DNA of 64,000 bases from Treponema sp. (GCA_009781635.1 WQXU01000007.1:47724-111723); one strand, 5' to 3'; counted from the stretch's first letter, positions 1-64,000 are shown. Notes: a model not told the origin generated them from the sequence alone. Translations and numbers: made by a program.

Positions 1-414
1 TGTTTTCATGTGATCCCCGGAAAGAATTCCAAGACCGCCTGAGTAAATCGGAAGAGAGGCATCCATTCCGTATTCCATTGAGAAATACGCTATCACATCC
101 TGAGAGCTTCTGGCCCGATGATTGCTTTTATACCATGTTTCACCTTTTTTATAACGTTGAAACCTCTCATAAATTACATTTAAAGCAGCCAAATAGGAAT
201 CATCCTTGGCTGTCTGCGCAAGCCGTTCCTGGCTCACCATACCCAGAGTCCTTATAGGACTTTGCTGCGACCCGAGCCAGCAATCATAATCCAGCCTGAT
301 AAAAAGCTGAACCGCGTCATAATTCCAGGATAACCAGAGATTGCGGGCAATCTCTTCCAATGGCTTCAAAACTAATGGAAGTTTTGGCTTAACTGTATAT
401 GTGGATATGTTCAT
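1..414 (-). CDS. glgP: alpha-glucan phosphorylase, N-terminal part (truncated by window edge)
   Basis: Hand translation from ATG at 414 (-): MNISTYTVKPKLPLVLKPLEEIARNLWLSWNYDAVQLF...DVIAYFSMEYGMDASLPIYSGGLGILSGDHMKT, the characteristic N-terminus of the alpha-glucan phosphorylase family; not in ORF track because open at edge. Confidence 0.85.
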   Translation of the reverse strand, partial: MNISTYTVKPKLPLVLKPLEEIARNLWLSWNYDAVQLFIRLDYDCWLGSQQSPIRTLGMVSQERLAQTAKDDSYLAALNVIYERFQRYKKGETWYKSNHRARSSQDVIAYFSMEYGMDASLPIYSGGLGILSGDHMKT

Positions 415-516
415 ATATTGAGTTTATGAGGGGAAATGCTTTGTGTCAACGGTTTGTTGAGGTGTAAATTAATGGAAAATTTGTTAAATATAGAGGCAAA
501 GCATATAATATATATT

Positions 517-729
517 TTATTTAACTCCCTGGTCGATTGCATCAAACATATTTTGCATAAATTCTTCCAGTTTATAATCTTTAGTTCCGGATAAACGAGC
601 TAATTCAACTGTTGCTAAACGCTGTGCCAATGAAAGCTCTTCTTCCCGGCGGCTGTAGGTTGCAATATCCATAAGAACTGTATCACCTTCTCCATTTCTG
701 GTACTGGATGGCTTTATGATGGGTTTCAT
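517..729 (-). CDS. hypothetical small protein
   Basis: 70-aa ORF, no recognised family. Confidence 0.4.
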   Translation of the reverse strand: MKPIIKPSSTRNGEGDTVLMDIATYSRREEELSLAQRLATVELARLSGTKDYKLEEFMQNMFDAIDQGVK

Positions 730-942
730 AATATATATATTAAGCCCATTTTTTACACAATATTCAACACATAATAATCTGCAAATTATGTAATTTTACC
801 TTATTTCACTTTTTCCAACCCATGCATTTACCGCTAATATGACATTTTCTTTATCCGCCTGGCTGAGTTTAGACATACTTTTACATTATAACATTCGCTA
901 ATATCCAGATATAAAAACATTAATTTAATTTGACATTATTCC

Positions 943-970
943 GTTAATAACGTAATATTACGTAATTAAC
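943..970. promoter_or_regulatory. Near-perfect 28-bp palindrome, putative HigA operator
   Basis: gttaataacgtaatattacgtaattaac, 16 bp before the HigB-like ATG. Confidence 0.5.
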
Positions 971-985
971 GCAATAAAGGGTAGC

Positions 986-1264
986 ATGAATAAATTTAAA
1001 AACAAAATGACAGAGCGAATATTTTCTGGAGAGCTTGTAAAAGAAATTCCGGTTGATGTCATAAGAAGAGCGATTATTAAGCTGACTATGGTTGAAGCTG
1101 CAACGAATATCCGGGAACTTGCTACACCGCCTTCAAACCATCTGGAAAAACTAACAGGCAGCAGAAAGGAGCAGTGGTCGATACGGGTAAATGATAAATA
1201 TCGAATTTGCTTTAACTGGCATAACAACAGGGCCTGCGAAATAGAGTTTGTTGATTATCATTAA
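986..1264 (+). CDS. higB: HigB-like (RelE/ParE superfamily) toxin
   Basis: Sequence ...HLEKLTGSRKEQWSIRVNDKYRICFNWHNNRACEIEFVDYH is typical of HigB killer proteins; followed by XRE antitoxin. Confidence 0.85.
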   Translation: MNKFKNKMTERIFSGELVKEIPVDVIRRAIIKLTMVEAATNIRELATPPSNHLEKLTGSRKEQWSIRVNDKYRICFNWHNNRACEIEFVDYH

Positions 1265-1276
1265 GGAAGGAATTAA

Positions 1277-1588
1277 ATGGCAGAAAAAATAATAATTACT
1301 GTTGGAGATATTTTAAAAGAAGAATACCTTGATCCTATGGGGATTAGCGCTTATCGTTTAGCCCATGAAATAGGCGTTTCTACTTCTCTTGTATCGCAAA
1401 TAATACGCGGCGTAACGGCTATCTCTGCTGATGTAGCATGGCGGCTTGGTAAATTTTTTGATACCAGCGCTCAATATTGGTTGAATATGCAGGCTTCTTG
1501 TGACAGCAGGAAAATTGAAGAAAAATATGCCAAAATGAAAATAGAAATTTCATCTTATAAACAATTTATCAAGGTTGCTGCAGGTTGA
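1277..1588 (+). CDS. higA: HigA-like XRE antitoxin
   Basis: HTH ...ILKEEYLDPMGISAYRLAHEIGVSTSLVSQIIRG...; 12 bp downstream of toxin. Confidence 0.85.
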   Translation: MAEKIIITVGDILKEEYLDPMGISAYRLAHEIGVSTSLVSQIIRGVTAISADVAWRLGKFFDTSAQYWLNMQASCDSRKIEEKYAKMKIEISSYKQFIKVAAG

Positions 1589-1670
1589 GTATAACTATTG
1601 TTCTTAAAACTCGTTATATACAGGTTGCGCTTATACAACAAATATAAATTATCCTACAACCGCTGTTGTA

Positions 1671-2627
1671 TTATTCATTTTCTATCCAGAACGATACTGT
1701 ATTATTATTTTGTAACGCATTGAATTTATATGTGGTTCCGCTTATAAAAGCTTGCTCTTCAAATGTATATTCTGCTGATTGTGTTGTTGTTGTTGCAATT
1801 GTTGGTCTTGTTGCTCTTTCATAACCAAGTATGTATCTCTCAAAAGCTAATTGTTCTGCACTAGGTCCAATTGTTGAAGTTGTACTTCTTGAATATCTAA
1901 CTGTCACTGAATGTACACCTGCTTGTATATAAACTTCTTTTTCACTGATTTTGACCCCATTAATAGCAATAATAGTCAAATTATTACCTCCTTGAAAATC
2001 TACTGGATGGAATGGCAGGAGGTTATCATTATAAAACCAATCGTTGTTGACTTTTGTATAGTTGCCAGGTTTCATTTCATTTAAATAATAATACCCAGAA
2101 AAGTCACCAAAAATATAGCGGTTAAAAATAGTTTGCCGGAATTTGAATATATCTTCACCTGATTCTGTTCGCATATCAGGATCAATATCTGTTATTTTAC
2201 CATAAATTATAACACTACTAAGAGGATTATCAGCGAATGCATAATTTCCAATATACTCTATGCTTTTTGGAATGTATATGGAAGAAATATTTTTATTTCT
2301 GGCAAAATTATCAAAACCTCTCATCCTATTTGAATTTATTGCAGCTATTCTAGTCACTACAATATCATCGATTGTTTCAGGGATCACTATTTCTGCTGAA
2401 TCACCATGGTATTTTATAAGCGAAATTTCTTCCATCCTTTTTACAATTCTGCTTCCTCTATCATTCCATATTTCGATTTTTCTTATTCTATATGAAAATA
2501 ATCCATCTTTAGTTAAAAACTCAGTTTCGTATCGTGGATTTGGACCAGAGGCACAAGCCAGCCCAAGCATAATAAAAACAGCTAAAGTCAATACCGCAAT
2601 AACTCGCAGTGTCCATTTTCTCTTCAT
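1671..2627 (-). CDS. putative lipoprotein with LRR_5/BspA-like repeats
   Basis: Lipobox-like LGLACASG; IPKSIEYIGNYAFADNPLSSVII repeat. Confidence 0.6.
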   Translation of the reverse strand: MKRKWTLRVIAVLTLAVFIMLGLACASGPNPRYETEFLTKDGLFSYRIRKIEIWNDRGSRIVKRMEEISLIKYHGDSAEIVIPETIDDIVVTRIAAINSNRMRGFDNFARNKNISSIYIPKSIEYIGNYAFADNPLSSVIIYGKITDIDPDMRTESGEDIFKFRQTIFNRYIFGDFSGYYYLNEMKPGNYTKVNNDWFYNDNLLPFHPVDFQGGNNLTIIAINGVKISEKEVYIQAGVHSVTVRYSRSTTSTIGPSAEQLAFERYILGYERATRPTIATTTTQSAEYTFEEQAFISGTTYKFNALQNNNTVSFWIENE

Positions 2628-2777
2628 ACATAACTCCTTAAAGTTAATTTTTTATATTGTTACCTTCAATAATTATTTCACTTCTCAATATTTTCATATT
2701 ATTTATTAATATTTCAATGTTCCCTATAAAATTTACACGATACTTATATAAGTCCGCTGCCAACTTGATACTTGCTA

Positions 2778-4985
2778 TTACTGCCTTGTCCACACTGAAC
2801 TAGAACTTACTGGAGCAGTCGTGGTATATGTTCCTGGGGTTCCGTTGACAGGATCATCTACGTAAAATTTTGCTCGTAAGTCACCTGGGAATGATCTTAC
2901 ATCAAAATTACTCGATGTAATTGTACCTAATGTAACGCTTGTTAAATCAGTACAACCACTGAATGCATTACTACCGATACTCGTTACACTGTCAGGTATT
3001 GTGATACTCGCCAAACCAGCACAACCATAAAATGCGCTATTGCCAATACTCGTCACGCTTTCAGGTATTGAAATGCTCGTTAAGCCAGTGAAATAGGCAA
3101 ATGTTAAATTTTCTATACTCGTCATGCTATTGGGTATGGATATACTTGATAAGCCAGAACAATTGGCAAATGCTAAATTGCCTATACTCGTCACGCTGTC
3201 AGGTATTGTGATACTTGTTAAACCTGTACAACCGAGGAACGCTCCTCCACCAATACTCGTCACGCTGTCAGGTATTATGATACTTGTTAAACCAGTACAA
3301 CCAGCAAATGCCCCATTCCCGATACTCGTCACGCTGTCGGGTATTGTGATACTATTCAAATTGGTATAATAATAAAATCCTTCATCGCTTATCGCAATTA
3401 CCGGCAGATCGTTGTAGACAGCTGGTAAAAATACATCAGCGGCAGTTGCCAAACCTCTTGAAATCGAATATGCAGTTCCATTGTTTATCAGCATATATGA
3501 CAGTCCTGGTGTCTTAAGTACCAGAATGTTTTCTTTTCTCCAAGTCTGATTTTCTCCCGGGTTATCCATAACATATGTCCCTGCCCCTCCATCCTCAGCA
3601 AAGAACACTTCGCGTAAGTTTCCGGGAAATGAGCTAATACTAAAATTCGCCGAGTTGATAGTACCCAATGTTACACTCATCAAGCTAGTACAACCATAGA
3701 ATGCTCCACTGGATATATTTATTACACTGTCGGGTATTACAATACTTGTCAGATTAGAACAATCTCTAAATGCCCAATCACCTATGCTCATTACGCCGTT
3801 TTGTAAGGTAACATTTGTCAAACCTGTACAACCCCAGAACGCTCTTTCATCGATAATTGAGACACTATTGGGTATTGTAATGCTAACTAAGCCTGTACAA
3901 CCAAAAAATGAATATTCTCCAATACTTGTCACATAGTCGGGTATTATACTGTTCTTGCATCCAAGTACTAACATATTATCCGATAATCGTATTATACAAT
4001 TTCCTTCACTTTTATAAGTTGTATTACCACTATCTACAGTGATGCTTGCCAAGCCGGAGCAATCTTCGAACGCTCTACTAGCAATACTTGTCACACTGCC
4101 GGGTATTGTAATGTTCATCAAGCTGGAGCAGCCAGAGAATGCCCTATTGCCGATACTAGTTACGCTGTTGGGTATTGTGATACTTGTCAAACCTGTGCAG
4201 CCAAAGAACGCACTACTGCCGATACTAGTCACGCTGTCGGGTATTGTGATGTTCGTCAGGTTTATGCACCCGAAGAATACTCCATTATTGATACTAGTCA
4301 CGCTGTTGGGTATTGTGATATCTGTAAAGCTAGTGCAACCGTAGAACGCATACTGGCCAATACTCGTTACACTGTCGGGTATTGAAATGTTCGTCAAGCT
4401 GGAGCAACCCCAAAACGCATCATCACCGATACTAATCACACTATTAGGAATAATGATGCTTGTTAAGTTGATACATTTAGCGAATGCCGAATAGCTAATA
4501 CTAGTCACGCTATCAGGTATAATAATACTTGATAAACCAATGCAATTGGCGAATACCCCAGAGCCGATACTAGTCACACTGTCAGGTATTGTGATATCTG
4601 TTAAACCAGTGCAATAAAAGAATGCGCCTTCACCAATACTAATCACACTGTCAGGAATAATAATGCTTGTCATCTCGACATACCCGGCAAATCCGCCTTT
4701 GAGTGCATTAAAATCCGGCACGCCATCAACACTCCAAATTATTGTATCTAAATCAATTGAACCTATCTCAGTTACCGGTAACCCATTGTAAACAGCTGGA
4801 ATTACAACCACTGCGGCAATTTCCGTGCCTCTTGAAACTGAATACGCCGTTCCATCATTTATAAGTGTAAAAGCTAGTTCTGGTGTTGGGGATTGAAATG
4901 GAGGTTCTGGTTCGGAACAAGTTGTAACCAATAACACGAAGATTACCGTTAAAATTCCAATTAAATAAATTTTTTTTGTTTTCAT
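2778..4985 (-). CDS. BspA-type leucine-rich-repeat (LRR_5) surface lipoprotein
   Basis: Lipobox VTTCSE; many 23-aa repeats GCTGLTSITIPDSVTSIGxxAF. Confidence 0.9.
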   Translation of the reverse strand: MKTKKIYLIGILTVIFVLLVTTCSEPEPPFQSPTPELAFTLINDGTAYSVSRGTEIAAVVVIPAVYNGLPVTEIGSIDLDTIIWSVDGVPDFNALKGGFAGYVEMTSIIIPDSVISIGEGAFFYCTGLTDITIPDSVTSIGSGVFANCIGLSSIIIPDSVTSISYSAFAKCINLTSIIIPNSVISIGDDAFWGCSSLTNISIPDSVTSIGQYAFYGCTSFTDITIPNSVTSINNGVFFGCINLTNITIPDSVTSIGSSAFFGCTGLTSITIPNSVTSIGNRAFSGCSSLMNITIPGSVTSIASRAFEDCSGLASITVDSGNTTYKSEGNCIIRLSDNMLVLGCKNSIIPDYVTSIGEYSFFGCTGLVSITIPNSVSIIDERAFWGCTGLTNVTLQNGVMSIGDWAFRDCSNLTSIVIPDSVINISSGAFYGCTSLMSVTLGTINSANFSISSFPGNLREVFFAEDGGAGTYVMDNPGENQTWRKENILVLKTPGLSYMLINNGTAYSISRGLATAADVFLPAVYNDLPVIAISDEGFYYYTNLNSITIPDSVTSIGNGAFAGCTGLTSIIIPDSVTSIGGGAFLGCTGLTSITIPDSVTSIGNLAFANCSGLSSISIPNSMTSIENLTFAYFTGLTSISIPESVTSIGNSAFYGCAGLASITIPDSVTSIGSNAFSGCTDLTSVTLGTITSSNFDVRSFPGDLRAKFYVDDPVNGTPGTYTTTAPVSSSSVWTRQ

Positions 4986-5117
4986 TAAAAAATCCTTATT
5001 CTATTAGTTAATATAAACCACCTGTAAAAGTCATATGCATTTTCGTAAACACAAGTACTCCATCGTTAATAAATAGTTATTCTCACTTTTGAATATCCTT
5101 TATCAGAATTTACTGAA

Positions 5118-5138
5118 TACTGTGTACTGTGTACTGTG
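5118..5138. repeat. 7-bp tandem repeat (TACTGTG)x3
   Basis: tactgtgtactgtgtactgtg between divergent LRR and XRE genes. Confidence 0.85.
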
Positions 5139-5255
5139 TAACTTACGCATATAAATCTCCAAAACTACCTACTATAACTAATAGTATTATAAAATTCCAC
5201 TATTGCCAAGTGGTAATCTATAACCATTATCTTATTCTTACATAGGAGATAGTTA

Positions 5256-5609
5256 TTGTCGGAAACTATGGCACAGGCCAAAAGGCTATTAGCGATAAAT
5301 ATCAAAAAAATGAGAAAGAAATGGGGATTTTCACAAGAAAAACTGGCTGAAATTACTGATCTTTCCGCTCAAACCATTAGTGATATCGAAGGTTGCCGGA
5401 CATGGGTTAGCGATAAAACGCTGGAAAAGCTTGCCAGTGTTCTGAATGTAGATATTTTTCAGCTTTTTATACCTCAAAATGAAGATAGTACAGGAGACAC
5501 AAATTCAGTTTTATATAAAAGGCTTACTAAACTTGGAACCACAATAAAAGATGATATAGATAAAAGGCTGGAGCATTTCTATTCATCCGAAAAATCATTC
5601 TTTAAATAA
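5256..5609 (+). CDS. XRE-family transcriptional regulator
   Basis: HTH_3 motif KWGFSQEKLAEITDLSAQTISDIEGCR. Confidence 0.85.
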   Translation: MSETMAQAKRLLAINIKKMRKKWGFSQEKLAEITDLSAQTISDIEGCRTWVSDKTLEKLASVLNVDIFQLFIPQNEDSTGDTNSVLYKRLTKLGTTIKDDIDKRLEHFYSSEKSFFK

Positions 5610-5665
5610 AAACCAGGTTGCCGTAACAGAGCAGTACACTATCCGAAATCTGCCATACAGACCTT

Positions 5666-5700
5666 CCGTTTAATTTGGAATCTAATTCCAAATTAAACGG
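5666..5700. repeat. Perfect 15-bp inverted repeat with 5-nt loop
   Basis: ccgtttaatttggaa tctaa ttccaaattaaacgg. Confidence 0.9.
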
Positions 5701-5748
5701 GTACTCACCTGCATTAAACCGTGGGTTCTGCAATATTCCGGTTAAAAT

Positions 5749-6114
5749 TTAATTTTTAACAAAGGAATTAAAAAATACATTCGTTCTTTCATCAAACCCT
5801 ACCGCAATAGATAAAGCATAACTTAACTCATTAAGTTTATCTTCTGAAAGAATACCAATATAATCAGTTAACCGGGTTTTTAAGATACTGATGAGTTCGT
5901 CACAGCGTATTGCGCTGATGTGTTTTAATCCTTCATTAACTCCAACCAGCACCTGTGTACTAAGACCCTCGTAATTGGTGTACACGGGCGCGCATATTAA
6001 GGTTGAATATGTATTATCAATTAGTTCCTGCCGTGAAACAATAACATATATTCTGTTTTTTTTCGTATCTGTTTTTGAACCGGAGAAAACACGGTAGAGC
6101 TCTCCGCGTTTCAT
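5749..6114 (-). CDS. MazF/PemK-type toxin
   Basis: MKRGELYRVFSGSKTDTKKNRIYVIVSRQELIDN..LICAPVYTN; overlaps upstream antitoxin by 4 bp. Confidence 0.75.
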   Translation of the reverse strand: MKRGELYRVFSGSKTDTKKNRIYVIVSRQELIDNTYSTLICAPVYTNYEGLSTQVLVGVNEGLKHISAIRCDELISILKTRLTDYIGILSEDKLNELSYALSIAVGFDERTNVFFNSFVKN

Positions 6115-6344
6115 AATACGTCCTGGAATTCCAGGTTTTCTTCAGCTTCATTATTAAAACGCTCTGCATTAGCCTTTATTATTTCTATATCGCGCTGCCT
6201 GCGTTCATGTTTTTTTAGCTCACTTATATAGTAGATAAGAGCAGTTTCTGTAAATTGAGAGATATTCATGTTTTTATTCACTGCCGCAATATCATTTAAT
6301 AATGACTTGGATAATGTAATTGACTTCTTTGTCTTTGTAATCAT
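6111..6344 (-). CDS. RHH-like antitoxin partner
   Basis: Small ORF directly upstream and overlapping the MazF-like gene; SITLSKSLLNDIAAVNKNMNISQFTETAL. Confidence 0.65.
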   Translation of the reverse strand: MITKTKKSITLSKSLLNDIAAVNKNMNISQFTETALIYYISELKKHERRQRDIEIIKANAERFNNEAEENLEFQDVL

Positions 6345-6399
6345 GCTACTAAAATACTACTTTTTTACTACTTTGTCAAATTATTTTTAACGGATCATC

Positions 6400-6936
6400 C
6401 TACATTAAAGGCAGCGTGCCGGGGATTTCGAAGGTGACTTTTTCTTTGTTAAAACCGTAATCATCAAAATCATAAGTCATTACCAGCAGGCTGGGGACTT
6501 CGGCCATGTTGGAAGTCCGCAAGCGGTGGTTGCTCCGGTACAGATCCGGATAAAAGACAAACAACCTGAACTCTACCTGGGTTGTGGATGAAGCGGCAAG
6601 ATATTTGCTGCTTTCTACCATGCCCTTGATAAATGAGTTTCTGTTAATGTGGTAATTGTAGTTTATGGTTGGCGATGGAATTTCGTATTTGTTGGGATTA
6701 TTAAAATCAACAGTTACAAGAATTTCCGCTTTAATTGAATCTATTTTATTTATTACCATGGAAGCCGTACCTGCGTTCGGAGACTGCGGTGCAAGGGGAA
6801 CAGGAGGAGCTTCCTGTCTGATTTCCGCGCTGGGCTCAATTGCAGGTTCATGCGAAACCGGCGCCGGGGTGCGGCAGGCTGATGATATCAAAATAATACA
6901 GAAAATTATTATCAAATTTATTGTTTTAACATACAT
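6400..6936 (-). CDS. lipoprotein, LEA14-like fold suspected
   Basis: Lipobox ISSACRT; DFNNPNKYEIPSPTINYNYHINRNSFIKG. Confidence 0.5.
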   Translation of the reverse strand: MYVKTINLIIIFCIILISSACRTPAPVSHEPAIEPSAEIRQEAPPVPLAPQSPNAGTASMVINKIDSIKAEILVTVDFNNPNKYEIPSPTINYNYHINRNSFIKGMVESSKYLAASSTTQVEFRLFVFYPDLYRSNHRLRTSNMAEVPSLLVMTYDFDDYGFNKEKVTFEIPGTLPLM

Positions 6937-6985
6937 ATATTAATTGTCGGAATATCGGCATAAATTATAAATTGTTCAGGCAGTC

Positions 6986-7020
6986 AAAAATAAGGCTGTC
7001 AGGGATAACCCGGACAGCCT
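6986..7020 (-). terminator. Rho-independent terminator of sigma-factor gene
   Basis: On - strand aggctgtc...gacagcct stem followed by ttattttt. Confidence 0.7.
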
Positions 7021-7043
7021 CCTTTTATTATACAAATGCCGCC

Positions 7044-7892
7044 TTATGCAACATATGCATTTAACTTTTCCGAACGTATGGGGTTTCGCAGCCTCATAAG
7101 CGCTCTTTCTTCAATCTGCCTTATGCGCTCCTTGCTCAAATTATACTTGGCGCCAATTTCCTTAAACGACATAGGCTGCCGTCCAAGGCCAAAATGCGAC
7201 CGGATAATATCCGCTTCATCCTTGTTAAGAGTGTTAAGAACAGTATCAATGTCGTCTTTCATCAAACTTTGTTCCATAGCCTGATCCGGCGCCATATATT
7301 GATTATCTTCGATAAAGTCCCTTAAAGGTAAATCACCTTCATTGGAAGCCGGAGCATCCAGTGAAAGAAATTCTCTGGAAATACAGATTAATTCCGAAAC
7401 ACGGGCCCTTGACATGTTTAAGAAATCCGCAATTTCACCGATTCTGACTTCAGTTGACTGCTGTCTTTCGATGATTTTTCCCGCTTTCTCAATTTTGACA
7501 AGGTCGGCAGCTCTGTTAACAGGGAGCCTTATAATTCTTGCTTTTTCGTACAGAGCGCTCATAATTGCCTGACGTATCCACCACACTGCATACGAAATAA
7601 AATGATAACCTTTATCAGCATCAAAACGATCCGCCGCATTAATCAAGCCAACGTTGCCTTCATTTATTAAGTCATCAAGCGGCAATCCAAGACCCTGATA
7701 CTTTTTTGCTATTGTGACAACAAAACGCAAATTTGCATTTATAAGCTTTTCTCTGGCTGCTTTGTCACCACCCGCCGCCGCAAGGGCGTATTTTTCCTCA
7801 TCTTCCCTGGTTAACAGGGGAATACGATTTATTTCCTTTAAATAAATCGCGAGGTTGTCTTCAACCTTTCTCTTCTTTTCTTTTACTGTCAT
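7044..7892 (-). CDS. sigma-70 family RNA polymerase sigma factor
   Basis: NLRFVVTIAKKYQGLGLPLDDLINEGNVGL..AADRFD..KGYHFISYAVWWIRQAI; region 4 LSKERIRQIEERALMRLR. Confidence 0.92.
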   Translation of the reverse strand: MTVKEKKRKVEDNLAIYLKEINRIPLLTREDEEKYALAAAGGDKAAREKLINANLRFVVTIAKKYQGLGLPLDDLINEGNVGLINAADRFDADKGYHFISYAVWWIRQAIMSALYEKARIIRLPVNRAADLVKIEKAGKIIERQQSTEVRIGEIADFLNMSRARVSELICISREFLSLDAPASNEGDLPLRDFIEDNQYMAPDQAMEQSLMKDDIDTVLNTLNKDEADIIRSHFGLGRQPMSFKEIGAKYNLSKERIRQIEERALMRLRNPIRSEKLNAYVA

Positions 7893-8026
7893 AATATCCC
7901 CCTTTTTATACTATTTACATAGCAAGAATCGTGCCATGTTATAATTAGAGGAATTTATGTTTTTTATTACTGCGTTTTTGATATTTTACTGTATTTATTA
8001 CGTATATTTTTATTTGTAAAAGGGAG

Positions 8027-8069
8027 AAATGACACATGCGTTTATAATGAAATAAAAAATGTGTCATTT
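8027..8069. promoter_or_regulatory. 11-bp inverted repeat upstream of HDOD gene
   Basis: aaatgacacat ... atgtgtcattt with 21-bp spacer. Confidence 0.45.
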
Positions 8070-8182
8070 TGATACACTTTTTGCAATTTATCATAATTTA
8101 TATTATGCATACAGCTTGAATTTACCGACAATAATTAATATGATCATTATATTATTTTGGAGAAATTGGGAGATTATTATTT

Positions 8183-9703
8183 ATGAATAACGAGCGTAGC
8201 TCGGCTGTTGGTTCCGCCCCCGAACTTGTTGTGGATGAAGAGAAAATCAAAAAAGCCATACAGTCCGGACTTCCTCTTACAATTACAACATATACTCTTC
8301 CAAAAGAAATCGAAATATATATCGAGCAAGTGGTGGATGCATTTCTGCGGCATATGAATCAGTTAAAATTAAAGGATTACATTATTTACTGTGTGCAGGA
8401 ACTTGTAGTTAACGCCAAGAAAGCAAATACAAAGCGCGTATTTTTTACAGAACGCGGTTTAAATATTAACAATGAAAAAGATTACGCTGCAGGAATGGTT
8501 GACTTTAAAGAAGAGACCATCGGCAATATTCAGCATTATCTGAAACTCCAGAAGGAAAAAGGCCTTTATATAAAAGTTGTTTTACAGGTAAAGAGAAACA
8601 CAATTAACATTGAAATACGCAATAACAGCACTGCCAATAAAATGGAACAGCTTAGAATTCAGGACAAGATGGCAAGATCAAGGCAGTATGACAGTATGGA
8701 AGACGCTTTCTCTTCTGTTCTTGATGATTCTGAGGGTGCGGGTCTTGGCCTTGTAATCCTTGTTTTAATGCTGAAGAAGATAGGGCTTAATGATGATGCG
8801 TTCACAATAAAATCAACCGATAAATGCACAATTGCAAGCATTTCCATTCCGCTTGATCAGGCAATGATAGAAAACATCTCGGTTCTTTCAGATGAAATTG
8901 TGCAAAATATAAACAGCCTTCCGCAATTCCCGGAAAATGTTCTGCATATTCAAAGGCTTATAAATGATCCAAGTTCTGACATGCCGACAATCGCAAGGCA
9001 AATTTCCATAGACCCGGCGCTTACTGCCGACCTGTTAAAGATTGTCAATTCTGCGCAGTACATGTTATCCAAGAAGGTCGAAAATATTTCTGATGCTGTG
9101 AAAATGATAGGCATAAAAGGAATTAAAAACCTGCTTTATTCTTATGGAACGCAAAAAGTTCTTGGCGACGATACTGTCGATAAAAAGAAACTCTGGGAAC
9201 ATTCGTACAGAACTGCCTTTTATGCCTATAACCTTATTAAGAACTTTAAAAATGACAATAACCTTCTTGAAGATGTTTATGTCAGCGGTATTTTACACGA
9301 TATGGGAAAAATTATTTTTTCCAATGTGCGTCCTGAGCTGCTCAACAAGATTAAGGGTTTCTGCTCAGATAAAAATGTTCCCGCATCGACATTCGAGGAT
9401 CTTTCCGCAGGCATGAACCACGCCGAGCTTGGCGCTTTAATCGCCGAGAAATGGAACTTCCCTGACAAGCTTGTAGCTGCAATTCGTTATCACCACGATC
9501 CGGAAGCTGCGCCGAAGGCCTGCAAGGATCTTGTAGACACAGTTTACCTTGCCAACATGTTCTGCGAGTACGAAAACGGCAATATCAATTTTGATCAGTT
9601 TGACCAGGGTCCCATGGAAAATTATAAATTTAATAGTAAAAAACAGATTGATGCTTTGCTGGAACGGCTCTCCAGGGGATTTATGAGGGAAGGTCAATTC
9701 TAG
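8183..9703 (+). CDS. HATPase-like N-domain + HDOD domain protein
   Basis: N-terminal kinase-like ATPase motifs (YCVQELVVNAKKAN...GAGLGLVIL) followed by HDOD domain (LPQFPENVLHIQRLINDPSSDMPTIARQISIDPALTADLLKIVNSA). Confidence 0.8.
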   Translation: MNNERSSAVGSAPELVVDEEKIKKAIQSGLPLTITTYTLPKEIEIYIEQVVDAFLRHMNQLKLKDYIIYCVQELVVNAKKANTKRVFFTERGLNINNEKDYAAGMVDFKEETIGNIQHYLKLQKEKGLYIKVVLQVKRNTINIEIRNNSTANKMEQLRIQDKMARSRQYDSMEDAFSSVLDDSEGAGLGLVILVLMLKKIGLNDDAFTIKSTDKCTIASISIPLDQAMIENISVLSDEIVQNINSLPQFPENVLHIQRLINDPSSDMPTIARQISIDPALTADLLKIVNSAQYMLSKKVENISDAVKMIGIKGIKNLLYSYGTQKVLGDDTVDKKKLWEHSYRTAFYAYNLIKNFKNDNNLLEDVYVSGILHDMGKIIFSNVRPELLNKIKGFCSDKNVPASTFEDLSAGMNHAELGALIAEKWNFPDKLVAAIRYHHDPEAAPKACKDLVDTVYLANMFCEYENGNINFDQFDQGPMENYKFNSKKQIDALLERLSRGFMREGQF

Positions 9704-9753
9704 TCTTTTTAAATGTATGCAGGATTATTTACTCAATTAGGGAATTATATGTG

Positions 9754-9878
9754 TGGTCGTGTGCGCTAAGCTACCCTGTGGGCTCCCGGTTGGGTGGCTT
9801 ATATGACGCACGCTTTGGCGTGACTGCATTGAACTTCACCCAAAGGTCGCCCACAGGGTAGCTTAGCGCACGCGACCA
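9754..9878. repeat. 125-bp nested inverted-repeat element
   Basis: 30-bp arms tggtcgtgtgcgctaagctaccctgtgggc / gcccacagggtagcttagcgcacgcgacca with one mismatch; inner gggtg/caccc and cacgc/gcgtg pairs. Confidence 0.85.
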
Positions 9879-9917
9879 GATATTTGTTTAACTAAGAGTT
9901 TACATAAACGGAAAAGG

Positions 9918-11093
9918 TTAAAAAGCGAAACCTGCTCCCAAATAAATCATTCTATATCCTGGCCTGCCTACATTTTTTGATAAAACAATAGGATATGTTA
10001 TACATGGCATCAAATAAAAACCACCGGCTTTACCAACATCTATTTTCCAGCCTAATTCAGGAATAATTGTAAATCCATTGAAAATATAGTCATGATGTAT
10101 ATGATAAATACCTTCAATTTCTTCATTATAACCCAATCCAATACCTAAAAAGAAAGTCTTACCCCATGGATAAAGACGAAAAAATGTATTTATTTCATAA
10201 TATTCAGGAGCAATCATAGGATCAGAAAAAGGATTCCAATATGCATTTACTCCAAGCGATATTTTTGAACCAAGCATTCTCTCATATCTTACTCCAATGC
10301 CGGCAAAAGCTAATTCGAAAGAGAGCCAGTTATCTCTAGCATTCGCGCTCTTTACTGCATTGTCCTCTCCGCGCTCCCCGCCGGCAGTTTGTTGAGTGGA
10401 ATCATTTTGAGAACGGGAAACAAATGTAAGGGATGCTGGAGGTCCTATCTTATATTCAAGAACAATTGTTGGCCCGGGTGTTCTAATCCAATTAATACCA
10501 GGTATATTTCTTGGCGGATAAGTATGAGTCTGTGCAAGCGTTATGATAACGCCCTCATTCGTATCTTCTGATGCAAAAGCGCCGGCTAGAAAATCCCTTC
10601 CATTACGTTTTGCTATCCATGTGTCGCCGCCGAAAACAAATTGTAAATTGTTTCCGACTATGGGAATAGCAGGCATTCGATTTAATGTCTGTTGTAATAA
10701 AGTCGGCTCGCCTAACCTCGGAATAGCAGGTACATCATTAGTTTGTGTGACTTGTCCTGTTTGCGGAGCCGCTGTTTGATTTGGGAGCGCTGGAGGCGTT
10801 GGCAAAGGAGGAGGCGTTGCAGATATTAAAGGCGCCAGCTCCGCTATTGTTCCTGCGGCTGCCCATCCTGTCATCCCTTCTTTCCACACAAGTGAAGTTC
10901 TTGTTAATTGTCCGCGTTCAACCAGCTGCCTAAGGCCGGCTGTATCATACGGCCCTGTAATCTGCTCATTTATATTCACAAAGTAACCAGTTAAATTGGC
11001 TTGACTAAATACAATCCCGCCTGCGCTTATAAATATGATGCAAACTACGAAAACAAATACTGTTTTTTTCATTAATTTCTCCTTAAATATCAC
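9918..11093 (-). CDS. exported protein with GYF_2 (DUF4339)-like domain and outer-membrane-like C-terminus
   Basis: Signal peptide; GYFVNINEQITGPYDTAGLRQLVERGQLTRTSLVWKEGMTGWAAAGTIAELAPLI. Confidence 0.7.
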   Translation of the reverse strand: MIFKEKLMKKTVFVFVVCIIFISAGGIVFSQANLTGYFVNINEQITGPYDTAGLRQLVERGQLTRTSLVWKEGMTGWAAAGTIAELAPLISATPPPLPTPPALPNQTAAPQTGQVTQTNDVPAIPRLGEPTLLQQTLNRMPAIPIVGNNLQFVFGGDTWIAKRNGRDFLAGAFASEDTNEGVIITLAQTHTYPPRNIPGINWIRTPGPTIVLEYKIGPPASLTFVSRSQNDSTQQTAGGERGEDNAVKSANARDNWLSFELAFAGIGVRYERMLGSKISLGVNAYWNPFSDPMIAPEYYEINTFFRLYPWGKTFFLGIGLGYNEEIEGIYHIHHDYIFNGFTIIPELGWKIDVGKAGGFYLMPCITYPIVLSKNVGRPGYRMIYLGAGFAF

Positions 11094-11121
11094 CTAAAAC
11101 CCCAAAAAACTGTCTTAATTC

Positions 11122-11200
11122 AACAGGTGCTATTAGCTAATATTATAGCGCTTATACGTGAGCGTCAAGCTACTTTTATTGTATTAACAGGAGCTATTAG
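11122..11200. promoter_or_regulatory. Two direct repeats aacaggWgctattag upstream of XRE gene
   Basis: aacaggtgctattag at 11122-11136 and aacaggagctattag at 11186-11200. Confidence 0.45.
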
Positions 11201-11208
11201 AGTAGGAT

Positions 11209-11532
11209 ATGGCGCTTCAAAAGATATTCATGACAAATATGAAAAAATATCGAAAGCAGGCAGGGTTAACCCAGGAAAAGCTTGCAGAGGCTTGCAATAC
11301 CGATCCCTGCTATATAAGGCAAATTGAAACAGGGCGCCGTTGTCCCTCATTTGAATATGTGGAGCGAATCGCCAATGCATTGGGTATTGCGCCTCATCGT
11401 TTGTTTTATGACGAAATTGATGCAGAAAATGATGAATTCATAAATCTTTTTATGGAACAAAAGCAAAAAATAAAGACCATGCTTGTAGAGAACATCTCCC
11501 GGATTTGCCTAATGCTGGATGAACAGCAATAG
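11209..11532 (+). CDS. XRE-family transcriptional regulator
   Basis: KQAGLTQEKLAEACNTDPCYIRQIETGRRCPSFEYVERIANALGI. Confidence 0.85.
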   Translation: MALQKIFMTNMKKYRKQAGLTQEKLAEACNTDPCYIRQIETGRRCPSFEYVERIANALGIAPHRLFYDEIDAENDEFINLFMEQKQKIKTMLVENISRICLMLDEQQ

Positions 11533-11603
11533 AAACTGTCTTCTCAACGCTTTGTGTCCTTACTCTGGAATTTACCTGGCAGAAATGATACACTGGCAAA
11601 TCT

Positions 11604-14570
11604 ATGTTTCTTAAGCGCCTCTCTATTCTTGGTTTCAAGTCATTTGCAGACCGTACGGAAATAGAATTTAACGATGGAATCACGGCTCTTTTAGGCCCCA
11701 ATGGCTGCGGGAAATCCAATGTTGTGGATGCGGTCAAGTGGGTTTTGGGTGAGCATGCTATCAGATCGCTGCGCGCTGAAAAAATGGAAGATGTTATCTT
11801 CAGCGGCACGGAGTCCCGAAAGCCGTTAAATGTAGCGGAAGTTGCCCTTTCCATCGCAAACGAAACCGGCCTTCTGCCAATGGATATGCCGGAAATCGAA
11901 ATAAAGAGGCGGCTGTACCGTTCCGGAGAAAGCGAGTACTTTATCAACGGGACGCAGGTTCGGCTCAAAGACATTCGCGAATTGTTCTGGGACACGGGCG
12001 TAGGCAAGACTGCGTACTCTGTCATGGAACAGGGAAAAATTGACCAAATACTTTCATCAAAACCCGAGGAAAGGCGTTACCTTTTTGAAGAAGCGGCCGG
12101 CATCACAAGGTACAGAGAACGGGGCGCAGAAGCGGAACGAAACCTTGCCAAGACCGAAGAGAATGTGCGCCAGGTTGAAATAATACTGAACGAGGTAAAA
12201 CGTTCTCATGACAGCCTTAAAATACAATCGGAGAAAACTTTAAAATACCGCTCGCTCCGCGATGAAATTTTCAATTACGAACTTGATATTCAACTGCTGC
12301 GGTTAAAACAGTTTAAATACGAAAGGGACGAGAAAAACGAAACACTAAGACGCAGGACTGCCGATCGCGACAGAATACGCGCAGAAATGGAAGCTGAAAA
12401 CAAGGCGCTGGAAGCAAACATGGACGAAGTAAACTCCATGGAAGCACGGCTTGTCGAACTGCAGAAAAACATTTACGGTCTTGCTCTGGAAAAAAATGCG
12501 AAAGAGAACGAGATTCGCCTGTTCAATGAACAGCGCGGTGAAAATAAAATCAAGATAGGACAAAACGAAGAGCGCGAAAAACAATCCATAGAAAAAATAA
12601 CAGAATTAAATACAGATGCTGCGGGACAGGATGCGGTTGTACAGGATCTGCAGAAACAATGCGAAAGCATAGAAGAAAATATCCGTTCATTTGAAGAAAA
12701 TATTCATCTTGCCGCATCGCGTATAAGCGAAAACGAAAAAGAAACGCGCAGAGCCGAAGATGAAATAAAAAATATCGAAAAAGAACTAGCCGGACTTGAA
12801 AAAGAACTTGCAAAAATAACAGATGACATTGTCGCTGAACTTGATGCAGGTTTAAAAAAAGCAGGCTATTCGGCGGCGGAACGCAGAAATGCAGAAGAAG
12901 CGCTGCAGGAAATACTTGGACGGCTTCGCACCACTCTCTCCGGAAGGGATGCATTGTTCCGTGATATAACTGTTGTTGCAGATGCAAAAGGCAGCGTAGA
13001 GTCTGCGGAAATAAAGCGCATAACAGAAAGCCTTGCAGCAGGCCTTGCGGAAGCTGCCGCCGGAGCGGACAAGGCCGTAGAACTTTTTGAACGTTACCGG
13101 AAACACACACCGACCTTCATTGATGAGTTTCTTGCGCCGCAGGGTATTATTACAAAGAAGCGCGCATTGGATGCTCAGATAAGAAACGCAAAGGACGGCA
13201 TTGAGGAAAGGCGCCAGCGTATAAAAACACTGCACGAAGACAATATCAATTTGATGGCAAAAATTGATGAATACCGCGCTACCCTTGAAAACATGAAAGT
13301 TAACCGCGCGCAGATGAAAGCCCGCGCACAGTCTGCAGAGGATCAGGCGCGGCTTATAAGGCGCGAGTTATCAGGCCAGGAAGGAATTCTAAAAAACATC
13401 CGCGACGAGCTTTCGCTTTACCGCAAAAGACTGGGAGAGATTGATGTCCGTATTTCCGCCGTTCAGACAGAAATAGCAGGCATAGAAGAAAAAACAAAGG
13501 CCTTTACCTCCGAGCTTGAAAAACTTGAAAAAGATATCCGGAAAAGAAATGATAATGTTGCGGGGAAAAAAGTTGTTATTAACAAGCGGATGGCGGAACT
13601 TTCCAAAGTGCAGGAAGCCCTGGAAAAAATTCACCTTGAGCTTGTTCAATCAGATATGGAAATAAAGAACATTCAGGAAAATTTCAGGGAAACTCATTCC
13701 AGGGATTTAATGGAGTTCGAAGAGCGGACTTTCAATATTACAGCATCTCCTGCGTCACTGCGCGAAAAACTTGCAGCATCCCGCGCGAAGATAAAAGAGC
13801 TTGGCTCTGTAAATCTTATGGCCCCGGAAGAATATGCAGAAACAAAACAACGTTACGATTTTTATAATAATCAGATGGCAGACCTGGAAAAGGCGCGCAA
13901 AGACCTTGAAGATCTGACATCGGAAATCCGCCAGGAATCTTCGCAGTTATTCCTTGACACATACAACCGCATAAAGAAAAATTTTCACAATATGTTCCGC
14001 AGGCTCTTTGGCGGCGGACGCGCAGAACTTAGGCTCTCAGATCCAAATCATGTTCTGGAATCGGGCATTGAGATTCTTGCCCAGCCGCCGGGAAAAAAAC
14101 TTGAACATTTAAGCCTGCTGTCCGGCGGCGAATGTTCAATGACGGCCGTGGCTCTTCTTTTTGCAACTTACATGGTTAAGCCGTCTCCCTTCTGTCTGTT
14201 AGACGAAATTGACGCTGCGCTTGACGAACAGAATGTAGGCCGTTTTATCCACCTTCTGCGCGAGTTCAGCGATACAAGCCAGTTCATTATTATTACGCAT
14301 AACAAAAAAACCACTACGGGAGCCGGAACATTAATCGGTGTAACCATGCAGGAATCCGGCGTAACAAAATTGATAACGGCGCGGCTTAAACACGGTGAAC
14401 TTGATATCTCAGACGGACCTGTGCCGCAAAGCGAGCTGTGGGATACAGACGGATTATTCGAAGAAGAAGATGTCCCGCCGGAAGAGGGCAGGCAGCTTCC
14501 CGCCGGCATAAACGACCCGAAAAAAGTAACTCAGGAACAGCTAAGACCAATCAGATCACGGAAAGAATAA
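11604..14570 (+). CDS. smc: chromosome segregation protein SMC
   Basis: Walker A GPNGCGKSNVVDAVKWVLGE, coiled coils, LSGGECSMTAVALLFA..PFCLLDEIDAALDEQNV. Confidence 0.95.
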   Translation: MFLKRLSILGFKSFADRTEIEFNDGITALLGPNGCGKSNVVDAVKWVLGEHAIRSLRAEKMEDVIFSGTESRKPLNVAEVALSIANETGLLPMDMPEIEIKRRLYRSGESEYFINGTQVRLKDIRELFWDTGVGKTAYSVMEQGKIDQILSSKPEERRYLFEEAAGITRYRERGAEAERNLAKTEENVRQVEIILNEVKRSHDSLKIQSEKTLKYRSLRDEIFNYELDIQLLRLKQFKYERDEKNETLRRRTADRDRIRAEMEAENKALEANMDEVNSMEARLVELQKNIYGLALEKNAKENEIRLFNEQRGENKIKIGQNEEREKQSIEKITELNTDAAGQDAVVQDLQKQCESIEENIRSFEENIHLAASRISENEKETRRAEDEIKNIEKELAGLEKELAKITDDIVAELDAGLKKAGYSAAERRNAEEALQEILGRLRTTLSGRDALFRDITVVADAKGSVESAEIKRITESLAAGLAEAAAGADKAVELFERYRKHTPTFIDEFLAPQGIITKKRALDAQIRNAKDGIEERRQRIKTLHEDNINLMAKIDEYRATLENMKVNRAQMKARAQSAEDQARLIRRELSGQEGILKNIRDELSLYRKRLGEIDVRISAVQTEIAGIEEKTKAFTSELEKLEKDIRKRNDNVAGKKVVINKRMAELSKVQEALEKIHLELVQSDMEIKNIQENFRETHSRDLMEFEERTFNITASPASLREKLAASRAKIKELGSVNLMAPEEYAETKQRYDFYNNQMADLEKARKDLEDLTSEIRQESSQLFLDTYNRIKKNFHNMFRRLFGGGRAELRLSDPNHVLESGIEILAQPPGKKLEHLSLLSGGECSMTAVALLFATYMVKPSPFCLLDEIDAALDEQNVGRFIHLLREFSDTSQFIIITHNKKTTTGAGTLIGVTMQESGVTKLITARLKHGELDISDGPVPQSELWDTDGLFEEEDVPPEEGRQLPAGINDPKKVTQEQLRPIRSRKE

Positions 14571-14670
14571 TTACTAACAGAACGCCTCAAAAGTGAAATA
14601 TTTTACATGACGTTAAGAGAAATTGTTACGATTGCAGCTGCCTTGATATCTTTTAAGTTTAAATAATATT

Positions 14671-15090
14671 TTAATTAATAATAAACTCCGCCCAGGAATA
14701 TTGCACCATAAATCTGCCTAAATAGTTATTTATAGAACCGCTGCCGGATTTAAGGAAATCGTACATGTCGCATGAGAATTTATCAGGTGCAACAGCAAGA
14801 TACCCGCGCTCTTTTATCAGGATATCGTGAAATCCTTCTGTCTTCAGAGTCTGGTTTAAATCTGCCACAATCTGCCTGAATTGGCTCTTTAACGATTCAG
14901 AATCATTTTTATCTTCCCAAATAACCGCAATTATTTCATTAATACTGCATCTTGCTCCATTCTTACTGACTAGGTACGCAAATATTTCTTTTGCTTTTGA
15001 GCGCTGAAAACGAAGCGGTTTATCATTAACAAAAACATCAAAATTGCCAAAGCACTGAACACGCAGCCTTTTATTATTGGATTCCGCAAA
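14671..15090 (-). pseudogene. remnant of response regulator: SARP/OmpR-like output domain, REC mostly deleted, out of frame with upstream kinase
   Basis: RLRVQCFGNFDVFVNDKPLRFQRSKAKEIFAYLVSKNGARCSINEIIAVIWEDK aligns by eye to the neighbouring intact regulator at 17472..18272. Confidence 0.7.
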
Positions 15091-17312
15091 CGTTCCATTG
15101 CCTTTAACACCCCGTTTTTGGAAACAGGCTTCATAATATAATCGCTTGCTGCAACTGTAAAAGCGTCTCCTTTTTTTGGAATTGAAATAATGGCGGTCGT
15201 TCCATGTCCGGGCTTGCTTTGTATATATAAAGTTCCCTGGCACATTGCCAAAAGACGGTTACGAACTTTCTCTATACCGGTATGTATTCGATCCTCCGGT
15301 AACGTTCGATCCTCTGGGAACGGGCACCCTTCCTGTATAGGCATTTCAATATTAAAACCTGCGCCATCGTCAGTAACAATGACGAAAATTTCATTTTCTG
15401 TTTCCTGCGTACTGATAGTTACTGTTCCGCCGTCTTCTGTTTTTGTCACCCCGTGCCGCACAGCGATTTCCACGATAGGCTGCAAGGTAAGCACAGGCAG
15501 CATAAAATTACGCACTTTAATGTTATAAACGATGTTAAGCCTTTCTTCAAAGCGTTTTTTTTCTATTTTTAAATAGTTTTTTACTTGATGGAATTCTTTG
15601 TCAAAAGTGATTAGTTCATTATGAACAAGCGAATCCAGATTACCCCGCAGGTATTCAGCAAACTCAACTACAGTCTCCTCCGCTTTCTTCGGGTTTTTTA
15701 TGCAAAAATATTTTATAACCGAAAGAACATTGTAAAGAAAATGCGGCTGTATTTGTGTCTTTATAATGGTTATAAGCTCCTGTGACAGTTTGTGTTCCGC
15801 TTTTATTTTATCGTCAATTAAGGTTTTTATGTCCGCAGCCATAGAGTTCACAGCGTTCTTTATTTTATCAAACTCATCGTTATAACTGCCTTCAATTTTA
15901 GTATCTAAATCACCTTCGGCTATTTTACCTATTCCGCTGACCAGCGTTTTAACAGGACTTAGAAGCCCGCTTAGAACGAAATACACAACTATAGCCATAA
16001 TAATAAGCGCAAGGAGCAAAGTCCGAATCGATTCAAGAAGCAGCTGGTTACGCTCTCTGTGAAAATCTTCTTCCGGCACAAGTCCGATGATTGTATGACC
16101 ATCTGTGTTTTTATACCCTGCGTAGTAGAGAGTATTATCTATGCTTACCCATGTGAATCCGCTGCCGGCGCTTACGGTTTTGTACCATTCATATTCTGTG
16201 ACATCCCTGCCTCTTAACGTATCGTATGGGTAAGCGATTATATATCCTGCAGCCAGCACCATTCCATACCCGGTTTGCCCGATTGCCGTTTCCGAAATAG
16301 TTTTATCAATATTTATTTGCTCTTGTACCCTTGCAATAACATCAGCATTAAACCCAAGCTGGATAAACCCGCCGCCTGAACGCGCAACGCCTGTATAATG
16401 GTTGATTTGCCCAAAAGCGCCGTCCGGCAGCAGCGATACGCGCGGTTCTTCGGTTAATTCGGTCAGCGTTCCGCCGGCGAGCGCCATGTAAACGCTTGTG
16501 GTCGGCGTTGATTTGTAATCAAAGCCAATCAATTTTTCGTCGTTGCTGTTGGTAAGAATTCCATCTGCATTTACAATATTTATTTCATAGATATCAAGCT
16601 CAGAAGCAAGCTGCTGCAGAGCTTGCGGCGATATATCCTCTTTCAGTTTATTCATTATGTTCGTCACATTAAAACCTACCTGAATAAACCCGCCGCCCGG
16701 AAGCGCAATGCCAGTGTAATGGTTCATCTGACCAATCGTGCCGTCGGGCAGTACAGATGCACGCGGTTCTTCAGACAGTTGGGTTTGGGTTGAGTCAGCA
16801 AGCCTCATATAAATTCTTGTAACAGGCGATGAATTATAATTAAAACCTATAAATCCGGGAAAATTGCTTTGGGTAATAATACCGTTTCTGTTTACAATAT
16901 TTATTTCGATAATATCCAATGCACGGGCAAGACGCTGGAGCTCGCCTGATGACATGTTATAGTCAGTATTTCTGATGATATAAGCGATTGATTTCGCTAC
17001 GGCGATATTTCTTTCGTTCATCGTTTCTTTAGTGTTTTCAGTCCGGGTGTCAAGAATGTCAGCGACGGTTTTTGCGATTGATATATGTTTTTCATTTAAT
17101 ATCTGTTTGGTTTCATCAAGGATGACATCCAAATGCCTTATCTGCGCCATAATACTGTCTGCGAAAATTTCAAGGTTAGCGTTTGTTTTTGATTCTACGC
17201 TTGCATCCAGCAGCCTGTAATTAATAAACGAAATAATCAATACCGATACCGTAAATACCGAGATTATTGGGATTAACACTTTTATTTTAAAGCTTAGCTT
17301 TTTACTTCCCAT
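14970..17312 (-). CDS. LytS-like sensor histidine kinase, C-terminus fused to residual REC tail by deletion
   Basis: HAMP, QTQIQPHFLYNVLSVIKYFC, HATPase; ends ...ISIPKKGDAFTVAASDYIMKPVSKNGVLKAMERLRNP (REC tail). Confidence 0.8.
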   Translation of the reverse strand: MGSKKLSFKIKVLIPIISVFTVSVLIISFINYRLLDASVESKTNANLEIFADSIMAQIRHLDVILDETKQILNEKHISIAKTVADILDTRTENTKETMNERNIAVAKSIAYIIRNTDYNMSSGELQRLARALDIIEINIVNRNGIITQSNFPGFIGFNYNSSPVTRIYMRLADSTQTQLSEEPRASVLPDGTIGQMNHYTGIALPGGGFIQVGFNVTNIMNKLKEDISPQALQQLASELDIYEINIVNADGILTNSNDEKLIGFDYKSTPTTSVYMALAGGTLTELTEEPRVSLLPDGAFGQINHYTGVARSGGGFIQLGFNADVIARVQEQINIDKTISETAIGQTGYGMVLAAGYIIAYPYDTLRGRDVTEYEWYKTVSAGSGFTWVSIDNTLYYAGYKNTDGHTIIGLVPEEDFHRERNQLLLESIRTLLLALIIMAIVVYFVLSGLLSPVKTLVSGIGKIAEGDLDTKIEGSYNDEFDKIKNAVNSMAADIKTLIDDKIKAEHKLSQELITIIKTQIQPHFLYNVLSVIKYFCIKNPKKAEETVVEFAEYLRGNLDSLVHNELITFDKEFHQVKNYLKIEKKRFEERLNIVYNIKVRNFMLPVLTLQPIVEIAVRHGVTKTEDGGTVTISTQETENEIFVIVTDDGAGFNIEMPIQEGCPFPEDRTLPEDRIHTGIEKVRNRLLAMCQGTLYIQSKPGHGTTAIISIPKKGDAFTVAASDYIMKPVSKNGVLKAMERLRNPIIKGCVFSALAILMFLLMINRFVFSAQKQKKYLRT

Positions 17313-17471
17313 AAAATAGTAAAATTATATATAACGAAGCGCAACAAATATGCAATAAATTTTTTGCTTTGGGAACAGTGTTTTTGATTGCGGTGCCAAA
17401 AACTGCTTCTTCATTCTATAAAGTATGATAACCAATGCACACCGAAAGAACACACAGAAAATATATGTACT

Positions 17472-18272
17472 TTAATAAATATTTGTTTTCCGGCTTAACG
17501 CTGCGGTGGTCATTTCTGCCCAGCCGTAATTTACCATATATTCGCCGCAAAAAGCGTTTACTGCTCTTGTGTCACAATTCAGTAAATCGTAGTAATCGCA
17601 GCTTATTTTTTCACAGTCTATTGATATTTGGTTCCAGCTCTTTATAATAATATCATCAATGCCGTTTTCTTTTAGAGCTTTCATCATTTCAGAAATTGCC
17701 GCCTGGGTTTGACTTTTCAGAGATTTGTTATACTTTTTATGTTCCCATAATGCCGCCGCAATTTCGGCAGCAGTCGCAGCAGCACCCCGCCTGTCAATAA
17801 GATAGGCGAAAAGTTCTTTTGCTCTTGTCCTTATGAATACAAGCGGCTTACCGTCTACGAATACTTCGAAATTGCCAAATGTCTGCACGCGCACCCTCTT
17901 GTCTGATTTACGTTCTACAGGATGCCGGAGATTTTCGATTTCTCTCTCTATAGCTTTCTTTGCAGCGGGTTTCATAACATAACCGCTGGGATAGAGCTTC
18001 ATGGCTTCGATTGCGTATTGACTGTATGCGGTGACGAAAATTATATTTGTAGACGGCTTGATTTTCTTGAGCGCTACAGCAGCTTCCAGCCCGTTCATTC
18101 CCGGCATTCGAATGTCAAGTAATGCTATATCGCAGGGTGTTTCTTTTGCGAAGTCAAGGAGTTTGTACGGATCATCAAATGAAAATACCTCAGCATCCGG
18201 ACATGCTTCACGAATCGCTTCAGTTAGGACATCCAATGCAGGCGGGCTGTCGTCTATCGTAATAATTTTCAT
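17472..18272 (-). CDS. response regulator (REC + SARP/OmpR-like wHTH)
   Basis: MKIITIDDSPPALDVL...ALLDIRMPGMNGLEAAVALKK; RVRVQTFGNFEVFVDGKPLVFIRTRAKELFAYL. Confidence 0.85.
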   Translation of the reverse strand: MKIITIDDSPPALDVLTEAIREACPDAEVFSFDDPYKLLDFAKETPCDIALLDIRMPGMNGLEAAVALKKIKPSTNIIFVTAYSQYAIEAMKLYPSGYVMKPAAKKAIEREIENLRHPVERKSDKRVRVQTFGNFEVFVDGKPLVFIRTRAKELFAYLIDRRGAAATAAEIAAALWEHKKYNKSLKSQTQAAISEMMKALKENGIDDIIIKSWNQISIDCEKISCDYYDLLNCDTRAVNAFCGEYMVNYGWAEMTTAALSRKTNIY

Positions 18273-19566
18273 TCGTTACCCAATCTTTTTCCTGGTATAC
18301 TTATTGTGACTTCAGTTCCAACACCTTGTTCGCTTTTAATATCAAGCGTTCCGCCGCACATCGCAGCAAGACGGTTACGAATATTTGTTACTCCAACCCT
18401 CGGTTTAGCATCCGCCGTATCGAACCCCACTCCATCATCAGTAACAATGATAAGATATGCAGCTTCTGTTTCCCTGACAGAAACTGTTACCGTGCCGCCG
18501 CCCAAGCGCTGACATATGCCGTGTTTGACAGCGTTTTCCACGATAGGCTGCACTGTTAGCGGAGGGATTGCAAAGTAAAAAGATGTTTCGATATTGAAAA
18601 CTACATTGAGCTTTTTTTCATAGACTGCTTTTTCAAGATTTAAGTACGCTTCAATATGCATCCGTTCCCGTTCAAAAGGTATCAGGTTTTTTTCAGTCAG
18701 TGAATCCATATTGCACCTTAAATAGTACGAAAATTCCACCACTGCTTTTTCCGCTGCCTTTGGATCTGTAGCGCAAAGTTTTTTTATTGCCGTAAGCGAA
18801 TTATACAGGAAATGCGGTTGTATCTGACTGAGCATAGTTGCGATCCGGCTTTGTATCAATTCTTTTTCCAGCTGCTCAACAGTGATGTCCGTCAGGCACC
18901 TGCTGTATAAGTTAGTAAATATAATGAAGGTGGCTATAATCATACCCAAGCTGATAAGGAGCGAGCCAAAAAAAGTATCTGAATTACTGAAAATACGACA
19001 GGCACAAGCTGAAATGTATAATAATAAGTATTCATTCCTTTGAACGGGAGAGCGGGTTTATTTTTTGTTTTTATAATAAGAAGACAATATGTGATAATAA
19101 CAAATGACCAGGTTACAATCCATGTTAACGAAACAAGCGCGCCCCTTTGATAAATATTTCCAGCGTCAAGATAAAAAGTTAATCTGTGATGCGGTGTAAA
19201 CGGTACAAAAATCGTATTGATAATTAATGGTATAGAATATAATCGCAGCCGTTTTTTTAGCCCATCTGTATTGTTCCAAACCTTGTAATCGCAGATAAGA
19301 ACCCAAAAAAAAACCGGAAGCGGCACCACCATATAGTAAAGTATGTTGACAGCATAAGCCAGTTATCTTGTTACAAAAAACTGCTCCTCTATCAGCAAGT
19401 ATCCCACTGTATCAAAAATAAGATGCAGCATAACAGCTACCTGTAAATATCTGAACAATTTCAAATCTAAAAATTGCTTTGCGCCCTGCTTGCCTGTGTT
19501 GTAGTAAATGAAACAAAGGATTATAAAGCCTGTTATGTTGACGCCTGCCCAAAAGACACTTATCAT
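18269..19566 (-). pseudogene. decayed 7TM-type sensor histidine kinase (nonsense + frameshift)
   Basis: ORFs 19363-19566, 18940-19332 and 18269-18949 join: in-frame TAA at 19363-19365 (VTR*LAYAVNILYYMVVPLP) and frameshift at a 7-A run (18970-18976). Confidence 0.75.
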
Positions 19567-19830
19567 ACTGCATTTCCTTTTTAATTGGCGTCACTTTCAT
19601 ACAGATATTTATTCATAATCTGCTGTAATGATACTCACTTACTTTTGTCTCTCTGAAATTTTGATTATCGTTATTTTTCTTTCTATTGTAGGCTTACCGT
19701 TGCACATTATGTCAAGACGGTTTTATAATTGTTTTCACATTTTATTGTCTGTTTCACATACATAAATAGCATATGGATTTTTCTTATTTTTTCCCTTATA
19801 ATTGTATTATATTAAGGGGAAAGCATAAAC

Positions 19831-22800
19831 ATGAATGAAAAAAACATTTCTTCGGGAACAGTTGCAGAACTGCGAACACAGGAGTTTATTTCAAAGTTCT
19901 CAGTGCCGTTTACACAGCCTTATGATTTTGACGAGTTGATTGACAATGCGCTGTATGAATTGCGCGATTTTACCAAAACAGACAGAGCCATCATTCTGGA
20001 ATTTCAAGTTGATGGTTCTTTACTATGCACTTACGAGAGTGTTATTAACAAGGAAACCCCAAAAGTACTGGAGCGCTCACTTACCTATGATATGATGAAA
20101 CCTATTCTTGATGAGGCGGACAACACCGGCTGCTTCTACGAAAAACAGGCATCGCGGTATTTTCAAAGATATCCCACAACCGATTTAAACGAAAAGAGCT
20201 TTTGTTACATACCATTAAAAATAGGCGGTAACAGAGCCGGATACCTTGTGTTTTTCACAATGTTCAAGCAGGCAAACTGGGCAGAAGGCGAATTCCGGCT
20301 CGCTACAATGGCAGGTTCGATCATCGCCGGCGCTTACTCCAGAAAAAAAAGCGAAGAGATTCTTCATGCAGCTAACGAAGCGGAATTACGCACGCAGGAA
20401 TTTATGTCAGAGTTCTCGGTTCCATTTACACGCCCTTATGATTTTGATGATTTAATTGATAATGCGCTGTATGAATTGCGCGATTTTACCAAAACGGACA
20501 GGGCTATTGTACTGGAATTACAGCAGGACGGTTCGCTGCTTTGCACACATGAAGATGTTATTAATGAAAAAACACCGAAAGTAATCGGGCGATCACTCGC
20601 TTTCAAAATGATGAAACCGATCCTTGACAAAGCGGACAGAATCAGCTGCTTCTACGAAAAAGCAGCTTCCAGATTCTTTCAAAGATACCCATCCGCCGAT
20701 TTGGGAGAAAAAAGTTTTTGTTACATTCCTCTGACAATCGGCGGCAGCAGAGCCGGATATCTTGTCTTTTTTACAATGTTCGAAGAAGCAAACTGGGCGG
20801 AGGGAGAATTCCAGTTAGCCACAATGGCAGGTTCGATCATCGCAAGCGCGTATTCCCGTAAAAAGAGTGAAGATTTTTTAATCGCAGCTAACGAAGCGGA
20901 ATTACGCACGCAGAAATTTATATCGGAATTTTCCGTACCGTTTACACAATCCTATGATTTTGACGAATTGATCAACGATGCGCTTTATGAGTTACGTGAT
21001 TTTACCAGCACAGACAGAGCCATCATCCTGCAGTTTCAGCCGGATGATTCGCTTCTTTGTACCCATGAAGACGTTATCAACAAACAAACTCCAAAAGTAT
21101 TGGGGCGTTCACTTAGCTATAAAACCATGAAGCCTATTTTTGACAAAGCGGACAGAACAGGCTGCTTTTATGAAAAAGCGGCGTCACGTTTTTTTCACAG
21201 ATACCCGGATACCGATTTAGGCGAAAAAAGTTTTTGTTACATACCGCTTACAATCGGCGGCAACAGGGCAGGCTATCTTGTATTTTTTACAATGTTCGAA
21301 CAGGCAAACTGGGCGGAAGGCGAGTTCCGTCTTGCAACAATGGCGGGCTCAATTATTGCAGGCGCTTACTCAAGGAAAAAAACCGAAGATGTTTTATTTG
21401 CGGCAAGAGAAGCGGAGCTTCGTACGCAGGAATTTATTTCAAAGTTTTCTGTACCTTTCACCCAGCCTTATGACTTTGAAAAATTAATTGATAACGCGCT
21501 TTTTGAACTGCGTGATTTTACCAAAACAGACAGAGCAATCATTCTGGAATATATGCCTGACAATTTCCTGCACTGTACCCATGAAGACGTTATAAACAAT
21601 GAAACTCCAAGAGTATTGGGACGATCTCTGGAATACGAAGTAATGAAACCGATCCTTGATGAAGCAAACTCAATCGGCTGTTACTACGAAAAAGCGGCGG
21701 AGAAAGTTTTTGAAACACATCCCGGCACATCGCTGGAAGAAAAAAGTTTTTGCTATATTCCGCTCATGGTAGAAGGCACACGCGCAGGATACCTTGTTTT
21801 TGCCACAACATTTGAGCAGGCGGATTGGGCGCAGGGAGAGTTCCGTCTTGCAACAATGGCAGGTTCAATCCTTGCAGGAGCTTTTTCAAAACGCAAATCT
21901 GAAACCGCACTTAGAGAAGCGACACAAAAAGCTCAGCAGGCCAACGAAGCAAAGAGCCTATTCCTGTCCAACATGAGCCACGAAATACGCACGCCCATGA
22001 ACGCCATTATCGGAATGACTTATATCGGAAAATCTGCCGCTGATTTACAGCGCAAAGATTATTGCTTGTCAAAAATAGAAAACGCTTCGCAGCATTTGCT
22101 GGGTGTCATTAACGATATTCTGGATATGTCAAAGATTGAAGCAAATAAACTTGAATTATCATATGAAGAGTTTGAATTTGAAAAGATGCTTCAGCGCGTA
22201 GTTAACATCGCCGCGTTCCGCGCTGACGAAAAGAATCAAACAATTTCTGTACATATCGATAAATCAATACCGCGCACACTTATCGGCGATGACCAAAGGC
22301 TTGCGCAGGTAATTACAAATCTGCTTGGCAATGCAGTCAAGTTTACGCCCGAAAACGGTTCTATCATTCTTGATACCCGTCTTATCAAAAAAGAAGAAGC
22401 TCCGTTAAATGCAACGCAGTTTCCCGCGCAAAGTGCAACGCAGTTCCCCGCGCAAAGTGCAACGCAGTTCCCCGCGCAAAGTGCAACGCAGTTCCCCGCG
22501 CTGGAAGACGAGTACACTATACAGGTCACTGTTACCGACAGCGGTATAGGCATAAGTCCCGAACAGCAAAAGAAACTTTTTAAATCATTTCATCAGGCTG
22601 ATCTGGAAACTACACGTAAGTTTGGCGGCACAGGACTTGGGCTTGCTATTTCCAAAAGCATTGTGGAAATGATGGGCGGAAGCATCGGGCTTGAATCCGA
22701 ACTTGGAGAAGGATCAAAATTCTTTTTTACATTCAAGGCAAAACGAGGGATAAAAAGCATTCCAAACCTTTCCGAAATCGGCGTTAGCTGGGGTAATGTA

Positions 22801-23748
22801 TCCATAATGGCAATAGATGATGATCAATCTGTCCTTAATTATTTTACCGATGTTTTACACGGGTTTGGCAAGAAATGCGATATTGCTTTAAGCGGACAGG
22901 AAGCGCTGGCGCTTGTCGGCGTTAACGGCATGTACGATATTTATTTTATTGACTGGAAAATGCCGGATATGGACGGCATTAAACTGGCAAGCGAATTAAA
23001 AGCAAAATCCAAATCACCTGAACATACGATCATTATAATGATCTCCGCCGCCGAATGGAGCGGTGTTGCAGCCGATGCAAAAAAAGCAGGCGTTGATAAG
23101 TTCCTGTCCAAGCCGCTTTTCCCCTCTGCAATCGCCGATGCAATAAATGAGTCGATTGGAATAAACCGCACACAAGAAGAAGAAAGAGATGATTTCATGC
23201 ATATTTTTAAGGGATACAAAATCCTTTTGGCGGAAGATGTTGAAATCAACCGTGAAATAATTGAAGTATTGATAGAACCTACAATGCTCGAAATGGATTG
23301 CGCAGAAAACGGTTTAAAAGCAGTTGAGATGTTTGAGAAATCTCCGGATGCCTACGATTTGATCTTAATGGATGTACAAATGCCGGAGATTGACGGATAT
23401 GAAGCAACCAAAAGAATCAGAGCGATTGAAAAACAACTTATGGAAAAAAAGAGCACGAGTTTTACCGCATCTTGCAACGAAGTTCCCCGCGCATCTTGCA
23501 ACGAAGTTTCCCGCGCATCTTGCAACGAAGTTCCCCGCGCAAATTGCAACGCAGTTTCCCGCGCTGGTGAAACCCGAAGCAATAATAGAGATTTGCGCAA
23601 GCAAATTCCTATTATTGCAATGACAGCTAACGTTTTCCGTGAGGATATAGAGAAGTGCTTTGAAGCAGGAATGAACGGTCATATAGGTAAGCCTGTAGAT
23701 ATCGAAGAATTTATAAGTACGCTGCAAAAGTATCTTACCAAAGAGTAA
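19831..23748 (+). CDS. hybrid histidine kinase with four tandem GAF-like repeats, HisKA, HATPase and two REC domains
   Basis: Four about 170-aa repeats beginning AELRTQEFxSxFSVPFTxPYDF; NMSHEIRTPMNAIIGM; FGGTGLGLAISK; two receiver domains (IDWKMPDMDG, LMDVQMPEIDG). Confidence 0.9.
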   Translation: MNEKNISSGTVAELRTQEFISKFSVPFTQPYDFDELIDNALYELRDFTKTDRAIILEFQVDGSLLCTYESVINKETPKVLERSLTYDMMKPILDEADNTGCFYEKQASRYFQRYPTTDLNEKSFCYIPLKIGGNRAGYLVFFTMFKQANWAEGEFRLATMAGSIIAGAYSRKKSEEILHAANEAELRTQEFMSEFSVPFTRPYDFDDLIDNALYELRDFTKTDRAIVLELQQDGSLLCTHEDVINEKTPKVIGRSLAFKMMKPILDKADRISCFYEKAASRFFQRYPSADLGEKSFCYIPLTIGGSRAGYLVFFTMFEEANWAEGEFQLATMAGSIIASAYSRKKSEDFLIAANEAELRTQKFISEFSVPFTQSYDFDELINDALYELRDFTSTDRAIILQFQPDDSLLCTHEDVINKQTPKVLGRSLSYKTMKPIFDKADRTGCFYEKAASRFFHRYPDTDLGEKSFCYIPLTIGGNRAGYLVFFTMFEQANWAEGEFRLATMAGSIIAGAYSRKKTEDVLFAAREAELRTQEFISKFSVPFTQPYDFEKLIDNALFELRDFTKTDRAIILEYMPDNFLHCTHEDVINNETPRVLGRSLEYEVMKPILDEANSIGCYYEKAAEKVFETHPGTSLEEKSFCYIPLMVEGTRAGYLVFATTFEQADWAQGEFRLATMAGSILAGAFSKRKSETALREATQKAQQANEAKSLFLSNMSHEIRTPMNAIIGMTYIGKSAADLQRKDYCLSKIENASQHLLGVINDILDMSKIEANKLELSYEEFEFEKMLQRVVNIAAFRADEKNQTISVHIDKSIPRTLIGDDQRLAQVITNLLGNAVKFTPENGSIILDTRLIKKEEAPLNATQFPAQSATQFPAQSATQFPAQSATQFPALEDEYTIQVTVTDSGIGISPEQQKKLFKSFHQADLETTRKFGGTGLGLAISKSIVEMMGGSIGLESELGEGSKFFFTFKAKRGIKSIPNLSEIGVSWGNVSIMAIDDDQSVLNYFTDVLHGFGKKCDIALSGQEALALVGVNGMYDIYFIDWKMPDMDGIKLASELKAKSKSPEHTIIIMISAAEWSGVAADAKKAGVDKFLSKPLFPSAIADAINESIGINRTQEEERDDFMHIFKGYKILLAEDVEINREIIEVLIEPTMLEMDCAENGLKAVEMFEKSPDAYDLILMDVQMPEIDGYEATKRIRAIEKQLMEKKSTSFTASCNEVPRASCNEVSRASCNEVPRANCNAVSRAGETRSNNRDLRKQIPIIAMTANVFREDIEKCFEAGMNGHIGKPVDIEEFISTLQKYLTKE
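22411..22500 (+). repeat. 24-bp minisatellite array 1 (about 3.75 copies), in-frame
   Basis: gcaacgcagttccccgcgcaaagt repeated; encodes ATQFPAQS repeats. Confidence 0.95.
23467..23564 (+). repeat. 24-bp minisatellite array 2 (about 4 copies), in-frame but in a different reading frame
   Basis: tgcaacgaagttccccgcgcatct repeated; encodes SCNEVPRA repeats. Confidence 0.95.
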
Positions 23749-23793
23749 TTTTTATTATTTTTGAGCGTGTCAGAAACTAAATTATATTATTTC

Positions 23794-23857
23794 GTTTAAC
23801 GTTCTATATAAACAAGCTGCCCGAAAAAGAAAATGCTGCTTTTATTGTGTGTTATGT
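23794..23857 (+). other. attC-like site A
   Basis: GTTTAAC ... GTTATGT, 64 bp, imperfectly paired arms. Confidence 0.4.
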
Positions 23858-23870
23858 GCAGTAATTTTGC

Positions 23871-24212
23871 CTAATTTAGACTTAAAACCAGTCTTATCCC
23901 CAGTTCCACTTCTTCCATTATTTCCTTTTTTATTTTTATTATTTTTTTACTAAATCTGCTTCGATCTATTGCATATAATTGAGCTACTATTATTACAGAA
24001 TCATTCTTTAATTTAGAATCCTTTTTTCCAATATATACATTGCCAGGAGCGTCTAAAAGACGTAAATTTGTTGTTAATGGCAGTACAACAATAGTCTTTA
24101 TTTTACTTTCATTAAAACCATCGTCTTGTACAATTAATACCGGACGATTATTAGCAGGTTCACTGCCGTATGGAGGATCAAATTCGGCCCACCATATTTC
24201 ACCACGTATCAT
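23871..24212 (-). CDS. MazF/PemK-type toxin
   Basis: MIRGEIWWAEFDPPYGSEPANNRPVLIVQDDGFNESKIKTIVVLPLTTN. Confidence 0.9.
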   Translation of the reverse strand: MIRGEIWWAEFDPPYGSEPANNRPVLIVQDDGFNESKIKTIVVLPLTTNLRLLDAPGNVYIGKKDSKLKNDSVIIVAQLYAIDRSRFSKKIIKIKKEIMEEVELGIRLVLSLN

Positions 24213-24450
24213 TTTTTGTTAATTCTCTAATGGATTCAAGTCCGGCATTTGAAATAGGTTCAAATTCTTTATAATAATCGTCATTATCATATACCTCGTT
24301 TAATTTTTGAGTTATATATTTTCGATTATTTTTTTTGATGTATTCTACAATAGCATTTAAATATAATGCGCTTCTGGAAATACCCATAAAGTGAGCAGTT
24401 TCTTCTGCTTCCATATATACCCTATCAGGTATTGAAATTGCTGTTTTCAT
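24199..24450 (-). CDS. antitoxin (RHH/MazE-like) partner of MazF
   Basis: MKTAISIPDRVYMEAEETAHFMGISRSALYLNAIVEYIKK; overlaps toxin. Confidence 0.8.
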   Translation of the reverse strand: MKTAISIPDRVYMEAEETAHFMGISRSALYLNAIVEYIKKNNRKYITQKLNEVYDNDDYYKEFEPISNAGLESIRELTKNDTW

Positions 24451-24545
24451 ATATAAAGTATAACTAAAGTATAAATTTCTGTCAAGCTTTCGAGCGATTA
24501 CTTTTTATTAATTTTTTGATATTATTAAAAAAGGGAACTGCATAT

Positions 24546-25310
24546 ATGATACCTGGAAAATGTAAATTGTGCCAAAATGATAATGTTCTCCTGATGGAAT
24601 CACATATTATACCGGAATTTGCATATAAACCAGTATATGATAAGCATCATCGTTTTATTGATTTTTCAGAAGATCCAAGGACAGGGGTAAAATTTGCACA
24701 AAAAGGCATCAGGGAAAATTTATTATGCGGCAGCTGTGAAGTACTTTTAAGCAAACATGAAAAAATATTAAGTGATTTCACTTTGAACTTAAATCAAAAT
24801 AAAAATAACATCATCCATTTGTCTGATGAATTTCTTTTAAATACAAATATTAATTATGATTCGGTGAAACTGGCAGTACTATCAATAATTTTCAGATTGT
24901 CGGTTTCAAAGCTTCCGCAATACACTGGTTACGAATTAGGACCATTTGAACAGGAAATCAGAGATATTATATTACACGGCAGGCATATTGACAGGTATAA
25001 GTTTAGTATGCACATAAGTCCTGTAACACGTAATGGTATATATTATCCGGATTTAATAATGACTTACGAGAAACCATCGAAATATAAAAACATATACACA
25101 TTTTTATGTTTTATTATGTATGGACTTTTATTTGATGTAATGATTTCAAAAATTGATAAATGCGATTGCTGGCATTATTTTTCCTTAAGAGAAAAGGGTA
25201 AAATTATTATGCAAAATATTGAAATTAATAATGTAAATATTAAAGCTGATTTAATTAAACGTTTTAAAGATGAAGACATGATAAAACTTATTAGAAGGCT
25301 AAAAAAATGA
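24546..25310 (+). CDS. zinc-binding / HNH-like hypothetical protein
   Basis: MIPGKCKLCQNDNVLLMESHIIPEFAYKP...LLCGSCEVLLSKHE (CxxC...SHIIP...CxxC); ATG at 24546 preceded by aaaaaaggga. Confidence 0.5.
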   Translation: MIPGKCKLCQNDNVLLMESHIIPEFAYKPVYDKHHRFIDFSEDPRTGVKFAQKGIRENLLCGSCEVLLSKHEKILSDFTLNLNQNKNNIIHLSDEFLLNTNINYDSVKLAVLSIIFRLSVSKLPQYTGYELGPFEQEIRDIILHGRHIDRYKFSMHISPVTRNGIYYPDLIMTYEKPSKYKNIYTFLCFIMYGLLFDVMISKIDKCDCWHYFSLREKGKIIMQNIEINNVNIKADLIKRFKDEDMIKLIRRLKK

Positions 25311-25369
25311 TTTAAAAAATTATTAATATTTTTTAAATCATTTTTTTTGAGTTATGTTAGCGATATTTC

Positions 25370-25434
25370 TCCTAACGTTTAAGGTAACTGCCCAAGCCGC
25401 CGTCAGGCGGCGCAGCTGTTACCGCGCGTTATGT
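25370..25434 (+). other. attC-like site B (well-formed)
   Basis: TCCTAACGTTTAAGGTAACTGCCCAAGCCGCCGTCAGGCGGCGCAGCTGTTACCGCGCGTTATGT; TAACG/CGTTA, GGTAAC/GTTACC, TGC/GCA, GCCGCC/GGCGGC pairs with a GCT extrahelical bulge. Confidence 0.6.
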
Positions 25435-25463
25435 GAAGTTATGGCGCCTTTTTGCAATATTTT

Positions 25464-26627
25464 TTATTTATTACCTTTTGCTCTATTATGTGTTTTGCAT
25501 AACATTTGGCAATTTTTTACAATTGTTGCACCGCCTTTACTCCATGCGGTTACATGATCAGCATCCATTTCTGTCAGTTTCCATATTTTAGATTTATTTG
25601 AATCATGTCCTATAGCACAAAGCGGACAGTTTGAAATGCCTTTTTTCCCTGCGGCTTCTGTTTGTTTTGCATAAACACTATTTTTTGTTGCTTCATCAAA
25701 AATACGAATGTCAAGTAATTTCGTATCAGTCGAGCCGCCAAGTAAAAATTCAAATATTCCCCTGCGATTTTTAACATAAGGATCAGCATATAATTTTCTT
25801 AATTTTTTTGAAATCGCGTTAGGATCATAAGCGTTTTTATGATATTCTTCATAAAGTCTTCCCCATTCAAGCCCTTTCATTTCATTTTCAACATCTTTAA
25901 AAACAGCAGAAATCCAATCAATTACACTATTAAAATATGCTTTTATCTGGTTAATATTTTTATCATTTCTGTGCCTACCCATATAATCACCAACATTATC
26001 TTTACTAACCCAATTTAATGCACATTCCAAAAACTCTTGCCGATTAACACTGCCAGAAATATACATGCTCCATTTTTGTATATTGGAATTACGGCTATTG
26101 CTAAATTCCTCTTTACATAATGTTACAAAAGTTCCAGAATATACAGCATTAAGAAGTTCCTGGTTATTTAGCGGAACACCTGCAATATTTATTGTTTTAA
26201 ACCATTCTTTAATTTCTGTTTCTGTTCCTTCGCATTCATAAATTAATAATGGTGTTTCCATTATGATTTTTTGTTTATCGGAAGCAATACCGCTAAAATA
26301 TTGTTCCATTCCATTTTCGTCTTTAATTGCAAATTTTCCAGAAACATAACGTCCAATGCTTGTAATACGCTGCTGACCATCTAAAACTTCGAATTTATTG
26401 TCTGTTACTTTAACGAAATAAATAAGACCAATAGGATACTTTTTTAGGATTGAATTTATTACTGCAACATCTTTTTTACCATCTGCATAAATATAGTTTC
26501 TTTGATATTCAGGCTGTATAGTCAATCTGCCAGATAAGCCAAATAAACCTTTACCTTCAAGTTCGTTGTAAACAAACCCTTCGCATATATCTTTGATTGT
26601 AATATTTGTTTTAAGTGTTGTTTTCAC
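25464..26627 (-). CDS. DUF262 (DGQQR) + C-terminal HNH nuclease-like protein
   Basis: FEVLDGQQRITSIGRYVSG; CPLCAIGHD...MDADHVTAWSKGGATIVKNCQMLCKTHNRAKGNK; overlaps upstream methylase by 4 bp. Confidence 0.85.
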   Translation of the reverse strand: MKTTLKTNITIKDICEGFVYNELEGKGLFGLSGRLTIQPEYQRNYIYADGKKDVAVINSILKKYPIGLIYFVKVTDNKFEVLDGQQRITSIGRYVSGKFAIKDENGMEQYFSGIASDKQKIIMETPLLIYECEGTETEIKEWFKTINIAGVPLNNQELLNAVYSGTFVTLCKEEFSNSRNSNIQKWSMYISGSVNRQEFLECALNWVSKDNVGDYMGRHRNDKNINQIKAYFNSVIDWISAVFKDVENEMKGLEWGRLYEEYHKNAYDPNAISKKLRKLYADPYVKNRRGIFEFLLGGSTDTKLLDIRIFDEATKNSVYAKQTEAAGKKGISNCPLCAIGHDSNKSKIWKLTEMDADHVTAWSKGGATIVKNCQMLCKTHNRAKGNK

Positions 26628-27754
26628 TTTGGCTTTCCTTTTCTTTTAATAAAAATTCGAGCATAAATATTTTTTCCATTTATTAATGGTCTTGCATCTT
26701 TGCTTCCTAAAAAAGGTAAACCTACAATTTCTGCATTATATCCGGCAGATGAAGACATTCCCAAAATTTCAAACTGTTCTGGGCAGTATTTATCAAGTAA
26801 AGAAACTGGCACTCCCATGACACCATCATAATCGCTTGGAATAGCATCAACATAAGGCACTTCAATTGCATTATAATTATCATATTTTTGATATTCTTTT
26901 CCTCTTAGTTCTTTATGTTTACTATATCTTATATTATCTGCCATAGTCATTAATGACAGAGGTTCATGACGGCGGCCATGATCTACATTTGTAAACCAAC
27001 GAACACCGACAACTTTCTGGTAATAAATATTTTCACCCTTTTCATTTTTGCGTATTTCACCAGTAAATTTTTCTTTGTCAACTATATTTGCTGGTATTAT
27101 AAATTCTCGATCACCGCTAGTAATACTTGGGCCTAACCATACTTTAATACTTCTTATTAGCGGGAAGACTTCTTTATAAGTTATTGCGTTTATATTGCCA
27201 ATGATTATGAATTTTTTGCTTGCTTCCACAATCCACGCTAGAAACTCTCGAAAAAGCGAAAATGGAGGATTAGTAATAATAAAATCAGTTTCTTCACGGA
27301 GAGCTTTCACTTCGTCACTACGAAAATCGCCGTTGCCTTTTAAGCGAATTAAATGTTGTTTATCAGATAAAATCTCTTTGACATTCGGCAAATTAACAGT
27401 TGCAATTCCATTAAAATCAGGCGGATCAGTCAAAACTAACTTATGTGCTTTTCGTGTTGTTTTATTTTCTGACGTTTCATCATTAAACAGTGAAAGTTCT
27501 TTGTTAGAAATCTGCGATCCATCATAACATGTTGCAATGAGCTTTTTTAGCCCAAAATCTTTGAAACGAAGTGCAAAATATTTGAAAAAGTTACTTTCAT
27601 ATGGGTCATCGCAAGGGAGTAATATTGTTTTCCCGCGAAATACATCAGGATTATACTCCAAATAGGCATTCATTTCTTTTTCAATGTCATGAAATTGGGT
27701 ATAAAATTCATCATTTTTGACAATTTTTGCCTCTTTTTGAAATTTACTTGCCAT
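26624..27754 (-). CDS. EcoRI-type adenine-specific DNA methyltransferase
   Basis: KNDEFYTQFHDIEKEMNAYLEYNPDVFRGKTILLPCDDPYESNFFKYF; FIITNPPFSLFREF (NPPF motif). Confidence 0.85.
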   Translation of the reverse strand: MASKFQKEAKIVKNDEFYTQFHDIEKEMNAYLEYNPDVFRGKTILLPCDDPYESNFFKYFALRFKDFGLKKLIATCYDGSQISNKELSLFNDETSENKTTRKAHKLVLTDPPDFNGIATVNLPNVKEILSDKQHLIRLKGNGDFRSDEVKALREETDFIITNPPFSLFREFLAWIVEASKKFIIIGNINAITYKEVFPLIRSIKVWLGPSITSGDREFIIPANIVDKEKFTGEIRKNEKGENIYYQKVVGVRWFTNVDHGRRHEPLSLMTMADNIRYSKHKELRGKEYQKYDNYNAIEVPYVDAIPSDYDGVMGVPVSLLDKYCPEQFEILGMSSSAGYNAEIVGLPFLGSKDARPLINGKNIYARIFIKRKGKPK

Positions 27755-27888
27755 TTATTAACCCTATATTCCTATGATTTATGTTATATTATCATAATAA
27801 ATCATTATTTTCAATTGGCAAATTTTGACATTTTTCTGTAAATTTTGATGTTTTTTGTTTAATTTTAACTTTTCTGCGCCATAATTTC

Positions 27889-28064
27889 GCCTAACGTTCT
27901 GGTTGTATATGACGGTTTGGCAACCCGAATAAGCGAAACCGTAGGTTTTGCAGGGTTGCCAAACTTTGGCGTAGACAAAACCGCACAAAGGGCTTCGCCC
28001 GACTGCTGTTTTTCATAGCCCGAGCCGCCCTCTGGCGGCGAAGCATATAAAAATTCTCTTAGGC
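27889..28064 (+). other. attC-like / palindromic intergenic element C
   Basis: starts GCCTAACG, ends cTTAGGCG; inner gtttggcaaccc/gggttgccaaac and gccgcc/ggcggc stems. Confidence 0.35.
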
Positions 28065-28332
28065 GACGTTTTCATGCTTTATAAAATAATAATACTATAT
28101 TTGATTTCATTATTTTATCTATTTTTAAAATCTATAAATTTAAACAAGAAATCTAAATCCTCATTTTTCGTTATGTATTCCATTTCAAAATTCAGCGATG
28201 ACGATCCAGCTTGACATAATAACTTACTTTTTTCTCTATCTGGAATATTTAACTTATCAAAATTGTCTAAATCTTTTCTTGTAAATTGAAATACAACATT
28301 AAAGAAGCTATCCCATATATAGATCAAGAAAA

Positions 28333-28722
28333 TTATTCTTTTTTTTTCTTTACATTACATATCCAGTACTGCTTGTCTTTGGGATAAACCCAATCTATTT
28401 TCAACCCCATTTCATTTATCAATATTTCCGACAAGTTGATAAAAACGGGATAACTATCTTTAAGGATTTTAATTAATACTTCATTTGTGGGGAATATTGA
28501 TAAATCTGTTAATAATGGTTTTAATTCATATTTTTCTATGAATTCAATAGTTTTTAACAAATCTGTTAACTCTTTTCTCACCTTTATATCTAATATGATT
28601 GGGACAGGTGTATCTATTGTTTTAAATTGTTTTTTAATACTTTCTGTAATATCAAGCTTATTCAAATTTCTCAAATGATTCTCTGTAAGAAAAAATCTTA
28701 CCAAAAAATAAGTATTATACAC
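28333..28722 (-). CDS. hypothetical protein paralogous to the C-terminus of the pentapeptide protein
   Basis: LLTDLSIFPTNEVLIKILKDSYPVFINLSEILINEMGLKID versus LLTDPTIPPSDELLGISLGDSYTIFNELSTKLINEMGFILK. Confidence 0.6.
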   Translation of the reverse strand: MYNTYFLVRFFLTENHLRNLNKLDITESIKKQFKTIDTPVPIILDIKVRKELTDLLKTIEFIEKYELKPLLTDLSIFPTNEVLIKILKDSYPVFINLSEILINEMGLKIDWVYPKDKQYWICNVKKKKE

Positions 28723-28800
28723 CGAAATGTAAAAAACATTTTTCTTGTTTTTTTTTGCTTTATATAGCCATAAATTTATGTCGGCAAAATTACAAAATTC

Positions 28801-30309
28801 TCATTTTAATATAAACCCCATTTCATTAATTAACTTTGTAGATAGTTCATTAAAAATAGTATAACTATCGCCAAGTGAAATACCCAATAATTCATCTGAA
28901 GGTGGTATTGTAGGATCTGTTAATAAAGGATTCCCGGAAAACATTCTATTCAATTGAGGTGTGAATTCCACTTCAGATATTTCTGCGTTTTTATTTTCGT
29001 TGTATGGCATATTAAAATACTTTAAAGAGTCTACCATATTTTTCATAAGAATATCTGAATCACTTAATATTTTATTATACTTTTCTAAATTAGGAGGTAA
29101 TGTCGTATTTTTTGGAGAAATACCAGATATTTCGCAATCTATAATTTTTGTATAATCTGTTACCTTAAAGGCTTTTCCTTTTTCAAAATTAAACGATTCA
29201 TAAGACCATGTAAGCGTACATTGATTAAACTTAGTTTTGATCATCTTGCATTTAGAAAATGTTCCATCTATAAAACTACATTCAGAAAAATTAGTTTCAG
29301 AGAAATTACATTCATCTAATGTACTATACATAAAATTACATTCAGACAGTATAGCTCCTAGAAAGCTGCATTTTCGTAAATTACTATTAGCAAAATAACA
29401 ATTTTTTATATCACCGTTAACAAAAACACATTTTGATAAGTTTCCGTCAATAAAACTACATTCAGATAAATCTGCTTCAATCATATAACTCTCGTCTAAA
29501 GTACTTTTCCCAAAATTACAATTTTTAAAAGTACTTTGAATAAAACTACATTTATGAAAAAACCCATGCTGAAAATCGCACTTCTCCAAAACACAATGAT
29601 CAAAAAATACATTTTCAATATTAATTCCGTTAAAATCGCAATTAATTAATGTGCTGGATGATAGATTGGATTTATAACCCCGATAAACACTATCATTTCC
29701 ATTATATGGTCTAAATAAATAATTAATCAGAGTTTGGATAATTACGGGACACCTATCAGGAGTTTTATTTAAATCAATGTTTTCATAGAATTTTAATGAA
29801 TTCTCTCGCAAATAACTACAAAAAAGATTATGAACCACTTGTGTATAATTCTCATTCTCGAAAGCAATTTGATGTAAAGCGTGTATTCCACCTAATACAA
29901 CAGTACGACTTTTCTTACCTAAGTTACCTACTGCATTATTGAAACGAGTATCAACATTCCCCTTATACATTATTTCAATTTGCTTGTCGGTTCTTTTTGT
30001 TTGTTCTTCCATTACTTTTACACGCTTATAGCTAGTATTCCAAACAAGAAAACCAACTATACCTGCAATAAATGCAAGGAAGACTTTTATCAATTCACCC
30101 CGTGATTCATTATCTTGGATAAAAAAATATTCAGCAATATTTTCAAAGAAATAAACAAATAAAGATAGTAATAGTACTATAATTGTTATATAAATTATTA
30201 TTCCTACAATTCTTTTTTTAGAGAATAATTGATTATTATTCCCTTGTTTTTGATTGAAATATATTTGGTTATTATTTTCTGTTATTTTATTTTTGGCTTT
30301 TTGAGTCAT
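28801..30309 (-). CDS. membrane-anchored pentapeptide-repeat protein
   Basis: Two N-terminal TM segments, then CDFNGINIENVFFDHCVLEKCDFQHGFFHKCSF... pentapeptide repeats. Confidence 0.85.
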   Translation of the reverse strand: MTQKAKNKITENNNQIYFNQKQGNNNQLFSKKRIVGIIIYITIIVLLLSLFVYFFENIAEYFFIQDNESRGELIKVFLAFIAGIVGFLVWNTSYKRVKVMEEQTKRTDKQIEIMYKGNVDTRFNNAVGNLGKKSRTVVLGGIHALHQIAFENENYTQVVHNLFCSYLRENSLKFYENIDLNKTPDRCPVIIQTLINYLFRPYNGNDSVYRGYKSNLSSSTLINCDFNGINIENVFFDHCVLEKCDFQHGFFHKCSFIQSTFKNCNFGKSTLDESYMIEADLSECSFIDGNLSKCVFVNGDIKNCYFANSNLRKCSFLGAILSECNFMYSTLDECNFSETNFSECSFIDGTFSKCKMIKTKFNQCTLTWSYESFNFEKGKAFKVTDYTKIIDCEISGISPKNTTLPPNLEKYNKILSDSDILMKNMVDSLKYFNMPYNENKNAEISEVEFTPQLNRMFSGNPLLTDPTIPPSDELLGISLGDSYTIFNELSTKLINEMGFILK

Positions 30310-30387
30310 ATTTTCTTATTATATAACACATTTCTTATAAATTGTCAAGCAATAACATTGTTTATTTTTATATACCTTTAATTTATT

Positions 30388-30414
30388 TGAAAATGTCGCC
30401 TAACGAGGTTATGA
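30388..30414 (+). other. truncated attC-like half site D adjoining IS110-family element
   Basis: tgaaaatgtcGCCTAACGAGGTTATGA. Confidence 0.25.
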
Positions 30415-31785
30415 TAAAAGAAATGCGAAAGCTGGTATACTAAAGTAAAGTTTGAAAAGAACGATACTGGTTGTAACTTAAACTGGGGCAGGATTACTGA
30501 CCTCGTGCTAACGAATAACAACCAGCACCGCATTGCCTTTTGGGGAATAGTATTAATCTCATTATTACCCCGTATAGACGTTTGGTAGTATACTGGTTTG
30601 CAGAGCAAACCCAATTCCTTTTCAAATTATAATTAATTTTTTTATGAAGGAACTTATGAAGTTTGTAGGTATTGACCTTCACACTAACCGTTTTACTTGT
30701 TGTTATCTTTCTGATAACTCTAAGGAAAAATAAACAGAAACTTTTGATCTTGATGCGGAAGGACTAAGAAGTTTTTATTCTACAATTAACAAGGATACCT
30801 ATATCCTTGTTGAAGCTACCATTAACACATTTTCTTTTATTACTTTGTTTAAAGATTTAGTCAAAGAAGTAATCATTGCAAATACATATCAGCTTAAATC
30901 CGTAGGTGTTCCTGGGAAGAAAACAGACAAGATAGACGCTTACAAACTAGCGGAAAAACTGAAAGCTGAAGTAATTTCTGGCGTTCAACAGATAGTTCTG
31001 GTTACCATTCCTCCAAAGGAAATCAGGGATTTAAGAGCTCTTTTTGTTACTTATCGTACTTTAAGAAAAGAAATAGGACAAACAAAGATTCGTACTCATT
31101 CTTTTTTAAAAGAAAATCTCATTCCATTCACCAAAGAAAACATATTTGGGAAAAAAGCCAGAATTGAAATAAGAAAAATATCCATTGATTATTTGTTGTC
31201 ATTTCAAATTAACCTTTTAATGGACAGTTTAGAGCATTCGGAAGATGCATTTGATAAACTTGTTAATGGAATTAATAAAGCCGGTGCTTCATTTATGTCT
31301 GAGATTGAAATATTGACCAGCATGACAGGTATATCTGTTATAACCGCAATAGCGGTTAGAGCTGATGTTAGCGATGTATCAAGGTTTAGAAATTCAAAAC
31401 ATTTTGCCTACTATTTGCGAAGCGCTCCAAGAGTTGAAAGTTCAAATGATAAAACGATTATAAAAAGCACCAATAAAGCCGGAAGGAAACTTTCAATAAC
31501 ACTCATTTCCCAGTCGCTTAATCATTTTCGTGATGATAATGAAAAGCTGTGCCGGTTTTAAGAAAGGGCAAAGGTTTATAAGAAAAAAGGAATAATACGG
31601 ATGGCTTTGTGCCGCAGGGTAATAACAGAAATATATCAGATGCTAAAGAAGCGAGAATATCATTATTTCTGTAATCCTGTATTGCATAATAAGAAAATGT
31701 CAGAGTATAGAAATTTATTGGAGAAAGAAAATATTATTTTACAAGAATTTTCAAAAGCAGCTTGACTTTTTTCATAGATGTTTAT
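30406..31785 (+). mobile_element. IS110-family insertion sequence, decayed (approximate ends)
   Basis: Transposase reading frame 30644-31765 plus structured 5' non-coding region; boundaries inferred. Confidence 0.65.
30644..31765 (+). pseudogene. IS110-family transposase with two in-frame TAA stops
   Basis: MKFVGIDLHTNRFTCCYLSDNSKEK*TETFDLDAEGLRSFY...STNKAGRKLSITLISQSLNHFRDDNEKLCRF*ERAKVYKKKGIIRMALCRR...; TAA at 30731 and 31559. Confidence 0.85.
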
Positions 31786-32322
31786 TTATCGACAAATATT
31801 TTTTCCAGTGCGATCTTCAATTCTGGAAAAATATCAACGGTAACTTTATCTGTGCCATTATATGTTTTTACGGATATAAAACCATTTTCAAAAATAAGCC
31901 ATAAGAAATATTTTGTCCGTATCTATAACCCAGTATTCTCTAACGCCTGCTTTTCGATAAAGCTCTAATTTAATTTACATTTCAATTACAAGATCAGGAG
32001 CTCTCCGGCAGCCTTCCGGGCCGAGTTTTTGCCTATCGCAGATAACAGATATATCCGGTTGAACCACATTATCGTCGCTTTCATCCGCCTTGTAAAAAAG
32101 CCGGACATTAAATGGGGCCGGAAATACTCTGCATGATTTTCCCTGCAGAAAAACGTTAAAGTAACTTGATAGCTCCATTAAAATAGCTTGATATTTTGTA
32201 CTTGGAGCAGACATAGCATACGCTTCACCGTTAATGAGCTCAAATCGTTCACCTTCTGCAAGTTCCCATTCTTTATATTCAGCATAAGTATAGTAACACT
32301 CTTCTCTTGGAAAAGCACCCAT
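31782..32322 (-). pseudogene. Uma2-family endonuclease (DUF820), disrupted
   Basis: ECYYTYAEYKEWELAEGERFELINGEAYAMSAPSTKYQAI...QPDISVICD...PDLVIEM* then LYRKAGVREYWVIDTDK...ELKIALEKIFVDK in the sequence following the stop. Confidence 0.8.
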
Positions 32323-32420
32323 TAATTCAATTATAAACCATTTTTCTATCTTCGTCTATTTGTAATTTTACTCTTAAATGTGATTACGCATAACAAGGCA
32401 GCTTCCCTTCTATAAAAGAA
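31788..32420. repeat. Direct repeat copy 1 (Uma2 locus)
   Basis: atcgacaaatattttttccagtgcgatcttcaattctgg...cataacaaggcagcttcccttctataaaagaa; matches 39656-39926 with internal deletion. Confidence 0.9.
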
Positions 32421-32813
32421 ATATTATTATAAGAACTCTTAAAATTTGTTATTTCCTTTACAACTGGCATCTTTCCTCCAGATTATTTTCTTTAATCTTA
32501 AATTTTCATTTTATCTTTGTTAATTGAATTATATTAATTTTTGCCCTATGACAAATACTGTAATTTCTTTATAACTATTTTTAAATCAGTACTTTTTCGT
32601 ATTGCGAGCATAATATACCTCCATAATTGTTAACAATATATCATTATAACATATTATCAATGAGGTAAACAAAAAACAATTAATTTGATAATTTTACTAC
32701 AATTAAAGATGCTGTTTTAATGGTACGAAGTTTTTAGCAATATAATAAAAACCTTAACTGATACTCCCCCTTTGTACTAATTTATCATCTTCGTAAATTT
32801 GAAATTATAATCT

Positions 32814-35800
32814 CTAATACATTTTAATGTAAATAGGCTCACAATATTTATAACCATTCTCTTTAATATCATTTATTACTTTTATATACTCGTCATATAT
32901 TTTTTTACTACGTAGACTAAATTTAGAGTCATTAAGTAGTATTACAAATTTTTCTAGTATTAATGTAATTTTTTCATTATGTGAAAATAGCTTATCATCA
33001 TTCTGTTTTATTTCAATTATCCACGTTCTATAACAATTGATGTACGTTATCATTCGATGCAAGGCTCGTTCTAAATGATACATTGATGTATTTTTGTTTT
33101 GTGGAGCATGGTAAACAAATGGAGATTCTAAAATATCTTTGCCTTGTTCGCCTAACCTCTTAAACATATCTACTTCAATTCCTCCTAATGTAGAAAGTCC
33201 TTTTTTTATATTTTCATAAAAATCATTCAACAAAATTTCATATCTATATTTCTCATGGAGCCTGTTATAAGACATATTTTTACTGTAAAATAGCGGTTTT
33301 ATAGAATTGGTTTTATGTGGTGTATCGACAAATCTCATTGCTAAAAACTCAAAATGGGAACATATTATTCTTACATATGCTCGTCCTGCGCATGTAATTG
33401 CAATTTTGCCCACAGAACCGCTGTTTTTATTTATATTTTTTTTTAATATATCTTTTATTGCTTCTTTTGTTATACCTGGCTTAATGTGAATCGAATCAAA
33501 TGTAACAAGATGAGACCATGAATCGGATGTTTTCAGCGAATACATTCCATATATTGCATCAGACAGTAATTCTATTGTTTTCTCTTCAGTTAAACCTAAT
33601 GCTTTTTCAAACTCATGTACTAGATTTGATAAATGCACTATACCATCAGTATTGTTAGTGAGACGTTTGTAATGTTTCGGCATATGAAAAAATAAATAGA
33701 ATAAAATCAATCGCGATAATGAATACTCTTCAGGTACTCTGTTTCCAAACTTAATTCCAATTTGCTCAAAGTATCCGTCTTGTTTACCGGTAAATCTGTT
33801 ATTCCTGAAATGTTCAAAAATTAACCTATACACAATTCCTCTTGCTCCATATCTTAAGAAACCCGAATGCTTTAATTCAAATTTTGCTTCGTATTTTTGC
33901 ATTTCACTATATTCAGTTAATAGTTGATCGTTTTCGTTGCATATCTCGCATAAACATCGTACAAAACGAATATAATCATTATTAAATAAACCAGCAAGAG
34001 TTGCACTCGAATATGAATCCTCCAGTATCGACTTAATAAGCAATATATGATTCTTTATTTTTGGTTTAACATTTTTAATCTTTTCCATGATGTAGTTGCT
34101 CTTAACTTCCAGCACTTTTGCTTTATCTACATCTATCGATATATCCTCATTTTCAGAGAAATCATCAAATCTTCCGATATAATGTTCACCTATTATACTT
34201 GCTGTTGTGTCCCTCATCATAAAGATACAGCAATATCCTTCATGAAAGTTAAAATTACTATCTTTAAATATATCAACCTTGCTCGAAATAAAATTAAGAA
34301 TCTGTGACATTTCTTTAACAAATTCAATATATTCTTTGTTAAGGAAATTATTTGTAACCATTGGATCATCAATTGCATCAAGGTTATCAAATATGTAAAC
34401 TATCTTCTGTTTTGCTTTTTGTTCATATGTTATTTTGACCATGTCTAGCAACATAATTGCAATCATCAAATCCTTTATTGTAGTATCTTTCAAATATTTA
34501 TTGAATTCATTTTTGCAAAAACTATATGGTTTATTTGCTTGACTTACGCAGAATTTTAAGAATTTTCTTGCGCTTGGAAACTTATTTATTCTGGGTGTAA
34601 TTTTATTATATATATCATTAAGCAAATTAAGAACATAATGACTTATTATACTATTATTTATAACTTTATTTTCAAAAACATAACCCAAGATAAATCTTAA
34701 TTTATTTTCAATTGGATATGGTTCATATGTATTAACATCAGTTTCAAAGTTAAAATAGAAACACCGACCTTTCAATGCTGACTCTATTTTATTGATATGA
34801 CTATTAATCCACTTTATTTTTTCTTTTGTTTTTAATCTTGATTTATTAGATTCACTAAAGTATCTTTCAAATTCTTTAACAACGTCATCTAGATGTTCCT
34901 TGAAATATTTATCATCGACTTTAAAATCAGCATCAATTAATGGTATTTTTCTGTGATCCTCAAAAATATCATAAATATACTTTGCAAGTGTTGTTTTCCC
35001 GCTTCCACGATATCCAGTAAAAAATATTGTATTTTTTGTTATGCTATCTAGAACTTTAGCAATTAAACATAATCTTTTATATGTTAATAATCCCATAACA
35101 TGAAATTCATTAAAAAATAGATCATATGTTATCCTACCGCTTAAATTCCTGTTTGTTATCGGGTCAGGAAAAGGATCACAAGTTAGAAATATATGGAGTT
35201 CTGTTTTCGAAAATATTTCCGCCCATTCAGAATCATTCAATTCGGATAAAATGATTTTACCTTCGTCATGTGAAGGCGGGCTCATCCTCTTATCGTTGTC
35301 AGTAAATATTGCTTTAATAATATTTTCTGGTATATTACTCTGTTCATCAAGTTTAGTAACACAATCAGCAGGGTCCTCAAAATTATAGTTTAATCCAGAA
35401 GCACGAATTATGTGTAAAACATCTTCGTTTTTCCTATACAGATTAAATAAATATTCTATAAAATTATCTTTATAATTATTAAAATCATAACTACTTAAAA
35501 TAATATTAAAGCGAATCTTATGTTCAAAATATATAATACGAGTTTGTTTATGCAAATACCAAAACAAACTACTGTCATCTGGAATATCAAAAAATTCTGT
35601 TGTCCTAGAATTGATTCTTTTCTCATCTATATCAAGCTCATCACCTAATCTCAATAATGAAGCTAAAAATCTTAGTTTAATACCTAAATAATCAACCGGA
35701 CATTCTTTTATATTCATCTTAGAATGATATTGACAAACTTTACGAACATTAGAAATTATTTCTGGTTTAATATCACGTAAAATAGAATGTAGCGTATCAG

Positions 35801-36269
35801 GTGTCTTATTTTTATATGCTTCAAATAACCATGCTGACGTCACTATATGATGGTGTTTTCGCAGTTCAATCATATTTTCCCGAGTAAAATCATCATTGAA
35901 TACACTTTCAAATTTTATATTAAAATCGTCTTCCGCTCTTTGTTTAACATTTGGAAACTTCCGAAAATCACATTGCATGCCGATATCATGCAAAAAAATA
36001 GATAATAATAGTATAAATATATCAATATCGCTAAGTATATCTGTGGTTTTTTCTTTAAATTCTGGTAAATCTTGTAATCTGGAAAGTATTCTAATTGAAT
36101 GATCATATCCATGTTCTGTATAATGATGAACTAGGCGAACCTCAGCCCATAAATCCTTTACATAACTTGCACAAGATTTTAACACTTGTTTGTGTTCTTC
36201 TGCTAGCCGTTTAAATAGATAACTATTTTCAAGTTCTGGATGATTAATTCTTTTTTGTTCTATTTGCAT
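32814..36269 (-). CDS. large HD-domain + P-loop NTPase protein, putative defence protein
   Basis: HGYDHSIRIL...LLLSIFLHDIGMQ (HD motifs); Walker A FFTGYRGSGKTTLAKYIYD; Walker B-like KIVYIFDNLDAID. Confidence 0.75.
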   Translation of the reverse strand: MQIEQKRINHPELENSYLFKRLAEEHKQVLKSCASYVKDLWAEVRLVHHYTEHGYDHSIRILSRLQDLPEFKEKTTDILSDIDIFILLLSIFLHDIGMQCDFRKFPNVKQRAEDDFNIKFESVFNDDFTRENMIELRKHHHIVTSAWLFEAYKNKTPDTLHSILRDIKPEIISNVRKVCQYHSKMNIKECPVDYLGIKLRFLASLLRLGDELDIDEKRINSRTTEFFDIPDDSSLFWYLHKQTRIIYFEHKIRFNIILSSYDFNNYKDNFIEYLFNLYRKNEDVLHIIRASGLNYNFEDPADCVTKLDEQSNIPENIIKAIFTDNDKRMSPPSHDEGKIILSELNDSEWAEIFSKTELHIFLTCDPFPDPITNRNLSGRITYDLFFNEFHVMGLLTYKRLCLIAKVLDSITKNTIFFTGYRGSGKTTLAKYIYDIFEDHRKIPLIDADFKVDDKYFKEHLDDVVKEFERYFSESNKSRLKTKEKIKWINSHINKIESALKGRCFYFNFETDVNTYEPYPIENKLRFILGYVFENKVINNSIISHYVLNLLNDIYNKITPRINKFPSARKFLKFCVSQANKPYSFCKNEFNKYLKDTTIKDLMIAIMLLDMVKITYEQKAKQKIVYIFDNLDAIDDPMVTNNFLNKEYIEFVKEMSQILNFISSKVDIFKDSNFNFHEGYCCIFMMRDTTASIIGEHYIGRFDDFSENEDISIDVDKAKVLEVKSNYIMEKIKNVKPKIKNHILLIKSILEDSYSSATLAGLFNNDYIRFVRCLCEICNENDQLLTEYSEMQKYEAKFELKHSGFLRYGARGIVYRLIFEHFRNNRFTGKQDGYFEQIGIKFGNRVPEEYSLSRLILFYLFFHMPKHYKRLTNNTDGIVHLSNLVHEFEKALGLTEEKTIELLSDAIYGMYSLKTSDSWSHLVTFDSIHIKPGITKEAIKDILKKNINKNSGSVGKIAITCAGRAYVRIICSHFEFLAMRFVDTPHKTNSIKPLFYSKNMSYNRLHEKYRYEILLNDFYENIKKGLSTLGGIEVDMFKRLGEQGKDILESPFVYHAPQNKNTSMYHLERALHRMITYINCYRTWIIEIKQNDDKLFSHNEKITLILEKFVILLNDSKFSLRSKKIYDEYIKVINDIKENGYKYCEPIYIKMY

Positions 36270-36885
36270 GACATTATGACTCCAAATTAAACATTAATTC
36301 ATTATATTATATTGAACTTGAAAATGTCAATCATACATATTAATACTATCCATATAATAGTATTATCTTACGTTTGCAACCAGTTTTTAAGTCAGATTTT
36401 ATTTTGAAGTATAATGTTGTTCTTATATATGTTGTAACCGATTAGTTGTTCTAGAAAACTTACTTTTATGCTAACTTCTACTATCCTTAAGTTTATATAT
36501 CATTTAAACACAAAGAAATTACACATTTTAATCAAAACCTTTATCACAAAGAATATAAATGCAACAATGAAATGCATCGAACAAAAAGAAATCGGGGATG
36601 AAATTATAAACTTCCACATCTAATGGCTTCAAAAGGGATCATTGCAATTCACTTAAATACGGCTCAAATGATGTTAAAGGACTACGATAAAGACATTAGA
36701 TATATCATCTCAAGAAACTGTCGGTTGGAGATAATACCAACTAGAAAGTTGACTACAGAAACATCAGCGAACATTCAATGTTTATTCACTACTAAACAAG
36801 AAGTAACCGTAAAATAAACCATATCTACCGCTAAGAAAATAAATTCAATAAACTTCCAAAAAATACATTTATTTGGAGGAAAAGA

Positions 36886-37038
36886 ATGCGTTACAGCAAA
36901 GAAGAAAGAACGATGTTACTGGAAGATTGGAAAGAGAGTGGAAAAAGCGCTTGGAAGTACGCAAAGAAAAACAAAGTAAGCTGGAAGACATTCAAGAGCT
37001 GGACAAAAAATAAACAGAGACAAAACCGTGTTTTGTAG
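36886..37038 (+). pseudogene. IS66 TnpA-like fragment
   Basis: MRYSKEERTMLLEDWKESGKSAWKYAKKNKVSWKTFKSWTKNKQRQNRVL*. Confidence 0.6.
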
Positions 37039-37177
37039 AAGTACCGTCTCAGATTATGAAATCGCCAATGCGAATGCCGGAAATATTAATTGAAAAATGA
37101 GATGAAAAAATTCACATCCCTCTTTCAATCAGCAGCATCGAATTACACGCTGTCATTGAGGGGTTGGGAGCAGCGTT

Positions 37178-37525
37178 ATGATAGTTGATCTTGGCAAAGC
37201 CAGAATATTCCTTCGTCTAAGAACAACGGACTTGAGAAAAGCTGTTAACGGGTTATCGGCAATAGTGCAAAACGATATAAAACAATATCCGTTCAGCGAC
37301 AGTGCCTTTTTATTCTGTAACAGGGAACGCAAGCTCTTAAAATCCGTATATTGGGATAAGACATGTTTTTGGTTAAGCCAGAAGAGGCTTGAAAAGAACA
37401 GGTTTCCCTGGCTTGCTGATAAAAATGAAGCAAGAGAGTTGACAGCAGACGAGCTGCGAATGCTATTTGCAGGAATAGATTTTTTCAAAGTGCACAAAGA
37501 AGTGTTCTGCAAAAAAGTAATATAA
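37178..37525 (+). CDS. tnpB: IS66 family accessory protein TnpB
   Basis: RIFLRLRTTDLRKAVNGLSAIVQNDIKQYPFSDSAFLFCNRERKLLKSVYWDKTCFWLSQKRLEKNRFPW. Confidence 0.9.
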   Translation: MIVDLGKARIFLRLRTTDLRKAVNGLSAIVQNDIKQYPFSDSAFLFCNRERKLLKSVYWDKTCFWLSQKRLEKNRFPWLADKNEARELTADELRMLFAGIDFFKVHKEVFCKKVI

Positions 37526-37615
37526 GAAAGAAGTCTGGTTTGATGTGATTGTATCAAATCAGACATACAAGAAAAAATATTTTATTAAAAAAAGATTGAC
37601 AGTTACGATCGTTAT

Positions 37616-38238
37616 GTGATAAAACAAGATATGCAAACCAGCGCAGTACAACTTGAAAAACTTGGTAAAGCCGCACTTATAAATTATAGTAAAGAATTAG
37701 AAATAAACTTTAACAAACAATATACAGAATTAAAAAACGATAAACAGCAGCCGTTATTTTACGAAGAACCTGAACAAGTAAACAAATCTGAAGAGAAATC
37801 AGAAAAACTGGAAGTCAAATCCCATACAAGAAAAAAGTACAGACGTAAACTTCTTGATCCTAATCTTCGCAGAGTAGAAAAAATTGTAGATATTCCTGAA
37901 GATGAAAAAACCACATTCAGCCGAAGAAGATGTAAAACACATTCGAAAATTGTACGAACTTGAAGATAAACTGCGAAAAGAGAATCTTGATGAAAATGAT
38001 TTTCTTTACAAGCGTAAAAAACAGGCGGAGCCTATACTTTCAGATTTTTGAATATGGCTTAAAAAACGAGCGAATGAAGTTCTTCCAAGTTGCAAGTTAG
38101 GTGAGGCAGTAGCATACACGTTGAAACAGTGGGATAAGTCAGTTGCGTATCTTGAAAAGTCCATATTTAACCCCAGACAACAACGCATGTTAGAACGCGA
38201 TAATTCCTCCTTCCTCTGTGTCATGGAGAATGTATAAC
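37616..38238 (+). pseudogene. IS66 TnpC transposase remnant with internal deletion
   Basis: N-terminal TnpC-like EKLGKAALINYSKELEI..., then C-terminal PSCKLGEAVAYTLKQWDKSVAYLEK with the central catalytic part missing. Confidence 0.75.
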
Positions 38239-38468
38239 CTGCTTCTGATTAGGCCTTTATTTGTATTATCAAAATCTATGAGTTACAGAACCACCAATGT
38301 CTCTGATTTCACCGCCGTTTATTCTATAGACAACTTTATCATTAATATCCCTGATTTCATTGCCATTAATCCTGTGGGTAACATTACTTTAGACATCTCG
38401 AATATCTGCCATAATTTACATTTCTTTTATTAAATTTTTTATATATCATTTTTCATTAATTTTTAATA

Positions 38469-38681
38469 TTATTCCACTTCTAATCCTAGGGTAATATTTG
38501 CCCATATATCAGTTACTTCTCCTGTTACAAAATTAATTTTTTTTCCTTTTCTTTTTGCATATCCCTCAATTTTTATTATCGAAGAATACTTATCACTAAA
38601 AGGTTCTGGCGAACAAACAAAAATATCTACATTTGTTTGATCAATTAATTTTTTTGTCTGTTCAACATTATTTTTATACAT
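38469..38681 (-). CDS. hypothetical protein fragment
   Basis: 70-aa ORF, no family recognised. Confidence 0.3.
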   Translation of the reverse strand: MYKNNVEQTKKLIDQTNVDIFVCSPEPFSDKYSSIIKIEGYAKRKGKKINFVTGEVTDIWANITLGLEVE

Positions 38682-38725
38682 TTAGTTAGGGTCTACAATT
38701 ATTGCTATACGAACAAAACACATCA

Positions 38726-39535
38726 TCAGATAAATGGATAGTCTGAACATCCATATTCTTTTTTGATATAAAATTTATTTACAAAATTATTCCAAGGTTC
38801 ATATGGATTTTGAGGTGTTATTTTAAGCATGTTTATTAAATCATCAAATGCTAATAATTTCATGTTATAATTTATTTGATTTTTTTCAGTTTGAGCTATT
38901 TCTGCTATTGCATCTTTTGTGTAACCTTTTGCAGTTGTTACAAATATTCCTTTTGGTATACCTTCTCTATATAAAACTCCATTAAGTTCTCTTACAAATT
39001 TAACAGTTTCATTTTTACTGATATTTTTTCTTCGTTTTACTTGAACCAGATAAGTATCATTATTTGATAAAATTAATTTTAAATCTATACCTTTATCTCT
39101 ACTTTGCCCTATATGTATAACTTCACATGGGGCATAATAATCTTTAAAACAATCACATATTAATTCTTCAAATTTTTGTGTATTCATTTCACCTATATCA
39201 CTAGGATATTTTAATAAATATTTTCTAATTAAATTAAGAGGAACATCTTTAGAATCCACATCATATTTCTTAAGCATTCCCGTAAGTAGAGAAGTACTAG
39301 CTTCTCTCTCACTAAAACCAGGAAATCTCCCATCAGTGTCCCATGCTATCCACCAACCACAATATTTGCATATCATTATTTCTACTGGATATCCAGTAGT
39401 ATAACTATATAATTCTATTCCACAATATTTACATTTAAATGAATGACGAACATACCTTATAGAGCCATCATAAGTGATGAGTACAACAGTTCCTTGCTCT
39501 GCCTCTTCATATCCTAAAATTGGTTTATCTCTCAT
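38726..39535 (-). CDS. Mrr-like restriction endonuclease with N-terminal zinc-ribbon-like cysteines
   Basis: CKYCGIELYS...CKYCGWW; KFEELICDCFKDYYAPCEVIHIGQSRDKGIDLKLILSNNDTYLVQVKRRKN. Confidence 0.8.
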   Translation of the reverse strand: MRDKPILGYEEAEQGTVVLITYDGSIRYVRHSFKCKYCGIELYSYTTGYPVEIMICKYCGWWIAWDTDGRFPGFSEREASTSLLTGMLKKYDVDSKDVPLNLIRKYLLKYPSDIGEMNTQKFEELICDCFKDYYAPCEVIHIGQSRDKGIDLKLILSNNDTYLVQVKRRKNISKNETVKFVRELNGVLYREGIPKGIFVTTAKGYTKDAIAEIAQTEKNQINYNMKLLAFDDLINMLKITPQNPYEPWNNFVNKFYIKKEYGCSDYPFI

Positions 39536-39655
39536 TTTTTTACACTATTCATTTTATCATGGTTTGAAAAAGTGTCAATGCTTTTATTCAGCTCCTATTC
39601 ATATATTTTAAATATTTCCTGAAATATCTTGACAAATGGCACATAACTCTTATAT

Positions 39656-39926
39656 ATCGACAAATATTTTTTCCAGTGCGATCTTCAATTCTGGAAAAAT
39701 ATCAACGGTAACTGTGTCTGTGCCATTATATGTTTTTGCGGATATAACTTCTGCAAGTTCCCATTCTTTATATTCAGCATAAGTATAGTAACACTCTTCC
39801 CTTGGAAAAGCACCTATTAATTACTCCCTATTAACAATTATAAACCATTTTTCTATCTTCGTCTATTTTTAATATACTCTTAAATGTGATTACACATAAC
39901 AAGGCAGCTTCCCTTCTATAAAAGAA
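39656..39926. repeat. Direct repeat copy 2 (deleted Uma2 remnant, start codon lost)
   Basis: atcgacaaatattttttccagtgcgatcttcaattctgg...cataacaaggcagcttcccttctataaaagaa; CAT of copy 1 start is TAT here. Confidence 0.9.
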
Positions 39927-40041
39927 TGTGATTAAAATAATGCTAAGTATTTTTTTAAATGTAAGGAGCTGTTTGAAACACCTTTAACTATCATCATGTT
40001 TTTTTGGGAAACTGTTTTATTAAAAATCTCTAATTAATAAC

Positions 40042-41370
40042 CTATTCTATTGCTTTAATTATGTCTGGATTCACACCATAAAAACTCCAGATAGTTTTGT
40101 ATGCATCAACACTGCCTGCCGGAACAAAAATTTGCATATATAGATTATGATGTGAACCAATCGCTGGCGGCATTGCGGCAAGTATCGTTATGCTCGTTAA
40201 GCTGGAGCAACCAAAGAACGCATAATCGCCAATACTCGTCACGCTATTGGGTATCGTTATGCTCGTTAAGCTGGAGCAACCAAAGAACGCATAATCGCCA
40301 ATACTCGTCACGCTATTGGGTATCGTTATGCTCGTTAAACCAGTGCAACCATAGAACGCACTATTAGGAATATTATCCCCGCCTGTGATAACAACTGTTT
40401 TTAATGATGTTGGAACATCATAATTGAATAAATTATTTCCTAACTCTACATCAAGAAATGGTATCGTTATGCTCGTTAAGCTGGAACAACCAAAGAACGC
40501 ATAATCACCAATACTCGTTATAGGTACATATTCACCAGCATACAAATGATAAGCGGGTATATACACATCACCGCTGTCTACAGTTCCTCTTATGACGGTA
40601 AAGCCAGATGAAGGATCAAATACATATTCAAGTCCGGCTGTACCGGTTGCATATGAAAAAATACGGGTTTGTTCAAAAGTGCATGCTGAATATTGGCAAT
40701 GTCTTGTCTCTACTCCGTCAACTGTTTCAGTGGGAACTTGTGTTACAACCCATTCACCCCAGTTGTGGGCAGCATGCTGTATAATCCGTGTTTCTGATTG
40801 CGAACTATGATATATACAGGTTCTTGCTTCCAGACCGTCTGTTGTTTCTGTTAAAGGAATTGATACTGCCCAATTACCCCAGACATGCGCGTCAGGGTCT
40901 ATTGGAACACTGCGTGTTTCTCTATGAGAAGAGTTATGTGAGCACATTCTTGTTTCAACCCCTGTTGATACGCAGGTTGGACTTGTTGTCCGGAACCATC
41001 CTCCTCCCCATCCCCATGAGCAAGTGTGATTAAGCGCTATTATTATCCGTGTTTCTGTATGCGAACTATTATGCATGCAGGTTCCTGTTTCAAGGCCGTC
41101 TGTCGTTGCTGTTACAGGAATTGTTACTACCCAATTACCCCAGACATGCGCGTCAGGGTCTACCGGTACAAAACGTATTTCGGTATGCGAAGCATTACCC
41201 GCGCATATTCTTGTTTCTATGCCTGCTGTTATGCAGCTTGCGGAAGTTGTTACTGTCCAATCACTCCAGTCGTGCGAATGATTAATCTCTTCCAGATCAC
41301 AAGCGGAAAGGGCCATGGCGATTATTGATAAAATAACAATAGTTATAACCCATCTTCTTTTATTTTTCAT
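40042..41370 (-). CDS. lipoprotein with W-G-W Ig-like repeats and C-terminal LRR_5 repeats
   Basis: Lipobox ALSACDL; repeated HVWGNWVVTIPVTATTDGLETGTCMHNSSHTETR; IPNSVTSIGDYAFFGCSSLTSIT. Confidence 0.85.
   Translation of the reverse strand: MKNKRRWVITIVILSIIAMALSACDLEEINHSHDWSDWTVTTSASCITAGIETRICAGNASHTEIRFVPVDPDAHVWGNWVVTIPVTATTDGLETGTCMHNSSHTETRIIIALNHTCSWGWGGGWFRTTSPTCVSTGVETRMCSHNSSHRETRSVPIDPDAHVWGNWAVSIPLTETTDGLEARTCIYHSSQSETRIIQHAAHNWGEWVVTQVPTETVDGVETRHCQYSACTFEQTRIFSYATGTAGLEYVFDPSSGFTVIRGTVDSGDVYIPAYHLYAGEYVPITSIGDYAFFGCSSLTSITIPFLDVELGNNLFNYDVPTSLKTVVITGGDNIPNSAFYGCTGLTSITIPNSVTSIGDYAFFGCSSLTSITIPNSVTSIGDYAFFGCSSLTSITILAAMPPAIGSHHNLYMQIFVPAGSVDAYKTIWSFYGVNPDIIKAIE
40183..40345. 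repeat. 69-bp perfect tandem repeat encoding LRR units
   Basis: tatcgttatgctcgttaagctggagcaaccaaagaacgcataatcgccaatactcgtcacgctattggg repeated at 40183 and 40252, third partial. Confidence 0.9.
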
Positions 41371-41568
41371 ATAATACCCTTCCCGATATAAATAAATTTT
41401 TTAAAACATATCCAAACAGCTCATATAGCTATTAATCTCCTGGTTTTCAGGAATAAAACCTGTTTATATGTAAAACTATTCCCGCTATTAGCCTTAAAGA
41501 ATAATATATTATTCATATAGCCAATTTGTCAAGTACTTAAAAGCAATTATCTTATTCTTAAAGGCAAA

Positions 41569-41913
41569 ATGGTTGAGAAAATGGAAAATATAAGGGTAAT
41601 TTTGGCAAATAATATAAAAGAACTTCGCCGGAAATGCGGTTTTTCGCAGGACAGGCTGGCTGAAATTGCCGGTATTTCATCGCAATATCTTGCAACTATT
41701 GAAACATGCCGTAAATTCCCGACACCAGAAGTTTTAGACCGCCTGGCAGCGGCTCTGGAAATTGAAACCCATGAACTCTTTGCTGCTTCCGCCTCACCTC
41801 AAATGGAATTGAAAAAATTACATAATGAAGTTCTGGCCGATTTGGATCGAGCGATAAACGAGGCTGTAGGTAAAGCAATTAAAGAACAATATAAATTCAA
41901 CAGGAACGGGTAA
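41569..41913 (+). CDS. XRE-family transcriptional regulator
   Basis: KCGFSQDRLAEIAGISSQYLATIETCRKFPTPEVLDRLAAALEI. Confidence 0.85.
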   Translation: MVEKMENIRVILANNIKELRRKCGFSQDRLAEIAGISSQYLATIETCRKFPTPEVLDRLAAALEIETHELFAASASPQMELKKLHNEVLADLDRAINEAVGKAIKEQYKFNRNG

Positions 41914-42012
41914 TTTTTTCATGCGAACAATATAGCATGCCGTTTTTTAATTATTTTGATAAATAATGATACAAAAATGATTTTTTATTCAAATAGCACG
42001 TGACACATATCT

Positions 42013-42027
42013 CTATACATTGTATAG
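42013..42027. promoter_or_regulatory. Palindromic putative RelB operator
   Basis: ctatacattgtatag upstream of relB/dinJ-like gene. Confidence 0.4.
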
Positions 42028-42060
42028 TATATGATATACAAGTAGTAGAAGGAGTATGAT

Positions 42061-42315
42061 ATGGCACAAGTCAATATTCGGATAGATGACGATCTAAAAA
42101 CTCGCGCTGACAGTATTTTTGAAGAATTGGGCTTAAATATGACGACCGCTTTTACAATGTTCGTCCGCCAAACAATCAGGCAGGGTGGTATTCCTTTTGA
42201 AATTACGACAAGGACAGACCCTTTTTACAATTCAGAAAACATGAAAGTTTTGCGTCAATCTATAAAAGAAGCCAATGAAGGGAAACTAACAACTCACGAA
42301 TTGATAGAAAAGTAA
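42061..42315 (+). CDS. RelB/DinJ family antitoxin
   Basis: MAQVNIRIDDDLKTRADSIFEELGLNMTTAFTMFVRQTIRQGGIPFEI. Confidence 0.9.
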   Translation: MAQVNIRIDDDLKTRADSIFEELGLNMTTAFTMFVRQTIRQGGIPFEITTRTDPFYNSENMKVLRQSIKEANEGKLTTHELIEK

Positions 42316-42318
42316 ATC

Positions 42319-42581
42319 ATGGAAAAAACATGGACAGATAAAGCCTGGAAGATTACCTTTACTGGCAATCACAGGATAAAAAAACATTAAAACGTATAAA
42401 TCTGCTTTTGAAAGATATTGACCGCAACGGTAATGTCGGAATTGGTAAGCCTGAGCCATTAAAATGGGATTTAACAGGCTGGTGGTCTCGTGAAATAGAT
42501 GATGCAAATAGATTAATATATCGGATTGAAAATAATAAAATTGAAGTCTCTCAATGCCGTACTCATTATAGGGACAAGTAA
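42319..42581 (+). pseudogene. YoeB/Txe-family toxin, single-base frameshift
   Basis: MEKTWTDKAW / EDYLYWQSQDKKTLKRINLLLKDIDRNGNVGIGKPEPLKWDLTGWWSREIDDANRLIYRIENNKIEVSQCRTHYRDK*, frame break at 42346-42350. Confidence 0.85.
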
Positions 42582-42727
42582 AATATTTTTATTATAATTT
42601 TTTTAGAATAACTTCCCGTGCCACGAAAAGTACAGAGCGATGAATAAACTTGCGTACAATAATATTTTTTTCAGATAGGGAATATTTGCCTTTATTTTCG
42701 GTTATTTTAACAGAATTTAACGTGTTT

Positions 42728-42792
42728 ATTACCGTACGGTAATAATTATTGAAATTTCAATCAAAAACGGCTTTTTATTACCGAACGGTAAT
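42728..42792. promoter_or_regulatory. Three-palindrome cluster
   Basis: attaccgtacggtaat (42728-42743), attgaaatttcaat (42748-42761), attaccgaacggtaat (42777-42792). Confidence 0.55.
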
Positions 42793-42828
42793 TTTGAATA
42801 GAAATAAATGATAATAGATAGCGCTCTT

Positions 42829-43083
42829 CTAAATCGAAATCAAATCTGGTTCATCTATTATTGGCGGCGCTTTATACAATTCGTATACATAACCTGCGCT
42901 TTCTCTGTAAAGAAGAGTGTCATAATTTAAAAGCCTTTTATACCAAATTGAATTATAGAATTTTTCAAATGCATCTAATAATTCTATGTTTTCATTTTTT
43001 GAAATAAAATGAGCAACAGCCCCTGTAATATATTCTATCATAAATTGCCTTTGCTTTTCTGTTTTTACTTCATCTGACTTCAT
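42829..43083 (-). CDS. DUF3791-like small protein
   Basis: Small ORF downstream of and overlapping DUF3990-like gene. Confidence 0.5.
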   Translation of the reverse strand: MKSDEVKTEKQRQFMIEYITGAVAHFISKNENIELLDAFEKFYNSIWYKRLLNYDTLLYRESAGYVYELYKAPPIIDEPDLISI

Positions 43084-43579
43084 AATATCCTGCCTTGGTC
43101 AAAAGTGATATTCCCTTTTCAGAATGAAAACTAATTTGATGATTTAAGTTTTTATATTCAAGAGCTTCAACCAGCGCTGTGCCGGATTTCATATTCATCA
43201 TAAATTGATCTAACACAACTGCAATTGTATCATTTGCAACAGGTCCTTCTACAATGTCGAATTGATTTCCTTGATTATTAATCTGCGTTTCAATATCAAT
43301 AAATTCACTGTTTCTGTTATTCATGATAAAATACGCCCATTCTTCCGTAGGCTCGTCAAACTTCAGGTATTTTAAGTTATTAAATAAACTGTCATCACAC
43401 TCATATATGCTGACAAATCCAAATGGCGTTCCAAACCTTGCTGACATATTTCCTGCCCATTGCTCTGCCTGATCTTTAACCTTCGTAGTATAGAAACCCC
43501 GTCCAAAATCTTTATATTTTCTTCCTTTATTTAAATCTATTTTGTCAAAATGTGTGTAAGAACCGTGATATAAAATCAT
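43070..43579 (-). CDS. DUF3990-like (ADP-ribosyltransferase-fold suspected)
   Basis: MILYHGSYTHFDKIDLNKGRKYKDFGRGFYTTKVKDQAEQWA. Confidence 0.8.
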   Translation of the reverse strand: MILYHGSYTHFDKIDLNKGRKYKDFGRGFYTTKVKDQAEQWAGNMSARFGTPFGFVSIYECDDSLFNNLKYLKFDEPTEEWAYFIMNNRNSEFIDIETQINNQGNQFDIVEGPVANDTIAVVLDQFMMNMKSGTALVEALEYKNLNHQISFHSEKGISLLTKAGYYEVR

Positions 43580-43806
43580 GTCAATAAACCGCCGTTTTTT
43601 TTCAGTATATTATCCATATCCTCAATTATATATATTATGTTTTCCAGATGTTCGGTTTCATAATGTTTATCAAGAAAGTCCAGTACTCCAAATTTTTGTA
43701 ACTGGGGAAACACAGAATCCGGGGTTAAATTTTTGGATTTTGCATAACGGCTGATTACAAAAGAAAGCCAATAGGCCTTGCTTATATTATTTGCTTCCTG
43801 TTTCAT
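43576..43806 (-). CDS. DUF3791-like small protein
   Basis: NISKAYWLSFVISRYAKSKNLTPDSVFPQLQKFGVLDFLDKHYETEH; overlaps DUF3990-like gene. Confidence 0.65.
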   Translation of the reverse strand: MKQEANNISKAYWLSFVISRYAKSKNLTPDSVFPQLQKFGVLDFLDKHYETEHLENIIYIIEDMDNILKKNGGLLT

Positions 43807-44085
43807 CTATCTTGTTGCCGCAGTAAACCGTGTTTGTCTGTGGGAGCTGTTATCTGCTATGCTGTGTCTTCCCGCAGAACGCTCCGCTTCGGGAGTAATC
43901 TCTTCCGCGGCATTGCCTATGGCTCTTGCAGACTGGCTGATGGCGGCAGCTGTGCTTGAACCAATGGCTCCTGTTGTTCCGGCTATTTGAGCGCCGATAT
44001 CAACTGCTGTTGTAATAGACTTACAGGAAATCATCAGAACAGCAAAAGCGATAACTATAACAATAATGCAAATTCTAAATCTCAT
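43807..44085 (-). CDS. small lipoprotein
   Basis: Signal/lipobox AVLMISCKS. Confidence 0.5.
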   Translation of the reverse strand: MRFRICIIVIVIAFAVLMISCKSITTAVDIGAQIAGTTGAIGSSTAAAISQSARAIGNAAEEITPEAERSAGRHSIADNSSHRQTRFTAATR

Positions 44086-44561
44086 TAGTTATCTCCCATT
44101 GCAAGACGGCCTTCTTCAAGGAACCTTCTTAACTGATCCACGTTTACAGTTATCGCTTCGATCCTGTCAACATCAGCGTAATTCAGGCTGCTCTGCTGGG
44201 TTCTGTAAGACTGTTCAACTTCCTGATTAAATCCCTTGCCGGCAAGAGCCACTTCTCTTGCTGTAGCTGTACTTGAAGTTCCCTGTACTACCTGCCGTGC
44301 AGACAGATTAGCCGATGCAGTCCATCCTGTAAGTGATGAATTCGCTGCGTTTCTTACTTCCACAAACTTGCCGCTAACCTGCAGAACTGTTACGCGATCC
44401 CCGTAGTTCAATATTCCGCGGCTGCTTGCAAAAAATCCGGTTCTGGATTTAAGATCGGCTGTTCTTGTCGCAACATATAAAGTGCCGCCCCTTGAAACCT
44501 GGGCAAATGTAAAACCAGTAACCAGCAGCGTTAAGCAAAAAACAAATAATAACTTCCTCAT
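44085..44561 (-). CDS. exported SH3-domain protein
   Basis: Signal peptide; LYVATRTADLKSRTGFF...GDRVTVLQVSGKFVEVRNAANSSLTGWTAS. Confidence 0.7.
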   Translation of the reverse strand: MRKLLFVFCLTLLVTGFTFAQVSRGGTLYVATRTADLKSRTGFFASSRGILNYGDRVTVLQVSGKFVEVRNAANSSLTGWTASANLSARQVVQGTSSTATAREVALAGKGFNQEVEQSYRTQQSSLNYADVDRIEAITVNVDQLRRFLEEGRLAMGDN

Positions 44562-44644
44562 TTTTACACCTCTTTATTATTATATCATTGCATTTTAAAT
44601 AGATTAAGTGAACTTTTATTTAAAAAGTTCCCGCGCTTCCTGGT

Positions 44645-47050
44645 CTATTTTTCTGTAAGATTATCCACCGCGTTATCCCAGGCTTTTTCGTCCGGCGGCG
44701 CTGAATAAAATTTTGCGCACCTGTTAAGGTATTTTTTTGCTGTCATGTCATTGGTGTTTTTATTGCAGATAGCCTGAAACAGATTTTGAGCTGCCAGAAA
44801 ATCCCGATTTTCATAAAAATTGAAAGCCTGCTCCCAGTTTTTTACCATGTCAATCAATTCCGGCGAAGCATCAGATGAAATATCCAAAAGTTCATAAAGC
44901 CTTATGGGCGTATTAATACCAACAACCCTTACCTTGTTTAAAGGACGCAGTACAAACTCATCGCCGATAATTGCCCTTGTATATTCGCTAATCAGAATAC
45001 CGCCCGTGTCGTATTGCTTGTTTACTCCTTCCAGCCTTGCTGCAAGATTAACCGCGTTTCCCATGATTGTATAATCCATCTTGCTGGGAGTACCCATGTT
45101 GCCGACTACCATATCCCCTGTGTTCAAGCCAATTCTTGTAAAGATGGGGTAAGGAGCATCAATGCCGGATATTACTCCTTTTGCAGCCATTGCCTTCATT
45201 ACTTCCGGAGTTACAAGCCCTCTTTGCAGCGCTTCGCGGTTAACTTCCGCTTCGGCTTTTTTCATATTTACAACCGCGCGGCAGGCAAGAGATGCGTGGT
45301 TAGCTATATGAACCGGAGCGCCGAAAAAGGCAATTATCGCATCTCCTTCGTATTTGTCGATTGTCCCCTGATTATCAAGAACAATATTACTCATTCTTGT
45401 TAAATAAAAATTGAGAAGTTCAACAAGTTTTTGAGGATCGCCCAGGGCTTCGGAAATTGTGGAGAAAGCGCGGACATCAGTGAAGATAGCTGTCATTTCC
45501 CTTTTTTCACCGCCAAGTTTTAACTGGGATGGATCCTGAATTATCTGCTCTATTACCTTGGGCGATAAATACTGGGAAAATGCCGATTTAATAAAACGTT
45601 TCTGGCTGCCTTCTGTTGCGTAATTATAAAGCGTTACGGTAATAAAGGAGGCGAGCGTTCCTGCAATAAAGGTAATCATCGGCACCCACAGACCGCCAAA
45701 TTGATAAAACAAAAAGGAGCCGGTAATTATTATAGCTATAATAAAAGCCGTCCCTCCAACAGACAGCGAAATGCGATAAGAAAAAACTGTAAGACAGACA
45801 ATTACAATAATAATTGCCAGCAGAATTAAAAGATTCACGCCTTCCCTGCTTTCGCGGATAAAATCATTCCGGAGCATATTATCAAGCATTGTTATGTGAC
45901 ATCCCATTCCCGGATAGACGGATGAAATAGGCGTGCTGAAGATATCAAAAAGTCCCTGCGCGTAAAACCCAAAGAAAACATGGGTATCCTTAAAGTTTTC
46001 AGGATCAAGCAGCGGCTGTTCACCCCTGTTGTACGCTTCTGCGCTTAAAATTATATCCATTGTTCTGTACGGAATGTACCTGTCAAGTAATCCGTGATAA
46101 CGCAGCAGAGCATTTCCGTTTTTATCAACAGGAATTACAGTCCCATTCCACTCAATTGAACTGTTTCTGCTGTTAAAATAAATTTGATTCCCCTTTCCTG
46201 CAACAATAAGCGAAGCGGCTGAAAGACCGGGCAGCGCTCTGCCGTCAAACAGGGTAAAAGGCTTTAGCCGCCTTATAATTCCGTCGGAATCTGCAAGGCC
46301 TGTAACGCTTCCCAAAGCTGCGGCAGAATCGACTAAACCCTGAACCGGGAATTGGCCTTTTTCATCAGGACCAAGACTGAACCTGTTCAGCATGGCGCCG
46401 AAATTTTCAGGCTGAAACAAAGGCACATTCACGCCGGACGGCCATGACAGCGCGCTTCCGGTTTGACTGCTGAACATTACAGTCTGCACGACACGGCCGA
46501 AGTTCTCCGAGGCATTAATAAAAGAAGCGTCATCTTCCCTTGCGCTTAGACTTTGCAGCGCATCAATCACAAGCCTTAATACAGATCTTGCAGGTGATGA
46601 TCTGGCCCTTGTTTCACTGCCTTCAGCGCGTAATGGAGTATCTAATGCAGCTTCTTCCAGCGCTATTACCGCATTATCAATTATTTCATCCTGCCTTGCA
46701 TTTCTGTAAACGGATGGTTCGGAAAAAATTACATCGAAGACAAGCGACTTTGCTCCGCTTATATTCATGTAATCGGTAATTTCAGCATATGCCTGTCTTG
46801 GCCAGGGCCAGCCCCAGCCTCTGTCTCTTTGCGCCCAGTCAAGACTGTCCTGATCCAGAATAATTACGGCAATTTCATCAGAGGGACGGCTATAGATTGA
46901 ATCAGCCCAAAATCTGACTCTCATATCATATGATTTATATTCAAGAAAATTAAAAACACCAGTCAAATGCAGGCAGGCAATTACAAGAAAGATCAAAGCG
47001 GACATTATTATGACTATTAATTTCTTTCCTATCCTCTTCTTTACGGCCAT
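44645..47050 (-). CDS. adenylate/guanylate cyclase with CHASE2 sensor
   Basis: CHASE2-like periplasmic domain, three TMs, EKREMTAIFTDVRAFSTISE...NLAARLEGVNKQY. Confidence 0.9.
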   Translation of the reverse strand: MAVKKRIGKKLIVIIMSALIFLVIACLHLTGVFNFLEYKSYDMRVRFWADSIYSRPSDEIAVIILDQDSLDWAQRDRGWGWPWPRQAYAEITDYMNISGAKSLVFDVIFSEPSVYRNARQDEIIDNAVIALEEAALDTPLRAEGSETRARSSPARSVLRLVIDALQSLSAREDDASFINASENFGRVVQTVMFSSQTGSALSWPSGVNVPLFQPENFGAMLNRFSLGPDEKGQFPVQGLVDSAAALGSVTGLADSDGIIRRLKPFTLFDGRALPGLSAASLIVAGKGNQIYFNSRNSSIEWNGTVIPVDKNGNALLRYHGLLDRYIPYRTMDIILSAEAYNRGEQPLLDPENFKDTHVFFGFYAQGLFDIFSTPISSVYPGMGCHITMLDNMLRNDFIRESREGVNLLILLAIIIVIVCLTVFSYRISLSVGGTAFIIAIIITGSFLFYQFGGLWVPMITFIAGTLASFITVTLYNYATEGSQKRFIKSAFSQYLSPKVIEQIIQDPSQLKLGGEKREMTAIFTDVRAFSTISEALGDPQKLVELLNFYLTRMSNIVLDNQGTIDKYEGDAIIAFFGAPVHIANHASLACRAVVNMKKAEAEVNREALQRGLVTPEVMKAMAAKGVISGIDAPYPIFTRIGLNTGDMVVGNMGTPSKMDYTIMGNAVNLAARLEGVNKQYDTGGILISEYTRAIIGDEFVLRPLNKVRVVGINTPIRLYELLDISSDASPELIDMVKNWEQAFNFYENRDFLAAQNLFQAICNKNTNDMTAKKYLNRCAKFYSAPPDEKAWDNAVDNLTEK

Positions 47051-47149
47051 GTCACTACCCTTTTTCCCACAAATATACCATAATTGTATTTATCTGACCA
47101 CTTATTGATAAGTGATCGGCATATTCGATTATTATGAAGTGAGGTCATT

Positions 47150-48655
47150 ATGGATACTAATATAAAAAAGCCTTCATTTAACTGGGTATGGGTTACAGCG
47201 TCAGTTATTTTCTGCGCATTATTTACATTAGCCCTTATTCCAGGGGCAGCAGCTCAGGGAAATACTCAGTCATCAGAGACAACATATTCACAGGCACAGG
47301 TACGAAACTACACAGGCATAATGCAAAATGTATTTGATTTTATTCTTCGCGGCTATGTTGATGAAGTTGATCCGCAGGTTATCTTTGAAGGCGCGATGAA
47401 GGGGATGTTTAATGCCCTTGAAGATCCATATTCAACATTTTTAACAGAATCTGATTTAAAAGATATGGGCGATACGACACAGGGAAGTTTTGGCGGCGTA
47501 GGGCTTAACATAACCCAGTCGATTGGCCCAAGGCCTGACGGAAAGCCGCGTTTTGTAGAAGTGGTATCCCCTATCGAGGATACGCCGGGCTGGCGCGCAG
47601 GAATAAATCCCGGCGATTTTATTTCTGAAATTGACGGAGTATCGACAGACACGCTTTCCATGGATGATGTGCTTGGAATGTTAAGGGGAACACCCGGAGA
47701 AGCCGTAAGACTTGTAATAAGACGCGGCGAGAGAATGGAGTTTCCTTTAACAATTACAAGGGCCGTTATCGAAGTGCCTACGGTAAAACATGCCATGATT
47801 GGCAGCACAGGTTATTTAAGATTGATTACCTTTACTCCTTTTTCTGTTGAAAGGGCAAAAGATGCAATTATTGAATTCCAGGATAATAATTACAAAAACC
47901 TGATTCTGGATTTAAGAAATAATTACGGCGGGCGGATGGACGCAGCTGTAGAGCTTGCAAATCTGTTTCTTGACGGAGGGCTTGTTGTGCGTATCAGATC
48001 CAGAATCCGTTCGGAAAACCGTGACTTTAACGCAAACAGAACAACGCTTGTCCCCGCAGATATTCCTGTCATTGTTTTAATTAACAGGGGTTCCGCTTCG
48101 TCTTCCGAGATTCTGGCAGGCGCGCTGAAAGATCGCGGCAGGGCCTATCTTGTCGGAGAAAATACATTTGGGAAAGGATCTGTTCAGCAGGTTTTTCCCT
48201 TAAGCGGTATAGGGTTTAAAATCACTACTGCCCGTTACTTTACGCCAAGCGATGCAAATATTGACAAGGTCGGCATTCCGCCGGATTTAAAAGTCAGTTT
48301 CCCGGAGGTTACAGAGGCGGATGCTGAAAAACTGAACGAACTTGTTAACGCAAACCGTATACCGGAATTTGCAGAGCAGAACCCGCAGGCAACGCCGGCG
48401 CAGATAGAAACTTTTGCGCAGAATCTGGAAATAAAATACAGCCTTAACCTGCCGCTTTTAAAACGGTTAATCAGAAATGAATTAAACAGAACATCTTTTG
48501 CTCCGGTCTATGATCTTGAATATGATATCCAACTGCAGGAAGCGGTAAACATTTTGCAAAACGGCACTTACAATAATTTGATGCAGGATGCGAAAACACT
48601 GCGGGCGCTGCAGGATGAAGAAGAAGAAGCGAAAACTGTTGCGCAGGCATCTTGA
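47150..48655 (+). CDS. ctp: S41 family C-terminal processing peptidase
   Basis: PDZ domain; INRGSASSSEILAGALKDRGRAYLVGENTFGKGSVQQVFPL. Confidence 0.92.
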   Translation: MDTNIKKPSFNWVWVTASVIFCALFTLALIPGAAAQGNTQSSETTYSQAQVRNYTGIMQNVFDFILRGYVDEVDPQVIFEGAMKGMFNALEDPYSTFLTESDLKDMGDTTQGSFGGVGLNITQSIGPRPDGKPRFVEVVSPIEDTPGWRAGINPGDFISEIDGVSTDTLSMDDVLGMLRGTPGEAVRLVIRRGERMEFPLTITRAVIEVPTVKHAMIGSTGYLRLITFTPFSVERAKDAIIEFQDNNYKNLILDLRNNYGGRMDAAVELANLFLDGGLVVRIRSRIRSENRDFNANRTTLVPADIPVIVLINRGSASSSEILAGALKDRGRAYLVGENTFGKGSVQQVFPLSGIGFKITTARYFTPSDANIDKVGIPPDLKVSFPEVTEADAEKLNELVNANRIPEFAEQNPQATPAQIETFAQNLEIKYSLNLPLLKRLIRNELNRTSFAPVYDLEYDIQLQEAVNILQNGTYNNLMQDAKTLRALQDEEEEAKTVAQAS

Positions 48656-48672
48656 CGCGGTAGGGATTAGGA

Positions 48673-49476
48673 TTGAAGCAATTTATACTTAATGCCGATC
48701 CCGGCAAAGATAATATTGTCCGTCTGGAAGGCGATGACTACCGTTATCTGGTACGTGTCCGCCGTCTTGCAGCAGGAGAATATTTTCCTGCGCTTTTACC
48801 TGGCGGAGAAGAAATTCAAATACAGGTTATTTCAGTAAATGATAAGGTGTTAACAGGAAAATGTTTACCTTTAAATTATCCTTTCGCATCTTTGCAGCCA
48901 ACTCCGCCGGTTTATCTTTTCCAGAGTCTGCCAAAGGGCGATAAAATGGATTTAATTGTACGGCAGGCTGCAGAGGGCGGCATTTCAGAAATTGTCCCTT
49001 TTGTGTCGGAATTCTCAATAGCAAAAGCAAACGCAGGAGAACAAAAAATATCACGATGGGAACGCATTATAAAAGAAGCAAGACAGCAAAGCGGTTCAAG
49101 GATTGCAACTGCTATCCGTCCGCCATTATCAATGAAAGGACTTTTTGAATATTGGGAGAAACTAAAACAAAAAAATTCACTTGGATTATTATTCCATCAT
49201 CTTCCCTTGGAATTATCTGAAAACAATGATATAGTAGGGCTTGAACAGAAAAGCCTTCATAGTTATCTTAATAGTATTCCTGATAATGTGGCTTTTGTTA
49301 TAGGACCTGAAGGCGGATTTTCCTGCAAAGAGGTTTGCCTTTTCATGGAAAACGGTTTTAGAACAATAACTATCGGGGACACTGTTTTACGAACAGAGAC
49401 TGCCGCACTTTATTGCGCAGCGGCAATTCGAATTTTATTACTGGAGAAGTATTCGTGGGAACTAAAGCAGGCATAA
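48673..49476 (+). CDS. rsmE: 16S rRNA (uracil1498-N3)-methyltransferase
   Basis: FQSLPKGDKMDLIVRQAAEGGISEIVPF...FVIGPEGGFS...GDTVLRTETAALYCAAAI; TTG start. Confidence 0.88.
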   Translation: MKQFILNADPGKDNIVRLEGDDYRYLVRVRRLAAGEYFPALLPGGEEIQIQVISVNDKVLTGKCLPLNYPFASLQPTPPVYLFQSLPKGDKMDLIVRQAAEGGISEIVPFVSEFSIAKANAGEQKISRWERIIKEARQQSGSRIATAIRPPLSMKGLFEYWEKLKQKNSLGLLFHHLPLELSENNDIVGLEQKSLHSYLNSIPDNVAFVIGPEGGFSCKEVCLFMENGFRTITIGDTVLRTETAALYCAAAIRILLLEKYSWELKQA

Positions 49477-50240
49477 CAGCAAACAGCGGCGCAGAAGAAG
49501 AAAAAAAGCAGCGGGTTCAGTTTCTAAAAGTCCCGATTGATATTGTTGCGCCGGATCAACTTGAAGATATAGTCTACGATTTGTTAAAAGAAAAAAAAGA
49601 ACATAACATTGTTCTTCTTTCGTTGTGGGATCTGTTACGTGCAAGAAGAAGCGGAGAATACCGCCTTTATGTTTTAAGGGCATCTCTTGTAATTCCTATT
49701 TCCAAAAGCCTTATTGGCGGCATAAAATTTATTACAGGAAAAAAAGCGCACAGATACATGCCCTTCGATTTTATTATCAAAATGTTAACGATTCTTGAGA
49801 ATAGAGAGTTTTCCTGCTATTTGCTCGGCGGAAAACGAAAGATTCTTTTAAAAACTGAACAGAACCTAAGGCAAACTTTTCCAAAGCTCCGTATTGTAGG
49901 ACGCTTCCCCGGTTATTTTAAACGGCATGAAGAAGGCACCATCATCAAAGCAATAAAAAAATCTTCACCCTCGCTGCTGCTGGTTGGTAAGGGAGTAAGA
50001 GGCAAGGAACGCTGGATTGTAAAAAACAATATCACGCTGGGACAGGAAGGCATGAGGCTTTGGTGCAGTGATATTTTTGATGTCTTCGCCGAAAAGAAAA
50101 AACACCCTTCGCGCGCCGCTTTTAACAACGGCCTTGAATGGATAGGCTATTGTTTCCATAATCCGTTTAAGCTGCTTAGAATCTTCCCGTATATCGGATA
50201 CAAGTTTCTGCTTTTATTTTACAAACTTTTTGTAAAATAA
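49455..50240 (+). CDS. WecG/TagA/CpsF-family glycosyltransferase
   Basis: LRQTFPKLRIVGRFPGYFK...PSLLLVGKGVRGKERWI; GTG start at 49455 likely, overlapping rsmE. Confidence 0.75.
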   Translation: MGTKAGITANSGAEEEKKQRVQFLKVPIDIVAPDQLEDIVYDLLKEKKEHNIVLLSLWDLLRARRSGEYRLYVLRASLVIPISKSLIGGIKFITGKKAHRYMPFDFIIKMLTILENREFSCYLLGGKRKILLKTEQNLRQTFPKLRIVGRFPGYFKRHEEGTIIKAIKKSSPSLLLVGKGVRGKERWIVKNNITLGQEGMRLWCSDIFDVFAEKKKHPSRAAFNNGLEWIGYCFHNPFKLLRIFPYIGYKFLLLFYKLFVK

Positions 50241-50242
50241 GG

Positions 50243-51256
50243 TTATTGATACATGATTATATACGGCCGCGGAACCAGTTCGTATACATCCCGCGGAGTC
50301 ATAAGCGGATTGTCAAAACCTGCGCCGGGTATTCCAAGATTGTAAAACAGCTTAAAAGCTTTAATGGGCATATTAGTTGCCTGGGCGTTAAACGCATATG
50401 ATGTGCGTTTCATATCAGGAGTGCCAATGCCGTCGGCGCAGTGAATCAGCCTGACCCTGTGAAAATCAGATCTTATCTGCGGGCGGTTTCTAATCATCAC
50501 GTGGTTAAATTGATGTATAACAAGCATGCGTTCGCCGGGGATATTATTTGCTATCAGATAATTTTCCATAACCTGCTGCGCGCGGATTATTTCTTCTGCG
50601 GTAAGATGACCAAGCTCTCTCATGGGCCTTGATGTCCGCCATTCGGGGTCGAGGGCAAGGTGGACATTGGGATAACGCAGGTAGGGAAACATTCTTGAAA
50701 GCGATTCAATCGGATCAAAACGTCCAATCTGATGATCAATAAAAATGAGAATATCATTTTTCATTCCATACTCTATGTACCGCATTAAGGTGTTATGATT
50801 GATTATCCCTATCTCGCCCTCCGGCCATACAGTCCCGTAAATCAAATAAAACGCCTTGCGGATCTTGCGCCCTCCGCTGACCGCTTCGTATTCGGCAGCA
50901 AGCGCCGTGAGCATTCTGTCCAGTTCCTCGATTGTATGCCGTCCCAGAATTCCCATGTTACGCGAAGCAGGATGACCGTAATAAGCCAGAATATCGTTGT
51001 TCAGCAATATCGAAATCTGGTTTTGCGCCATTTGTTCAGACTCTTCAATTTCTTCTTTTGAATGAACCCAATAAGGCTTTGAATTACCGGCCCTTAGCCA
51101 GCCATTCACTGTTTCTGTAAAAAACATTTGCGGAAAGACCGGCGCATTCCAGAACATTGGACTGTCAGGAGTTGAGACGGCAAAAACCTGTACAAACGTA
51201 CAAAAAATCAAAATTAAAAAAATTACACGGCGGAAAGTATTTTCTATAGATAACAT
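50243..51256 (-). CDS. conserved exported protein
   Basis: Signal peptide, no clear family. Confidence 0.5.
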   Translation of the reverse strand: MLSIENTFRRVIFLILIFCTFVQVFAVSTPDSPMFWNAPVFPQMFFTETVNGWLRAGNSKPYWVHSKEEIEESEQMAQNQISILLNNDILAYYGHPASRNMGILGRHTIEELDRMLTALAAEYEAVSGGRKIRKAFYLIYGTVWPEGEIGIINHNTLMRYIEYGMKNDILIFIDHQIGRFDPIESLSRMFPYLRYPNVHLALDPEWRTSRPMRELGHLTAEEIIRAQQVMENYLIANNIPGERMLVIHQFNHVMIRNRPQIRSDFHRVRLIHCADGIGTPDMKRTSYAFNAQATNMPIKAFKLFYNLGIPGAGFDNPLMTPRDVYELVPRPYIIMYQ

Positions 51257-51304
51257 ATTATTTTAATGTCGGTAAAAACAGCGGAACTCTGCAATAAATC
51301 AGCG

Positions 51305-52114
51305 TTAGAGCCACAGATGTATTTTATGCAGCTTTGAACAAAGAAACCATGTTCCAACCGAAAGCAGTAAAATACCTGAAACAGGACCTGTCCAGTTATC
51401 TGCATTAATCAGTATGCTTCTGCCTGCCAATGCAAACATAACTCCAATTGCAATATAGGTATACTCTCCTGAGCCGCGGATTTTTGCCGCAACAAAAAAA
51501 CTTATCATTGTAGTTATAAAGGCTGTCAGCTCGATCATTCTGAATATTGACGAATAACCGTTTACCATATTCAGGCTGGTCTCCCAGTTTAAAACATCAA
51601 CCGGAACGCCCATTGTAACAACCAGAGCGGCTATGACAATAACAAAAATGACATTGCGGGTCTTTTGCACCTCAAGGCCTGCAGCGCATAAACCGGCGGC
51701 AAATAACGAGAAAATGCCGAAAAACCTTATGAACAGCAAAAACTTGAATGCCATGAGTAAATAAAATGACGGAAAATTCATAATAAAGTGTAAGGGCAGA
51801 ATCAGGCGGAGAGCTTCAAAGGCAAAGGAAAGAATAAAAGCGGCAACATACAATATTTCCGGGACTGATGTTCTTTCGAAGAAGCAGAAAATCAATATAA
51901 TTCCGGCCAGGGAGAACAAAACAGACAGGGCAATGGATGAATGAACTGCAAAATAATCGCTGGATAAAAGGGCAAAGGCAGGACGGCGGACGTTTTGATC
52001 CATCTCAGGGTATACCGGTATAACAAAAAAAGAAACTGCAGTAACAAACAGGATACAAACAGCGCAAAAAGCAATCCCGGCCTTAAAAAAGGTATTTCGT
52101 TCGGAAAGCGTCAT
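51305..52114 (-). CDS. multi-pass membrane protein (about 7 TM)
   Basis: Hydrophobic segments throughout. Confidence 0.6.
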   Translation of the reverse strand: MTLSERNTFFKAGIAFCAVCILFVTAVSFFVIPVYPEMDQNVRRPAFALLSSDYFAVHSSIALSVLFSLAGIILIFCFFERTSVPEILYVAAFILSFAFEALRLILPLHFIMNFPSFYLLMAFKFLLFIRFFGIFSLFAAGLCAAGLEVQKTRNVIFVIVIAALVVTMGVPVDVLNWETSLNMVNGYSSIFRMIELTAFITTMISFFVAAKIRGSGEYTYIAIGVMFALAGRSILINADNWTGPVSGILLLSVGTWFLCSKLHKIHLWL

Positions 52115-52251
52115 TTTTTCCTCTTTGTTGTGCCGCCTTTTAACAGGCTGTTTGCTGAAATATCATGAAGTTTAAAGCAGTCTACCTTAACTTACAATTT
52201 TCCTCAAGACAGAAAAACATAATACCGATAATGTGAATTAAGGGGAACTCT

Positions 52252-52953
52252 ATGTTGTTAAAAAAGACTGTAATGACAATCCTGATAATTTTCTTAACAT
52301 GCATTTCCGCTCTTTGGGCAGGAGATTCCGCCATCTTTGTAGATTTGGGTTTTTCTCCGGACGGCAGAACATATATGTTTGGACAACATGGAGTACTCTC
52401 TCCGTCTTTGCGTCCCTGGGCCGAGCTTTATATTGTTGATGTTACAACTAACAGATTCGTTCAAAACGGCAGGGTTTCATTCACACAGGATACTCCCATA
52501 AAAGCAGGGCAGGATGGTTCGGGCATATTACACCAGCTTGTCTCCGGCAACACAAGCCTTACAAACCGTTACAGGATCAACTTCCAGAATCAGGGGCTGC
52601 CCCTTTACATCTCAAGGGATGAGAATCCGCCGCCCCGCGGAGAAAGAATAGAGTTCCGCGACTTTTTATCCGGAAAATCATATAAAGCGCAGCTTGTTCC
52701 CACAATAACAGGCAGCGGGCAAAATGTCCGTTCAAGGTTTCATATAAACCTTGAAGCAGTTTCACCAAACGGTCAGGTTAAAACATATACTGTCGGCACG
52801 CCTAACTTTGAACGCCAGAGAATTGCGCAATACAATTTTAAAAGAGTTATAATTGATGCTAATGGCGGCTCAATCATTTTCGTTATAGAAATGAGGCGAG
52901 TTACGGATAATGGCCATGACATCAGGTATATGGTAGAAGCCGTACGCTTATAG
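52252..52953 (+). CDS. exported hypothetical protein
   Basis: Signal peptide ISALWAG; no family. Confidence 0.55.
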   Translation: MLLKKTVMTILIIFLTCISALWAGDSAIFVDLGFSPDGRTYMFGQHGVLSPSLRPWAELYIVDVTTNRFVQNGRVSFTQDTPIKAGQDGSGILHQLVSGNTSLTNRYRINFQNQGLPLYISRDENPPPRGERIEFRDFLSGKSYKAQLVPTITGSGQNVRSRFHINLEAVSPNGQVKTYTVGTPNFERQRIAQYNFKRVIIDANGGSIIFVIEMRRVTDNGHDIRYMVEAVRL

Positions 52954-52996
52954 TTTTTTTACTGATACTTTTAATTAATTTTTCAAGGTTAAAATC

Positions 52997-53404
52997 CTAA
53001 TCAGCAAGCGGCCTGAAAACCTGCGTCACAAATGCTCCGTCTTCATGTAAATGCCGTACATAGAGCAGGTTCCCGGGCTTGCAGCGCTGCCAAAGACCGT
53101 CTTTCTGCTGCTCAACAGCCAAATCCAGCCAATGCTCTTCACCCGTCTGCATTGATTCGCACCGGCGCCGCGCAAACAGATAAAGTCCTGCCGGCAATGT
53201 AACTGCCGGGGACTCAAGCGCGTCACATGTATTCATTCCTGTAAATATCAATTTACCAAGCAGCTGATTTTGTTCCGGTTCGATGCTGCAGCTTTGCCCA
53301 GGATTAAGTTCGTAGCAAAGCAGAACCTCGGTGTGTCCGGGAATCTGCGAAGGAATAATATCAACTTTAACAAATGAAATAGAATTTCGAAGATCAAGTT
53401 TCAT
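52997..53404 (-). CDS. hypothetical protein
   Basis: 135-aa ORF between exported gene and cheR. Confidence 0.5.
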   Translation of the reverse strand: MKLDLRNSISFVKVDIIPSQIPGHTEVLLCYELNPGQSCSIEPEQNQLLGKLIFTGMNTCDALESPAVTLPAGLYLFARRRCESMQTGEEHWLDLAVEQQKDGLWQRCKPGNLLYVRHLHEDGAFVTQVFRPLAD

Positions 53405-53453
53405 TGAGCGCCTGTCACCACTACTACATATAGTGTCTGATTATCAAGATTAT

Positions 53454-53469
53454 ACGCTATATATAGCGT
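53454..53469. promoter_or_regulatory. Perfect 16-bp palindrome
   Basis: acgctatatatagcgt between divergent 52997..53404 and cheR. Confidence 0.4.
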
Positions 53470-53571
53470 TATTGTATATTATATAATTTATCATTATTTT
53501 AACATACAAAGTTTTAAAATAACAGAAAAAAAATCATTGACAGTATTTAAATAGTCCCATACTATATAGTT

Positions 53572-54390
53572 ATGGCTGATACCCAGTTTCTCAACGATGC
53601 CAATTTTGAACAATATCGCAGTCTTATTTACACTGAAAGCGGTATAACATTCACACCAACCAACCGTTCAATATTGGAAAGCCGGTTAAAAGAGCGTCTC
53701 CGTGAAAAAGGCGTCGACTCTATTATAACATATCTTGAAACAATCAAGAAAGACAAGGAAGAGCTTAAGGGGTTTCTTGATTCAATCACAACAAACCTTA
53801 CAAGGTTTTTCAGAAATCAGGCACAGTTCGATGCGCTGGAAAAATATGTAATTCCGGAACTCATTAATAACATCAAAAAATTGCCCGGTACAATAAGGAT
53901 CTGGAGCGCAGGCTGCTCAACAGGTGAAGAGCCTTATACCATTGCAATGTTATTAAGCGAGATTCTTCCAAAAAACTGGAATTACGATATCCTTGCCAGC
54001 GATATTTCCCTTAAATGCCTTATGACGGCCAAAGAAGGTTTTTATCCTGAAAGCAGGATTGTAGGAATTCCCGACAATTATCTTACAAAATATTTTGACA
54101 AGGTAGACGGCGGTTACAAGATACAATCCGCACTTCAGTCCAAGATCAAATTTGACTATCACAACCTCAAAAACGAATCCGGACAAAGAAACTTCGATGT
54201 TGTTTTTTGCAGGAATGTTATTATTTATTTTGATGAAATTGCCCAGACTGCGGTTATTAACCGTTTTTGGGATGCTATGGCTTCCAAATCGTTCTTATTT
54301 ATCGGTCATTCGGAATCCCTGTTTGGAATGAACACAAAATTTGAATTCTTAAAAACTGAATGGGCAACCTTGTATTGTAAAAATATCTAG
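53572..54390 (+). CDS. cheR: CheR chemotaxis methyltransferase
   Basis: LTRFFRNQAQFDALEKYVIPEL...IRIWSAGCSTGEEPYTIAMLL...VVFCRNVIIYFDE. Confidence 0.95.
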   Translation: MADTQFLNDANFEQYRSLIYTESGITFTPTNRSILESRLKERLREKGVDSIITYLETIKKDKEELKGFLDSITTNLTRFFRNQAQFDALEKYVIPELINNIKKLPGTIRIWSAGCSTGEEPYTIAMLLSEILPKNWNYDILASDISLKCLMTAKEGFYPESRIVGIPDNYLTKYFDKVDGGYKIQSALQSKIKFDYHNLKNESGQRNFDVVFCRNVIIYFDEIAQTAVINRFWDAMASKSFLFIGHSESLFGMNTKFEFLKTEWATLYCKNI

Positions 54391-54399
54391 GAGATCAGA

Positions 54400-55539
54400 A
54401 TGGCAGATGAAATATCGGTACTAGTTGTAGACGACTCGGCATTAATGCGCAATCTCATCAGCCGTATGGTCGAAGAAACGCCTGGTTTGACTGTAGCTGA
54501 AAAGGCAATGAACGGCTATTTTGCCCTGCAAAAAATTCCCCGTGTCACTCCTGATGTTATCGTTTTAGACCTTGAAATGCCGGAAATGAACGGCATTGAA
54601 TTTTTAAAAGAACGCAAAAAACGCGGTATAGAAGTTCCTGTTGTTATACTTTCATCTATCGCCGCCAAGGGCGCAGAAATTACAATGGAAGCCCTTTCAC
54701 TTGGCGCAAGCGACTTTGTTCAAAAACCGTCAGGTTCGATTTCCGAAGACATCCATATAGTCAAAGATACGCTTGTAGGCAAGCTGCTCGGTTACGGCGG
54801 CGCGTACCGCAGATCGCAGGGCAAGAAAGTTCTCTCTCCTTCAGAGTATCAGACAAAAGTTCCTTCCACAAAAAACCTTGACATTGCAGTTCATTTCAAA
54901 CTGGCAACCGAGGCGCCCATTGCTCCGGCCGCACCTCCTGTTCAGGTGAAAAAACCCGGCAACACAGAGATTATTGCCATCGGCATAAGTACAGGCGGCC
55001 CTGATGCATTGCGCGTAGTGTTCTCAAATCTGGATGCCGATTTAAAAATTCCAATTGTTGTTGTTCAGCATATGCCGGCAGGTTTTACAAATGAATTTGC
55101 AAAGAGCCTTGACCGGATCTGTCCGTTGACAGTAAAAGAAGTTGAAGACGGCGATGTTATCATGCCCGGCAGAATTCTAATTGCACAGGGTAACAGACAT
55201 CTTGAAATTGAAAAGAAGGGAACAGGCGCTGTTGCGCGTGTTTCCAGCTCTCCGCTTGTTTCCGGACACAGACCTTCTGCTGATGTTCTTTTTGCCTCTG
55301 TAGCAATGGCCTACACTAATCATACACTTGGCGTAATTATGACAGGTATGGGCAGAGACGGAGCGCAGCATCTTGGGACAATTTACAAAGAAGGCGGCAT
55401 GACTCTTGGCCAGGATGAGCAAAGCGCTGTTGTTTACGGAATGCCGCGTGTTGCCTATGAACTAGGACATGTCATGGAACAGGTTTCCCTGGAAAATATG
55501 GCGCGCCGTATTTGCGATGTAGCAAAAACACACCGGTAA
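54400..55539 (+). CDS. cheB: CheB chemotaxis methylesterase
   Basis: REC domain VVDDSALMRNLI; IAIGISTGGPDALRVVF..VVVQHMPAGFTNEFA...GVIMTGMGRDGA. Confidence 0.95.
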   Translation: MADEISVLVVDDSALMRNLISRMVEETPGLTVAEKAMNGYFALQKIPRVTPDVIVLDLEMPEMNGIEFLKERKKRGIEVPVVILSSIAAKGAEITMEALSLGASDFVQKPSGSISEDIHIVKDTLVGKLLGYGGAYRRSQGKKVLSPSEYQTKVPSTKNLDIAVHFKLATEAPIAPAAPPVQVKKPGNTEIIAIGISTGGPDALRVVFSNLDADLKIPIVVVQHMPAGFTNEFAKSLDRICPLTVKEVEDGDVIMPGRILIAQGNRHLEIEKKGTGAVARVSSSPLVSGHRPSADVLFASVAMAYTNHTLGVIMTGMGRDGAQHLGTIYKEGGMTLGQDEQSAVVYGMPRVAYELGHVMEQVSLENMARRICDVAKTHR

Positions 55540-55580
55540 AACACCTATTCAATTTACTTTCGCTGTGCTAGACTTCAAAT

Positions 55581-56762
55581 ATGAGAGTTATAGGAACAAA
55601 AGCGCTCGGACTTCGTACACCTATCATTCGTGAGTCTGACGATCTGGTCTCCGTTATATGTCAAACTGTTAAAGATGCAATTAAACATGAAAATATAGTT
55701 ATTAACGACGGCGATATTATTGGCATTACAGAAGCTGTAGTGGCGCGTTCACAGGGCAATTACGCCACTATTGATCAAATTTCCGCGGACGTGCAAACCC
55801 ATTTTAAATCCGGCTCCCATATAGGTGTTGTATTTCCTATCTTAAGCAGAAACCGTTTTGCAATGCTGCTTAAGGGCATTGCGCGGGGCGCAGAAAAAGT
55901 AACTGTTCTTTTAAGCTACCCTGATGATGAAGTGGGGAATCAGCTTATTTCCTGGGATGATATTGATGATAAAAATTTAAATCCGTATTCGGATTTTTTA
56001 AGCGAAGATGAGTACCGCCGTCTTTTCGGAAAAACAAAACACAGATTTACAGGCATCGATTATATTGATTATTACAAATCACTTAATCCGAATATCGATA
56101 TTGTTCTTTGCGCAGATCCAAAGCGTATTCTTGATTATACAGATCAGGTTATTGCCGCTGACATTCATACAAGGGCAAGAACAAAAAGGGCGCTGTTGGC
56201 TGCGGGAGCAAAAAAAGTTATAGGTCTTGATAATCTTTTGACAAAGCCTGTAAATGGCAGCGGCTACAATGAGCTTTACGGGCTTTTAGGTTCAAACAAA
56301 GCAACAGAAGACAGGGTAAAACTTTTTCCGCGGGATTGCGATGCATTTGTTGAAAGAATGCAAAAAGCGCTAAGGGAGCTTAGCGGCAAAACAGTGGAAG
56401 TTCTTGTTTACGGAGACGGCGGATTTAAAGACCCTGTCGGAGGCATTTGGGAACTTGCAGATCCTGTTGTAGCTCCCGCGTTTACATCGGGCTTAAAGGG
56501 AACACCCAATGAATTAAAATTGAAATTTCTTGCAGATAACAATTTTGCAGATCTTTCCAAGGAAGAGGCGCGCAAGGAAATTGAAAAGGCAATACAGGCC
56601 AAAGCCGGTGTAGATCAAATGGGCAAGATGGAATCTGAAGGCACTACTCCAAGGCAGCTTACAGACCTCCTTGGCAGTCTCTGCGATCTTGTCAGCGGCT
56701 CAGGCGATAAGGGTACGCCGATAGTCTTAATTCAGGGGTACTTTGACAATTACGCAAGTTAG
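55581..56762 (+). CDS. coenzyme F420-0:L-glutamate ligase (CofE)-family protein
   Basis: VINDGDIIGITEAVVARSQGN... Confidence 0.65.
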   Translation: MRVIGTKALGLRTPIIRESDDLVSVICQTVKDAIKHENIVINDGDIIGITEAVVARSQGNYATIDQISADVQTHFKSGSHIGVVFPILSRNRFAMLLKGIARGAEKVTVLLSYPDDEVGNQLISWDDIDDKNLNPYSDFLSEDEYRRLFGKTKHRFTGIDYIDYYKSLNPNIDIVLCADPKRILDYTDQVIAADIHTRARTKRALLAAGAKKVIGLDNLLTKPVNGSGYNELYGLLGSNKATEDRVKLFPRDCDAFVERMQKALRELSGKTVEVLVYGDGGFKDPVGGIWELADPVVAPAFTSGLKGTPNELKLKFLADNNFADLSKEEARKEIEKAIQAKAGVDQMGKMESEGTTPRQLTDLLGSLCDLVSGSGDKGTPIVLIQGYFDNYAS

Positions 56763-56788
56763 TATCCTTTAATATTAGGTGATATGCC

Positions 56789-57778
56789 ATGGATAAATAC
56801 ATAGAAGAACAAAGCCGGATTATCAAAGCCCGTGTTGAAAATAAACCTGTACTTTTACTAATTTCAGGCGGCGTAGATTCCACTGTAGCCGGTGCGCTGC
56901 TCTTAAAAGTACTTGATAAAAGTCAGGTGCATCTTATGTACATGGACACAGGCCTTATGCGTAAAAATGAAACTGAGGCTGTCCGCGCCATACTTGAAAA
57001 ACTCGGCGCAGAAAATATTCACATAGTAATGGCCGAAAATGAATTTTTATCTGCGCTTAAAGGCATAACCGATCCTGAAGAAAAACGCAGAGTTATCGGC
57101 GATATGTATATTACAATACAGGAAAGAGAGGTTGCAAGGCTGCATCTGCCGCAGGATTATTTTCTTGCACAGGGAAGCATTCGCGCCGATTTTTTAGAAA
57201 GCGGGCAGGGCGGCGAAAAGAAAACAAACGTAGTTAAGAGCCATCACAATATTGCAAGCCCGCTTGTTATTGCCAAACGCGAGGCCGGAAGAATCCTTGA
57301 GCCGCTTGCCAGTCTCTACAAAAACGAAGTCCGTGAACTGGGACGCTGTCTCGGAATAGACGAAGAAATTGTCAGCCGGCATCCATTCCCGGGCCCCGGG
57401 ATTTCAGTGCGCATCCTTGGCGAAGTCACAAAGGAAAAATGCGAAATACTGCGCGAAGCTGATGCAATATACATAGAGGAGCTTAGAAAACGCCGCAGCA
57501 AATCCGGAAAAAGCCTTTACGATGAAATCTGGCAGGCATTCTCTGTACTCCTTCCCGTTCGCTCGGTGGGTGTTGATAAAAGCGCCGAACGCAGATACGG
57601 ATGGGTTCTTGCGTTACGCGCCATCACCAGCGCGGACGGCATGACCGCCTGTGTTTATCCCTTTGAAATGCATGACCTTTTGGAAATATCTTCGCGCATA
57701 ACAAACTCCGTAAAGGAAATTGGGCGCGTAACTTACGACATATCAAACAAACCGCCTGCAACCATTGAATGGGAATGA
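56789..57778 (+). CDS. guaA: GMP synthase ATP-PPase subunit (stand-alone)
   Basis: LLISGGVDSTVAGALL; QGSIRADFLESG; HPFPGPGISVRILGE; ISNKPPATIEWE; no GATase domain. Confidence 0.88.
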   Translation: MDKYIEEQSRIIKARVENKPVLLLISGGVDSTVAGALLLKVLDKSQVHLMYMDTGLMRKNETEAVRAILEKLGAENIHIVMAENEFLSALKGITDPEEKRRVIGDMYITIQEREVARLHLPQDYFLAQGSIRADFLESGQGGEKKTNVVKSHHNIASPLVIAKREAGRILEPLASLYKNEVRELGRCLGIDEEIVSRHPFPGPGISVRILGEVTKEKCEILREADAIYIEELRKRRSKSGKSLYDEIWQAFSVLLPVRSVGVDKSAERRYGWVLALRAITSADGMTACVYPFEMHDLLEISSRITNSVKEIGRVTYDISNKPPATIEWE

Positions 57779-57799
57779 CGAAACCCCGCACGAATAAAA

Positions 57800-57834
57800 A
57801 AAGGCCTCCTCCGGTTTCCCGGAGAAAGCCTTAT
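57800..57834. terminator. Bidirectional Rho-independent terminator
   Basis: aaaggcctcctccggtttcccggagaaagcctt between convergent genes. Confidence 0.75.
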
Positions 57835-57854
57835 TACATTTAAAAGCGAATCAA

Positions 57855-59468
57855 TTACGGAATAGTTTTACCGTTAACAACAACCATACGGCCGTCCAGG
57901 GCAGGAGAAATAGTGCCCTGTGCTTTAATATAATCAATTACTATAGTTGAAAGTAACAACGAAGAATCGTAGATATCAAAGGCATTATTCCCTATCACTA
58001 CATAACCATCCCCACCGCTTAGAATAAAATCGTGCGCTATAAATCTGTAGGTTTTTTCAGGATCAATCGGCGCTCCGCCTACAGTAAGATTACTGATTGA
58101 TTTATCCGCAACATCAATTGTATAACGAACTTCTTTAGAGAACTGCGGGAAAGCTCCAGAGCTCTGCTCAATATTTTTAATGAAGTCAAACAATTCCAGC
58201 AGCTTATCTCCTGTCATTGACATTGCATAAAGGTAATTTTCGAAGGGAAGTACTGTTAATACATCTTCGCGGGTAATTTCTCCTGACGGCAAATTGGCGC
58301 GGATGCCGCCGCCGTTAGTAAATGCAAAGTCGATTTCCTGATTGGTAAATGTAGTAAAATACCAGACAAAGGAATCTGTTATCATGTTTCCAATAGCGGT
58401 TTCTGTGTGACGGGTTGTCACTCCATAAGTGGGAATATTTGCCCAGTCATAAGCATCTGTTGATGTTCCGACTACTTCCTTAAGGCTTGCATCTGCCTGC
58501 CGGATATAATTGTGCATCATAGCAACTATTTCCGGATTACGTCCAATATTCCTGATTTCTACAGGAGCCCATTCAAATTTCTCAATTTTTTTACTGGATC
58601 TGGAAATAAAAATCTTTCCCTCTCCCACATATCTTCCCCATTGGTGAGCTGAGACAATCCAGGTATCGCCTTCTTTTTCGAGTTCCGGATAATATGAATG
58701 AGAGTGGCCGTCTACAATAATATCAATTCCTGTTACTCCTTCTGCCAAATCATATGAAGTAATAAAATCACTTGTTTCTTTTACATCGCCCAAATGGGTA
58801 ACTGCAATTATTATGTCTACTCCGTAATCATTTTTAAGCTTGTCTACTGCTTCCTGGGCGGCTTCAATTTCAGGAAGGAAATCAAGAGAAGCATCCGGGT
58901 TGGAAATAATTGTTACCCTCAGGGTTGTAATGCCAATAATTCCTACTTTAAATCCGTCGTATTCCTTTATAAGATATTGGTTACCTCCAAGGAAACTGCC
59001 GTCGCTGCGTGTAACATTGGAAGATACAAATGGAAACGTTGCCAGGGCAATCTGCTTGTTAAGTCTTGCAAGACCTTCGTTAAATTCATGATTGCCGAAA
59101 GTTACAGCATCATAACCCATCAGATTATATGCAAGAATATCTACTTCCCCCTGGAACATATTTGAAAGAGCGGTTCCTGTGTTTAAATCTCCTGAATCAA
59201 CCAGTAGCACATTTGCATTTGCTTTTCTTACCGAATCGATAAAGGTTGCTCTTTCCGCAAGACCTCCTACAATATATGTAACTGCACTAGGTCCGGATCC
59301 TATCGTTATTGGGTAAGACAACATCCTGCCATGATGATCATTTGTATGAAGTAATACAAGTTCATAAGGCGGCGGTGAGGCGGGATCATCTTCGCAGCTT
59401 ACCATAAGGGTAAAGGCTAGCAGTACCGATAATAAAAGCGCCAACGGTAGCTTTCTTAAAGTTTTCAT
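57855..59468 (-). CDS. 5'-nucleotidase / UDP-sugar hydrolase family lipoprotein
   Basis: LLHTNDHHGRML...VDSGDLNTGTALSN...GYDAVTFGNHEFNEG...FTNGGGIRANLPSGEIT. Confidence 0.92.
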   Translation of the reverse strand: MKTLRKLPLALLLSVLLAFTLMVSCEDDPASPPPYELVLLHTNDHHGRMLSYPITIGSGPSAVTYIVGGLAERATFIDSVRKANANVLLVDSGDLNTGTALSNMFQGEVDILAYNLMGYDAVTFGNHEFNEGLARLNKQIALATFPFVSSNVTRSDGSFLGGNQYLIKEYDGFKVGIIGITTLRVTIISNPDASLDFLPEIEAAQEAVDKLKNDYGVDIIIAVTHLGDVKETSDFITSYDLAEGVTGIDIIVDGHSHSYYPELEKEGDTWIVSAHQWGRYVGEGKIFISRSSKKIEKFEWAPVEIRNIGRNPEIVAMMHNYIRQADASLKEVVGTSTDAYDWANIPTYGVTTRHTETAIGNMITDSFVWYFTTFTNQEIDFAFTNGGGIRANLPSGEITREDVLTVLPFENYLYAMSMTGDKLLELFDFIKNIEQSSGAFPQFSKEVRYTIDVADKSISNLTVGGAPIDPEKTYRFIAHDFILSGGDGYVVIGNNAFDIYDSSLLLSTIVIDYIKAQGTISPALDGRMVVVNGKTIP

Positions 59469-59638
59469 TTTAAACTTCCTCCTGATTATTTTATTAATAG
59501 TATAATATCATATAAATTAATAAAATGCAAAGGCGCCGGCGTGGTGAAAGCATCGTTATAATGCAGTAAAATCATATAGCTTGACAAATACATGGCAATA
59601 TATTTAATCTGAAAATATCACTATTTAAGGAGAAAATT

Positions 59639-59989
59639 ATGAAGAAGTTGAGTTTTGCTTTAGCTTTAATTATTGTTTTATTGATTGCCGGCTGCTCGGC
59701 AGGCGGTTCACCCAAGGGAGCTGTACAGGATTTTATCAAGGCTGTTGAAAAAAATGACATGGAAGCATTGGCCAAGGTATCAACGCAGGAAACTGCTCAG
59801 TTAATGGCCATGTTCGGCGAAAAAGCCCAGGGCACAGCAAAAGAATTCGGAAAAATCAAGTCAATGACTGAAAAGATAGACGGCGATAAAGCTGTAGTAA
59901 ATGTTGTTTTTGACAATGGCGAAAATTCCGACTTTCATTTAGTTAAAGAAGACGGTAAGTGGAAAGTGTCTATAAACATGAATAAATAA
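59639..59989 (+). CDS. small lipoprotein, DUF4878-like
   Basis: LLIAGCSAGGSPKGAVQDFIKAVEKNDMEALAKVS...DGKWKVSIN. Confidence 0.65.
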   Translation: MKKLSFALALIIVLLIAGCSAGGSPKGAVQDFIKAVEKNDMEALAKVSTQETAQLMAMFGEKAQGTAKEFGKIKSMTEKIDGDKAVVNVVFDNGENSDFHLVKEDGKWKVSINMNK

Positions 59990-59990
59990 T

Positions 59991-60605
59991 TTGTCTAAAA
60001 ACATAAAAATAGCTGCTGGTGTTTTACTGATAATCACTGTAATACTTGCTGTTATAGTTATTCAGCCAAAACGCCAGCTGCAGAATATTCAGCATATAAA
60101 AGCAGATGAATTATTGCCGTATTTAAATGACGGCGATATTATTTGCAGACTTAGCGGCAGAATCTGGTCGCTTTTTATCAGAGATTTATCCCCAGCGGAA
60201 AAAAGATTTTCTCATCTTGGAATTGTCAGAATAAGAAATAATGCTGTAACAGTTATAAACGCAGAAGGTTTGCAGGAAGGAGACGATATTGTCAGTGAAG
60301 TATCCCTGGAAAAATTCCTTGAACCTGCGCTTAGCGCAGGAATATTCAGACTGCACAATATCGATACAAGCCTTATTTCAGATACAGCGATGGAATTTAC
60401 CGGCCGTCCCTTCGACTGGAAATTTGACATGGATGAGGACGAATACATTTATTGCACAGAACTATTATATGTTGTTTTAAAAAAACTGGATCCGTCAATA
60501 AAATTAAATACAGTCTGGATAAAAGAATTTGGCAGGTACATACTTCCGCTTGATATCTGTTCACAATCAGAATATTTTACAGAAATTAAATATCTGGGGA
60601 TTTAA
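59991..60605 (+). CDS. YiiX/YebB-like (NlpC/P60-type) cysteine hydrolase
   Basis: LNDGDIICRLSGRIWSLFIRDLSPAEKRFSHLGIV...YIYCTELLYVVLKKLD. Confidence 0.65.
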   Translation: MSKNIKIAAGVLLIITVILAVIVIQPKRQLQNIQHIKADELLPYLNDGDIICRLSGRIWSLFIRDLSPAEKRFSHLGIVRIRNNAVTVINAEGLQEGDDIVSEVSLEKFLEPALSAGIFRLHNIDTSLISDTAMEFTGRPFDWKFDMDEDEYIYCTELLYVVLKKLDPSIKLNTVWIKEFGRYILPLDICSQSEYFTEIKYLGI

Positions 60606-60657
60606 TTTACGGAAACTTCAGTATTATAAAAAATTTCCCCGGCATTGAATGCCTTCT

Positions 60658-61407
60658 TTACAATCCCTTATATTGATTTTTTACTTTTGCTTTTATAAAA
60701 ACTTCAATTGCTTTTTGAGGGCATTTGTTTATGCAGCGGTAACAAATCGTACATTTTTTCCCTGTTATTATTTTTCCGTCAGCTTTTTCAAAATTACTCA
60801 CCGGACAAACAGAAACGCATAAACCGCACTGTGTGCACTTTTCATTTACCCTGACAGAATCCAATGCTTTTTTTTCAAACACCGGCATTAACAAACCCTG
60901 CGGCAGCCCCAGTATTCTTGAGAAGATATTGAATCCCCGCCTTTTAATAATTCCATTTTTAATATTGCCGCATACAAGCTGCATTTTCTTTTCCGCTTTG
61001 GCTATATACCTGTTTATTTTTCTTTTGTTATCCAGCGGCAATATAAACAAGTTATTAACGTTATTCGGCATAAGGAAGTGTTCTGCATAAATTACCTGGA
61101 AAAAATTCCGCGCGAACATATCCGTAAATGCTCTTGCGCCGTCGCCGGAAAAAAACATTTGCGTACAAAAGATAATCACTTTTTTGTTTTTAAGAAATTC
61201 CATATGCTTTTGCGCAAACTCCCGCATTATTCCCGGAACCCTGGAACCATAAACCGGATAACAAAATCCAATTTCATCGTGCTGCGCAATAAGCCGGCTA
61301 AAATCGATCTTTTCCTCGATTGAGAAACATTCCGCATTCATAGCGCGGCAGAATAATTCCGCTATATATTTTGAGTTGCCGGTACCTGAAAAATATAACA
61401 TTAACAT
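60658..61407 (-). CDS. flavodoxin-like + 4Fe-4S ferredoxin (EFR1-type)
   Basis: MLYFSGTGNSKYIAE; CTQCGLCVSVCPVSNF...CTICYRCINKCPQKAIEVF. Confidence 0.85.
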   Translation of the reverse strand: MLMLYFSGTGNSKYIAELFCRAMNAECFSIEEKIDFSRLIAQHDEIGFCYPVYGSRVPGIMREFAQKHMEFLKNKKVIIFCTQMFFSGDGARAFTDMFARNFFQVIYAEHFLMPNNVNNLFILPLDNKRKINRYIAKAEKKMQLVCGNIKNGIIKRRGFNIFSRILGLPQGLLMPVFEKKALDSVRVNEKCTQCGLCVSVCPVSNFEKADGKIITGKKCTICYRCINKCPQKAIEVFIKAKVKNQYKGL

Positions 61408-61414
61408 AAAAGGC

Positions 61415-61525
61415 CTAGTGTCCTGTAATATTCAAATGACACAATGGTCTGTTAAGTTAAATCCTTGCGAAGTAAGGATTTAACGCATTTTTTTATTTTG
61501 CAAACCGAATATTACAGGACACTAG
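61415..61525. mobile_element. MITE-like element with perfect 19-bp terminal inverted repeats and CTAG ends
   Basis: ctagtgtcctgtaatattc ... gaatattacaggacactag; internal hairpin gttaaatcctt/aaggatttaac. Confidence 0.75.
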
Positions 61526-61532
61526 TTATATA

Positions 61533-63470
<1,938 letters not shown>

Positions 63471-63529
63471 TTACACAGTATATAAAGATTTTGATTTTTA
63501 TTAAAGGGCAGGCAGTTGTTTTGCAGCCG

Positions 63530-63879
63530 CTGTAAATAGCAAAATAATTATGTAAAATAGCTCTTGTATAAATTAAAATTATATGACTATAATGTCTTCC
63601 TGTCTTTATCCTGGTTTGTTTTAAAGTGCATAACCTGTGGATAAATTCGGGAAAAAATAGGTTTTTAATTAAACTTAAAAAGGAGTTGTACCGTTATTCG
63701 CAATGCCGGTATTGAGTCGATCCTAATTCCTTACAGGATAAGGAATTAGTGTTAATCTACCATATCAGATATTAAGTAGAAAGTATAAAAAATCATACAT
63801 ATTTTGGCTTGAAAATGACGCTAATCAAATATATGCTTGTGGATAACATGTTGATAACTATTAAAATGTAGGATAAAAA
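63530..63879. other. oriC: putative oriC
   Basis: Between divergent gyrB and dnaA; DnaA-box-like tgtggataa at 63636-63644 and 63838-63846, tgttgataa at 63849-63857; AT-rich. Confidence 0.75.
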
Positions 63880-64000
63880 ATGGCTGATTTGGATTATGAG
63901 GGTTTCTGGAATGAGACCCTAATCCAACTGCGGAATGACCTGGGGGAGGAGGAGTTCAGCGGCTGGTTTTCAGATATGAAATACCTGCGTGCTGGTGATA
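63880..64000 (+). CDS. dnaA: chromosomal replication initiator DnaA, N-terminus (truncated by window)
   Basis: MADLDYEGFWNETLIQLRNDLGEEEFSGWFSDMKYLRAGD. Confidence 0.88.
   Translation, partial: MADLDYEGFWNETLIQLRNDLGEEEFSGWFSDMKYLRAGD

Follow-up and report, generated by a model that had tools for sequence, protein, structure and literature searches.

A hybrid histidine kinase of Treponema sp. (GCA_009781635.1) contains two separate tandem arrays built from one short DNA unit, which raises the question of what this unit is and how it came to lie twice in the same gene. The kinase, with HisKA, HATPase_c, two receivers and GAF domains in Pfam, lies in a window of 64,000 nt (WQXU01000007.1:47724-111723), which is the whole stretch of DNA that was analysed. 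TRF placed repeats of period 24 at 22410-22501 (3.8 copies, 98% matches) and at 23466-23564 (4.1 copies, 92% matches), and the 20-mer TGCAACGMAGTTYCCCGCGC occurs eight times in the window, four in each array, and never in 100 shuffles. In the kinase ORF, array 1 is read as (ATQFPAQS)n and array 2, in a different frame, as (SCNEVPRA)n. Repeat search, 20-mer count and ORF agree with the preliminary description of this DNA, which had proposed one 24-bp unit in two arrays of a single histidine kinase, read in different frames. The coordinates are collected in Table 1.

Table 1. Features of the host kinase and of its two arrays (window coordinates).
Feature	Position	Strand	Remarks
GAF-repeat hybrid histidine kinase (host gene), 1305 aa	19831..23748	+	Open through both arrays
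Presumed decayed target of array 1, CCGTT	22402..22406	+	Presumed; GCGCA in G017 and G021
Array 1	22407..22502	+	Four 24-nt units, 96-bp insert, ATPase-domain loop
Target triplet GCA of array 2	23467..23469	+	Already in the empty orthologue, G008 (L301)
Array 2	23470..23565	+	Four 24-nt units, 96-bp insert, receiver 2
Proposed guide triplet TGC, array 2 unit 1	23473..23475	+	5′ foot of mini-hairpin; complements target GCA and unit-end GCA
Mini-hairpin AAC(GAA)GTT, array 2 unit 1	23476..23484	+	Stem-pair covariation A-T to G-C
Unit-end GCA	23491..23493	+	Proposed second cleavage site, also the next unit's target

Both arrays lie in the domains to which they had been assigned beforehand: array 1 in the HATPase domain, with 'VKFTPENGSIILDTRLI' on one side and 'YTIQVTVTDSGIGIS' on the other, and array 2 in the second receiver, directly ahead of 'IPIIAMTANVF'. 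In the solved kinase chain 7p8e the first two segments are separated by ~70 residues, so the loop that holds array 1 takes insertions elsewhere too. The units of array 1 have the form N3 + TGC AAC GCA GTT YCCCGC GC[A/T]; the N3 linkers of array 2 are, unit by unit, TCT, TCT, TCT and AAT, and its last unit carries the GCA loop of array 1, as had been noticed. Directly after array 2 there is an inverted repeat in coding sequence (23579-23618; 18-nt arms, 89%, 4-nt loop). Also in the window are 69-bp coding-type tandem repeats (2938-4670 and 40182-40360), leucine-rich in look and BspA-like by eye, which are unrelated to the 24-bp unit.

The kinase gene is not the only place where the unit occurs. 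Pattern searches of the window's genome counted 27 copies, distributed in seven arrays on four contigs, and none of the reversed pattern. Matches were found in 22 of 100 relatives, nearly all of the same genus, with ~130-137 copies in the congener G007, and the reversed pattern again gave no match in copy-bearing genomes; the unit is thus dispersed, in agreement with its proposed mobility. The few matches outside the genus were single, had one or two mismatches and were close to chance. Among 84,980 species genomes scanned, those with matches were almost only Treponema MAGs, apparently insect-gut isolates by their names (Crp329, Emb289, Co191). Matches in rumen Treponema (L064, L090 and L105) were attributed to chance: the peptide GEDRFMEWKLQRSSPRKTKDG is common to the three, which therefore look like an ordinary conserved gene. 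We found no exact match of the unit in IMG/VR, and a literature search by sequence and by topic retrieved nothing relevant on it. As far as these searches reach, the 24-nt element belongs to one genus of gut treponemes. In G000, three arrays in both orientations lie within 6 kb of one signalling cluster (L363, G000:C6:3500-10950), hosted by one solute-binding/SpoIIE-type protein and two paralogous DUF6272 proteins.

Comparison with orthologous kinases gives the size of the insertions. All six of those examined lack both arrays, so the two peptides are not conserved in orthologues, and compared with the insert-free genes each array corresponds to exactly 96 bp of extra DNA, in a register left uncertain by the shared GCA. 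The empty site of array 2 reads gccGCA/GGTGAAAC in G008 and accGCA, 96 bp, GGTGAAAC in the window; that of array 1 reads gaaactGCGCAgggagac in G017 (L300) and G021 (L303). In G007, a YgiQ-like protein and FolC are each 24 bp longer than the empty orthologous site, QueH has a 24 bp insert at GCA and a B12/radical-SAM-type protein has a 48 bp insert at GCGCA, while the FabD and Der sites are too diverged in sequence for an exact insert length. The aspS gene of G010 contains a unit with the triplet TCC (aaaGCGGA/AACTCCAGCAAAGCTTCCCGCGGA/ctactcg); 21 of 28 aspS orthologues are exactly 24 bp shorter, and ten of these have GCGGA at the site.

The targets preceding insertion at empty sites were GCGCA, GGGCA, GCA, GCGCA and GCGGA, and as a rule the unit went in directly 3′ of a GCA that was already there, in many cases as GCGCA (consensus cRCA). 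The single-site profile at positions -6, -5 and -4 from the guide shows G or A in 52 of 53, C in 48 of 53 and A in 37 of 53; single-copy sites often match only two of the three target positions, which may be due to decay or to loose specificity. A copied target as the origin of the NNN linker was rejected, since the bases that follow the target in empty sites are not those of the linker. The preliminary description had considered the junction CCCGCGCTGG a defined right boundary. This junction does close both arrays, but it is no boundary: most copies end in GCGCA, followed by any sequence, and the GG of CCCGCGCTGG is host DNA in the empty orthologues. What is defined is the target (R)CA on the left side and, where the unit ends, GCGCA.

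These sites bear on the origin of the arrays. At one orthologous site there are five copies in G000 and one in G021, and this variation suggests that slippage or unequal exchange may act on the arrays. Tandem growth by slippage may thus occur, but a separate origin of ordinary slippage minisatellites in each gene, merely similar to one another, is already refuted and highly improbable, because the same 20-mer lies at dozens of unrelated sites, mostly in single copies (45 of the 53 sites analysed in G007), and these sites are empty in relatives. Dispersed single copies also distinguish the unit from an ordinary VNTR or minisatellite, which is locus-specific.

The unit can be parsed as NNN-TGC-AAC(GNA)GTT-YCCCGC-GCA, with a hairpin stem of 3 bp, and with its target written out it reads GCA-NNN-TGC-AACGAAGTT-TCCCGC-GCA; TGC complements two GCA triplets, the target on the other side of NNN and the one at the unit end. 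We examined covariation in 70 distinct genome/unit rows from a search of the genus in which the tested positions were left free. Guide position 2 and end position 20 formed Watson-Crick pairs in 58 of 70 rows (33.7 expected), as did positions 5 and 11 of the stem in 56 rows (35.7 expected), with p<5e-5 by shuffling for each pair, values that are inexact because the rows are related and not phylogenetically independent. Controls with the partner slid by +/-1 showed no covariation. Several genomes show changes of guide and end, which go in three directions and give the sub-families TGC/GCA, TCC/GGA and TAC/GTA, and one TTC/GAA. Likewise, the external target of first or single copies was GCA in 39 and GGA in three cases for TGC units, versus zero and five, respectively, for TCC units (Fisher 4e-5). 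It is therefore well supported, at the level of sequence, that the external target follows the guide. In a G000 kinase with five TGC units, there is a second array of 24-nt period (L015, G000:C29:12517-12561; TCCCAGCGAAGCTTCCAGGGA, SPSEASRE repeat), with guide TCCC, end GGGA and an AGC(GAA)GCT hairpin, possibly a further sub-family with a 4-nt guide.

The unit resides mainly in genes. ORFs of 200 aa or more hold 43 of the 53 sites in G007, i.e., 81%; for GCA positions taken at random from these loci the figure is 86%, so that genes are hardly avoided. By Pfam, the hosts include EngA/Der, an HflX-type GTPase, MnmA, RNase HII, QueH, ArgJ, a FabD-type acyltransferase domain, a Mg-chelatase/ComM-type protein and an ABC ATPase. 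The 43 in-ORF sites use all six frames about equally (10/9/7/6/6/5), and in 22 of them the element is on the gene's own strand; since insertions are of 24 or 24n bp, the genes stay in frame. Each frame gives a different peptide (ATKFPA, CNEVSR, LQRSFP, ARETSLQ, CAGNFVA and RGKLRC) and therefore it is the DNA, not the peptide, that is conserved, as also follows from the exact 24-bp multiples at sites that align well, together with the near-equal use of frames. The 196-aa enzyme encoded by queH of G007 (L073) has two insertions in different frames, LRGKLRCK at its start and CAGNFVAR in mid-protein.

A peptide module selected for its function in signalling proteins would agree with the location of most arrays of the window's genome in signalling genes (kinases, a SpoIIE-type protein and DUF6272 proteins). 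Nevertheless, the six peptides are about equally frequent, their host enzymes are unrelated and orthologues lack them, which leaves this explanation with hardly any probability. Frame neutrality, for which selection had been suggested, does exist, but it is intrinsic to a fixed 24-nt unit: with TTT or TCT as the linker, for example, the tandem consensus has no stop in any of the six frames, a property found by chance in 4.5% of composition-matched shuffles, so selection for it is plausible but unproven. Avoidance of stop codons by the NNN linker in codon register (0/31) was not retained as evidence, the reasoning being circular: open frames had served to call the sites.

We propose that the arrays are copies of a dispersed, guide-targeted, frame-neutral 24-nt mobile element with an IS200/IS605-like single-strand mechanism, which we consider probable, if by no means certain. 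Comparison of sequences shows dispersal, insertion of exactly 24n bp, the identity of the target, the use of six frames and the covariation of TGC with both end and target; mobility and the target rule are well supported, whereas we infer the enzymology. TGC, at the hairpin's foot, would serve as a DNA guide and pair both with the target and with the end of the unit. A trans-acting enzyme of HUH type (Y1-like) would excise a single-stranded unit of roughly 24 nt and insert it 3′ of a matching target, adding exactly 24 bp. The unit end would recreate the target; with its own target at its end, each unit could receive a neighbour and arrays could grow, perhaps with slippage as a further contributor. 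The inserted peptide would have no conserved role, and insertions would persist in loops that can accommodate eight more residues.

IS608 inserts precisely 3′ of TTAC, a target that is retained, and each of its hairpins has on the 5′ side a guide with which the cleavage sites pair; a change of guide changes the target (PMC5934647). Similarly, the hairpin of the 24-nt unit has at its foot a guide that complements the target, as indicated by sequence covariation, the unit is found 3′ of a short retained target (the GCA, GCGCA and GCGGA of the empty sites), and guide and target change together. In contrast to IS200/IS605 elements, it has no internal or linked transposase and no coding capacity of its own, a single hairpin serves both ends within 24 nt in total, and the guide is a triplet, not a tetranucleotide. 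By analogy, then, the unit would work like IS200/IS605 ends, although the lack of a linked transposase keeps it outside the family.

We identified no transposase for the 24-nt unit. Within the genus, 10 of 17 genomes that carry the unit have Y1 (PF01797) genes, as do 8 of 23 that do not carry it; the well-covered carriers in which PF01797 was not found include G014, G021 and G022, and the unit is absent near the Y1 genes inspected in G000 and G007. Around 50 G007 loci contained no convincing half-units of an autonomous parent with split left and right ends. GC skew showed no replication-strand bias (23/50) and neighbouring copies were weakly concordant in orientation (27 vs. 15, p=0.09), both comparisons being of low power. 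The mechanism stays a proposal because no enzyme was found, the link to Y1 genes is poor and no strand bias was seen.

One alternative is that a resident REP-associated Y1 transposase (RAYT) moves the unit, which would then be a member of the REP/REPIN family. Genomes G000 and G007 each have one single-copy RAYT-like Y1 gene, the REP plan is a hairpin with a 5′ tag (PMC3733652, PMC3116915), and the unit is likewise a short hairpin repeat with a high copy number per genome. However, the RAYT flanks of G000 carry a different repeat (GTAGTGTCGTTA...CATGCCTACACCACATAT) and no TGCAACGAAGTT, the flanks of other RAYT genes carry still other repeats, the unit being missing there in G000, G007 and others, and several carrier genomes have no PF01797 match. 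Moreover, the unit has no GTAG/GGAG tag and no inverted doublets, and is mostly intragenic. On account of these flanking repeats and of the carriers with no PF01797 match, RAYT was rejected as the cognate enzyme, and we regard this alternative as improbable. The RAYT-like Y1 gene at L120 (G000:C6:110522) has GTAGTGTCGTTA...GTCATGCCTACACCACATAT repeats on both sides, apparently an unrelated REP family of that genome.

The main rival to the proposed mechanism is templated or RNA-mediated insertion, by which a repair polymerase or reverse transcriptase would copy a donor through 3-5 nt of microhomology (GCA/GCGCA), with no dedicated transposase. Target and unit end do have 3-5 nt in common, no enzyme was found, and movement via RNA has reportedly been suggested for cyanobacterial small dispersed repeats of similar size. 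By itself, however, this process does not predict a fixed length of 24 nt, the constant NNN spacing between target and guide or the covariation of the hairpin, and it appears rather unlikely.

Other known repeats resemble the single-strand element proposed here in part. Rickettsia palindromic elements are palindromes of 105-146 bp (PMC2229807). The parallel drawn with them in the preliminary description holds as an analogy only, that of selfish DNA in frame within conserved protein genes, since size, palindromic form and sequence differ: here there are 24 nt, a 3-bp stem and no long palindrome, with tandem copies and a defined target. The small dispersed repeats (SDR) of Nostoc and relatives are said to measure 21-27 nt, in the work of Elhai and co-workers of 2008, and reportedly lie inside heptamer repeats, minitransposons or HIP1 sites. 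As described, they share with our unit the size class, compensatory changes in the hairpin, dispersal, restriction to one clade and lack of coding capacity, but differ in host phylum, probably in sequence, and in that the 24-nt unit forms exact tandem arrays, is inserted within genes in all six frames and shows covariation of guide and target. Cyanobacterial SDRs are also cited in PMC3116915. Integron attC core sites read RYYYAAC and GTTRRRY, and were dismissed because the unit has TGCAAC and GTTYCCC.

The interpretation given in the preliminary description is, as a whole, largely supported, and neither of the two findings that it named as refuting was obtained. The guide-target rule and the residence in genes in six frames are new features among very small mobile repeats and, at 24 nt, the element would be, if our proposal is true, among the smallest mobile elements known or proposed in bacteria. 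Instead of shunning genes, it lives in the coding sequence of essential enzymes. This also calls for caution in annotation, since the tandem peptides of these proteins are parasitic DNA rather than protein motifs. Target choice seems to occur by base pairing, judging from the sequence comparisons, and the natural swaps of guide and target make DNA-guided transposition testable outside IS608. Lastly, through this element conserved proteins may acquire new segments of eight residues, in any of six readings.
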